From: Ignavibacteriaceae bacterium
GTDB lineage: Bacteria; Bacteroidota; Ignavibacteria; Ignavibacteriales; Ignavibacteriaceae
DNA: 43,935 nucleotides
Direction: 5' to 3'
Assembly: GCA_013360295.1 (NCBI GenBank)
Contig: JABWCL010000034.1
Coordinates: forward strand, 1-43,935
Part shown: piece by piece, positions 1 through 43,935 of the stretch
Layout of the letters: each line of letters starts with the position of its first letter
How positions within the stretch are numbered: position 1 is the first letter of the stretch
The notes under the pieces: generated by a model
What the model was told of the DNA's origin: nothing
The model's database searches: none
Seen by the model: the letters and a program-made list of their open reading frames with translations, nothing else
Position numbers and translations under genes: made by a program

Positions 1-66
1 GTAACGTCTGCGCGCATAAAATACCTTTTGGTGTTTAGTGATAAAAAAAATGCTTCGCGCAAACAT

Positions 67-130
67 ATATTAAAAAGGAGGGGGGAGGTTAACTATATTG
101 TATCATTTTTTGCTAATATTGTATCATTTT
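67..130 (-). promoter_or_regulatory. 15-bp direct repeat with 21-bp period, possible AraC-type operator
   Basis: The 15-mer ATATTGTATCATTTT occurs at 95-109 and again, exactly, at 116-130, a 21-bp period or two helical turns. Reading leftward on the minus strand, the repeat is followed by a TAATAT box at 67-72, about where a -10 element would sit if the nearer copy touched the -35 region. AraC-family proteins typically bind two direct half-sites about 21 bp apart, and the gene ending just to the right (158) encodes an AraC-type output domain. That this is its operator for a leftward gene outside the window is inference. No gene is supported in 1-157. Confidence 0.4.
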
Positions 131-157
131 ACATAAGATGCTCCAGAAGCAGGTATT

Positions 158-3100
158 TTAACCTTTTTGTGATTTATGTACGTCGTGTGGGAGAATTCCG
201 AAATGTGACTGGTAGCATTTGGCGAAATAAGACTGATTCCCGAAACCAACGGCCTCGGATATCTCGGCAATCGTACCGAACTTATCCAGAAGTAATTGCT
301 TCGCTCTTTCAAGCCTGATAATTTTCAGAAAATCGTTTGGGGTGAGGTTTGTCACAGCTTTTAGCTTCCGGTAAAACTGAATACGGCTCATAAAAACTTC
401 GTGGGCAAACTGATCGACATTAAAATTCTCCTCTGAGATATGCTTCTCCGCCACCTTTTTCACTTTTTGCAGGAACTTATCATCCAAAGAAACAACAGGA
501 ACATCTCCGGGTTTCAGTTTCTCAGTGTGACTGAACGCTTCGCGGAGTTTTTTTCTAAGTTCTAGAAGGTTGTGTATCCTTGCTAAAAGTTCCTGTTTGT
601 CAAACGGCTTTGTAAGATAATCATCGGCGCCAAGCCCAAGCCCATTTAGCTTCTCCTGCCTGTCAGCAAGCGCGGTCAGAAGTATTACCGGGATATGGCA
701 GGTCTTTTCATCGGTTTTCAGCGCTCCGCATAATTCATATCCGTCCATATCAGGCATCATCACGTCGCTCACTACCAGGTCGGGAAGATGCATTCTTGTT
801 TCTTCAAGCGCCTTCGCGCCGTCAGCAGCAGTTACAACATCATACTTATCTTTCAGTATCGAAGCAATATATTCCCTCGCGTCATCGTTATCCTCGGCAA
901 CGAGAATAATCTGCTTATCGCCCGCATCTGAGATAGAAATGGTTGAGTCGCTCCGTAACGATTCTGTTTCGGCTTTTATAACCTCGGGTTCTGCCTGACG
1001 AGGAGGACCTGTTTCCTCTTTGCTGTAACCCGAGAGCGGAATCGTGACGGTAAAAGATGTCCCCCTGCCGGCTTCACTCTCGAGAGTAATTGTTCCGTGG
1101 TGCAATCCGATGAATTCCTTTGTTAATGAAAGCCCTATCCCCGTCCCTTCTGTTTTATGTGAATTCTCAACGCGGTAGAACCTGTCGAATATTTTTTCCT
1201 GGTCCTCCTTTGAGATTCCTATTCCGGTATCGCTTACGGAGAGCTTAAGCATTCCCCCTTCTTCGCTCACATATATCGTGATCTTACCTCCGCCCGGTGT
1301 AAACTTTAGGGCGTTTGAGATAAGGTTCTGGACAATATGTTCCATTTTCTCCTCATCGAAAAATCCGGTTATCACCTCTTTCTCCGATTCGATACTGATA
1401 CTCACATTCTTTTTCACCGCGGGACTCGTAAAGTAACTCGCGACGCGGGTGATAAGAGGGACAATATTCATTTCCGCGGTCTGCAGTTTGATGGTACCTG
1501 CTTCGAAGCGCGAGTACTGGAGGAGCAAGTCAACCAGCCTCAGCAGCCTGTATGCATTTCGCCGTATCAGGTTTAGAGATTCTTTTGAGTTTTTTTCTTT
1601 GGCTTCCGCTAACAGGTTTTCCACCGGGCCGAGAATCAGAGTTAGCGGAGTTCTGAGTTCGTGACTGATGTTGGCAAAGAATTTTGACTTTAGTTTATCC
1701 AGTTCGGAAAGCTTCTGGATTTCCAAATTTCTCAGGCTGAGGTCGTGTTCCTTGGCCAGGTTCTTTACGCGCATTCTTGTATACACAAACGCAAGAAGGA
1801 GGACCCCAAGGCCATAAATAAGATAAGCCCACCAGCGCTGATACCAGTAGGGGAGAACAGTAACAGCAAAAACAAACCTGTTTTCCTCCCCAATGATCAT
1901 CTCATCATCCTGAACCTGGATTGAAAGATTATAATTGCCGGGTTTTAAATTTGCCCAACTGGCGTAAAAGAGTTTATTTGCGGCATCGTATGGTATTACC
2001 GATTGGTCAGCCCCCTCCATCCTGACGTGAATATTAAGTGATTTACGGGAATTTTTTCCCCTCGCAATTACTTCCAGGTCAATAAAATTCTCATCCGGCG
2101 AAAGTTCAAATGATGGTAAGTTCCCCTTTTCAATGTTAAAACTATCAGATTCATTCACATAAAGCGTGCCTATCATTTTCCCCGCCGATATTACTCTTCC
2201 GAGAACAGTGTCCCGAAATGTTGGAGTTGTCTGTACAAAATGTGCGAATAATTTTAGGTTAGCCTCACCGTAACCTGTAATTTCGTCATACTCCGCTGAA
2301 CCGTTTATTGATTCCATTGCGCCGAGATCCGGATTGGTGTTTACCGGATGAGTACGCGGTGAACCGCGAAAATCCTCATTCGAAGGAGAGTAGTCATTTC
2401 CTGCAAGTTTCACTTTCCTCCTCCCCGCGGCTATACAGGGGCTTCCCGGAGTCAGCCTGAACAGAGTATCGCCGGACACAAACAGCGGATCGGCGCTAAA
2501 GTTGTTGTGGCCCGGGAGGCCTCCTTCGACCAGATTATTAAACGAATTCGTGATACCGCGGCTGGCAACCTGGTCCGGTTTATTTCCCCAAAAAATATTA
2601 TTAATAAAAACGGTGTAACTATTCTCTGAAGAATAAATGCCGCCGCCGCGCGATGCGCTCCGGCTATTGGATATAGTATTATTAATAAAAATGACATAAG
2701 CATCCCCTCCAAGATTAATGGCACCGCCGACCTCAGCAGCATCATTGCCGGAAATAATATTATTCATTATCAATGCTTCCCCCCGCCTCTTCGGTTTTGA
2801 TCCAATCCCCAAACCTCCCCCTGCGCTTGCAGAATTTGAGTTTATGTAGTTCCCGTGGACTACAATTTTATAATTTGCGTTAAGCATCATCCCTATCCCG
2901 CCCGCTGATGACCTTCCCCGATAACGCGCGTGATTATTTGTTACAATGTTATGCCTTATTATCGCCGGCTGATCGGAAAATATCCCGGCGGCTTCGCTCC
3001 TTGCACCGTTAAGTTCATTATCAGTAACGATATTATATTCTACTATCATCAGAGGAGGGAATACTTTTCCCCAGGTAGTATCCAGCGATCCAATGCCTCC

Positions 3101-3607
3101 GCCGCAAGTATTGTTGGCGTATTTATTTCCGCCGAAATGATTCTGATGCACGATATTATGGGATATCCTGGCTGATGCATTAAGCACTGCCACTCCGCCC
3201 CCAAACACCCAGTCCTTCGGCTCAGTTGCATCTTTGATATATCCGAATGTACCCTTGCCGCCTCTGATTGTTAATCCCTTAATAATACAATTAGTATCGG
3301 TGGCGCCGGTTATTAAAATTGTTGAGGCATACTTCTCGTCACGGTATTTACTGCCGTCAATTACAGTGCGGTTAATGTGTGTTTTATCCCCGTCAATAAT
3401 AAACTTACTGCCGAGGACAATATTCTTTCTGATTACCAGATTTTCATAATATAAACCTTCCGACACAATAATGGTATCACCGGGCTGGCAGGCATTTATC
3501 GCAAGCTGGATTTTTGGGTAATTGGCAGGAACATAGTGGATTTTAGCCGTAAGCAGGATGCTTACAGAAAAAGTGAGAAACAATATTTTGAAACCGTGAA
3601 CCAGCAA
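158..3607 (-). CDS. Hybrid two-component sensor/AraC regulator with periplasmic beta-helix domain
   Basis: A 1149-residue one-protein two-component system. A signal-anchor-like N-terminus leads into a right-handed parallel beta-helix (about residues 22-435). It opens with IHYVPANYPKIQLAINA..GDTIIV, has many GGG and N-N-I-S turns, and closes with NPDLGAMES as in secreted beta-helix proteins. A Y_Y_Y-like Ig domain follows (about 490-585), then one membrane segment (about 592-612), a HisKA domain with H649 in SHELRTPL, an HATPase, a receiver with Asp948 in SDVMMPDMDGYE, and a C-terminal AraC HTH (about 1045-1145). Classical HTCS proteins sense with Reg_prop propellers, so this sensor is swapped. 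The start is TTG at 3607, preceded by AGGA six bases upstream; I saw no better ATG. It presumably detects an extracellular polymer and activates nearby genes (inference). Confidence 0.9.
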   Translation of the reverse strand: MLVHGFKILFLTFSVSILLTAKIHYVPANYPKIQLAINACQPGDTIIVSEGLYYENLVIRKNIVLGSKFIIDGDKTHINRTVIDGSKYRDEKYASTILITGATDTNCIIKGLTIRGGKGTFGYIKDATEPKDWVFGGGVAVLNASARISHNIVHQNHFGGNKYANNTCGGGIGSLDTTWGKVFPPLMIVEYNIVTDNELNGARSEAAGIFSDQPAIIRHNIVTNNHARYRGRSSAGGIGMMLNANYKIVVHGNYINSNSASAGGGLGIGSKPKRRGEALIMNNIISGNDAAEVGGAINLGGDAYVIFINNTISNSRSASRGGGIYSSENSYTVFINNIFWGNKPDQVASRGITNSFNNLVEGGLPGHNNFSADPLFVSGDTLFRLTPGSPCIAAGRRKVKLAGNDYSPSNEDFRGSPRTHPVNTNPDLGAMESINGSAEYDEITGYGEANLKLFAHFVQTTPTFRDTVLGRVISAGKMIGTLYVNESDSFNIEKGNLPSFELSPDENFIDLEVIARGKNSRKSLNIHVRMEGADQSVIPYDAANKLFYASWANLKPGNYNLSIQVQDDEMIIGEENRFVFAVTVLPYWYQRWWAYLIYGLGVLLLAFVYTRMRVKNLAKEHDLSLRNLEIQKLSELDKLKSKFFANISHELRTPLTLILGPVENLLAEAKEKNSKESLNLIRRNAYRLLRLVDLLLQYSRFEAGTIKLQTAEMNIVPLITRVASYFTSPAVKKNVSISIESEKEVITGFFDEEKMEHIVQNLISNALKFTPGGGKITIYVSEEGGMLKLSVSDTGIGISKEDQEKIFDRFYRVENSHKTEGTGIGLSLTKEFIGLHHGTITLESEAGRGTSFTVTIPLSGYSKEETGPPRQAEPEVIKAETESLRSDSTISISDAGDKQIILVAEDNDDAREYIASILKDKYDVVTAADGAKALEETRMHLPDLVVSDVMMPDMDGYELCGALKTDEKTCHIPVILLTALADRQEKLNGLGLGADDYLTKPFDKQELLARIHNLLELRKKLREAFSHTEKLKPGDVPVVSLDDKFLQKVKKVAEKHISEENFNVDQFAHEVFMSRIQFYRKLKAVTNLTPNDFLKIIRLERAKQLLLDKFGTIAEISEAVGFGNQSYFAKCYQSHFGILPHDVHKSQKG

Positions 3608-3720
3608 AAGAAATCCTGTAATTAATTTCTCATTAAGCGCTTAAACAGAACCGGGTTCAGTACAAAGTAAATCAGCAAACAAAATCCGCATCCGGAGCAG
3701 ATAGATAACAAACACAAATT

Positions 3721-3752
3721 ATCCTGCACAAAAATATACATCCTGCAGGATG
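3721..3752. promoter_or_regulatory. ATCCTGCA direct repeat containing a 14-bp perfect palindrome
   Basis: ATCCTGCA occurs at 3721-3728 and again at 3740-3747 (19-bp period). The second copy lies inside the perfect palindrome CATCCTGCAGGATG (3739-3752). It is about 115-145 bp upstream of the TTG start of the hybrid sensor gene. Position and symmetry suggest a regulator-binding site, but no regulator can be assigned from sequence alone. Confidence 0.35.
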
Positions 3753-3798
3753 ATTTCCAAATGAAATATCAGGCTTGGGTGGGTATTGCGGCTACTTA

Positions 3799-3940
3799 AG
3801 CAACCTCACCCAAAATCCCTCTCCTTATAAAGGCGAGGGACTTCTAAGCCCCCTCCCCAATTTTGAAGCGGAAGGTCTTCTAAGCCCCCTCCCCTTTTTA
3901 CACTTGTCCCTCAGGGGAAAGGGGAGGGTTGGGGAGGGGT
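3799..3940. repeat. GC-rich palindromic intergenic repeat element, copy A
   Basis: The element starts with GCAACCTCACCC and contains the direct repeat CTTCTAAGCCCCCTCCCC at 3841-3858 and 3877-3894 (36-bp period). The C-rich strand is answered by a G-rich arm (AAAGGGGAGGG..GGGGAGGGG, about 3918-3939), so transcripts could fold into a long hairpin. It begins nine bases past the stop of the leftward propeller gene and could also act as its transcript end. A second copy sharing the 5' end lies inverted at 16423-16468. It looks like a small non-coding mobile palindrome of the kind scattered through many bacterial genomes (inference). Confidence 0.6.
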
Positions 3941-3948
3941 TATCTAAA

Positions 3949-6678
3949 CTACTTCAGCAATACCATTTTCTTTGTAGTTACAAATTTATCACCCGTTTTC
4001 AGCCGGTAGTAATACACCCCGCTTGCCATTGGCGAGACGGCATCCCGCGCCGCATCAAACTCAACCTCATAACTCCCCGGCGCTTTCTCCTCATTCACCA
4101 GCGTCGCCACCTCCCTCCCCATCACATCATACACTTTAAGTGTTACTCTGATCTCTGTTCCCTGGCCTCTGTTCTCTGGTACCTGATACCTGATTTTGGT
4201 TGACGGGTTAAATGGGTTCGGATAATTCTGTTCAAGCGCATATCCCGTCGGGACATTGTTCGTTTCTTTTACTGATGTCGGAGTACCGGGCACTTTCGCG
4301 GAGAATACCCCCCTGCCGTGGGTGCCGACAACCAGCAGGCGATCAGATTCCCTGTAATCCATATAACCGATGAGTACATTACCTATTGCATTCGCGGCAG
4401 CATGTACCCAAACCGTCGAATCACCTCTCAGGCGCTCAGTCATAAGCAGTCCAATGCTGGTTCCTATAAAAACATTTATATCATTCCCATTGGGCACATA
4501 AGTAGCCCATCTCACTGACGGCCCGTCGGGACCGGATAAATTTCCTTCAACATCAGTCCACGTTGTACCCCCGTCGGTTGTAAGCCACAGATTCCTGAAG
4601 TTGTAATTGCCGAATGCAGCCAGCGCATAATTTGAATTATAATGATTAACGGCAATACACCTTACAAAGCCGCCCTGAGCGGTGCCGCCGTTAAGCCCCG
4701 GCGGAGTAATATCCGTGCCGGTTGGAGACGTACCGTTCGCGTTATCAATTCGTTTTATGATTCCGTCTGTTGTGCCGATGTAAACCACGTTAGCTGAATT
4801 GTATTTAGAAACTCCAATCGCGCTTACACGGCGTGTCCACCCGCTGACGCTTCCCACATCGCTTTGATATATGGGGACCCATCCGGCAGTTGAAGCGTTC
4901 GGAGCGTTGTCATTTCTCCAGATACCGCTGGTGATTGTCGGTGAACTGGATTTACCCGCGCCGTAATACATTATCTTTGAATTGTTCGGATCAAGCGCTA
5001 TCGGGTTAACAAATAGCTGGCGCGTGGAGCCTGAGGGAGTGATTGTCGCCACGCCCTGCCCTGTTCGTGTTTGTCTCTGAATAGGCCCGTTCTGATACTG
5101 TGTATAGCGTCTGTCATCGGCTATAGGCGCAAGTTCAAGCACAGTACCGTCACCGCCGTATATTTCGTACCAGGTGTCCGAAGAATCGGTTGCGAGAGAA
5201 CCGTTATCCTGTGCGCCGGCAACTATCATATTGTCGCCGCTGTCGGGAGAAATAGCTACCGAGTATAGCTGTGTAACATTATAACCGTTATTAAGAGACT
5301 CCCAAGCCATCGGTTCGGGCATTAGTATATTATTCGCGCGGTGAATACCTCCGTCGGTTGTAGAATAGTATATATTCGGATTTGTGGGCTTGAACATACC
5401 TCCCTGAAGATCGGGATGGTGAGTGTCTCCGGCTTGATTGTAGTACGGATAACCGCCGATAGTTGAATAGTTGGATGTGGTGAATCCATCGGTTGATCTG
5501 TAAAGGTTAGTACCTCCGATGAGCACAAAATCGTGATTGTCCGGTTTAATATGCAGTGTCATATCATAACCGCTTTGTGTTGATAGATCAGAAGGAAGGT
5601 TTATCGCGCGGTTTTCCCAGGTGCCGGTTGAGTGAGAATATCTCCATAACTGGTGCCCTGCGGTTGCCGGAGTGTTATTCGGACCCTGAACAAAGAAATA
5701 AACAATGTTCTCATCAGATGGTGCTATTGCTATTACTACTCTGCCGCTTGAGGTAGGGAAATTTGCAGGCGCAATTGAAGTCCAGTTAACGCCGTCAACC
5801 GAGCGCCACAGTTTCAGCACTCCCCCTTCGCGGGTGTGCGCGTACATTACTCCCGTTTCACCTATCGCGATTTCCGTTGTCACATTAGCTGTGTTTACTG
5901 TTCCGGCATCGGATGCCTTCGCTACTGTCCAGGTTTCACCTCCGTTCGTACTCCGGTAGATTCCCCGCCACGTCGCGGCGAAAACTTCATCCTGTGTGTT
6001 GTTTGCGGGATTGGTGGCGACGTTCCAGATAAAATCAAATTCGTCTGCAACGTGAGGCGTGCCGGATATTGTTGAGGGTAAAAGCTCCCAGCTGTCGCCG
6101 TTATTCGTGGATTTATAAATTCCGTCACCGTGGTAGAACGAGCCCCAGCGGGTATTATTTGTGGTTGAACCGCGGAATTCACCGGTTCCGACATACCAGG
6201 TATTGGACTTACCTGCACGCCTGTCCTGCGAAATACAGGTGGTTGAGTGAGTCTGCTCGGGACGAAGACGGAGGCTCCAGGATGCGCCGTCATCCGTGGA
6301 CTTCCAGATTCCGCCATCCACGCCGCCGGCAATAAGCACACCGGGGTTCTCAATATCCGCGGCGAATGTCCTTGTGCGGCCGCCGATATTATCAGGGCCT
6401 CTTTCATCCCAAGGAAGTTCAAGGGGAGTTCCCAGCTTTGCTAGTACAAAATTTTCAAGTACCGGAAGCCTCCGGGCAAGTACGGCTTCACGGCGGCGTA
6501 TCCCCGCGGGTATTTCATCCGCCACAGGGTCGCGCATCACCATATATTCATATTCCGCCCGCGCGTTAGGGTTGTCTTTAGTCCCGATACCGTATTGTAT
6601 CTTTTCCGGGGTTAACTGTATGATCTGGTAAAAAACCGCAACAATAACAACTGAAAAAAAAAGAAGTAAGTTTTTCAT
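3949..6678 (-). CDS. Secreted BNR/sortilin-like beta-propeller protein with T9SS sorting domain
   Basis: A 909-residue exported protein with an N-terminal hydrophobic signal (MKNLLLFFSVVIVAVF). Its body is made of BNR/Asp-box-like repeats such as GGIWKSTDDGASWSLR, DGIYKSTNNGDSWELL, GIYRSTNGGETWTVA and LWLTTDGGTTWTDV, typical of VPS10/sialidase-type propellers annotated as BNR glycosyl hydrolases. The last ~85 residues (about 820-909) form a type A T9SS C-terminal sorting domain: YALEQNYPNPFNPSTKI, then VYDVMGREVATLVNEEK and a terminal VTTKKMVLLK. It is probably exported through the outer membrane and surface-attached or released. No catalytic residue can be assigned, so an enzymatic role is unproven. 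It lies 57 bp after the endonuclease gene on the same strand. Confidence 0.88.
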   Translation of the reverse strand: MKNLLLFFSVVIVAVFYQIIQLTPEKIQYGIGTKDNPNARAEYEYMVMRDPVADEIPAGIRRREAVLARRLPVLENFVLAKLGTPLELPWDERGPDNIGGRTRTFAADIENPGVLIAGGVDGGIWKSTDDGASWSLRLRPEQTHSTTCISQDRRAGKSNTWYVGTGEFRGSTTNNTRWGSFYHGDGIYKSTNNGDSWELLPSTISGTPHVADEFDFIWNVATNPANNTQDEVFAATWRGIYRSTNGGETWTVAKASDAGTVNTANVTTEIAIGETGVMYAHTREGGVLKLWRSVDGVNWTSIAPANFPTSSGRVVIAIAPSDENIVYFFVQGPNNTPATAGHQLWRYSHSTGTWENRAINLPSDLSTQSGYDMTLHIKPDNHDFVLIGGTNLYRSTDGFTTSNYSTIGGYPYYNQAGDTHHPDLQGGMFKPTNPNIYYSTTDGGIHRANNILMPEPMAWESLNNGYNVTQLYSVAISPDSGDNMIVAGAQDNGSLATDSSDTWYEIYGGDGTVLELAPIADDRRYTQYQNGPIQRQTRTGQGVATITPSGSTRQLFVNPIALDPNNSKIMYYGAGKSSSPTITSGIWRNDNAPNASTAGWVPIYQSDVGSVSGWTRRVSAIGVSKYNSANVVYIGTTDGIIKRIDNANGTSPTGTDITPPGLNGGTAQGGFVRCIAVNHYNSNYALAAFGNYNFRNLWLTTDGGTTWTDVEGNLSGPDGPSVRWATYVPNGNDINVFIGTSIGLLMTERLRGDSTVWVHAAANAIGNVLIGYMDYRESDRLLVVGTHGRGVFSAKVPGTPTSVKETNNVPTGYALEQNYPNPFNPSTKIRYQVPENRGQGTEIRVTLKVYDVMGREVATLVNEEKAPGSYEVEFDAARDAVSPMASGVYYYRLKTGDKFVTTKKMVLLK

Positions 6679-6735
6679 GGGACTGCCAAAATAAATTAAA
6701 AAATTAAGTCACGACACTCAGCCCGGGTGTTTCTT

Positions 6736-8391
6736 TCATTTAAGGCTGATCATTTTTTTCACCGCACGCATACCCGCGTACTTTAATTCACAAATATACA
6801 TACCGCTTACCGCCGCTTCAGGATAAAAATTTATCTCATATTCTCCCGGCAGTTTCTCCTCGTTCACCAATTTAGTAACCTCTTTCCCGAGCAGGTCGTA
6901 TATTTTCACTGTTACCATCCCGGCAGCGGATGAACGGGTACCTGCATATACTTCCGCGGGGATTGAATATCTTATAACGGCTTTTCCGGTAAACGGATTC
7001 GGGTAAGTCTCAAGCCTGAAACTGTTTTCAGTCGTTTTTCTTTCTTCAGCCAATAAGGATGGAGAGGCGTATGCTGCGTAAGGCACATTGAATACTCCCG
7101 CTGAAGTATAAACCTTCACTGTTCCCGAGAAACCGCCTGCCGCCGTTGAGCGGAAGACCAGATTAACAGGACGGCTTTCACCCGCTTTAAGTATTGCATT
7201 ACTGAATTCACCCCGGACAACATCCGAAAATGAAACCGAGTCAATTCTTATCTCAGAGGTTCCGGTGTTAAGTATATAGATCTTTGCTTTGGTTGAATCG
7301 TTGACACCCACGGTATCAAAGCTTACGTGTGACGGGATATACTGCGTTTTCGTTATAAGCGGACGGCTCGCCGAAGTCGTGAACGAGTAGATCCGGTCAA
7401 CAAAATCGGGATGGTCAATCAGCGGATTGCGCTTCCCCTGGTTCTGCGCGATCAGGTTGTTGCGCCTCGTCTCGCGGCTCTCAACAACATCAAACCGGTT
7501 CCATTCCCTGAATACATTTTCCTGCACCGTATCAAGATACGAGCCGTAATTATTTGTATAACGAAGTATAAAATAGAGCATACTCCTCGCAACATTCCCT
7601 TTATGAATATCTCTTGGCTCGAAAACAGTCTGGTTATACTTATCCTTTCCAAGTTTGCTTCCGCCCTGGGTCCAGGTTACTCCCGTGAGCACATACCCAA
7701 ACGGGTAATTCCCCCTGGTGTTGTTCGCGCTGGAATTTGTGGGATAGATGTGGAACAGATCCGACCTCATCGGTTCAGCCTGCCCGAATGTTCCCTGCGG
7801 CCAGGTGTGCTCAGTATCGAACCCCTGGTTCTGTGCCTGTGTTCTTGTGGTGGCGTAGATTTTTATACCAGTATAGACGCATTCAATGGTGTCTCCGCCG
7901 TAATCATCAATGGTCTCAAACATCCGGTCGCGCGCGGTGTTATACCCGAGTGACGTATGATTATTCACCAGAGCCGTCAGCGCGGTCTTAAGTGAGGCGT
8001 CATATTTGTCGTATGTCGTCGCGTCGTAAGAATCACCAAAGTACCCAGCGCCGGAAAGTGTTGCCGCTAATACGACTGATGTATCAGCGTTGTAAATCAG
8101 CAGAGTGGAACGATATTTAATATTAGTAACAGGGAAAAAGCTTAACTGGAGGTATATGCTGTCACGCGCGGGAATGTTAATCACACTGTCCGCGGAACGG
8201 AAAATTATATTATTAAGAGTTCTTACCGTGCCGGTAAACGGGGAGCCGCCGGTATTAACAAGTTTAAGCAGACGGATACCGGTATTCCCGGTTTTGGTGC
8301 TGTCAAATGTGATGGTTTCTGAACCGGTCAGTACCTGTGCCGCCGGCAATGAGGAAAGAATAAATAAAAGTAAGATGGTTAATCTTATCAT
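6736..8391 (-). CDS. Secreted endonuclease I (EndA/NucM family) with T9SS sorting domain
   Basis: A 551-residue exported nuclease. A signal peptide (MIRLTILLLFILSSLPAAQ) is followed by a small Ig-like/HYDIN-type beta domain (about 20-115). The endonuclease I core is at about 125-340, with the family signature FDTEHTWPQ (His195) and the MRSDLFHIYPTNSSANNTRG segment of the metal-dependent active site. A second Ig-like segment comes next, and a T9SS sorting domain (ETYPNPFTGKAVIRYSIP, then KIYDLLGKEVTKLVNEEK and VKKMISLK) occupies about 465-551. Endonuclease I enzymes cut double-stranded DNA non-specifically, so this is probably an extracellular DNase for nutrient or biofilm DNA. It starts at ATG 8391, downstream of a terminator-like hairpin (8418-8464). 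Confidence 0.93.
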   Translation of the reverse strand: MIRLTILLLFILSSLPAAQVLTGSETITFDSTKTGNTGIRLLKLVNTGGSPFTGTVRTLNNIIFRSADSVINIPARDSIYLQLSFFPVTNIKYRSTLLIYNADTSVVLAATLSGAGYFGDSYDATTYDKYDASLKTALTALVNNHTSLGYNTARDRMFETIDDYGGDTIECVYTGIKIYATTRTQAQNQGFDTEHTWPQGTFGQAEPMRSDLFHIYPTNSSANNTRGNYPFGYVLTGVTWTQGGSKLGKDKYNQTVFEPRDIHKGNVARSMLYFILRYTNNYGSYLDTVQENVFREWNRFDVVESRETRRNNLIAQNQGKRNPLIDHPDFVDRIYSFTTSASRPLITKTQYIPSHVSFDTVGVNDSTKAKIYILNTGTSEIRIDSVSFSDVVRGEFSNAILKAGESRPVNLVFRSTAAGGFSGTVKVYTSAGVFNVPYAAYASPSLLAEERKTTENSFRLETYPNPFTGKAVIRYSIPAEVYAGTRSSAAGMVTVKIYDLLGKEVTKLVNEEKLPGEYEINFYPEAAVSGMYICELKYAGMRAVKKMISLK

Positions 8392-8417
8392 GAGATCCCG
8401 GAAATTAAATAGTGCAT

Positions 8418-8464
8418 AAAAAAATCCGGTAAAAACTATTCATCAGAATGAACTATTTACCGGA
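8418..8464 (-). terminator. Terminator/attenuator-like hairpin in leader of the endonuclease gene
   Basis: TCCGGTAAA (8425-8433) pairs with TTTACCGGA (8456-8464). The interior can extend the stem through TTCAT/ATGAA around a short loop. Read on the minus strand, the hairpin is followed by seven T residues (8424-8418), the form of an intrinsic terminator. No minus-strand gene lies upstream of it, so it would sit in the 5' leader of the endonuclease gene, about 27 bases before its ATG. Either transcriptional attenuation or an operator dyad is possible. Confidence 0.5.
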
Positions 8465-8585
8465 AAAAATGTTTAAATAAGCAAATAATATAACCAAATT
8501 GAACCTAAAACGCATTCCCTGTGTCTAATTAGAGTAAATTAAAAATTAACTTGTTCTCCAAAAAATTCAGGAAAATCAGATAAAT

Positions 8586-11042
8586 ATGCTTAATAATCCG
8601 ATACTAAAGATATTCGCCTTTGTAATGTTTGTTAATGTGATGGCATGGGGCCAGGCCTCTGAAAAGCCCCGTCCGGACGGAACGATGAAAATGGGAAAGA
8701 TTTCAGGTATAGTAATTGATAACACCAATGGCCTCCCTCTTGAGTATGCCAATATTCTTGTATACAGGCTTAGGGATTCCGTGATGCTCACGGGAGGCAT
8801 AACCAATACTTCAGGTATCTTCACCGTGGATGACCTCTCTCCGGGGCAGTATTATGTAAAAGTAAAATTCCTGGGCTACGAGCCGATGTATGTCAGCAAC
8901 GTAAGGATACAGCCGGATAAGCCTGAGGTCAATCTTGGAAAACTCCACCTCGATATGATGACCGTTAAGACCGCTGATGTGGTAATCACAGCGGAAAAGG
9001 ACGGCATCGTCCACAGTCTGGATAAGAAAGTCGTCAATGTTGATAAAAACTACTCTTCTACCGGAGGCTCTGCCACTGATGTTCTGCAAAACGTACCCAG
9101 CGTGAATGTTGATGCTGAGGGAAATGTTAGTATGAGAGGCAGCAGTAACCTTACAATTTTAATAGATGGTAAACCGTCGGGGATGTCCGCTCTTAGTTCG
9201 GCTGATGTGCTCAACCAGATCCCCGCATCACAGATTGAATCCATTGAAATCATCACCAACCCTTCCGCCAAATATGACCCGGAAGGAACAGCGGGCATCA
9301 TTAATGTCGTGATGAAGAAGAAAGGGGTTACCGGAATTAACGGACAGATTACTGCGTTCGGGGGAACAGGCAACAAATATAACGGAAGCGCGATCCTCAA
9401 CTATCGTCTTAATGGTGCGAACTTCAGTTTTGGTTATGATAACCGTACAAGCAATTTTACCTCTTTCAGCACTAACAGCAGGAATTCCACAGTCTCCGCA
9501 AATTCCGCTCTCATCGAGCAGGATGTGGACGGGAACTCACTTATGCAGTTTAATAATCTTAGCCTGGGTTTCGATTATACCTTTAATGAAAAAGATAATA
9601 TTGGGATCAGCGCGAAAAAAAGATTTCATACTTTCGGGACCGATTCCCGCACCGAAACGCGCAATTTTAATTCTGCCGGACTTCTGACCTCTGATTACCT
9701 CCGCTCCTCAGACGGACCAAGAAATATGGGAGGAATGGAATATGCTCTTAATTATAAAAAAGTTTTTGATGGTATCGGGCGCGAACTTACCGCGGACATT
9801 ACTTACACAGACTTTTATATGAACCGCGATGAGATCATCAGGGAAACCGATTATCTTTCCGGCTCTTTGATTAAACCGGAGCAGAAAACCGGAACTGATA
9901 ACACAAATCATACTTACACGGTACAAACTGATTACACTCATCAGCTTTCTTCGTCATCAAAGTTTGAGGCAGGTCACAGGTCTCTCTTCAGAACGCTCAC
10001 AATGCGAAACGATTATCTTCTGTTCAATACTACTTCAGGTATCTTTGAAGACATTCCGCTTTATCGTAATCACTTTGATATGGAGGAACAGATCCACGCA
10101 GTCTACTCTAACTATACCGGTGCTGTCGGCGACCTCTTTAAATTCCAGGGAGGACTCAGAGCGGAACAGGTATACTCGGAAGGAAATCTCCTTACTTCCG
10201 GTGAGACTTTTAATAATGATTACTTCGCTCTCTACCCCTCCGCTTATCTGTCAAAGCAGTTCGGAACTGATGAACTTCTTCTTAGTTACAGCCGCAGAGT
10301 AGACCGCCCGAACAACAGGCAAATTAATCCGTACGTGAACCTGACCGATTCTTCAAATATTTTCTTTGGTAATCCGAAATTGAGGCCGCAGTTCACAAAC
10401 TCCTATGAACTTGGTTATATGCTCACACTCGGAAAAACTACCATAACTACAACAGGTTTTCTCAGGACAACATCAGGAGTTATAAGCAACATTACCAGCA
10501 TCGGTACAGACGGTGTAACGAGGACGACCTTCGCAAACGTCAGCAGGCAGAATGACGCGGGTGTTGATATTAACTCTACCATTCCGGTATTCCCCTTTCT
10601 GCGTGTTAATGCCGGTTTCTCTTATTATAATATCCGATTTGAAGAGGATGCCGCGAACAGCATTAAATCTTTTAACGATAATAACTGGACTGCAAAACTA
10701 AATTCCAACATCTTCCTCGGCCCCGGGACAGGTTTGCAGTTATCACTTAATTACCGCTCCCCTTATATAGTGGCACAGGGGAATATGTCCGAGACTTTTT
10801 CTGTTGACCTGGGCGGACGCAAAGAATTTCTCGACGGCGACCTGACTGTTTCATTCAGAGTAAGCGACCTCTTCAATACTCTTAAACAGAGAATGGAAGT
10901 ATCCGGTAATGGTTTTACGGCTGTTCTTGACGGTAAACGCGAATCAAGGATGGCATTCCTCGGAGTTACTTACAGAATATTTAATTTTAAAGCCAAAGAA
11001 CAAAAACGCGACCGCGACTCCGGCGGCGATATGGATTTCTAA
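8586..11042 (+). CDS. Outer-membrane beta-barrel receptor (TonB-dependent-like, OMP_b-brl_3 family)
   Basis: An 818-residue outer-membrane protein. It has a signal peptide (about 1-22), then a carboxypeptidase-regulatory-like Ig domain (about 37-120; SGIVIDNTNGLPLEYANILVY, GYEP). A plug-like region follows (about 125-245; VLQNVPSVNVDAEGNVSMRGSSNLTILIDGKP and GTAGIINVVMKKK), then a long beta-barrel ending at MDF. This architecture matches the Bacteroidetes OMP_b-brl_3/CarboxypepD_reg family of TonB-dependent-receptor relatives; the substrate is unknown. No SusD partner is next to it. It is transcribed divergently from the endonuclease gene and is followed by a clear terminator. AGGAAAA lies about a dozen bases before the ATG. 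Confidence 0.88.
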   Translation: MLNNPILKIFAFVMFVNVMAWGQASEKPRPDGTMKMGKISGIVIDNTNGLPLEYANILVYRLRDSVMLTGGITNTSGIFTVDDLSPGQYYVKVKFLGYEPMYVSNVRIQPDKPEVNLGKLHLDMMTVKTADVVITAEKDGIVHSLDKKVVNVDKNYSSTGGSATDVLQNVPSVNVDAEGNVSMRGSSNLTILIDGKPSGMSALSSADVLNQIPASQIESIEIITNPSAKYDPEGTAGIINVVMKKKGVTGINGQITAFGGTGNKYNGSAILNYRLNGANFSFGYDNRTSNFTSFSTNSRNSTVSANSALIEQDVDGNSLMQFNNLSLGFDYTFNEKDNIGISAKKRFHTFGTDSRTETRNFNSAGLLTSDYLRSSDGPRNMGGMEYALNYKKVFDGIGRELTADITYTDFYMNRDEIIRETDYLSGSLIKPEQKTGTDNTNHTYTVQTDYTHQLSSSSKFEAGHRSLFRTLTMRNDYLLFNTTSGIFEDIPLYRNHFDMEEQIHAVYSNYTGAVGDLFKFQGGLRAEQVYSEGNLLTSGETFNNDYFALYPSAYLSKQFGTDELLLSYSRRVDRPNNRQINPYVNLTDSSNIFFGNPKLRPQFTNSYELGYMLTLGKTTITTTGFLRTTSGVISNITSIGTDGVTRTTFANVSRQNDAGVDINSTIPVFPFLRVNAGFSYYNIRFEEDAANSIKSFNDNNWTAKLNSNIFLGPGTGLQLSLNYRSPYIVAQGNMSETFSVDLGGRKEFLDGDLTVSFRVSDLFNTLKQRMEVSGNGFTAVLDGKRESRMAFLGVTYRIFNFKAKEQKRDRDSGGDMDF

Positions 11043-11049
11043 TCTTTCC

Positions 11050-11077
11050 GGCCGGGCTCATCCCCCGGCCTTTTTTT
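11050..11077 (+). terminator. Rho-independent terminator after the outer-membrane receptor
   Basis: The stem GGCCGGG (11050-11056) / CCCGGCC (11064-11070) with a seven-base loop is followed directly by seven T residues. It lies 8 bases past the receptor stop codon. Confidence 0.9.
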
Positions 11078-11223
11078 ATTTTCCTTACCGCTGTTACCTC
11101 TTTTTATTCTGGCCTGACTTCCGTAAAATAAATTGTTCGTTAGGTTAATTGTTATTAATAAATTTTTTATTTTGAAATTAATTAAAATTAGATTTAGCGG
11201 AGTTTCGAATAATAGTTTATAAT

Positions 11224-11258
11224 TCTTAACTCTTAACTTTTAACTCTTAACTCTAATT
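11224..11258. repeat. Heptamer array, unit TCTTAAC, next to Shine-Dalgarno
   Basis: Five consecutive 7-bp units occupy this stretch: TCTTAAC, TCTTAAC, TTTTAAC, TCTTAAC and the degenerate TCTAATT. The array ends one base before the AGGAG (11260-11264) that serves the acyl-CoA dehydrogenase start at 11270, so it forms most of that gene's untranslated leader or promoter. It is one of several 7-bp-period arrays in this window. Confidence 0.7.
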
Positions 11259-11269
11259 CAGGAGTCAGT

Positions 11270-12415
11270 ATGAACTTTGAGTTTACCGAAGAACAATTAA
11301 TGATCCAGCAAACCGCCCGCGAATTCGCCGAAAGCGAAATAGCCCCAACCGCGGTAGAACGTGATCTCACCTGTGAGTTCCCCACCGAGATAATCAAGAA
11401 AATGGGCGAACTCGGATTTATGGGAATGATGGTTTCCCCCGATTACGGAGGTGCAGGAATGGATACTATCAGTTACGTTCTGGCAATGACAGAGATCTCA
11501 AAGGTTGATGCCAGTGTCGGTGTAATTATGTCTGTAAATAATTCTTTGGTCTGCTGGGGACTTGAAACTTACGGCTCAGAATTTATAAAACAAAAATATC
11601 TCGTGCCGCTCGCTAAAGGAGAGAAACTCGGCGCTTTCTGTCTGTCCGAACCAGAGGCGGGCAGCGACGCGACAAATCAGCACACCTACGCGGTGAAAGA
11701 CGGTGACGGGTGGGTAATAAACGGAATTAAGAACTGGATCACTAACGGCACTTCCGCCGATTATTTCCTCGTGATGGCGCAGACAGACCGTGAAAAAGCA
11801 CATAAAGGCATCACGTGTTTCCTGGTTGAAAAAGGAACGCCCGGATTTGAGCACGGAAAAAAAGAAGATAAGCTCGGTATCCGCAGTTCTGATACCTGTT
11901 CACTTACATTTACTAACTGCAAAGTCCCTTCCAAAAACATTGTCTGGGAAGAAGGGAAAGGATTTAACTTCGCGATGAACACACTGAACGGCGGGAGGAT
12001 AGGAATCGCTTCACAGGCGCTTGGTATCGCTTTAGCCTCCTTTGAAGCTTCAGTGAAATACGCGAAACAAAGAAAAGCATTCGGCACGGAAATAGCGAAT
12101 CACCAGGCTATTCAGTTTAAACTTGCCGATATGGCAACAAAATTTGAAGCCGCAAAAGCGCTTACACTAAGAGCTGCCGCGCTGAAAGACGCGCACGCGA
12201 ACTACGTTAAAGAAGGAGCGATGGCGAAACTCTACGCGTCGAAAATTGCCGTGGAAAACGCGCTCGAAGCCATTCAGATCCACGGCGGCTACGGTTACGT
12301 CCGCGAGTACCTTGTTGAAAGATACCTCCGCGACGCGAAGATCACAGAGATTTATGAGGGAACTTCCGAAATACAAAAAGTTGTTATCGCAAGGTCTCTT
12401 CTGACAGGCAAATAA
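11270..12415 (+). CDS. Acyl-CoA dehydrogenase, short-chain/butyryl-CoA type
   Basis: A 381-residue FAD enzyme of the usual family length, catalysing alpha,beta-dehydrogenation of an acyl-CoA thioester in beta-oxidation or a related pathway, with electrons passing to an electron-transfer flavoprotein. Visible family signatures are FCLSEPEAGSDA, the WVINGIKNWITNG flavin-binding segment, the RKAFG segment and the C-terminal ITEIYEGTSEIQ. The Glu of YEG (about Glu363) aligns with the catalytic base of short-chain acyl-CoA dehydrogenase. An AGGAG sits five bases before the ATG. It is a single-gene unit bounded by two terminators; no ETF or hydratase genes are adjacent. The chain length of the substrate cannot be decided from the sequence alone. 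Confidence 0.95.
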   Translation: MNFEFTEEQLMIQQTAREFAESEIAPTAVERDLTCEFPTEIIKKMGELGFMGMMVSPDYGGAGMDTISYVLAMTEISKVDASVGVIMSVNNSLVCWGLETYGSEFIKQKYLVPLAKGEKLGAFCLSEPEAGSDATNQHTYAVKDGDGWVINGIKNWITNGTSADYFLVMAQTDREKAHKGITCFLVEKGTPGFEHGKKEDKLGIRSSDTCSLTFTNCKVPSKNIVWEEGKGFNFAMNTLNGGRIGIASQALGIALASFEASVKYAKQRKAFGTEIANHQAIQFKLADMATKFEAAKALTLRAAALKDAHANYVKEGAMAKLYASKIAVENALEAIQIHGGYGYVREYLVERYLRDAKITEIYEGTSEIQKVVIARSLLTGK

Positions 12416-12426
12416 TTTTCTAACAC

Positions 12427-12478
12427 GCCCTTCCGGATTTCAGTTGATAAAAACAAGTTGAACGGAAGGGCATTTTTA
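12427..12478 (+). terminator. Rho-independent terminator after acyl-CoA dehydrogenase
   Basis: GCCCTTCCG (12427-12435) pairs perfectly with CGGAAGGGC (12463-12471) across a 27-base loop. A T-rich tail (ATTTTTATTTT) follows. It lies 11 bases after the stop codon. Confidence 0.8.
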
Positions 12479-12496
12479 TTTTACTACCGCGGATGA

Positions 12497-12946
12497 ATGC
12501 GCTCTGACATAATTAAAATTGCAGGCTTAATGCTCATATTCTCTGCTCTTCTGTTTTCGCAGGAAAGAGAACGCTGGAAATCACCCGATAAATTATATCC
12601 GCTGATTCATATTGATAAGAAAGGCCCGGTCGGGTTTGATACAGAACGTCCTTTATCACTCCCTGTCAGCCTTTTTATTTTCTCTTACAGGCACATCATT
12701 TCCGAACACGACGGAGATAACTGTCCTTTTCACCCTTCCTGTTCCGAGTTTCTCCTTTCCGCCGTTAAATCTGAAGGATTAATAGAAGGCGGTTTAATAT
12801 TCTGGGACCGCTTTACCAGGGATGTTAATGTTTTTGGCAGAAGGGAAAAGTACACTGTCTATAACAACGGCAGGTATTATGACCCGCCTTGGTATTACTC
12901 ATCACGCAGGACTATCCTCAATTACGAGACTGAAAATGAGAAATAG
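12497..12946 (+). CDS. YidD-family protein (membrane insertion efficiency factor) with extra N-terminal hydrophobic segment
   Basis: 149 residues, longer than the usual 70-100 of YidD. The core at about 55-110 carries the family signature: SYRHIISEHDGDNCPFHPSCSEF (Cys76 and Cys82), then LSAVKSEGLIEGGLIFWDRFTRD. Canonical YidD is a small peripheral inner-membrane protein near the YidC insertase. This one starts with a hydrophobic stretch (IIKIAGLMLIFSALLFSQ) that looks like a signal peptide or anchor and has a Tyr-rich C-terminal tail. It may therefore act at or outside the inner membrane (inference). Its stop overlaps the next start by 11 bp. No rpmH, rnpA or yidC is nearby, unlike the typical yidD locus. 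Confidence 0.82.
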   Translation: MRSDIIKIAGLMLIFSALLFSQERERWKSPDKLYPLIHIDKKGPVGFDTERPLSLPVSLFIFSYRHIISEHDGDNCPFHPSCSEFLLSAVKSEGLIEGGLIFWDRFTRDVNVFGRREKYTVYNNGRYYDPPWYYSSRRTILNYETENEK

Positions 12947-13781
12947 ATTTTTTCTCTTGTTCCTTATTTTACTGAATTACGATTCTCTCTCACAGTCGCA
13001 GCTTCATTCCGCTGAGAACCGGGAGAAGTTTGCCTCATATCTTATCGCGGAAGGTGACTACCTCCGTGCAAGTGAAGAATATGATAAACTGTTTTCACTC
13101 ACTTCTGATACCGTTTATACTCTTAAGTCCGCCTCCTCACTGATCCGTCTTGGCAACTACCGGCAGGCAGCAGAGAAAACGAAGACACTTTATTCCGAAG
13201 TATATAACGCTGAAGCAAACATACTACACATCATCGCCCGATTGTATCTTGAAGAGGAACAAAAAGTTTATCCGATTCCTGAAGCAAACACAGAATACGC
13301 TGGTAATATTGAACTGCTGAAACTTTATGATAAAGCGCGCCGCAGCGGATTTAATGCAAATGAAACCGGGGCGCTTCTTTCTTACCCTCTTTTTACACAG
13401 GACGCTCGCTCAGATATCTCCGCAAAGTATTCCGGACTCCGGCAAATAAGTCCGGCATTTGCCGCTCTGCTCTCCGCGCTCGTACCGGGTTCGGGCAAGC
13501 TCTATACCGGCGATTATTCAGACGGCGTAACTGCTCTGCTTACAACCTCCCTATTCACCTACCTTACTGTGATAAACTTTAAGGCAGGACACGATATTCG
13601 CGGGTATATCTTCGGCGCTGCCGCCCTTGGCTTCTATGCCGGTAACGTTTATGGCTCATACGCCGCCGCACGGAACCGGAATCTTGAAGTGATTTATAAT
13701 TTTTCGCTTGAGATAGACGGGATTTTCAGGGCAAACTCATATTTTCTTAAGGGAAAAGCTCTGGATATTTATGCGGATTAA
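12936..13781 (+). CDS. Exported helical-repeat protein with PGSG membrane-hairpin domain, paralog 1
   Basis: 281 residues. I chose the ATG at 12936, which gives a clean signal peptide (MRNRFFLLFLILL..SLSQSQ) and an 11-bp overlap with the YidD-like gene. A reading frame open further upstream to 12822 has no such start. Residues about 25-170 are helical and TPR-like (AEGDYLRASEEYDKLF, RLGNYRQAAEKTK). From about 172 comes SPAFAALLSALVPGSGKLYTGDYSDG followed by hydrophobic helices, a pattern like TM2/DUF5683-type membrane hairpins. The neighbour downstream has the same architecture and the same PGSG-LY-G motif, so the two are probable paralogs from tandem duplication. The function is unknown. Confidence 0.75.
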   Translation: MRNRFFLLFLILLNYDSLSQSQLHSAENREKFASYLIAEGDYLRASEEYDKLFSLTSDTVYTLKSASSLIRLGNYRQAAEKTKTLYSEVYNAEANILHIIARLYLEEEQKVYPIPEANTEYAGNIELLKLYDKARRSGFNANETGALLSYPLFTQDARSDISAKYSGLRQISPAFAALLSALVPGSGKLYTGDYSDGVTALLTTSLFTYLTVINFKAGHDIRGYIFGAAALGFYAGNVYGSYAAARNRNLEVIYNFSLEIDGIFRANSYFLKGKALDIYAD

Positions 13782-14604
13782 AATTACAGTGATTGCTTTT
13801 CTGTTTATCAGCTCCTATTGTTTCCCTCAGCATTTCCTTGAGGAGCAATATCAGTATGCTAAAGGCTTATATCATACGGAGAATTATTTTGATGCCGTTA
13901 CAGAAGGAAAAAGGCTTCTATTCGCTGATACAGTGGGGAGCTATTCCTACCCCGGAAATATGCTTATCGCGTTTTCTTACAAAGGAGGCGGCAGGTTTGA
14001 AGATGCCCTGGCTTATTTTAACCTCGCCCGCAAATATTCATCCGGCAACCGGGATAGTTATATTGCCAGACTCGAGGCAGTAAAATGCCTGATCATTCTC
14101 CGGTCCCCTTCTGCCCTTACTCTGCTTCGCGGACTGGAAAAAGATCATCTGAGCGAATACGATCAGTACGGCACCCCGGCTTACTGGCGGGGATGGTACT
14201 GGCTTTTCCGCGGGGAACCCGGTTTCGCCCACGAAGATTTCGCAAAAACATCAGTGGGAAAATACCTTTCTGAGTTCTGCGACAGTATAAATAACGAAAA
14301 ATATTCAGTAAATTTTGGTCGTTCAATTTCTTACCTCGTGCCGGGGAGCGGACTGCTTTACTCAGGAGAGTATTACGGGGCTTTTATGTCCCTCCTGTGG
14401 AATGCTCTCGGCATATGGCTTACGGCTGATGCCTTGAACAGCGGCCGGACTCTTGACGGCGTTCTGCTAGCGAACTTCGTCTGGTTCCGTTTTTATTTCG
14501 GCGGAATCAACAACGCGCAGAAAGAAATAACGAATAAAAATAGTGAGTTGATCAATACAGCGATACAATATTTAGAAACCAATTACAAAGGCCTTAAACC
14601 TTGA
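13771..14604 (+). CDS. Exported helical-repeat protein with PGSG membrane-hairpin domain, paralog 2
   Basis: 277 residues with a signal peptide (MRIKITVIAFLFISSYCFPQ). A TPR-like region follows (AKGLYHTENYFDAVTEGKRLLF, GGGRFEDALAYFNLARKY). From about residue 185 comes a hydrophobic domain that opens SYLVPGSGLLYSGEYYGAFMSLLW. It mirrors the preceding gene in domain order, in the PGSG motif near two-thirds of the length and in the Asn/Arg-rich segment after the last helix. Its start overlaps the previous stop by 11 bp, the same overlap as between the first two genes, so the three are probably translated in a coupled way. I do not recognise a named family with certainty; it may be DUF5683-like. 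Confidence 0.75.
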   Translation: MRIKITVIAFLFISSYCFPQHFLEEQYQYAKGLYHTENYFDAVTEGKRLLFADTVGSYSYPGNMLIAFSYKGGGRFEDALAYFNLARKYSSGNRDSYIARLEAVKCLIILRSPSALTLLRGLEKDHLSEYDQYGTPAYWRGWYWLFRGEPGFAHEDFAKTSVGKYLSEFCDSINNEKYSVNFGRSISYLVPGSGLLYSGEYYGAFMSLLWNALGIWLTADALNSGRTLDGVLLANFVWFRFYFGGINNAQKEITNKNSELINTAIQYLETNYKGLKP

Positions 14605-15020
14605 AAACATCTGAAGACAGGATACGTGAACTCGCTCTGCAGGCGATAAATGAACTCGGAGAAAACGCGACTGAAGAAAAAGTACGGCAGCTCGTCGGGC
14701 AGAAGCTGGCTACCGAGGGCGTTTCTTCAAAGACCTCTGACCGCACCGGAACTCGTGTGATCCTTACCACCTTCGGCATTAATCAGCCTGGTGTTGTAAG
14801 TACAATTACCAGTAAACTGAGCGAATGCGGCTGCGACATACTTGATATTTCGCAGAAGATAATGCAGGAGTTCTATACGATGATAATGATGATCGACCTG
14901 ACTGGCTCCACGAAAGAACTAAAAGACCTGCAGGAAGAGATGAATACCATCGCCGCCGGACTGAACATTAAAATATTCCTTCAACACGAGGATGTATTCC
15001 GCTATATGCACCGCATTTAA
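14601..15020 (+). CDS. ACT domain protein (UPF0237-like)
   Basis: 139 residues. The C-terminal ~90 residues form an ACT fold (TRVILTTFGINQPGVVSTITSKLSECGCDILDISQKIMQEFYTMIMMIDL) close to the UPF0237 regulators. A helical N-terminal segment (about 1-45) resembles a lead-in domain. ACT domains usually bind small ligands such as amino acids. The start is TTG at 14601, overlapping the preceding TGA by 4 bp (TTGA), with AAAGG about ten bases upstream. UPF0237 and UPF0210 genes are often adjacent in bacteria and archaea, and the UPF0210 gene is next here, 13 bp on. Confidence 0.85.
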   Translation: MKTSEDRIRELALQAINELGENATEEKVRQLVGQKLATEGVSSKTSDRTGTRVILTTFGINQPGVVSTITSKLSECGCDILDISQKIMQEFYTMIMMIDLTGSTKELKDLQEEMNTIAAGLNIKIFLQHEDVFRYMHRI

Positions 15021-15033
15021 TAAAGGATAACAC

Positions 15034-16395
15034 GTGCCATACGAATTTGATGAAATCTTAGAAACGATTAAAATGACGGAGATCGAGCATTTCGATATCC
15101 GTACCGTAACAATGGGAATCAGCCTGCGGGACTGTACGGACAGGAACATCTCGGTTGTAACTCAAAAGATATACGATAAGATCACGAGATATGCTTCGCG
15201 ACATATTGAAAACGCGCAGAGCATCGAACGGCAGTTCGGAATTTCTATCGCGAACAAAAGAGTTTCCGTTACCCCGATTGCCATAATAGGCGATTCTTTC
15301 GGGATTGAGGAATTTGTCAGGATCGCCGAAGCCCTTGATAAAGCCGCTCTTACGGTCGGTATTGATTATATCGCCGGATATTCCGCGCTCGTTCAGAAAG
15401 GATTCACCTCCGGTGACGAATCGCTTATCCGGTCCATCCCCCTTGCTCTGTCTACCACGGCAAAGGTTTGTTCCAGTGTAAATATCGGCTCCACCAAAGC
15501 GGGAATAAATATTGACGCGGTTAACCTGATGTCTCAAATGATAAAAGAAACCGCGCGTCTGACCGCCGAACGGGATTCCATCGGCTGCGCCAAATTAGTT
15601 GTATTCTGCAATGCCGTAGAGGATAACCCCTTTGTTGCGGGCGCCTTCCACGGAATTACAGAACCGGAAGTTGTGCTTAACGTGGGCATAAGCGGCCCGG
15701 GTGTTGTACTCGACGCTGTTAAGTCGCTCGGCGGAGGAAATTTCCAGGAACTTGCGGAGGTAATAAAAAAGACTGTTTTTAAAATAACGCGCGCCGGAGA
15801 ACTCATCGGAAGGCGTGTTGCAGAAAAAAACAATATTCCTTTTGGTATCGTTGACATCTCTCTCGCCCCCACCCCTGCCGAAGGGGACAGTATAGCGGAT
15901 ATTCTCATCGCGATGGGAGTTGAGGATGTAGGCGGTCCCGGCACAACTGCGGCGCTGGCACTGCTTAATGACTGCGTAAAAAAAGCCGGGCTTATGGCAA
16001 GTTCCTCCGTCGGCGGAATGAGCGGCGCGTTCATTCCCGTTAGCGAAGACCAGGGAATGATCAGAGCTGTCGAACGAGGCAACTTAACCTTGGAGAAACT
16101 AGAAGCAATGACCTCGGTGTGCAGTGTGGGGCTTGATATGATTGCCGTCCCGGGCGATACCCCTGCCGAAACCATCGCCGGTATTATTGCAGATGAGGCC
16201 GCAATCGGAATCATTAACGATAAGACTACCGCTGTAAGGATAATCCCTGCATACGGGAAAAAAGTAGGTGAATCGGTTAATTACGGCGGTTTGCTCGGAC
16301 TCGCTCCTATTATGCCCGTGAAAAACATCTCCTGCGCAAAACTTTTATTAAGAGGAGGAAGAATCCCCGCCCCGACAAGGAGCCTGACTAATTGA
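15034..16395 (+). CDS. UPF0210 (DUF711, PFL-like) family protein
   Basis: 453 residues, the usual length for this highly conserved but biochemically undefined family. Recognisable segments are [11 protein letters not shown], the central [80 protein letters not shown] and the C-terminal [11 protein letters not shown]. The start is GTG at 15034, preceded by AAGGA with good spacing. The upstream ACT-domain gene is the expected partner and may sense a ligand that controls this protein (inference from gene pairing). It is cytoplasmic, with no signal or membrane segment. Confidence 0.92.
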
Positions 16396-16702
16396 TAATG
16401 AATAAACCTGTCTAACAGAATCCAACTCCCCTTTCCATTAAGAGGGAGAGGGGCGGGGGTGAGGTTGCAGGGTTACTCAGGATACTCTCCGCGTTCCAGG
16501 ATAAGCTCGGTTCGTTTCAGGGTGGCCCACCTTAGTCTCCCACTTCTTTTATATTATAATCTTCCCTTAAACTTTTGAGAAATTCGCGCACGCACCCCAC
16601 GTTCAAGTCGCCCCCTCAGCGTAATTTTCTGAGTAATAATAATTATTTTTTCTTAAATTGTAAGTCTTGATATTAAACATTCAGTTATTATAGGAGTATG
16701 TT
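16396..16702. other. Intergenic region upstream of lemA
   Basis: This 307-bp stretch has no supported gene. It holds palindromic repeat copy B (16423-16468), a weakly structured middle and an AT-rich segment (about 16630-16690) that probably carries the lemA promoter. AGGAG lies seven bases before the lemA ATG. Confidence 0.6.
16423..16468. repeat. GC-rich palindromic intergenic repeat element, copy B (inverted)
   Basis: CAACTCCCCTTTCC on the left is answered by GGGGTGAGGTTG on the right around AAGAGGGAGAGGGGC. Read on the minus strand it begins GCAACCTCACCC and then has CCCTCTCCCTCTTAA. That corresponds to the first ~30 bases of copy A at 3799, but copy B lacks the CTTCTAAG-containing tandem part. 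It is probably a reduced copy of the same family. Confidence 0.55.
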
Positions 16703-17308
16703 ATGAAGAAAGGACTACTGATCGGTCTTGGCATCGTTGGTGTTCTGATAATTGTAGGGATAATGATTGTTTCCTGGCTAGTGGGGTCTTATAATAACCT
16801 TGTCACGATGAATGAAGAGGTGAATAAAAACTGGAGCCTGGTAGAAAACCAGTACCAACGGCGTGCCGACCTGATACCAAATCTCGTTAATACCGTAAAA
16901 GGCTATGCAAACTTTGAGCAAAAAGTACTGACTGACGTTACGGAAGCAAGAGCAAGTGTAGGCTCGATTAAAGCCACACCGGAACTTATTAATGACGCGG
17001 CGGCCTTCCAGAAATTCCAGAACGCGCAGGCAAATTTAAGCGGCGCTCTTTCAAGGCTGCTCCTCACCGTGGAAAATTACCCTGACCTTAAGGCAAACGA
17101 AAACTTCCTTCAGCTTCAGGCACAACTCGAAGGAACAGAAAACAGGATTACCGTGGCAAGGAATAATTTTAATGAATCAGTTAATACCTACAACGCCACA
17201 ATCAAACGCTTCCCCGCGGTTGTAATTGCGGGCATTTTTGGCTTCCACGAAAAACAGTATTTCCAGGCAGCCGCGGGCGCGGAAAACGCCCCTAAAGTTG
17301 AGTTTTAA
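16703..17308 (+). CDS. lemA: LemA family protein
   Basis: 201 residues. One N-terminal membrane anchor (about 4-28, LLIGLGIVGVLIIVGIMIVSW) is followed by an all-helical domain. The LemA signature is VEKNW-like here (EVNKNWSLVENQYQRRADLIPNLVNTVKGYA), with ENRITVARNNFNESVNTYNATIKRFP at about 145-170. The cellular role of the family is poorly defined. The gene pairs with a TPM-domain gene downstream, as is common in Bacteroidetes and Proteobacteria. Its TAA shares one base with the next ATG (TAATG), implying translational coupling. AGGAG seven bases upstream supports the start. Confidence 0.95.
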   Translation: MKKGLLIGLGIVGVLIIVGIMIVSWLVGSYNNLVTMNEEVNKNWSLVENQYQRRADLIPNLVNTVKGYANFEQKVLTDVTEARASVGSIKATPELINDAAAFQKFQNAQANLSGALSRLLLTVENYPDLKANENFLQLQAQLEGTENRITVARNNFNESVNTYNATIKRFPAVVIAGIFGFHEKQYFQAAAGAENAPKVEF

Positions 17309-18009
17309 TGTTTAGACTTTTATTGTGCAGTCTGCTCATTTTATGGGCAGAACTGCACGCTGTTCCGCAGGTTCCGAAGCTAAAACTTTGGGCCACAGAC
17401 CTGACCGGCACACTCTCTTCATCGGAGCTTGATTACCTCAACAGCAGGCTGAAAACCTTTCAGGACTCAACCTCGAACCAGCTTGTCTTTCTTATGATCC
17501 CCTCTCTCGAAGGTGACGCACTGGAAGATTACACTTACCGCGTGGCAAAAGAAAACCTGGTCGGCGATAAAGACCGGGATAACGGAGTACTTCTTTTTGT
17601 TTCCAAGGAAGAAAGGAAAATAAGGATTGAGGTCGGTTACGGCCTTGAAGGCGCACTCCCCGACGCTACTTCGAGCTACATTATCAGAAAAGAGATCGTA
17701 CCGTTATTTAAAACCGACAACTATTTCCAGGGAATTGTCTCAGGCCTTGACGCAATAATGAAAGCTACTGCCGGTGAGTACAAGGCAATGGAGAAGAAAA
17801 AGAAAGGGAGCAGCGGTTTAGGCAAGTTTGTGCCGATACTTTTGATGATAATTTTCGGTTTCCTTTCCAGGCGCCGCCGTCGTAGTGTTTTCTTCGGAGG
17901 AGGCCCACGTATCGGAGGTTTCCCCGGCGGTTTTGGCGGAGGCGGTTTTGGCGGCTTCTCCGGAGGCGGCGGTTCTTTCGGCGGAGGCGGCGCAAGCGGC
18001 AGTTGGTGA
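17308..18009 (+). CDS. TPM domain protein (YgcG/Psb32-like), Gly-rich C-terminus
   Basis: 233 residues. Parts in order: signal peptide (about 1-19), TPM domain (about 28-155; DLTGTLSSSELDYLNSRLKTF, then DNGVLLFVSKEERKIRIEVGYGLEGALPD), a Lys-rich linker, a membrane helix (about 173-188, FVPILLMIIFGFL), an Arg-rich stop-transfer (RRRRR) and a Gly/Phe/Ser tail ending in GASGSW. This matches the membrane-anchored TPM proteins that follow lemA in many genomes. TPM domains have been linked to phosphatase activity and to photosystem repair in plants; no function can be assigned here. The ATG overlaps the lemA stop by one base. Confidence 0.93.
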   Translation: MFRLLLCSLLILWAELHAVPQVPKLKLWATDLTGTLSSSELDYLNSRLKTFQDSTSNQLVFLMIPSLEGDALEDYTYRVAKENLVGDKDRDNGVLLFVSKEERKIRIEVGYGLEGALPDATSSYIIRKEIVPLFKTDNYFQGIVSGLDAIMKATAGEYKAMEKKKKGSSGLGKFVPILLMIIFGFLSRRRRRSVFFGGGPRIGGFPGGFGGGGFGGFSGGGGSFGGGGASGSW

Positions 18010-18072
18010 TTTTCACTAACATTTTCTTCACCTTAAATTAACTTTAGACTCACTAGTCCGCAAAATTATTTT

Positions 18073-18483
18073 ATGCCTGCTTTGATAGATCAGAAGGAAG
18101 ATTCGTATTGGCATCTTTTCAGGCAGGCCGTACTGCAATTCAACTCCCACGACTTTTTTTCGGCGCACGATTCATTTGAAGAATTGTGGTTGGAAGAGAG
18201 CGGAAGTAAGAGAAAATTTCTTCAGGGACTGATTCAGATCTCCGCGGGATGCTTCCACCTTGTAAGCGGAAACAAAAGCGGAGCGCTTAGCCTTCTGACT
18301 AAGGGAATGCAAAAAATAGTTGATTTTTCGCCTGATTTTGAGGGGGTGAATGTAAATTCTCTTGTTTTGGATATAAAATTACTTATATTTCATACAGAAA
18401 ATTTCATTTTATATACAGATAAAATTATAGATTTACTACCCGAAATAAAACTTTCAATTAAGGAGAATCCCCAATGGCAATAA
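18073..18483 (+). CDS. DUF309 domain protein
   Basis: 136 residues, all helical and cytoplasmic. The DUF309 signature is clear at about 18-70: [20 protein letters not shown], then [33 protein letters not shown]. The conserved His and Glu residues (AHDxxEELW, CFHL) could form a metal or ligand site, but the function of the family is not established. The 3' end overlaps the ferredoxin start by 10 bp, so the two are probably co-translated. Confidence 0.9.
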
Positions 18484-18806
18484 TGATCACAACGGAATGT
18501 ATTAATTGCGGCGCCTGCGAACCGGAATGCCCGAATACCGCTATTTACGAAGGCGGTGCAGGTTGGGAATTAGCAGGAAATTCCTATGGCGACGGTGACG
18601 CTGCCCCATCCGGCGCTTCCGGCTTTTTCTCAAACGACTTCTTTTATATCGTTCCGGACAAATGTACTGAATGTGTTGGTTTCCACGATGAACCGCAGTG
18701 CGCGGCTGTTTGCCCGGTTGACTGCTGTGTTCCTGATCCGAATCACGTAGAAGACAAAGACGCTCTTCTTCAGAAAAAAGATTACCTCGATTCACTCGGA
18801 CGCTAA
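18474..18806 (+). CDS. 2[4Fe-4S] ferredoxin, YfhL/Chlorobium type
   Basis: 110 residues. The first cluster motif is at Cys9, 12, 15 and 19 ([12 protein letters not shown]). The second follows a ~40-residue insertion and reads [22 protein letters not shown], the extended spacing typical of YfhL-like and Chlorobium ferredoxins. It is an electron carrier for low-potential redox enzymes in the cytoplasm. I chose the ATG at 18474 because AAGGAG precedes it by eight bases; a second ATG at 18483 is too far from it. The preceding DUF309 gene overlaps by 10 bp. A strong terminator follows. Confidence 0.95.
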
Positions 18807-18832
18807 GCTTTAGCCGAAACCAGATAATTTTC

Positions 18833-18866
18833 AGCCGCTCTGCTCCGGGAGTAGAGCGGCTTTTTT
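18833..18866 (+). terminator. Rho-independent terminator after ferredoxin gene
   Basis: AGCCGCTCT (18833-18841) pairs perfectly with AGAGCGGCT (18853-18861) and runs into six T residues (18861-18866). Confidence 0.93.
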
Positions 18867-18915
18867 ATTCGGTTATCTTCCTTTTTTTCTTTCATAAAGG
18901 ACAGTATAAGTTAAT

Positions 18916-20730
18916 ATGAAAAAGATATTTGTATTTTTTTGCCTTTTATTTGTTTCTTTCTCCTATCCACAAAACCACCGCTATGCCTGGCTGACCGATA
19001 TGCACGTCGGTGCAACCGGTGCGGATGAAGACCTGACTGCTTGTGTTAATAGTATTAATGCTCTCGGCGATATTGGCTACGTTATTGTTACCGGAGATAT
19101 TTCCGAAAAAGGCCGAGACCAGGAACTGATAAGCGCGAAAAATATCCTCGATAAACTGACCGTGCCTTATTTCATCATCCCCGGCAATCACGATACCAAA
19201 TGGAGCGAAAACGGAAACACTCTTTTCCGGGAGCTTTGGAAAGATGATAAATTTGTATTTGATAAAAATAATATCAGGCATATCGGCTTGAACACAGGCA
19301 TCTACTGGCGCGGCGGCGGCGGGCACGTTGCACCGCAGGACTTAGCCTGGTTTGATTCGGTTATTAACGCCACTCCCCGTTCAAAAGAAGTATTTGTTTA
19401 TGTGCACCACGTCCCGGACGGCGACATTGACAACTGGTACAAGCTTTACAATATCGCCATCAGGAAGAACACAAAAGCTTTTTTCTGGGGGCACGGCCAT
19501 AATAATAAACTGCAAATGATCAATGAAATTCCCGGTGTAATGTCGCGCTCCACCTTAAGGCGGGGAAAAGGATGGGGGTACACTGTTGTTGAAGATACCC
19601 GTGATTCCATCGCTTTCTACGAAAACCTTAAAGACTCCCTTCTTCTCTACTGGGGCAGCATAAGAAAAGATATCAGGCCATTGGGTTTGCAGATTGATTC
19701 AACTGATTTCGAGGATTACAGCGGATCCGTGAAATGGAAAAAGGACCTTTCTTTCACTCAGAGCGCATCACTGCTTGTATATAATTCCAGGATTTACAGC
19801 GTTACTTATAACGGCAAGCTTCGTTGCTTTGACCTCAGGGGTAATCTTGTCTGGCAGTATGACCTCGGGTCGTGCGTCGCCAGCCGCCCTGTTGCGCAGG
19901 ATAACATACTTGCGGTTGCAACACTCATCGGTGATGTTTTTACTTTCAATGCTGATGACGGAAGGATGATCCAGTCGCTTGGTACTAATGAAAAGATCAC
20001 TTCACAGTTGCAGGTCTGCAAAACCAGATACCAGGGAGAAGAGACCTGGGGGCTTATCTTCGGCACTTCAACCGGTAAAATGTATTGCTATGACCTCTAC
20101 CTTCTTAATCCGGTATGGGAAAATGATTTTGCCAAAGGAATGATTGAAACCCGCCCCCTGGTGATCGATAACCGGATAATCTACGGAAGCTGGGACAGTT
20201 TCCTTTACTGTATTGACGCGGTATCCGGCACACTGAACTGGCGCCATACCGAAAACAGGAATTTTTATTACTCCCCCGCCGCGTGCGTCCCCGTTACCGA
20301 CGGCAGCCGAATTTATATTGCCCGGCCCGATAAATTTGTAACGGCAATTGATATACTTCTCGGGAAGACTTTATGGAATAAAAATAACTTTAACGCCTGG
20401 GAATCAATCGGGCTTAGTTCCGACAAGTCCCGCGTACTTATTAAGAGTGTGGAAAATAATTTTTTTATAGCCGCAGCCAGGGACGGGAAGCTTATAAAGA
20501 AGATTGATATGAAATACGGTCTGGACACGATGCCGGTTGAGTTATTCGAGTCCGGCGGTAATATTATTTTCGGCGGCAAGAACGGTTTTGTTTATCATAT
20601 TGACAATAAAAATAACTTCCGGAAATTATTTTATATGGGACAGGCACGCATCCATTCGATTTATGCAGTCACGGATAACGTATTTGCCGCTTCCAATATG
20701 GACGGGCGTATTGTACTCTTCAGCATCTGA
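18916..20730 (+). CDS. Exported metallophosphoesterase fused to a PQQ-type beta-propeller
   Basis: 604 residues: a signal peptide (about 1-18), then a calcineurin-like phosphoesterase (about 22-240). All metal-binding motifs are present: D28-x-H30 (DMHVG), G60-D61, G90-N-H-D93, H164-H165 (YVHHVP) and G-H193-G-H195 (WGHGHN). About 265-604 is a seven/eight-bladed PQQ-like propeller with repeats such as GKLRCFDLRGNLVWQYDLG, GDVFTFNADDG, SFLYCIDAVSGTLNWRHT and GFVYHIDNKNN. The catalytic centre is intact, so it probably hydrolyses a phosphate ester in the periplasm or outside; the propeller may select the substrate or partner. The substrate is unknown. It ends six bases before the HAD phosphatase gene. 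Confidence 0.92.
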   Translation: MKKIFVFFCLLFVSFSYPQNHRYAWLTDMHVGATGADEDLTACVNSINALGDIGYVIVTGDISEKGRDQELISAKNILDKLTVPYFIIPGNHDTKWSENGNTLFRELWKDDKFVFDKNNIRHIGLNTGIYWRGGGGHVAPQDLAWFDSVINATPRSKEVFVYVHHVPDGDIDNWYKLYNIAIRKNTKAFFWGHGHNNKLQMINEIPGVMSRSTLRRGKGWGYTVVEDTRDSIAFYENLKDSLLLYWGSIRKDIRPLGLQIDSTDFEDYSGSVKWKKDLSFTQSASLLVYNSRIYSVTYNGKLRCFDLRGNLVWQYDLGSCVASRPVAQDNILAVATLIGDVFTFNADDGRMIQSLGTNEKITSQLQVCKTRYQGEETWGLIFGTSTGKMYCYDLYLLNPVWENDFAKGMIETRPLVIDNRIIYGSWDSFLYCIDAVSGTLNWRHTENRNFYYSPAACVPVTDGSRIYIARPDKFVTAIDILLGKTLWNKNNFNAWESIGLSSDKSRVLIKSVENNFFIAAARDGKLIKKIDMKYGLDTMPVELFESGGNIIFGGKNGFVYHIDNKNNFRKLFYMGQARIHSIYAVTDNVFAASNMDGRIVLFSI

Positions 20731-20736
20731 GCGGAA

Positions 20737-21381
20737 ATGAATAAATTCGACGGTGTCATATTTGATATTGACGGCACATTAACTTCATCGAACCAGCTCA
20801 TATTTGATTCGTTTAATCACATACTTGACCGGTATATGAATAAACAGCTCTCCCCGCAGGAGATCATCGCGCTCTTCGGGCCCACGGAAGATGACCTTAT
20901 CGAAGGATGGTTCCCCGATACCCACGAAAAAGTAAAACGGGATTATTACGACTATTATTCAGATAATCACGATATCGTCATTCTTTTCCCCGGAATGGAA
21001 GAAATCCTATCTGAATTAAAACTGAGGGGAGTTAAACTGGGAGTCTTTACGGGGAAAGGAAGGACTGCCGCCCTGATAACGCTTCAGAAACTTGGTATAT
21101 ACAAATATTTTGACCACATCGTGACCGGTACAGACGTTATTAACCATAAGCCTTCGCCGGAAGGGATATTGAAATTCCTAAACGAATATAACATTAGCAA
21201 GGGCAGGGCAGTGATGATAGGCGATGCAATCGCGGATATCAAAGCTGCAAGGGGAGCCGGTATAATGGTGGTTTCGGTACTCTGGGACAGCTATGCCCGC
21301 GATGAGATTATTGAACTCGGCAGCGACCTGATAGTGCATACCGTGGAGGAGTTACGAAGTTTTCTGCTTGATCAACGCTGA
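20737..21381 (+). CDS. HAD-superfamily hydrolase, phosphoglycolate phosphatase-like
   Basis: 214 residues. Motif I is FDIDGTLT (Asp10 and Asp12). Motif II is the Thr of FTGKGR, motif III the Lys of NHKPSPEG, and motif IV IGDAIADI. The alpha-helical cap at about 15-80 makes it a subclass I HAD of the Gph/PpaX type. It probably dephosphorylates a small phosphometabolite in the cytoplasm; the exact substrate is not readable. It follows the exported phosphoesterase at six bases. Its last 10 bp overlap the 3' end of the convergent sensor kinase gene. Confidence 0.9.
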   Translation: MNKFDGVIFDIDGTLTSSNQLIFDSFNHILDRYMNKQLSPQEIIALFGPTEDDLIEGWFPDTHEKVKRDYYDYYSDNHDIVILFPGMEEILSELKLRGVKLGVFTGKGRTAALITLQKLGIYKYFDHIVTGTDVINHKPSPEGILKFLNEYNISKGRAVMIGDAIADIKAARGAGIMVVSVLWDSYARDEIIELGSDLIVHTVEELRSFLLDQR

Positions 21382-22931
21382 GGCAGAAATAAAATAAACT
21401 CACTCCCCTCACCTGGAGTGCTTTTCACTTCGATCTTACCTTTGTGCGCGTCAATTATATGCTTAACTATCGTAAGCCCCAGCCCCGTGCCTTTTGTGTT
21501 GTGCGTAAGTCCTGAAGTGACCCGGTAGAATTTATCAAATATCTGTCTGATCTCACCAGCCGCAATACCTACCCCTTTATCTTTAACAGAAATGAAAACC
21601 ATCTTACCAACTACTCCCGTCGATACGACGATTTCCTTCACTTCGTTGCTGTACTTCATTGCGTTATCAATCAGGTTTATAGTAGCTTCGGAGACCGCGT
21701 CAGGATCCGCGCTCACTGCCGGAAGGCCCGGGCTCAGATTCATATGGAACTGAAAACCTTTATTCTTCAGATGGAATGTATAAGTTTCAGCAACTTTCTC
21801 AACCAATTCATTAAGAGAGGTTTCCCTGAAAGAATACCTGCGCTTGCCTGATTCCATCTGCGAGAAGTTCAGGATTGAATTAACAATCTTGCTCAGCCTG
21901 TTTGCTTCCGCGGAAATTATCTGATAATATTCCTTCACCTTATCTTCACCCTTTACTCTTCCCGTTTCAAGTGTCTCGGCGAACATTGTAATAAGCGCCA
22001 GAGGTGTCCTCAATTCGTGAGAAACATTTGAAACAAAATCTGACTTGATCTGCGCGAGCCTGATCTGCCTTCTGATATTTATTAACACCAAAATTATACC
22101 GCTGATAAAAAGCAGGTTGATAAGCAACAGGATATACAGGTTCCGCTTCCCTCTTTCGCTTATGGCTTCGCTTAGTGTTTCCCCCTTCAGGCTGATACCC
22201 AGGCTGTATCCTTTCAGCACCCACAACTCTTTTTTCCTGTCTATCTCCGCGGCCTTCACCGGGAAGTTTGAATAGACTATACTGTCACGGGCATCAGATA
22301 AGACAGCTAAGGTAAACTTATCTCCGGCTGCTCTTCCGATGCGCCTTGAAATAACCTCGGAAATGAAAGAACGCTTATTAACGACCAGCCCCGCGAGACT
22401 ATTCTCTTTTCCGTCCCCCCGGACAGCAAAGAGGAGAATTATCAGATTATTATCATCTTTGATCTCCAGACTTTCAATCTTCCTGAAGCCGCTTTTAAAG
22501 TATCCTTCAAGTTTCGAAACCGCCCCGCTGTTCTCCCTGAGCACCTCTGTTATCCTCGCGGAGATAGTTTTCTCATCTATTGACGGTGAAAGTGTTTGAA
22601 AGACGGGAGTGCTTCTATCGACGTAGGAAAGCAAAAATACACCTTCAATCGGAGGGAAATCATTGGTGAACTGCCGTAGTTTTTCTGAAGTCTGTCCGGA
22701 ACTTAAAAGGTGGCGCTCCACCGTTCCTGCCCAGGATGAAACCACGTCATCGGAATGCTGGTTAACCGAGAAAAGTATTGACTCCAACTGGTTTGAGTAA
22801 ATCTCCTGCAGCACCTCTTCATTCTCGGAAATTGAACTTAACTGATAAACGGTAAAACCTATCAGTGGAAGAAGAATGACGATAAAAATGATCAGGATTA
22901 TTTTTGTAAGCGGCCGGTTCATAATCTTCAC
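21372..22931 (-). CDS. Membrane sensor histidine kinase
   Basis: 519 residues. Two membrane segments (about 9-29 and 264-284) enclose a ~235-residue periplasmic sensor region without a recognisable domain. A HisKA domain has H305 in VSHELRTPL, and an HATPase domain (about 405-518) has DNAMKYS (N box), DKGVGIA, FDKFYR and GTGLGLTIVKHI. It closely resembles PhoR/BaeS-type kinases but has no response regulator beside it. The GTG at 22931 is the longest start; ATG at 22922 (MNRPLTKI) is equally plausible because neither has a strong Shine-Dalgarno. The gene starts five bases after the rluD stop, so it probably belongs to the housekeeping operon's tail. Confidence 0.92.
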   Translation of the reverse strand: MKIMNRPLTKIILIIFIVILLPLIGFTVYQLSSISENEEVLQEIYSNQLESILFSVNQHSDDVVSSWAGTVERHLLSSGQTSEKLRQFTNDFPPIEGVFLLSYVDRSTPVFQTLSPSIDEKTISARITEVLRENSGAVSKLEGYFKSGFRKIESLEIKDDNNLIILLFAVRGDGKENSLAGLVVNKRSFISEVISRRIGRAAGDKFTLAVLSDARDSIVYSNFPVKAAEIDRKKELWVLKGYSLGISLKGETLSEAISERGKRNLYILLLINLLFISGIILVLINIRRQIRLAQIKSDFVSNVSHELRTPLALITMFAETLETGRVKGEDKVKEYYQIISAEANRLSKIVNSILNFSQMESGKRRYSFRETSLNELVEKVAETYTFHLKNKGFQFHMNLSPGLPAVSADPDAVSEATINLIDNAMKYSNEVKEIVVSTGVVGKMVFISVKDKGVGIAAGEIRQIFDKFYRVTSGLTHNTKGTGLGLTIVKHIIDAHKGKIEVKSTPGEGSEFILFLPQR

Positions 22932-22935
22932 TCAC

Positions 22936-23928
22936 TTAATCGGTGTTCACTCTGAGTTTATCTATGAGCAGTGCCATATCCGCGGGAGGATCAGAAAAAA
23001 ACATCATCTCTTCTTTTGTAATTGGATGCACAAACCCAAGTGACCTTGCGTGAAGCGCCTGCCGCGTTATAATCTCAAGCAGGTTTGCAACCCTGCTTTT
23101 CATCTTCGCAAGTGTTGAACCAAAAAGAATGACTCTTCCTCCGTAAGCCTCATCGCCGAAAATGGGGTGCCCGATCGAGGAAAGATGTACTCTTATCTGG
23201 TGCGTCCTTCCTGTTTTCAGCCTTAGCTTTATTAATGAAGCGAACTCAAATTCTTCCACCACCTCATAAAATGTGATGGCGTGTTTCCCTTCGGTATCTG
23301 AGACAGTAAATTTCTTTCTGTCTTTTTTACTGCGCGTTATGAGTGTGTTGATCTCCCCTTCCCTTTTCTGAGGAACTCCCCACGCAACCGCAAGGTAATC
23401 TCTTTTGATCGTATGATTTGCAAACTGGTGTGCAAGGCGCGAATGGCTTATATCATCTTTCGCGACAATAAGAAGCCCGCTCGTATCCTTATCTATCCTG
23501 TGGACAATGCCCGGTCGAAACTCCGAATTAACAGTGCTGAGATGACGGGTATGATGAAGCAATGCGTGAACGAGGGTGCCGGTGTAATTCCCGAGTGAGG
23601 GGTGTGCCGCCATACCTGCAGGCTTGTTCACTACGATCAGGTGGTCATCCTCAAACACAATGTCAAGAGGAATATCTTCAGCCTCGGCTTTCTCAGGCCG
23701 TGGGCTGACAGGGATGGCAACGAGTATCTCATCGAAAGGAGCCACCTTGTAATTGGATTTGATTAATTTACCATTGACAGTAACGTAACCAGCTTCGATA
23801 AGTTTCTGTATGCGCGTGCGGGTAGCGTTCTCGACGGAGTTGGCAAGAAACACATCGATCCTTTCTTTCTTCTTCCCTTCGGGAAGTTTAAAGCTGAACC
23901 TCTTTTCGGTTATCAGGTTCGCTGACAT
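22936..23928 (-). CDS. rluD: RluD-like 23S rRNA pseudouridine synthase
   Basis: 330 residues. An N-terminal S4 RNA-binding domain (about 20-80; RIDVFLANSVENATRTRIQKLIEAGYVTVNGK) precedes the RluA-family catalytic domain. The catalytic Asp is D146 in VHRIDKDTSGLL, followed by RDYLAVAWG and the KTGRTHQIRVHL motif. The family isomerises uridines in helix 69 of 23S rRNA; RluD, rather than RluC or RluA, is suggested by the S4 domain and by the position after lspA, as in Bacillus ylyB. Its start lies inside the lspA 3' end (41-bp overlap). Confidence 0.93.
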   Translation of the reverse strand: MSANLITEKRFSFKLPEGKKKERIDVFLANSVENATRTRIQKLIEAGYVTVNGKLIKSNYKVAPFDEILVAIPVSPRPEKAEAEDIPLDIVFEDDHLIVVNKPAGMAAHPSLGNYTGTLVHALLHHTRHLSTVNSEFRPGIVHRIDKDTSGLLIVAKDDISHSRLAHQFANHTIKRDYLAVAWGVPQKREGEINTLITRSKKDRKKFTVSDTEGKHAITFYEVVEEFEFASLIKLRLKTGRTHQIRVHLSSIGHPIFGDEAYGGRVILFGSTLAKMKSRVANLLEIITRQALHARSLGFVHPITKEEMMFFSDPPADMALLIDKLRVNTD

Positions 23929-24598
23929 TTTTACTTTCTTCGGTTAAATCTTTGTCAATTTTAACTTCGGCCTGAGGCTCCGCCGCGTCACTTCCCGGCT
24001 CAGCAGTAGCTGCAGGTTGAGCGCTTTCAGGTTTACTCCCGGAGGAATCGGGTAATTCGTCCTGGTGTTTTTTATAAAACAGAAGCAGGATCGCCACGCC
24101 TACGGTAACGGCGGAATCGGCAATATTAAAGATCGGGAACCTGTCATAGGTGCGCCCGAACAGGTCAATATTGAAGAAATCAAAATCAAAGAAGTCTACT
24201 ACCTTCCCGTAAAAAAGCGATGAATAACCGTAGAAGACTCCGTAGAATGTGCGGTCAATGAGGTTCCCGATTGCCCCGCCGAGTATGAGGGCAAGCGCGA
24301 AGCGGAGGCTGAAACTCTGCTTCTTAACGAGGTAAAGGTAATACACAACGCCGATTACGGCGAAGAAGGAAAAGATTGTAACTGCAAGTTTAACATTAAG
24401 GCTGAGGTCTATGCCAAAAGCCATTCCGGGATTTTCCACGAAAGTCAGCATAAAAAAGTCGCCGATTACCGGGATCCTCTGTCCGTGGTACATTCCCGCG
24501 TGGCTAAAATTAAGAAATGGAATATTGAACCCCTTGACTGCAAGTTTAGTGGCCTGGTCAAGAATTACAACAAATAAAGTTACATATAATATGCGCAA
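23888..24598 (-). CDS. lspA: Lipoprotein signal peptidase (signal peptidase II) with charged C-terminal tail
   Basis: 236 residues against the usual 150-170. The core (1-185) has four membrane helices and the two catalytic aspartates: D115 in GGAIGNLIDRT and D161 in FNIADSAVTVG. It also has the conserved FVENPGMAFG segment. It cleaves signal peptides of prolipoproteins in the inner membrane. The extra ~50 C-terminal residues are disordered-looking and rich in Glu, Ala, Pro and Ser (KPESAQPAATAEPGSDAAE), with part of this tail encoded in the 41-bp overlap with rluD. Upstream lie heptamer repeats and a 31-bp palindrome that separate it from the DksA-like gene. Confidence 0.96.
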   Translation of the reverse strand: MRILYVTLFVVILDQATKLAVKGFNIPFLNFSHAGMYHGQRIPVIGDFFMLTFVENPGMAFGIDLSLNVKLAVTIFSFFAVIGVVYYLYLVKKQSFSLRFALALILGGAIGNLIDRTFYGVFYGYSSLFYGKVVDFFDFDFFNIDLFGRTYDRFPIFNIADSAVTVGVAILLLFYKKHQDELPDSSGSKPESAQPAATAEPGSDAAEPQAEVKIDKDLTEESKNVSEPDNRKEVQL

Positions 24599-24610
24599 AG
24601 ATTTCCTTAA

Positions 24611-24638
24611 GAATTAAAAATTAACGATTAAAAATTGA
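24611..24638. repeat. Heptamer array, consensus NNATTAA
   Basis: Four units with a 7-bp period: GAATTAA, AAATTAA, CGATTAA and AAATTGA. The array lies 13 bp upstream of the lspA ATG (minus strand). It shares the ATTAA/TTAAT core with the arrays at 31391 and 42586. Confidence 0.55.
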
Positions 24639-24669
24639 TCCCTCAGGGAATTAAAACATTCCTCAGGCG

Positions 24670-24700
24670 GAATCAAATATTTTATTAAAATATTTGATTC
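24670..24700. repeat. 31-bp palindrome with perfect 15-bp arms
   Basis: The left arm GAATCAAATATTTTA (24670-24684) is the exact complement of the right arm TAAAATATTTGATTC (24686-24700) around a single T. No T-run follows on either strand, so it is not a standard terminator. It sits between the DksA-like gene and lspA inside an otherwise tight operon. It may be an operator, an RNA-processing hairpin or a mobile palindrome. Confidence 0.7.
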
Positions 24701-24737
24701 TCGATAGAGTAAATCTGTCCCGGTGGATTTTCAATAA

Positions 24738-25427
24738 TTAATGATGCCGCTTTTTCTCCTGCTTCAGCTTTATCGGTAAGCATAACTGGCTGTGGGGGAC
24801 TGCTTCAAGCCTTGCCTTCGGAACGAGCGGGCAGGTGTCGCACAGATATTTGGGTTCGTCTATACACTCAATACAAATACCGTAGGTTCCAGCGTCGATC
24901 CTCTTAAGCGCGTCCTCAAGGTATCCGAGGAATTTATTTTCTCTCTGGGCGTAGAGGAAAGTCTTCTCCCTCTCCATCGCGTCAGTACCCTGCTCTGCCA
25001 TATGCAGGGAATAGGGTGAGTTTTCATTTATATATTCCCCGGTCGTCGGATCCATCATCTGGTCGCGCAGGTTCTGAAGCTGTTCAAGTATTTCATTCTG
25101 TTTAGCGATAATGATTTGCCTGAAATGTTCAAGGTCAGCTTTACCGTAACCGTTGATCTTACGCGGCGGCTTCGGGGCGGCTTTCACTTCCTCAACTGGC
25201 TGCACGATTTTCTTCACTGCCTTTACGGGTGCCTTTGGCTTCTTCTCCACTTTAACGGCAGTTTTTTTCACCGGCACCACTTTGGCGGCAGTTTTTTTCG
25301 CTACAGCCTTTTCAGCTTTTTTTGCCTTCGGCGCAGCCTTTACTGTTTTCTTCGGCTTTGTTTCCTTTTTTGGTTTAGCGGTTTTTGTTTTCGCTTTTTC
25401 CTTTGATACGGCCTTCTTCGCTGCCAT
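24738..25427 (-). CDS. DksA/TraR-type zinc-finger protein with histone-H1-like Lys/Ala-rich N-terminus
   Basis: 229 residues. Residues 1-90 are Lys/Ala/Pro/Val-rich (AKTKTAKPKKETKPKK, VAKKTAAKVVPVKKTAVK), like the tails of bacterial histone-H1-like or HU-type DNA-binding proteins. Residues 95-175 form the coiled-coil hairpin of the DksA/TraR family (DLEHFRQIIIAKQNEILEQLQNLRDQM, then RIDAGTYGICIEC). The zinc site is atypical: Cys185, 188, 196 and 199 (CIECIDEPKYLCDTC) come first, then PKARLEAVPHSQLC with Cys216 and no partner where the second canonical CxxC should be. A DksA-like protein also precedes lspA in Bacillus (ylyA). It may act on RNA polymerase or DNA (inference). Confidence 0.87.
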   Translation of the reverse strand: MAAKKAVSKEKAKTKTAKPKKETKPKKTVKAAPKAKKAEKAVAKKTAAKVVPVKKTAVKVEKKPKAPVKAVKKIVQPVEEVKAAPKPPRKINGYGKADLEHFRQIIIAKQNEILEQLQNLRDQMMDPTTGEYINENSPYSLHMAEQGTDAMEREKTFLYAQRENKFLGYLEDALKRIDAGTYGICIECIDEPKYLCDTCPLVPKARLEAVPHSQLCLPIKLKQEKKRHH

Positions 25428-25444
25428 TTCAAACTCCTATATGT

Positions 25445-28400
25445 TTATTTTGTTTTTTCAATTCTTATCTTAAACGTTTCGTCGTCAATTTCACAATCAG
25501 ATACGGCAGCACCGTCCGCCGGGCTTTCGTTATCTTTAGAGGGCAAATATAAAGATTCTTCACCTGAGTATGAAACAAATTCGGCTAAGGTTTCGGTCGA
25601 AATATAGTCTCTGAACTTCTCGGCCGCTTTGCCGGCTTCACCGGCGGAATTATGCCTTACCGTTATCCTGTCCGTAACCTCAAATCCGGCTTTTTTCCGG
25701 AGGTTCTGCACCCGGTTAACAAACTCCCTGGCGACACCTTCAAGTATCAGCGCCTCGTCAAGGTGGGTATCCAACGCAATAGTAATATTTCCTTCCGTCT
25801 GAACCGCCCATCCGGTTATTTCGTGGCTCACAATCTCAACATCATCGGTAACAACTTCTACCTGCTCACCTTTTACATCGAGAATAATCTTGCCCTCTTT
25901 TTGCATAGCGGCTATTTGTTCCTTCGCCATCCCCCGGATTGCTTCGGCGACAGGGTTTACCTTCTTACCGTGCTTGGGGCCGATTGATTTGAAATTCGGT
26001 TTCGCCGAACGCTGTACCATTTCCGCGTCATCAATCAGCACCTGCATATCTTTAATGTTAAGTTCTTCAAGCACTACGTCCCTCATCCGGGAAAGGGCGT
26101 CAACTTTTGATGAGTCTACCGCGACGAGCAGTTTCTTCAGGGGGAGCCTCGTCTTCAGGTTCATTTTAGCCCTCACCGCGCGGGTAAGCGTCACCACCCT
26201 CTGGGCGATGTCCATCTTATCCTCAAGTTCAAAATCGCGGTAGGAGTGCGCAGGTATCGAAGAGAGATGCACGGATTCCGATTCGTCACGTTTTGTGACT
26301 CTGTTCAGGTTCTGATAGATCTCTTCGGCGATAAAAGGAGTGATCGGCGAGATCAGTTTTGATACTGTTATCAGGCACTCGTATAACGTCTGGTATGCGG
26401 AATATTTAATTTCATTCATTTCCGATTTCCAGAATTTTCTTCTGCTTCTGCGGACATACCAGTTGGAAAGATCGTCAATCACAAAATCACTTATGAGCCG
26501 TGCAGCCTTAGTCAGGTCGTAACCGTCCATATATTCGATGTACTTCTCTATGATCAAATTCAGTTTTGAAATGACCCACCTGTCCAATTCAGGGCGCTTC
26601 TCATAAGGGATCGGTTCTTCCCTGAACTCATAATTATCGACACCCGAGTAAAGCGCGAAGAAAGAATAGGTATTCACGAGCGTACCAAAAAACTTCCTCT
26701 GTGTATCGAGCAGGTCCTCTTCGCTGAAGAGTGTCGGGCGCCAGGCGGGGCTGTTAACAACAAGATACCACCGTGTGGCGTCAGCCCCGTACTTGTCCAT
26801 AAGCATAAAGGGGTCAACAGTGTTGCCCTTTGACTTGGACATCTTCTGCCCTTTCTTATCAAGTATAAGATCGTTAACAAGGCAGTTTTTATAAGTAATA
26901 TTACCAAACAGCATTGTACCGATAGCGTGGAGCGTATAGAACCAACCCCTGGTCTGATCTATTCCTTCACTGATAAAATCAGCAGGGAAGTTCTCCTCAA
27001 ACCATTCTTTGTTTTCAAAAGGATAGTGGAACTGCGCGAACGGCATTGCGCCGCTGTCGTACCAGACATCAATTAATTCAGGGGTACGGCGGAATATTTT
27101 TCCGTCTTTCTCAAACAATACTCTGTCAACGAATGGCTTATGCAGGTCAATCTCAGGCAGATCAGAAACCGGAATTCTCTTCCCGTTTTCTTCAATGAAT
27201 CCCTGCTTAAGTTCTTCGATACTTCCGACCGCGATCATATCGCCGTCATCAGCAAGCCAGATAGGTAAGGGGGTCGCCCAGAACCTGTCACGCGAAAGAG
27301 CCCAGTCCTTATTCTCCTCCAGCCAGTTACCGAACCTGCCGCTTCCTACTTCCGGAGGATACCAGTTGATTGTTTTATTAAGCTCAACCATTCTCTTAGC
27401 GATCTCGGTTGTGCGAATAAACCACGACTCGCGCGCGTAATAGATAACGGGTACGTTGTCAAATCTCCAGCTGAACGGATAGGAGTGCTCTATAGTTTCC
27501 TTTTTATAGAGTTTTCCTTCCTTCTTCAGCTTTACAATAATACCCTCGTCGGCATCCTTTACGAACTTACCTGCAAAATCAACTATCTCCTCGGTGAACG
27601 TACCGTTCCTTTTTACCGGCTGAAGCATCGGCAGGCCGTACTTGCGTGAGACTTCATAGTCGTCCGCGCCGAATGCCGGGGCAATATGCACTATGCCCGA
27701 ACCGTCACTTGTACTCACAAAATCACCAGTGATAACGTAGAAAGCTTTTTTATTCGGCTGAATATACGGGAGAAGCTGTTCGTAAGAAATCCCCTCAAGC
27801 GCCAAGCCTTTGAATTCTTCGATAATAGTGTATTCATCCTTAAGTACGGAGAGCCTGTCTTTCGCCAGTATAATCGTTTTTCCCGCGTGTTCGACTTTCA
27901 CGTAATCAATATCCGCGCCTACCGCGAGCGCGACGTTTGAGATAAGGGTCCACGGTGTAGTGGTCCAAACAAGAATGTGCTCTTCCCTGCCTTCTATCTT
28001 AAAGAGGACGTAGACTGACGGGTCTTTCGTCATCTTGTAACCGAGCGCCAGTTCGTGAGAGGAAAGGACCGACTCAGTCCTCGGGCACTGCGGAACAATT
28101 TTATAATCTTTGTATATCAGCCCTTTGTCAAAAAGAGTTTTCAGCGACCACCATACAGATTCAATATATTCATTCGTGCAGGTTATATACGCCGAGTCCA
28201 GTTCTATCCAGTACCCCATCCTCGTGGTCATTTTTTCCCACAGGTCTTTATAAGTAAACACTGAGTTTTTGCAGGCGGCGTTGTACTTTTCCACTCCGAA
28301 CTCAGGTATCTGGCTCCTTGAAGTAATACCGAGGTGCTTCTCCACTTCAATTTCTACGGGAAGACCGTGAGTATCCCAGCCGGCTTTCCTGTGCACTTGG

Positions 28401-28630
28401 AATCCGCGTAGTGTTTTGTACCTGCAAATTGAATCCTTCAGTGTCCTGGCCATTACATGGTGGATCCCCGGTTTGCCGTTTGCGGTAGGAGGGCCTTCAT
28501 AAAACGTAAAAGGCTTCTTAGGGTCTCTAGTGGTTACGCTTTTTTCAAAAATTTTATTCTCTTCCCAAAACTTCAGTACATCTTCTTCGATCTTTGGGAG
28601 CGGTGTTTTTTCTAAGTTTTGCTTATACAT
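25445..28630 (-). CDS. ileS: Isoleucyl-tRNA synthetase, IleRS2 type with GIHH in place of the HIGH motif
   Basis: 1061 residues, charging tRNA-Ile with isoleucine. The long form and sequence resemble IleRS2, the eukaryotic-like class that is less sensitive to mupirocin. The Rossmann-fold signature after PPTANGKP reads G55-I-H-H58, where most class I synthetases have HxGH. The AGWDTHGLPVE segment, the editing domain (VWTTTPWTLISN; GIVHIAPAFGADDYE), KMSKS at 596-600 (GQKMSKSKGN) and a C-terminal anticodon-binding and accessory region are intact. It lies 17 bp before the DksA-like gene and 6 bp after the gene for the unknown membrane protein, within one minus-strand operon. Confidence 0.97.
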   Translation of the reverse strand: MYKQNLEKTPLPKIEEDVLKFWEENKIFEKSVTTRDPKKPFTFYEGPPTANGKPGIHHVMARTLKDSICRYKTLRGFQVHRKAGWDTHGLPVEIEVEKHLGITSRSQIPEFGVEKYNAACKNSVFTYKDLWEKMTTRMGYWIELDSAYITCTNEYIESVWWSLKTLFDKGLIYKDYKIVPQCPRTESVLSSHELALGYKMTKDPSVYVLFKIEGREEHILVWTTTPWTLISNVALAVGADIDYVKVEHAGKTIILAKDRLSVLKDEYTIIEEFKGLALEGISYEQLLPYIQPNKKAFYVITGDFVSTSDGSGIVHIAPAFGADDYEVSRKYGLPMLQPVKRNGTFTEEIVDFAGKFVKDADEGIIVKLKKEGKLYKKETIEHSYPFSWRFDNVPVIYYARESWFIRTTEIAKRMVELNKTINWYPPEVGSGRFGNWLEENKDWALSRDRFWATPLPIWLADDGDMIAVGSIEELKQGFIEENGKRIPVSDLPEIDLHKPFVDRVLFEKDGKIFRRTPELIDVWYDSGAMPFAQFHYPFENKEWFEENFPADFISEGIDQTRGWFYTLHAIGTMLFGNITYKNCLVNDLILDKKGQKMSKSKGNTVDPFMLMDKYGADATRWYLVVNSPAWRPTLFSEEDLLDTQRKFFGTLVNTYSFFALYSGVDNYEFREEPIPYEKRPELDRWVISKLNLIIEKYIEYMDGYDLTKAARLISDFVIDDLSNWYVRRSRRKFWKSEMNEIKYSAYQTLYECLITVSKLISPITPFIAEEIYQNLNRVTKRDESESVHLSSIPAHSYRDFELEDKMDIAQRVVTLTRAVRAKMNLKTRLPLKKLLVAVDSSKVDALSRMRDVVLEELNIKDMQVLIDDAEMVQRSAKPNFKSIGPKHGKKVNPVAEAIRGMAKEQIAAMQKEGKIILDVKGEQVEVVTDDVEIVSHEITGWAVQTEGNITIALDTHLDEALILEGVAREFVNRVQNLRKKAGFEVTDRITVRHNSAGEAGKAAEKFRDYISTETLAEFVSYSGEESLYLPSKDNESPADGAAVSDCEIDDETFKIRIEKTK

Positions 28631-28636
28631 CCCGGA

Positions 28637-29248
28637 CTAATTGTTTTCTTCGTATTTTTTTAATAATTCTTTTTCTATTTGGATAAATTCTTTCAGTTCC
28701 TTTTCAATTCTTTCCTTTTTCAGAAAGATATTCTTCGCCGTAAGTTCGGCATCGTTAATAGTTTTAGCGGCTTTGATGTTCGCGTCCCTGATAATCAGAT
28801 CTGATTCTTTCTTCGCGTCCTTTATTGTCTCTTCAAAAAGTGTAACTTTTTCTTTGAGCGAATAAGCCTCCTTATCCAGGCTGATCACTTCTGATACCGC
28901 AAGCCCGAATATTCCCATCGAGCCCAGTAAAATATTCCTTACCATATAGGCAAGCAACTTCTCAATCGATGTGTTACCGGCAGCGAAGTACTCACCGAAC
29001 GACATAACCATAATTACGGTTATGATTGCAACCGATGCAGTCACGCTGATCAGTGTCTTAACACCATCATTCCATTCGTAATAGCTTTTAAGATACCATC
29101 CCGCGCCGAAACAAAGCGCCGAGAGAATGAACCATACCGCAATATTCATATCACCAATACGGAAAAGATCCGTATCAATAAAATTCGAACTGAATACCAG
29201 CAGCGCGGTCAGAGCAACAGCGAAATAGGAACCAATGCCTTTTTCCAC
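28637..29248 (-). CDS. Membrane protein with C-terminal coiled coil, unknown function
   Basis: 203 residues that I do not recognise as a named family. The first ~125 residues hold four likely membrane helices (about 8-22, 35-52, 64-82 and 105-122). The rest is a charged coiled coil (KEKVTLFEETIKDAKKESDLIIRDA, then KKERIEKELKEFIQIEKELLKKYEENN) facing the cytoplasm. It is packed between punA (1-bp gap) and ileS (6-bp gap). The coiled-coil character and the divIVA gene two positions upstream hint at an envelope or division role; this is inference only. Confidence 0.75.
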   Translation of the reverse strand: MEKGIGSYFAVALTALLVFSSNFIDTDLFRIGDMNIAVWFILSALCFGAGWYLKSYYEWNDGVKTLISVTASVAIITVIMVMSFGEYFAAGNTSIEKLLAYMVRNILLGSMGIFGLAVSEVISLDKEAYSLKEKVTLFEETIKDAKKESDLIIRDANIKAAKTINDAELTAKNIFLKKERIEKELKEFIQIEKELLKKYEENN

Positions 29249-29249
29249 T

Positions 29250-30071
29250 TTATAGCCTCTTTATTACTTCTTTCATTATCAGTGTCATTTTCGGTTCAGC
29301 CAACATCGCGGCTTCAATTACTTCCTCTAGTTTTACAGGTTTAAGGTTGTCAGGGAAACATTCATCTGTAATTATACTCACACCGAAAACCTTTATTCCG
29401 CTGTGGTTCGCTACAATATTTTCGGGCACAGTGGACATCCCAACCACATCCGCGCCGATTCCGCGGAGGAACCTGTATTCTGCTCTTGTTTCCAGGTTCG
29501 GGCCGGGAACTGCAACGTACACCCCTTTGTGTACTTTTATTTTATTCTCCATTGCTATCTCTTCCGCGAGTGCCACAAGTTTCAATGAATATGGCTCACT
29601 CATATCAGGGAACCTGACGCCAAAATCATCCTCATTCTTACCGATGAGGGGATTATCACCCAAAAGATTTATATGGTCAACCATCAGCATAATGTCTCCC
29701 AGTCTGTAGAGCGGATTCATTCCGCCGCACGCATTGGATACGAGTAATGTTTCGACTCCGAGCTTCTTCATCAGTCTCACGGGATACGTAATTTGCTGCA
29801 TCGAGTATCCTTCATAATAGTGAAATCTTCCCTGCATTACTACAACTTTCTTCCCGCCGAGTTCGCCGAATATCAGTTTTCCGTGATGCGACTCAACAGT
29901 CGACAGAGGAAAATGAGGAAGTTCGGCGTAATCAATTTCGTGTTTTATATCTATCTCTTTTACTAATCCTCCCAAACCGGTACCCAGGATTATCCCCACA
30001 GGGTATGTATCACCGGTATGTTTTTTTATCACATATAATGTTTCTTCTAATCTTTCTTTCAGGCTTTTCAT
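29250..30071 (-). CDS. punA: Purine-nucleoside phosphorylase, trimeric (class II-like)
   Basis: 273 residues, phosphorolysing purine (deoxy)nucleosides to base and (deoxy)ribose-1-phosphate for salvage. Family signatures: GIILGTGLGGL (phosphate-binding), ESHHGKLIFGELGGKKVVVMQGRFHYYEGY, SNACGGMNP, VAVPGPNLETRAEY, GMSTVPE and ITDECFPDN. It is the low-molecular-mass trimeric form rather than the hexameric DeoD. Precise base preference is not certain from the sequence. The start overlaps the divIVA stop by 4 bp (ATGA), so the two are coupled. Confidence 0.94.
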   Translation of the reverse strand: MKSLKERLEETLYVIKKHTGDTYPVGIILGTGLGGLVKEIDIKHEIDYAELPHFPLSTVESHHGKLIFGELGGKKVVVMQGRFHYYEGYSMQQITYPVRLMKKLGVETLLVSNACGGMNPLYRLGDIMLMVDHINLLGDNPLIGKNEDDFGVRFPDMSEPYSLKLVALAEEIAMENKIKVHKGVYVAVPGPNLETRAEYRFLRGIGADVVGMSTVPENIVANHSGIKVFGVSIITDECFPDNLKPVKLEEVIEAAMLAEPKMTLIMKEVIKRL

Positions 30072-30604
30072 ATAAGCTTTTCTACAATTGAATCTATGTT
30101 AATGTCAAGTTGGCTTGGGGTTTCTTTTTTCTGCTCGTGTTTCACTTCTTCCTCTACTCTCGTCACCTTTGCTTCAAGCAAGTGCGCCTGCGTAGTGATC
30201 ATAGCTTTAAGTTTTGCGATCAGTAAATCCCTTTCTTCTTTGAGATTTACTATAGAAGAACGAATCTCATTTGCTGTCTCTTTTGCTTTATCTACGATCT
30301 GCTGAGCTTTTATTTCAGCCTCTTTGAGCATCAGGGAGGACTGCTTCTTAGTTGACTCTATTGCCTTAGAAGAGTTCTCCTGCGCTTTAAGCAGTGTATC
30401 CTGAAGGCTTTTTTCGATTCGCCTGTATTCGATCAGCTGGTCTGTGGCATCCTCAAGCTGCTTTTTAAGGTTCTCGTTTTCGCTCTGAAGTTCCTCAAAA
30501 TCATCCGCGGCCTGCGAAAGGAAAGACGTAACCTCAGCAGTATCATACCCGCGCAGAGTGCGGCTGAACTCCTGTTTACGAATACTCAGTGGTGAAAGTT
30601 TCAT
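30068..30604 (-). CDS. divIVA: DivIVA-domain protein
   Basis: 178 residues. The N-terminal DivIVA motif is MKLSPLSIRKQEFSRTLRGYDTAEVTSFLSQAADDFEEL, followed by a long parallel coiled coil (about 35-160) and a short C-terminal tail (DINIDSIVEKLI). DivIVA proteins bind curved membranes at poles and septa and recruit partners; they are best known in Gram-positive bacteria, and Gram-negative examples are less studied. The gene lies between yggS and punA, 35 bp after yggS, matching the ylmE-to-divIVA order of Firmicutes. The start is ATG at 30604. Confidence 0.92.
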   Translation of the reverse strand: MKLSPLSIRKQEFSRTLRGYDTAEVTSFLSQAADDFEELQSENENLKKQLEDATDQLIEYRRIEKSLQDTLLKAQENSSKAIESTKKQSSLMLKEAEIKAQQIVDKAKETANEIRSSIVNLKEERDLLIAKLKAMITTQAHLLEAKVTRVEEEVKHEQKKETPSQLDINIDSIVEKLI

Positions 30605-30639
30605 TATATTTTTTATAAGTTTGTTTAATATCTTAAAAG

Positions 30640-31314
30640 TCAGCGGCTGCCAAAAATTGCCGTGCCGATCCTCAGTATTGTAGCGCCTTCTTCGATCGCT
30701 ATCTCATAATCCCCCGTCATACCCATTGATAACTCAGCCATCGCGAAACCAGCGTTTATCATCTCCTCCCTTATCTGACGCAGCGCGGAAAAGCTTTTTC
30801 TGATTACCGCTTCATCATCAACAAACGGAGCCATAGTCATCAGCCCCCTCAAGAGCAATGATTTATAATCCCTGCAAAATTCCGCGATTTGGTAAAGTTC
30901 TTCTTTCGATTCGATCCCCCCTTTTGTGTCTTCTCCGGAGGTCTTATACTCCAGTAATACGGGCTGAACAACCCCGGTCCTTTCAGCTCTGGCTGCTATT
31001 TCCTGTGCCAGTTTCATCGAATCCACTGAATGGATAAGAGAAGCAACCCCAACGACGTATTTCACTTTATTTGACTGTAGTCCGCCAATATAATGCCAGT
31101 TGACAGGGTACCCTATCGATGAAGCTTTATCCCGCAACTCCTGCGCTTTATTTTCACCAAAGTCACGCAGACCCGCGTCAAAAGCCTCGCGAATAACATC
31201 AATCCCGAAAGTTTTTGACACCGCGACAAGCTTAATCTCCTCAGCGTTCCTGCCGCATTTAACAGCAGCTTCGCGGATAGAATCCATCAGCCGTTTAGTG
31301 TTTTCAGCAATCAT
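30640..31314 (-). CDS. yggS: YggS/YlmE-family PLP-binding protein
   Basis: 224 residues with ATG at 31314. The frame is open 26 codons further upstream, but that stretch (MNPRGPPFLFWFLP) does not look like the family. The PLP lysine is K34 in KLVAVSKTFG, followed by DFGENKAQEL, WHYIGGLQSNKVKY, SVDS, GLMTMAP and LSMGMTGDYEIAIEEGATILRIGTAIFG. The family is a single-domain alanine-racemase-like barrel that handles PLP homeostasis rather than catalysing a reaction. It heads the minus-strand housekeeping cluster. Confidence 0.95.
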   Translation of the reverse strand: MIAENTKRLMDSIREAAVKCGRNAEEIKLVAVSKTFGIDVIREAFDAGLRDFGENKAQELRDKASSIGYPVNWHYIGGLQSNKVKYVVGVASLIHSVDSMKLAQEIAARAERTGVVQPVLLEYKTSGEDTKGGIESKEELYQIAEFCRDYKSLLLRGLMTMAPFVDDEAVIRKSFSALRQIREEMINAGFAMAELSMGMTGDYEIAIEEGATILRIGTAIFGSR

Positions 31315-31648
31315 TACAAAAAAAGTTGACCTAAAATGTATCGTTTTTAGAGGTAAAAACCAAAAGAGAAAAGGGGGACCCCGGGGATTCAATTAAGAGT
31401 TTAAAATGAAGAATTAAGAATTATTGAGCAAAATTCAGAAAATTAAGATGTTTTATCCCACGCCTTTCCGGCACCCTTCCATCCTCTCCTTAAATTGACA
31501 GTATAACTTCACCTGCCCCTGAAACTATCACTGATTCTGTCACTGATAGTGAAACTTTCCTTGAGCGCGCTTTCACTTCACACGGAAAATAATTTTCCCC
31601 GCTACGAATCGTGATTTTGATCATTGATCATTGATCATTGGTCATTGA
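31315..31648. other. Intergenic region upstream of yggS
   Basis: This 334-bp stretch has no supported gene. It contains the yggS leader and promoter area, a degenerate heptamer array (31391-31425), an inverted repeat ACTATCA/TGATAGT (31524-31530 and 31544-31550) and most of a TGATCAT heptamer array (31618-31652). Confidence 0.5.
31391..31425. repeat. Degenerate heptamer array, consensus AATTAAG
   Basis: Five 7-bp units: AATTAAG, AGTTTAA, AATGAAG, AATTAAG and AATTATT. It is the reverse-complement relative of the TTCTTAA array at 42586. It lies about 77 bp upstream of the yggS start. Confidence 0.5.
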
Positions 31649-31652
31649 TCAT
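31618..31652. repeat. TGATCAT heptamer tandem array
   Basis: Five contiguous 7-bp units: TGATCAT three times, then TGGTCAT, then TGATCAT. Each good unit contains the palindrome TGATCA, so the array can form alternative hairpins. It overlaps the stop codon of the leftward four-PAS kinase gene (31649-31651). Confidence 0.85.
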
Positions 31653-33949
31653 TGCCTCCCCCTGATATCTGTCTCAGTTCTGGGAATCGTAAAATAGAAA
31701 GTTGTTCCATTATTCTCTTCGGTTTCGAAACGGAGAGTACCGCCGCTATGTTCAACATATTCCTTCGTAATGAGCAGACCAAGTCCGGCGCTTAGTTCGC
31801 CTTCCGTGCCTTTCCGTTTTGTTTCTTTTGCTTTGGTCAGAATATACGGCACCATAGATTCCGGTATACCTATACCAGAATCGCTTACGGAAATTTCGGT
31901 ATACTGACCGGCTTTAACTGCCTCAAGCTTTATTTTTCCGCCTCTGGGTGTATACTTGATAGCATTCGATATAAGGTTTCTGAATATAGTACTTATCACA
32001 CTTGGATCAGCAAAACCAACAGCATCATCACCGATTTTATTAACTATTTCAATTTCTTTCTCTGAACTCCTGACAGAGTGAATCTTCAGAACTTTCTCGG
32101 AGATATTTCTTATCCGTGCTACCTCAGGCGAGAATGATACATCCTCTCTCTGAAGCATTGCCCATTCAAGCAATTCCTCCAAGAGAGCATACAACATCTT
32201 AACAATCGGGTGGAACTTTGGCCCGATATCAACAAGAGCGGCAAAATCTCCCTCCGGGATCGCGTGATCAAAAAATTCCGAGAGTCCAAGAAGTGCCTGG
32301 AACGGGCTCCTGAGATCGTGCGCAATGATCGAAAAAAACTTATCTCTCTCTTTAAGAAGTTTCGCGAGTTCCTCGTTTTGCTTCTTAATCATTTTCTGTG
32401 CTTCATAACGCTCGGTAATATTTCTCGAGATACCGCTTAATTCAATTTTTCCGTCTTTATTATGATACCCATAAACGATCATCTCAACAGCAACGGTGCC
32501 CCCGGACTTTGTGTTTTGGTGCAATAATATAATTTCGGGGTCACTTCTGACATTTTGTTTGGTTTTCTGGTAATGTTCGTACAATTTCTGTTTAGCGACC
32601 TTCAGCGACTCCTCGGTAAAATAGAGGTCAAAATCCATTGCCATGAATTCTTCAAGAGTAAATCCTGTCAGTTGTTCAATAGAAGGTGTCATGAAAGTCA
32701 CTTTCTGATTCTCCGCGTCCAGCTGCCACAGCACATCTATTGAGTTTTCGTAAATGAAGCGGAGCCTGTCTTCAAACGCCCTGATCCTGCTCTCGAATAG
32801 TACCCTGGAAGTAATGTCTCTGGCAACACCCAGAATTGTAAGTTTTCCACGACTGTCCATATGTATTGTGCCGGAAACTTCCGCCCATATCGTCCCGCCT
32901 CCTTTTTTAGTCTGCTCAATAATAATTTTTTCTGATGTGTTTTCGCCCGTCACCTTAAATCTTTCAACCAGCTCACTTATTTTTGTCTGAGCTAGAGGCA
33001 GAGAGCCCGGCGAAACCGAAAACTCAATACCATTATTCATAATTTCCTCGGAGGTGTATCCTCTTTGGTTCTCTACCGCGGGACTAACATAAATAAAGCG
33101 CATTGTCTCTATATCAAGAAGCCACACAACGTCGTCCATATTTTCAGCCAAAAACCTGTAACGGCTCTCGCTCTCCTGTAATTTTTTCTCTCCCTCTATC
33201 CTGTCTGTAACATCCCTGGAGATGCCGATCATCTCGATCTTACCTTCAGCATTTAGATGGACGGAGGTAACGTCTTCGGACCAGAATAATGTGCCGTCTT
33301 TTTTTATCAGCCTGTTCACGTTAATATTCGGCCGGGATTTCCCTTTCTCACGGAATTCTGCCATTAACCTTTGACCTGTCTCGACTATATTAGCGAGTGT
33401 TTCCGGAGTCATAAAATCCTCAAATCGAATCGATTTCATCTCCTCCACGGTATAGCCAAAAGTCCGCTGAACATAGGGGCTCAGGTAAGTAAACTTAAAA
33501 GTCTCCGGATCAATCGCCCAAATAATATCAGACAAATTGTCAGTGAGGAAACGGTATCTCTTTTCACTCTCTCTTATTTCAAGATCCGATTTAAGCCTCT
33601 CTGTTATATCGCGGGCTGACCCGTAATACATGTCTTTAATAAGAACAAGATTCCACTCAAGAGATCTGTACTCCCCTGACTTTGACTTCATTCTGTTAAT
33701 AAATAAATTATCCCGCCGCGAATTCTGGTATGACTCCATCCACTTGATTGTTTGCACGACATCATCCTGATGGATCAGTTCTTTAATCGGTTTTCCTTCA
33801 AGCTCTCCGGGCTCATATCCCAGCTGATCTTTCCACACTCTGTTTACCTTTACAATAATACCTTGTGTGTCCGCTACGATAGCGAGATCAGCGGTAAACT
33901 CAAAAAAACTATCAGGATCAGATTCGGAGGAGAGTGATTGGTTAGTCAT
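31649..33949 (-). CDS. Cytoplasmic sensor histidine kinase with four PAS domains
   Basis: 766 residues without signal peptide or membrane segment. Four PAS/PAC modules lie at about 12-118, 128-248, 258-382 and 388-512. Each starts like RYRFLTDNLSDIIWAID and ends in a SARDITER- or GISRDVTDR-type PAC motif. The kinase core has H544 in IIAHDLRSPF, then an HATPase (about 645-755) with NLISNAIKYTP, DSGIGIP and GLGLLITKEYVEHSGG. It probably senses redox, light or small ligands through PAS cofactors; none can be assigned. There is no partner regulator downstream; the nearest receivers are encoded upstream across a 416-bp gap. Confidence 0.93.
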   Translation of the reverse strand: MTNQSLSSESDPDSFFEFTADLAIVADTQGIIVKVNRVWKDQLGYEPGELEGKPIKELIHQDDVVQTIKWMESYQNSRRDNLFINRMKSKSGEYRSLEWNLVLIKDMYYGSARDITERLKSDLEIRESEKRYRFLTDNLSDIIWAIDPETFKFTYLSPYVQRTFGYTVEEMKSIRFEDFMTPETLANIVETGQRLMAEFREKGKSRPNINVNRLIKKDGTLFWSEDVTSVHLNAEGKIEMIGISRDVTDRIEGEKKLQESESRYRFLAENMDDVVWLLDIETMRFIYVSPAVENQRGYTSEEIMNNGIEFSVSPGSLPLAQTKISELVERFKVTGENTSEKIIIEQTKKGGGTIWAEVSGTIHMDSRGKLTILGVARDITSRVLFESRIRAFEDRLRFIYENSIDVLWQLDAENQKVTFMTPSIEQLTGFTLEEFMAMDFDLYFTEESLKVAKQKLYEHYQKTKQNVRSDPEIILLHQNTKSGGTVAVEMIVYGYHNKDGKIELSGISRNITERYEAQKMIKKQNEELAKLLKERDKFFSIIAHDLRSPFQALLGLSEFFDHAIPEGDFAALVDIGPKFHPIVKMLYALLEELLEWAMLQREDVSFSPEVARIRNISEKVLKIHSVRSSEKEIEIVNKIGDDAVGFADPSVISTIFRNLISNAIKYTPRGGKIKLEAVKAGQYTEISVSDSGIGIPESMVPYILTKAKETKRKGTEGELSAGLGLLITKEYVEHSGGTLRFETEENNGTTFYFTIPRTETDIRGRQ

Positions 33950-34365
33950 AGTTATAGTAGATTAAATAATTATTCCTAATAATTGGTTTTTTAAAAATTA
34001 AATCTTGCCGGTCTCAAAGCCCTCGACGTATCCAGGCTTTCAAAAATTCTCAGAAGAGCGAATAGATCTCACTCCCTGCCAAAAAATGAAAAATTATATT
34101 GTAAAGATAATAAAGTAATTTGATATAAAACGGATAATTTTATCCGGTATTGTAGCAATCACAGAAATGTTAAATTTTCACTTTTCCCGGGTGCATTAAA
34201 GGCCGGTTTCAAGTCCGCCTCCGCAAATATCATAAAGTCGAAGTATGCGTGCCGGGTAGCCCTACGATTGATAATCAGGTTCAGCTAGTCTTTACAGTCA
34301 GTATAAGAGAATTTCCGCTTTTTCAGATTCACGAAATGACTTAAAAGGCCAGCCACTAATACGGC
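33950..34365. other. Intergenic region between two sensor kinase genes
   Basis: This 416-bp stretch has no supported gene on either strand. It is AT-rich around 34081-34140 with a small hairpin (CGGATA/TATCCG, 34131-34146). A tRNA-3'-end-like string near 34195-34225 does not fold into a tRNA. It presumably holds the end of the upstream transcript and the promoter of the four-PAS kinase. Confidence 0.5.
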
Positions 34366-36030
34366 TTAATTATCAAGCCTTCTAACGGGGATCTCAACCG
34401 TGAATACGGAACCTTTTCCGATTTCACTTTCGAATGATATTCTTCCGTGAATATGTTCAATAAATCTTTTTGTCAGTGTTAATCCTAAGCCGGTACCTTC
34501 ATAACTTCTGCCAAGGCCTTCGCTGACCTGCCTGAATTCTTCCCATATCAGTCCGAAATCCTCTTTTTTAATTCCTATCCCACTATCCTGAACACTGATC
34601 CTTATATAATTTTCGTCATCCGGTATATCGCAAACTGAAATTGTAACGCCTCCTTCATCAGTATACTTAATCGCGTTATGAACCAGATTATTGAGTACCT
34701 GGATGAAAAGTGTATAATCACAGGAAATGCAGTTTACCTTTGACATAATATTGGCATCCAGGAATAAATCTTTGGCTTTCGCCTGTTCTTCGAACAGCGC
34801 TACCGTTTCAGCCAGAAGTGAGTTCAGATTTATTTCTTCATACTTCAACTCAAATTTTCCCGATTCAATCCTTGATAGATTCAGAATTGAATTCAGTGTG
34901 GAGAGCAGTCTTTTCCCGCTCTCGAAAATCGTTTTGCCGAGCCTTCGTATTTCCGGATCATCGGTGTCTTCGTGAAGTATTTCCGAAAAACCAAGTATTC
35001 CAATCAGGGGTGTCCTTAGTTCGTGACTCATATTCGCCAGGAAACTGGATTTCAGCTTATTCATTTCCTCCGCCTTCTCTTTCGCAAGAATAAGGTTCTC
35101 CACCATTTCTTTCTTCTTTGTAATATCCCGCATAATGCTTAGCAGAAGAGTTCCGTAATCCGTATCAATGTAACAATTTGAAATCTCCACCCATATTTTT
35201 TTGCCATTGAAAAGGTGTATTTTCCTTTCAATAAGGGGCTCGATCTCCCTTGCATTCATTATTTCCACCAACTTTTGCTGAACCTTATCCCTATCAGATT
35301 CAACAAAAAACACGCAAGCCGGATTACCCAATAAGTCTGCTTCCTCCATTTCCACGAGCCTGCAAAAAGCATCATTCACTCTTACTATCAATCCACGATC
35401 ATCTATCAATCTCATTCCGTCAAACGAATTATCCCAGACAGAACGGAGCTGGCTTTCTGATTTATGAAGTTTCTCCTCCGCGATACGCTTTTGTTCTAAA
35501 GTACGTTCCAGCTCGGATATATATTCTTTTAATTTCTTCTCATTTTCGGCGGTCTGAACCATTTTATCTTCGAGTTTGCGGATCAGAACGGAATTATATT
35601 CTTTCAGGGAGAATGCATCTACCGAGAGCGGCGCTGCCGCGGGTAATTCAGACTTATTTACTTGCTGCAAAACAGTTTCAATATCTTTAAGAAGAATCTC
35701 CGGATCCTGGGGTTTGATAATAAATTTACAGGCGCCGAGGCTGAGCCCGAATTCCATATCCTTAGGGTGGGTATAAGTGGCAGTATAAAATATAATTGGT
35801 ATTGATTTTAATTCACTGTCCTTCTTGCACTCATTACAAAGCGCGTACCCGTCCATCACGGGCATCAGAATATCAGTTATGATGATATCCGGCTTATTTT
35901 TTTTTGCCAATCCCAGAGCCTCCGCACCATTCACAGCGGAGATCGTTTCATACCCGCTCCCTTTCAGTAATGATTCGAGCAGGTATAAATTTTCGGGTTT
36001 GTCGTCAACTATCAGAATTTTCATGGTCAT
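34366..36030 (-). CDS. REC-PAS histidine kinase (response-regulator-headed sensor kinase)
   Basis: 554 residues and cytoplasmic. An N-terminal receiver (about 4-120) has Asp53 in IITDILMPVMDGYAL, a coiled coil spans ~140-190, and one PAS domain (about 195-310) begins SQLRSVWDNSFDGMRLIDDRG. HisKA has H336 in MSHELRTPL, and HATPase (about 435-550) has NLVHNAIKYTDEGG, DSGIGI and GTGLGLTLTKRFIEH. A receiver in front of a kinase suggests that phosphorylation by another kinase tunes this one, as in a relay. Its start overlaps the single-domain receiver gene by 4 bp. There is no output domain. Confidence 0.94.
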   Translation of the reverse strand: MTMKILIVDDKPENLYLLESLLKGSGYETISAVNGAEALGLAKKNKPDIIITDILMPVMDGYALCNECKKDSELKSIPIIFYTATYTHPKDMEFGLSLGACKFIIKPQDPEILLKDIETVLQQVNKSELPAAAPLSVDAFSLKEYNSVLIRKLEDKMVQTAENEKKLKEYISELERTLEQKRIAEEKLHKSESQLRSVWDNSFDGMRLIDDRGLIVRVNDAFCRLVEMEEADLLGNPACVFFVESDRDKVQQKLVEIMNAREIEPLIERKIHLFNGKKIWVEISNCYIDTDYGTLLLSIMRDITKKKEMVENLILAKEKAEEMNKLKSSFLANMSHELRTPLIGILGFSEILHEDTDDPEIRRLGKTIFESGKRLLSTLNSILNLSRIESGKFELKYEEINLNSLLAETVALFEEQAKAKDLFLDANIMSKVNCISCDYTLFIQVLNNLVHNAIKYTDEGGVTISVCDIPDDENYIRISVQDSGIGIKKEDFGLIWEEFRQVSEGLGRSYEGTGLGLTLTKRFIEHIHGRISFESEIGKGSVFTVEIPVRRLDN

Positions 36031-36416
36031 GTTGTTCGGTCAGTCAGATTTGCGGGGAGAAATGATTGCATTTGTGAAATAAAAGTGTCAGGATTAATTG
36101 GTTTTTCAATATAGCCTGTCGCCCCGGATTCTATTGCTTTTTCCCTGTCACCCGGCATTGCGTATGAGGTAACTGCTATCATGGGAACTTCTGCCAATTC
36201 GGGCTTTTCCCTTATTGTAGAGGCAACGGTATAGCCGTCCATTTCCGGCAACTGTATGTCGAGTAAAATTATATCCGGCCTTTCCGATAGCGACATCTCA
36301 ATTCCGTCAAATCCGTTATATGCCTGCAGAACTTCATAGTTCGCGCTCCTAAGAAGAAATGTAAGCATATACATGTTCTGTTCATTATCTTCAATGATCA
36401 ATACTTTCAAACTCAT
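36027..36416 (-). CDS. Single-domain response regulator (CheY/DivK-like)
   Basis: 129 residues consisting only of a receiver: acidic pocket E9-D10, phospho-acceptor Asp53 (IILLDIQLPEMDGYTV), Thr in VTSYAM and the Lys in IEKPI. Single-domain receivers act as phosphate shuttles or bind targets directly. It lies 14 bp after the YfiR-kinase gene and overlaps the REC-PAS kinase start by 4 bp, so it probably carries phosphate between these two kinases (inference). Confidence 0.94.
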   Translation of the reverse strand: MSLKVLIIEDNEQNMYMLTFLLRSANYEVLQAYNGFDGIEMSLSERPDIILLDIQLPEMDGYTVASTIREKPELAEVPMIAVTSYAMPGDREKAIESGATGYIEKPINPDTFISQMQSFLPANLTDRTT

Positions 36417-36430
36417 ACAAATACCTTGTA

Positions 36431-39127
36431 CTAAACTAACTCTTTATTTTCTGATCTTAATAATATACTAAATGTACTGCCAACTCCAAATGTGCTTTCG
36501 AGAGTGATAGTGCCGCCCAGCTTCTCGATAAGCTTTCTGCTGATGGAAAGACCCAATCCTGTACCTTCATGCGTCCTGCTTAATCCGGTATTTACCTGGA
36601 TAAAAGGCCTGAACAGACTTTCAATATCTTCTTTCTTTATACCGATTCCCGTATCTGTTACTCTGATTGTGACCATATCACCATTCCTTTCCACCTCAAC
36701 CTTAACACCTCCACGATCGGTAAATTTCACGGCGTTATTAATAATATTAATCAGGACCTGCGTAACCCTTCTTTCGTCACTTTTTATTTTTCCGATCTTA
36801 CTAAGAAAAGTTAAGTTTAACGTGAGATTCTTTTTTTCCGCCAGCGGTCTTATCGTGGCAATGACATTCTCCAGCATCGCTTCGAAATTGAATTCAGCGA
36901 TAGTTACAACCAGTTGTCCTGCTTCAATTTTTGATATATCCAGCACATCATTTATCAGGTCAAGCAGGTGATGAGCGCTCCCTTTCGCCATATTCATCTG
37001 TTTTTTCTGCTCAGCATTCAACGGCCCCGCTAATTCCATCAATAGCATTCCTGTAAACCCGATTATCGAATTAAGCGGAGTTCTTAATTCGTGAGACATT
37101 GTGGCAAGAAATGCTGATTTCAGCCGGTCGGCTGATTCTGCTTTTTCCTTTGCCAGAAAAAGTTCCGCTGTCCTTTTCCTAACCGTTTCTTCCAGGTCGG
37201 TCTGGTACTTCCTTCTCTCTTCTGCAACCCGTAACCTTTCTGAAATATCCCTGTTCACTCTCAGTATAAATGGTTTCCCGCCGATTTCCAGCGCGCTCAT
37301 TGTTGATTCCATGGGATATGTAGTACCGTCTTTTCTTAAATGAATCCCTTCGCGCCTGACCGATACCATGCTTAAAAGTTCCTTATAGATTTGAATCGTT
37401 TCCTTTTCCGTTCCCCCGGTACCGTGGTCGGCAGCAGTATAAAGGATATTTTCATCTCTCCCAAGAAGTTCCTCACGGGTGTAGCCGTTCATCTGGCAGG
37501 CGGCATCATTGCAGTCGTAGATCTCGGAGTTCTCCGCGTTTGTTATGAAAATCGCCTCGGGTATGTTTTCAAAAAGGGTCCGGAACTTGACCATGTTCTC
37601 CCTGACGGCCGCCTCGGCAGATTTCCTTTCTGTAATATCTGTCAGCACCGCTATTCTTGCCTGTTTCCCTTCATACTTAAAACCATTGGAATGAGCTTCT
37701 ACGGAAATAAGTGTACCATCCTTTTTCAGATGATGCCACTCGCCAACGTAGTTGTACCCCATTAGTTCCCGGGATAGATTTATTATTGCTTCTTTTTCTT
37801 CCCCGGGATAGAGATCCGGAAGTTTTAATTTCAAAGCTTCTTCTTTGGAGTAGCCGTATTCAATGGTAAAAGCTTCATTAACGGCTAATAAACTGAGGCT
37901 TCCCAATTCATATACAAGCATTGAGACAGGGCTTTGTTCAAAAAGATACCTGTAGTGTGTTTCGCTTTCCTGCAGCAGTCCTTCAGCCTTTTCTCTCTCT
38001 TTCAGTTCGTGTTGAAGCTTTTCGTTCGCTTCGCGCAGAGCTTTTGTTCGCACAGCCACCTTCGATTCCAGTCTGCGGCTCAGTTCTTTAGTATTCTGAT
38101 ACCACCGGTTTATCAGAAAAAGGACGATAACAACAAGGGCTAATATAATAATTAAGAGATGCTGTATATTTTTCTGCTGTTTAAGTTCTTCGTTCTTCTC
38201 CTGGAGTATCCGTTCTTTCTGACGTATCTGCCCGTCCTGTTCACTGATCCTCAATTCCTGTTCGTCCAGTTCCTTTGCGCCGGCTTTTAGCCTGTCCGTC
38301 TGAGTCTTGAGCTCGACGCTCTTTCGCTCCGAGAGCTCCACTTGCCTTTTCAGTTCCGCTCCCACATTTACAAGATCGCGTTCATATTTCTCAACCTCCT
38401 GCATCTTTTGCTCAAGCGCCTTTTTTTGTTCACTCAGGGTAACGGTTAGTTTCCTGAGATATTCTCTTTGAGCTTTTTCCAGCCTGCTCTGATACGCAAT
38501 CGTATCTTTTACTTCACCTAATTGTGTCTCGAGCCTGTCTATATAGTTCTTCATCTCACGAAGATTATGAATTCCCGAACGATATAACTCCGCCACATCC
38601 ACTTCAGTCCCGCCAAGAAGAATCAGTTCTTCAGAAAAGATGAGCTGCTGATTTATCATATTTGATTTGTTTACTTCGAATCGTACTGTATTCTTATCAG
38701 TATTAAACAAATTAATCATAATCAGCCGCTTATCAGCATACCCGTCGCTGATCAGTAAAATATTTTTCCCTTCAACCAAATCAAAGATTTCAGGGAACAT
38801 TTTCCCGAACTCCTGCGGCACATACACAAGATTTGCGATACTGATGTTTGATAGATCACCCGATTTTTTTATCACAATCGGAACATTCCCTACAGTCCTG
38901 CCGGCGGTTAATTTCTTTAACTGATCAAAAAGTTTTTCATCTTCCCCGAGGATGAGAAAAGTAAATTCTTTTGCCGAGGGATCGTACTTCCATTGTATAT
39001 GTTTAGTAAAATTATAAATGTATGCCGCCACAACTTCGTAGCGCTGAACTTGCTGAGAGAAGAAATCAACAGGCCGAAACAGTAAGAGGCACAGGAACAA
39101 ACTGAAGAGTGCCGGAGTTCTTTTCAT
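36431..39127 (-). CDS. Membrane histidine kinase with periplasmic YfiR (DUF4154) domain and two PAS domains
   Basis: 898 residues: signal peptide (about 1-25), a YfiR/DUF4154 domain (about 28-185), a long coiled coil (about 190-315), one membrane helix (about 321-340), two PAS domains (about 385-505 and 512-635), HisKA with H679 in MSHELRTPL, and HATPase (about 780-890). YfiR features include VVAAYIYNFTKHIQW, FLILGEDEKLFDQL, LLISDG and VRFEVNKSNMINQQLIFSEELILL. In Pseudomonas, YfiR is a separate periplasmic inhibitor of a diguanylate cyclase; here the same fold is attached to a kinase. The gene follows the TonB-dependent receptor gene by 37 bp, a known type of neighbourhood for DUF4154. Confidence 0.93.
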   Translation of the reverse strand: MKRTPALFSLFLCLLLFRPVDFFSQQVQRYEVVAAYIYNFTKHIQWKYDPSAKEFTFLILGEDEKLFDQLKKLTAGRTVGNVPIVIKKSGDLSNISIANLVYVPQEFGKMFPEIFDLVEGKNILLISDGYADKRLIMINLFNTDKNTVRFEVNKSNMINQQLIFSEELILLGGTEVDVAELYRSGIHNLREMKNYIDRLETQLGEVKDTIAYQSRLEKAQREYLRKLTVTLSEQKKALEQKMQEVEKYERDLVNVGAELKRQVELSERKSVELKTQTDRLKAGAKELDEQELRISEQDGQIRQKERILQEKNEELKQQKNIQHLLIIILALVVIVLFLINRWYQNTKELSRRLESKVAVRTKALREANEKLQHELKEREKAEGLLQESETHYRYLFEQSPVSMLVYELGSLSLLAVNEAFTIEYGYSKEEALKLKLPDLYPGEEKEAIINLSRELMGYNYVGEWHHLKKDGTLISVEAHSNGFKYEGKQARIAVLTDITERKSAEAAVRENMVKFRTLFENIPEAIFITNAENSEIYDCNDAACQMNGYTREELLGRDENILYTAADHGTGGTEKETIQIYKELLSMVSVRREGIHLRKDGTTYPMESTMSALEIGGKPFILRVNRDISERLRVAEERRKYQTDLEETVRKRTAELFLAKEKAESADRLKSAFLATMSHELRTPLNSIIGFTGMLLMELAGPLNAEQKKQMNMAKGSAHHLLDLINDVLDISKIEAGQLVVTIAEFNFEAMLENVIATIRPLAEKKNLTLNLTFLSKIGKIKSDERRVTQVLINIINNAVKFTDRGGVKVEVERNGDMVTIRVTDTGIGIKKEDIESLFRPFIQVNTGLSRTHEGTGLGLSISRKLIEKLGGTITLESTFGVGSTFSILLRSENKELV

Positions 39128-39164
39128 TTTAATCTCTGCTTTGTCGCATTAATTTAATGTTTGC

Positions 39165-41186
39165 TTACAGTGTAAAGTCATACTCAACCCTGATAAGGAA
39201 TGTCCTCTGGGGCTGTCGGTAACGGCTCGGAGTACGGTTCGATGTATGATAATATTCAGCATCGAAGATATTCTTTATAATAAACTGAAAACTAAACCCA
39301 TAAAAATTAGTGTAGGTGACCGCGCCGTTTAATAACCAGTAGGGATCAATCAGAATGTCCCCTGTCGTAGTGATGAACGCAGGATTTTCGCGGTTGCCTG
39401 AATAATGAAGGCTAAGATTAGCGCAAATGTTATTCTTAAATCTGTACAATACTGAAGCACTTCCGCTGTGTTTGGCAATTTCCTTAAGGAATTGCCCCTT
39501 CTCGTCATAGCTTTCAAGGTAACTGTAGGCCAGCGATGCGGTTAAATCATTTACCAGATACCTTAATAACATATCAATTCCTGCCGTCTTAACCTCCCCT
39601 TTGTTTATCCAGCGAGTTCCGGCAGTGGTTACTTCACTCACAATAGCCCCCCTTAGTTTATTAAAATACCCTGCAAAATCTAACTGGCAGTTTCCGGATA
39701 AATCATATTCTATTCCGGTTTCGAAGGATCGAAACGTTTCCGGTTTGAGGGCTGCATTTCCCAAACCGTCAGTATAATCCCACGGCTTGGGTGCCCTGAA
39801 CGCTTCCGCATAACTGAACCTGATACTGCTTGCCGGGAAACTGTACACAATTCCAACACGGGGAGTGAATACACGGTCATAATAACTGCTGTTATCAAAC
39901 CGGACTCCCGCCTGCAGATGCAGTTCATTTATAGGAGAATACTTCGGCTCAAGAAACATGCTCATCAGGCTGTTCGAAAGCATTATGGGGTACGGTGGTA
40001 CCGGAGGCGTTTGCTGAGGTGAACTGCTGTATGAATATGTATTTCTCTGCGCGAGTCTTTCATATTCAAATGTAATACCTCCCGAAAGCGAAAAACTCTT
40101 TCCTGTTTTATAATTCAGTACCGCCTCTCCCCCGACGAGGTTATTCGGACGACAGTATCCGACCTGTGCTGTATCAGTTACATAATAAATGGAATTATCC
40201 AGTACCGTGGCGTCTCTGTGATAGACTGAAAATAATCCTTTAAACCCTCCGGAAAATGAATGACCGTACTTCACGTAATTATTAATGAATCTGATATTCC
40301 AGAGTGTGCCGCGGTCCTGATAGATTCTGCCGGCTGATTTTTCTAAAGTCGTAGTGGGCGTACGCTTATTAAGGTAGGAAGTACCGAAAGTCAGATCTTT
40401 GTATTGTCCCCTTAAGTCAAAAGCGTAGTCTTCTTCATAGTTTTCCATTTGCTCAGACCAGTTGTAATCACCCTTTTTTCCGCCAAGTTCTGCTTTATCT
40501 GTAGTCCTTACCCTGCCCGAGAACAAAATTCCCAGATTATTTTCATCATCTGAAAAGGAATAGCTTACATCACCGGTTTTTGTTCCAAAATTTCCTGCGC
40601 CAAAACTTGCATTTGCAACCTTATTCCGAGGATTCTTTGTAATAAGGTTTATGACACCGCTGACTGCATTTGTTCCGTAGGCTACGGACGACGGTCCGTA
40701 AACCACTTCAATTCTTTCAATATTGGCAAGATTGTATACCCCGCCCGCGTAGAATCCGCCGGAGTTAAGTTCATTTATCTGGATACCGTCAATAAGCAAT
40801 AATGTAAGGTTGTTCTGATTTGTGACACCTCGAAGGAAAATATAACTGTTTATTCCTGTGATGTCCCTGAACTGGAAACCGGGAAGAACCGCGAGTGCTT
40901 CATCCAGCGTCTGAACGCCGCGTTCTTTTAATTCCTTTCCCGTAATTACGAAAATGGTTGCAGGGACTTCGCTGACTTTTTGTGTGACTTTTGATGCTGA
41001 AGAAATTTCGATATTCAGCAGATCTTTTAGGGAGAGTTCGGAGAGCTGGATTGAGTCTTTTCTGCCCAGGATATCAATCTGAAAGCAGATTAAGCAAATT
41101 AGGAATAATAAAAAACTGAAACCGGGGAAATTATTGACTCTCCGAAACTTCTTATTCATCAGGTAAAATAAAATGGACGGAGTCAT
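39165..41186 (-). CDS. TonB-dependent receptor
   Basis: 673 residues. A leader with an unusually long n-region precedes a hydrophobic stretch (FPGFSFLLFLICLICF). A short segment LSLKDLLNIEISSASK comes next, then a plug domain (about 62-170; VPATIFVITGKELKERGV, DEALAVLPGFQFRDI, LIDGIQINE, IERIEVVYGPSSVAYG and VINLITK). The 22-strand-type barrel follows, ending RTFLIRVEYDFTL with a terminal aromatic/hydrophobic residue pair. The DLLN-IEI-SASK N-terminus is typical of receptors linked to YfiR proteins. The ATG at 41186 is the longest start; ATG at 41159 (MNKKFRRVNN) would make a more ordinary signal peptide. Substrate unknown. Confidence 0.94.
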   Translation of the reverse strand: MTPSILFYLMNKKFRRVNNFPGFSFLLFLICLICFQIDILGRKDSIQLSELSLKDLLNIEISSASKVTQKVSEVPATIFVITGKELKERGVQTLDEALAVLPGFQFRDITGINSYIFLRGVTNQNNLTLLLIDGIQINELNSGGFYAGGVYNLANIERIEVVYGPSSVAYGTNAVSGVINLITKNPRNKVANASFGAGNFGTKTGDVSYSFSDDENNLGILFSGRVRTTDKAELGGKKGDYNWSEQMENYEEDYAFDLRGQYKDLTFGTSYLNKRTPTTTLEKSAGRIYQDRGTLWNIRFINNYVKYGHSFSGGFKGLFSVYHRDATVLDNSIYYVTDTAQVGYCRPNNLVGGEAVLNYKTGKSFSLSGGITFEYERLAQRNTYSYSSSPQQTPPVPPYPIMLSNSLMSMFLEPKYSPINELHLQAGVRFDNSSYYDRVFTPRVGIVYSFPASSIRFSYAEAFRAPKPWDYTDGLGNAALKPETFRSFETGIEYDLSGNCQLDFAGYFNKLRGAIVSEVTTAGTRWINKGEVKTAGIDMLLRYLVNDLTASLAYSYLESYDEKGQFLKEIAKHSGSASVLYRFKNNICANLSLHYSGNRENPAFITTTGDILIDPYWLLNGAVTYTNFYGFSFQFIIKNIFDAEYYHTSNRTPSRYRQPQRTFLIRVEYDFTL

Positions 41187-41486
41187 GTTGAGTTTATGTG
41201 ATGAGAACGAAAGTTAAATAAATCCGGTCTAATCTGCTGATTACACTTTTTTCTGTACCGTCTGGAATCTTCATTCGAAATAGTTGGTGTTTATCATAAC
41301 AAATTAACTTGCATTAAATTTATTGCTTTTTAATTTAATAACCAATAGCACTACTGTGGAATTAATCACAGATTTTCTGCCATTTTCAGACCTCGGAGTG
41401 TTTATTCCCGGAATTAAAAATTTCCAGCACGCAGCGCAAGTCCGTAGACTTACGCCACGCGTGGATGAGAAGGAAATTTTATGGGG
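41187..41486. other. Intergenic region upstream of TonB-dependent receptor
   Basis: No gene is supported here. The left part is AT-rich leader and promoter for the receptor; the right part carries the nested palindromic element at 41417-41480. Confidence 0.5.
41417..41480. repeat. REP-like nested palindromic element
   Basis: Outer arms AAAATTTCC (41417-41425) and GGAAATTTT (41472-41480) enclose two inner structures. One is the near-palindrome GCGCAAGTC-CGTA-GACTTACGC (41434-41455, eight of nine pairs). The other is the perfect palindrome CCACGCGTGG (41455-41464). The element lies seven bases past the stop of the iron-sulfur protein gene (minus strand). It resembles repetitive extragenic palindromes; whether it recurs elsewhere in the genome cannot be seen from this window. 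Confidence 0.6.
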
Positions 41487-42320
41487 TCAGGCTGAAACTC
41501 GCTGCTTTATCTCCCCGTTGATGCCAATAACTATTACTTCCACGGGGAGTTCTATGCCAGAATATTCAATAGCCGATTTGACCAGCCGGAACAATCCGGA
41601 ACAACAGGGGACTTCCATTATCATTATTGAAATTGATTTAATACCCTGAATACTGATCATATTAACCAATTTATCAAGATAGAACTGCTGGTTGGCGTCA
41701 AGTTTTGGACACGCAATCGCAAGTACCTTGTCCTTAAGAAAATCCTTATGAAAATCCGCGTAGGCAAAAGGGACGCAATCAGCCGCGAGGAGCAGGTTGC
41801 AGTTTTTGTATTGCGGCGCGTTTGGTGATATCAGGTGCATTTGGACCGGCCAGTGTGTTAAAAATGAATCCCGCTGCCCTGTTTCTTCATTCTTCTCAAC
41901 TTCGTGGAAATCCACGGCAGGTGATCCGGCGCAGGCACAGGCTTTATCTTGTTTTATATAAATTCTTTCCGGATCAATTGTAATCCCTTTTTCAGAGAGA
42001 TACTCAAGCCCCTGGGAAAGAAGGTCAATTTCATTATGTTCATAAAGGTGGCGCAGGTGCGCGATGATTGTATTCTCGCCGGCCCTGATCATATTCTCCA
42101 TTACTTTAAGTTCATCATACGGTTCCGCTTCCCTTTTAATAACCCTTATCGCATCCTGGGGACACTCCTGAATGCAGGCTCCGAGCCCATCGCAAAAAAG
42201 ATCGCTGATAAGCCTCGCTTTGCCGTCTATTATCTGCAGCGCTCCCTCAGCGCACACAGGAACGCATACTCCGCAGCCATCACATTTTTCTTCGTCAATT
42301 TCTATTATTTCTCTAATCAT
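41487..42320 (-). CDS. 2[4Fe-4S] ferredoxin-type iron-sulfur protein with conserved C-terminal domain
   Basis: 277 residues. Residues 1-60 form a bacterial dicluster ferredoxin domain (CDGCGVCVPVC at Cys13-23 and CDGLGACIQECP at Cys43-53). The ~215-residue remainder has the conserved segments LTHWPVQMHLISPNAPQY, LLLAADCVPFAYADFH, LAIACPKLD and IMEVPCCSGL, with further Cys residues that could hold another cofactor. This matches a widespread family in anaerobes, sometimes found next to hybrid-cluster (Hcp) proteins; its function is not established. A perfect dyad (42335-42358) lies just upstream of the ATG. Confidence 0.88.
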   Translation of the reverse strand: MIREIIEIDEEKCDGCGVCVPVCAEGALQIIDGKARLISDLFCDGLGACIQECPQDAIRVIKREAEPYDELKVMENMIRAGENTIIAHLRHLYEHNEIDLLSQGLEYLSEKGITIDPERIYIKQDKACACAGSPAVDFHEVEKNEETGQRDSFLTHWPVQMHLISPNAPQYKNCNLLLAADCVPFAYADFHKDFLKDKVLAIACPKLDANQQFYLDKLVNMISIQGIKSISIMIMEVPCCSGLFRLVKSAIEYSGIELPVEVIVIGINGEIKQRVSA

Positions 42321-42334
42321 AAATGCTTTATAAG

Positions 42335-42358
42335 TAATCAGATTTTTTTATCTGATTA
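42335..42358. promoter_or_regulatory. Perfect 9-bp inverted repeat upstream of iron-sulfur protein gene
   Basis: TAATCAGAT (42335-42343) and ATCTGATTA (42350-42358) are exact complements separated by six T residues. The dyad starts 14 bp upstream of the leftward ATG (42320). The spacing suits a dimeric regulator site or a leader hairpin; the half-site is only loosely like an FNR-type ATCAA motif. Confidence 0.5.
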
Positions 42359-42585
42359 ATATAATAATATTCACCTGACAAAAACAAATCTTAACTTTCG
42401 CAATGCTCCACAAAAAAATCGATTTGCCGTAACCCGAATATCGGCCTTTTCCTTTTCTGAAAACCATCCTTTCCCTGGATTTGGCAATTCATCTGTTAGC
42501 GCTGTTTTCCTTTGGAATCCACCCGGCTGATACTTTTTAGAGGATCAGAGCAGCACTACTACCGGTTTTTTTCAATTTCCTAAAA

Positions 42586-42613
42586 TTCTTAATTCTTAAT
42601 TCTTAATTTTTAA
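42586..42613. repeat. Heptamer array, unit TTCTTAA
   Basis: Four contiguous units: TTCTTAA three times and TTTTTAA once, ending 41 bp before the ATG of the V4R gene. Same period as the arrays at 11224, 24611, 31391 and 31618. Confidence 0.8.
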
Positions 42614-42654
42614 TTATTTTAGGCTTTATTCATTAGTTATTGTTTCTGATTATT

Positions 42655-43251
42655 ATGAAAGCTTCTGAGCTGGAATACCGCAAAGACCTGAGCCTGACTC
42701 CTGACATTGGTCAGATTTCCTTTAAGGACAGCAGACTTATCCTTCTTGATGTTAACTCCCTTGGAATCCTCCGGGAAAGCCTGATAAGCAAACTCGGAGT
42801 TGAACAAGCCAGGTCGATTATGCTTCAGTTTGGATATCAATCCGGCTTCTCAGACTATCTGCAGATTAAGACTAATTATACGTTTGATAATGAGGAAGAA
42901 CTCCTTATCTCAGGTTTTAATCTTATGGAATGGGAAGGTCTGGCAAAGACTGTTCTAACTGATGTCCGCTTTAGCCATTCCCGGAAGGAGCTTCAGATCT
43001 CAGGGCACTGGCTGAATTCATACGAAGCTGAACAGCACCTCATCTACCACCAAGAAAACAGCGAAGGTGTCTGCTGGTCATTCGCGGGATACGTTTCAGG
43101 CTGGTGCACGGCTTTCCTTGACACAAAAGTCATAGCTGTTGAAAGAATGTGCGTGGGGAAAGGCGACGCGCACTGTGAATGGATTGCTAAACCTGCGAAC
43201 GAGTGGGGCATTGAGGCTCACTTTATCATTGACGCATTAAAAGAGTTCTAA
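42655..43251 (+). CDS. Stand-alone XylR_N-V4R sensory protein
   Basis: 198 residues from ATG 42655. A TTG five codons upstream is possible but less likely; neither has a strong Shine-Dalgarno. The N-terminal half (about 5-100) resembles the XylR_N ligand-binding domain (FKDSRLILLDVNSLGILRESLI, GVEQARSIMLQFGYQSG). The C-terminal V4R domain (about 120-185) shows HLIYHQENSEGVCWSFAGYVSGWCTAFLDTKVIAVERMCVGKGDAHCEW with the expected Cys residues. In XylR/DmpR activators this pair senses aromatics in front of a sigma-54 AAA+ domain; here that output is missing. It lies 16 bp upstream of the DUF192 gene and close to a probable lysA, so it may report to another protein. Confidence 0.85.
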   Translation: MKASELEYRKDLSLTPDIGQISFKDSRLILLDVNSLGILRESLISKLGVEQARSIMLQFGYQSGFSDYLQIKTNYTFDNEEELLISGFNLMEWEGLAKTVLTDVRFSHSRKELQISGHWLNSYEAEQHLIYHQENSEGVCWSFAGYVSGWCTAFLDTKVIAVERMCVGKGDAHCEWIAKPANEWGIEAHFIIDALKEF

Positions 43252-43267
43252 AAATATAAGTTCATAG

Positions 43268-43804
43268 ATGTCCAGAAAGAAAACCAGGCCCGAAACAACA
43301 GGCGGGAAAAATAAATACTTTGTAACAGGAATAATTGTAATAGTCATAGCTGCGGTGATTTTTATGTTAATTCCCCGGAAAGATCAGCCGTTGGAAACTC
43401 CGGTTCCGGAAACTCCGAAATACGAATTTAAGAAAGAGGGCATTGTCATTTTTGCCTCTCCCGATGGAAACAGCAAAATCAGGATTGATGTCGAAATCGC
43501 CGATACCGAATATGAGCGTACACTTGGGCTTATGTACCGCACCGGAATGACTGAGATGCAGGGAATGCTTTTTGTCTTCCCGCTCGAGCAGCCTCTCTCC
43601 TTTTGGATGAAAAACACCATAATGCCGCTCGATATGATATACATAAACAGTAAAAGAGAAATTGTTAAAATCCATAAAAACACAACACCTTACAGCGAAC
43701 AGTCTTATCCTTCGGTAGAGCCTGCTCAGTATGTGGTCGAAGTCCTCGCGGGATTCAGCGACAGGCATAATATTCAAGCAGGAGATAAGGTCTTTTGGCA
43801 ATAA
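43268..43804 (+). CDS. Membrane-anchored DUF192 (UPF0127) protein
   Basis: 178 residues: a basic N-terminus, one membrane helix (about 18-36, FVTGIIVIVIAAVIFMLI), a Pro-rich linker and the DUF192 domain (about 60-178). Family signatures are IADTEYERTLGLMYRTGM, GMLFVFPLEQPLSFWMKNTIMPLDMIYINSKREIVKIHKNTTPYSE and YVVEVLAGFSDRHNIQAGDKV. It is most likely periplasmic and anchored. The domain's biochemical role is not established. It lies 16 bp after the V4R gene and 18 bp before the probable lysA start, so the three look like one operon. Confidence 0.92.
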   Translation: MSRKKTRPETTGGKNKYFVTGIIVIVIAAVIFMLIPRKDQPLETPVPETPKYEFKKEGIVIFASPDGNSKIRIDVEIADTEYERTLGLMYRTGMTEMQGMLFVFPLEQPLSFWMKNTIMPLDMIYINSKREIVKIHKNTTPYSEQSYPSVEPAQYVVEVLAGFSDRHNIQAGDKVFWQ

Positions 43805-43822
43805 TAATACTTCATAGATATC

Positions 43823-43935
43823 ATGCAAAAATTTGAAACAGATCAATTCCGTTATATTGACGGAGAACTTTATTGTGAGTCAACGCCCGTTTCCGCGATC
43901 GTCGAGTCCGTCGGTACTCCGGTTTACATATACAG
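43823..43935 (+). CDS. lysA: Probable diaminopimelate decarboxylase, N-terminal fragment (runs off window)
   Basis: Only the first 37 codons are in the window, starting at ATG 43823. The frame reads FRYIDGELYCESTPVS, AIVESVGTPVYIY, which matches the start of LysA: a short strand, a tag for the substrate pocket, then the (G)TPVYVY motif before the PLP-binding barrel. It would make lysine from meso-diaminopimelate. The match rests on this short conserved N-terminus; other fold-type III decarboxylases share it less well. Confidence 0.72.
   Translation, partial: MQKFETDQFRYIDGELYCESTPVSAIVESVGTPVYIY

Follow-up and report, generated by a model that had tools for sequence, protein, structure and literature searches.

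Three adjacent genes in the window analysed here, a stretch of 43,935 nucleotides from an Ignavibacteriaceae bacterium (GenBank assembly GCA_013360295.1, contig JABWCL010000034.1, positions 1 to 43,935), very probably encode a single functional unit of the cell envelope. The first gene encodes Y, a YidD-domain protein with a predicted signal peptide, and the next two encode A and B, paralogs in which a TPR-like domain is followed by a PGSG hairpin. The view of Y, A, and B as one unit is based on the recurrence of the arrangement outside the window's order (Ignavibacteriales), on three natural fusions of Y to A, and on the joint loss of all three genes. A preliminary description of the same DNA had proposed a three-part envelope system, and the part of that proposal borne out by these three lines of evidence is the functional unity of the genes. 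It had also called the system unrecognised; in keeping with this, no description of a Y-A-B unit was seen among the open-access papers listed in literature searches. Y seems to be a YidD-domain protein that was relocated and paired with undescribed partners: a YidD domain that has seemingly changed sides of the membrane and gained fixed partners, up to natural fusion.

Gene organisation and predicted export signals

The unit and its parts lie on the forward strand of the window as follows, with the supporting evidence in brackets:

12427..12471, + strand: stem-loop with a T-rich tail, possible terminator (inverted repeat; RNA fold)
12497..12946, + strand: Y, predicted exported YidD-domain protein, 149 aa (open reading frame; Pfam YidD; TIGR00278)
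12497..12559, + strand: predicted signal peptide of Y, residues 1-21, with a putative cut before Q22 (hydrophobic N terminus; Q column; Q-rule)
12671..12820, + strand: YidD domain of Y (conserved C76, F78, P80, C82, S83, R105, R108)
12936..13781, + strand: A, with predicted signal peptide, TPR-like domain, and PGSG hairpin, 281 aa (open reading frame; profile; alignment)
13446..13670, + strand: hairpin region of A, with PGSG motif and invariant P184, G185, and G187 (alignment; hydropathy)
13771..14604, + strand: B, paralog of A, 277 aa (open reading frame; alignment; hhalign; model)
13828..14301, + strand: TPR domain of B, residues 20-177 (AlphaFold2 model; alignments to solved TPR chains)
14308..14520, + strand: hairpin region of B, with PGSG motif, residues 180-250 (alignment; model helices)

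By these coordinates the Y/A and A/B overlaps both measure 11 bp, the values given in the preliminary description. The start of A is taken at the ATG at 12936; the mechanical list of open reading frames opens the same frame at 12822. Among 52 units, the window's included and with start codons set by a simple rule, 34 have overlapping Y and A genes and 38 have overlapping A and B genes; the two neighbours are no more than 40 bp apart in 50 units for Y and A and in all 52 for A and B. The stem-loop sits between an acyl-CoA dehydrogenase gene and Y, with a fold of -20.6 kcal/mol (z -2.89). It was missed by the terminator scan because its loop exceeds the limit of that scan; the promoter and terminator scans returned nothing beyond what shuffled sequences gave.

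All three proteins appear to begin with a signal peptide. A hydrophobic N-terminal stretch above the script's threshold is present in Y in 52 of 52 units, in A in 49 of 52, and in B in 52 of 52. A glutamine column follows the predicted signal peptide in 28 of 33 alignment rows of Y, 30 of 32 of A, and 30 of 32 of B, and the residue before it is mostly A, S, P, C, or G in all three alignments. In the window's Y, the glutamine falls one column further on than the Q column of the alignment. These N termini fit the signal peptides of the Bacteroidetes Q-rule for signal peptidase I, for which a Q-value of 77% is given in Ignavibacterium album (PMC5837995). The added hydrophobic segment that the preliminary description saw at the N terminus of Y is indeed present; it looks like a cleaved signal peptide and not like an anchor. 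From this signal type we infer that Y is cleaved and that its mature form is periplasmic.

The YidD-domain protein and its TPR-hairpin partners

Canonical YidD is a small protein encoded behind rnpA; it has no signal peptide and lies at the cytoplasmic face of the membrane, and its mechanism is little understood. YidD is described as an insertion efficiency factor that assists YidC, for which Yu et al. 2011 used transport and cross-linking tests (PMC8082313, PMC3573977); the second of these papers also mentions that relatives of YidD were formerly named for haemolysis or cell lysis (PMC3573977). Y had been called YidD-like, and profile searches agree: Pfam YidD matches residues 59-108 with 41 bits (cut-off 27), TIGR00278 (NCBIfam) gives 48 bits (cut-off 40), and the Pfam family is matched by 33 of 33 aligned relatives of Y at E<=0.01. 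An ordinary YidD of 75 aa is encoded directly behind rnpA elsewhere in the same genome, so that Y, which stands away from rnpA/yidC as originally stated, is an additional copy. Two YidD matches are present in 26 of the 28 order genomes in the phylum sample. Bacteria commonly have YidD, which was found in 10 of 14 control genomes.

Conservation within Y was counted over 52 tandem rows from the order (the window included) and 13 other rows, namely the ten loci from outside the order described below and three loci of order genomes (L080, L094, and L200). C76, C82, R105, and R108 are present in 65 of 65 rows; C76 and C82 are the cysteines of the C-x-F-x-P-x-C-S core (52/52 tandem rows, 13/13 others). 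D104 occurs in 64 of 65 rows and is absent from the four canonical YidD sequences compared. Where canonical YidD has its third cysteine (R-C-x-P), all 52 tandem rows have D, and the lack of this cysteine there suggests that the activity of Y may differ from that of YidD; at the same position the 13 other rows have C in seven, E in three, and D in three. A search by sequence matched no solved structure for Y or canonical YidD.

A and B had been described as paralogous proteins of TPR-like, membrane-hairpin design. Their paralogy is confirmed by profile comparison (hhalign 99.7%, E 2.7e-26), and the TPR-like N termini and the PGSG hairpin near the C terminus hold as well; the membrane part of that description has to be qualified, since the hairpins are weakly hydrophobic. 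The TPR-like N terminus of A is recognised by profile. For B, an AlphaFold2 model with a pLDDT of 93.3 has TPR helices up to residue 177 and, beyond them, helices at residues 180-189, 193-197, 201-223, and 227-271, the short ones surrounding PGSG and the last two forming a C-terminal end of a 23-residue and a 45-residue helix. In a second look, residues ~17-177 of B aligned to solved TPR chains at 7-16% identity, the best alignment having a Z of 16.3 over residues 17-169; Foldseek with the B model found nothing at E<=0.001.

The window's A and B fall below every Pfam and NCBIfam cut-off. DUF5683 (PF18935) scores 13.5 bits on A over ~24 residues, against a cut-off of 26.7, and has no Pfam match on B at E<=1; TM2 (PF05154) has none at E<=1 on either protein. 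When the search is extended to aligned members at E<=0.01, DUF5683 matches 14 of 32 A members and 10 of 32 B members (best E-values 1.2e-4 and 4.2e-5, respectively), and TM2 matches 6 of 32 and 1 of 32. The hydropathy of the hairpins, taken as the peak over 19 residues in 52 units, has a median of 1.30 for the first helix and 1.01 for the second in A, and of 1.13 and 0.58 in B; the first helix reaches >=1.6 in three of the 52 A proteins and four of the 52 B proteins, and the second helix in none. As controls, four YidC proteins have strongest peaks of 2.27-2.61 and also weaker peaks of ~1.5-1.8, and LemA and TPM reach 3.12 and 1.84.

Conservation, joint loss, and recurrence outside the order

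The order sample comprised 59 genomes, the window's own and 58 relatives, and Y is present in 56 of them (own included). An intact Y-A-B tandem was found in 51 of 55 other loci, so that chance adjacency of the three genes is rejected. At two of the remaining loci (L087 in G010 and L099 in G036) the contig ends after Y and the start of A, and at the other two (L080 in G024 and L094 in G012) neither A nor B adjoins Y. Scattering of the genes in relatives had been named beforehand as a sign against a unit; it is seen only in these last two, apart from the contig-cut pair, and both genomes keep all three genes. G012 has A and B together on another contig, apart from Y, and G024 has Y, A, and B at three separate places of similar GC. 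A contaminant origin of the high-GC locus in G024 was considered and rejected: the GC of Y, A, and B is 61.5, 64.8, and 62.4%, and B there precedes ACT-UPF0210-LemA as in the window. One further order genome, G527, bears a second unit (L200). The neighbours of the unit are conserved in the order as well: 46 of 51 units have the acyl-CoA dehydrogenase gene immediately ahead of Y (39 by script plus 7 abutting or overlapping), and the gene that comes next after B is ACT in 33 of 51 and LemA in 14 of 51. Linkage within the order is thus weak evidence by itself, and recurrence outside it is stronger.

A strong B match (E below 1e-86) was obtained in 55 of the 59 genomes. The four without it are G010, which is 81% complete and whose contig ends within A, and G016, G020, and G027. 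The latter three have no Y, no B, and no strong A, their best A E-values ranging from 2.9e-6 to 3.5e-7, compared with 5.8e-72 in G012 and 4.4e-54 in G024. Neither Y without A nor A without Y was seen among the 59 order genomes. The empty site is visible in G020, where the acyl-CoA dehydrogenase gene and LemA lie 41 bp apart, and in G016, where they are about 0.35 kb apart; LemA is not beside that acyl-CoA dehydrogenase gene in G027. Searches by tblastn with Y, A, and B in the unit-site stretches of these three genomes gave no match, and each retains one YidD match, canonical-type by score. In a midpoint-rooted tree of a single gene, LemA (45 sequences), G027 belongs with the window's lineage at a support of 0.90, and a different clade (support 0.81) contains G016 and G020. 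Given this separation, the Y-A-B unit was probably lost at least twice.

In an initial sample of 296 genomes from the phylum, exported-type Y was confined almost entirely to the order; beyond it, G180, G160, and G156 stood out. A class sample of 294 genomes (59 from the order and 235 others) was then searched with a wider Y profile, and at least 10 of the 235 genomes outside the order have an exported Y at E<1e-15: G160, G180, G263, G400, G156, G465, G347, G420, G477, and G361. For the other 225, no such Y is among the matches listed at this threshold. All ten outside loci have a TPR-hairpin partner beside Y or fused to it. Conservation of the unit in distant genomes had been proposed as a check; within the class, Y with such a partner does recur outside the order. 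Four loci have Y-A-B (L136, L137, L195, and L194), three have Y and one partner (L155, L196, and L197), and in three Y and A are fused in a single protein (L138, L199, and L198). Hence 6 of the 10 have no B beside Y; in G156 and G263, the two of these genomes searched for B at other places, the matches away from the locus are weak or of TPR type. The sample carries some bias, since G263 first came to notice through a partner search, and since the profile includes the Y sequences of G160, G180, and G263 and so favours their relatives, G400 and G477 among them. The L197 partner, at 251 aa, is short and perhaps incomplete. G361 (L194) is 6% contaminated, and its unit, counted among the ten, may come from an order contig.

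The surroundings of the unit differ at these loci. In L138, L198, and L199 the gene next to Y on its upstream side encodes a PEGA-domain protein that passes the Pfam cut-off, and in L197 the gene at this place has a PEGA match of 20.5 bits (cut-off 20.8). In L136, L137, L195, and L200, the unit is preceded by a gene for an exported companion of 230-249 aa, with a gene for a small protein ahead of the companion. This family was found in 4 of 27 genomes tested, the window's not among them, and is thus not general to the unit. A LolA-like partner was considered as a component and set aside, as one of the four companions matches LolA (E 0.057, below the cut-off) and the other three do not. The long-frame YidD loci L156-L161 were likewise set aside because they look canonical, and L140, L154, and L162 entered the base counts alone. 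A tblastn search of plasmids with a fusion protein returned 19 records, all in the YidD part and none covering 80% of the query. A model of the Y-A fusion, built from the three fusions and 21 A-type rows, has a pLDDT of 74.7 and no readable Y-A interface; an alignment mixing Y and A rows with one fusion was dropped because the Y rows were misplaced.

Possible roles and comparison with known systems

We can suggest how such a unit might work, at a lower level of confidence than its existence. Y, A, and B would leave the cytoplasm through Sec and lose their signal peptides to signal peptidase I; mature Y, of ~128 residues, would then lie on the periplasmic side, across the membrane from the face where ordinary YidD is placed. 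The TPR domains of A and B would be in the periplasm and their weakly hydrophobic helix-PGxG-helix hairpins in a membrane. Y would most likely work on A directly, as an A-type partner is present in every complete locus and is found fused to Y, which makes it the likeliest direct contact. If the hairpins are too weakly hydrophobic to halt in the Sec channel, they could slip through into the periplasm and would then need help to settle in a membrane. Y would be a natural candidate for this: working from the periplasm, it would help to place the hairpins of A and B in the membrane, or alternatively Y might, with A and B, seat other envelope proteins. We hold such an insertion mechanism, whether for the A/B hairpins or for clients, as a tentative preference, at rather less than even confidence. 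It may also be that the hairpins are inserted by Sec in the ordinary way, in which case no helper would be needed; YidC peaks of ~1.5-1.8 and the few A/B hairpins at >=1.6 leave room for this. The membrane seat of the hairpins, the contact of Y with A or B, and the insertion role are all points that we infer. In its most specific form, the proposal would be a module on the trans side, in which an exported YidD and two TPR-hairpin partners place weakly hydrophobic hairpins, the partners' own and perhaps others', in the inner or outer membrane from the periplasm after these have crossed the inner membrane; in that form we consider it doubtful. We know of no described counterpart for such a route, by which membrane proteins would be inserted from the periplasm.

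A purely structural role as a scaffold comes close to the insertion role in likelihood, though it too is on balance unlikely. Y, A, and B would then form a stable periplasmic/membrane assembly whose TPR domains dock lipoproteins or outer-membrane proteins, with Y as a structural subunit. TPR domains are docking modules, the TPR part of B aligns with many solved TPR chains, including BamD and YbgF, and the genes directly before the unit elsewhere are envelope genes, for PEGA proteins in some loci and for the 230-249-aa exported protein in others. However, the TPR matches are generic, and the 230-249-aa companion is LolA-like in a single member and missing from the window's genome. A different topology is improbable: the N-terminal segment of Y would stay as an anchor and the YidD domain would face the cytoplasm. 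Such a topology gains some ground from the fact that cleavage is judged from sequence alone, but the hydrophobic stretch is short, A/S-Q comes after it in most cases, the Q-rule is strong in this group, and A and B bear the same signal type.

It is also conceivable, with very low probability, that a slowly evolving region merely keeps Y, A, and B together without any joint work. The flanking acyl-CoA dehydrogenase, ACT, UPF0210, LemA, and TPM genes are indeed widely conserved too, but plain synteny does not account for the ten outside loci, where Y has an A-type partner in other surroundings and three times in the same polypeptide, nor for G012 and G024, which keep all three genes though scattered, nor for their loss together, probably more than once. 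The old name of the family, "haemolytic domain", might suggest that Y modifies or disturbs membranes and that A and B restrain or direct it. We give this idea very little credence, because almost every genome of the order has the unit, its neighbours there are conserved genes of ordinary kinds, and PADLOC matched none of Y, A, and B, a result by which a defence function was rejected as well. Our preferred reading thus remains one functional envelope unit, with insertion as its tentative role. The unit offers a handle on the function of the YidD fold, with a named partner, fusion proteins, and clean-loss genomes for comparison; if the insertion reading is true, it would represent a helper for membrane insertion from the periplasm.

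Whether A and B match an already characterised family had been raised as a further check: no cut-off is passed, and the nearest families beyond generic TPR are DUF5683 and TM2, matched weakly. By sequence, the PGxG hairpin of A and B appears distantly like these two, with which it shares a PG-turn between short hydrophobic helices, whereas the large N-terminal TPR domain sets A and B apart. B resembles BamD and YbgF in having a TPR superhelix of about 150 residues, its TPR part aligning to BamD (3qky) with a Z of 14.3 at 11% identity and to YbgF (2xev) with a Z of 14.5 at 16% identity. In contrast to BamD and YbgF, A and B have Q after the signal peptide, no lipobox Cys, and an additional C-terminal hairpin. 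As for canonical YidD (PF01809, TIGR00278), Y has in common with the four sequences compared Y64, S69, C76, F/Y78, P80, C82, S83, G98, R105, R108, and P130. It differs from them in adding a predicted signal peptide, extra residues before D-P, and D104, in not being encoded beside rnpA, and, in the tandem rows of the order, in having D in place of the third cysteine.

Genes and signals flanking the unit

In the window, the Y-A-B unit, in which the gene for an exported YidD-domain protein (Y) precedes those for two paralogous TPR and PGSG-hairpin proteins (A and B), is flanked by:

12427-12471, stem-loop with a T-rich tail
14601-16395, ACT-domain gene (4-bp overlap with B), then UPF0210 gene
16703-18009, LemA and TPM-domain gene pair, further downstream

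Because only ~25 bp separate the end of the stem-loop from the Y start, there is little space for a promoter between them. The stem-loop may terminate transcription of the acyl-CoA dehydrogenase gene, or it may have a regulatory role for Y. Downstream, LemA is present in 40 of the 51 fetched unit loci. The ACT gene is not immediately 3' of B in 18 of 51 relatives, although Y-A-B is intact.

The window's own genome encodes another PG-hairpin protein (L204, G000:C34:30699-30833), whose 277-residue frame has a signal-peptide-like start; inspection by eye revealed no TPR part in it.

Genes preceding Y in other loci

PEGA-type protein genes lie immediately 5' of Y-A fusions or, at L197, of Y with one partner, in three families outside the order Ignavibacteriales; their products are lipoprotein-like and share a C-terminal motif:

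L138:3654-4124, before fusion
L199:2392-2874, before fusion
L198:1980-2537, before fusion
L197:3716-4237, before Y

Elsewhere, an unclassified exported protein of 230-249 aa is encoded immediately 5' of Y:

L136:2009-2746
L137:4763-5464
L195:2424-3173
L200:2194-2886

It is preceded by a small protein (130-137 aa) with a common G-K-x(3)-Y motif, and the resulting five-gene cassette (small protein, exported companion and unit) occurs in three families. L200 is an additional, divergent Y-A-B unit inside such a cassette in G527, a genome of the order, which suggests transfer between lineages.
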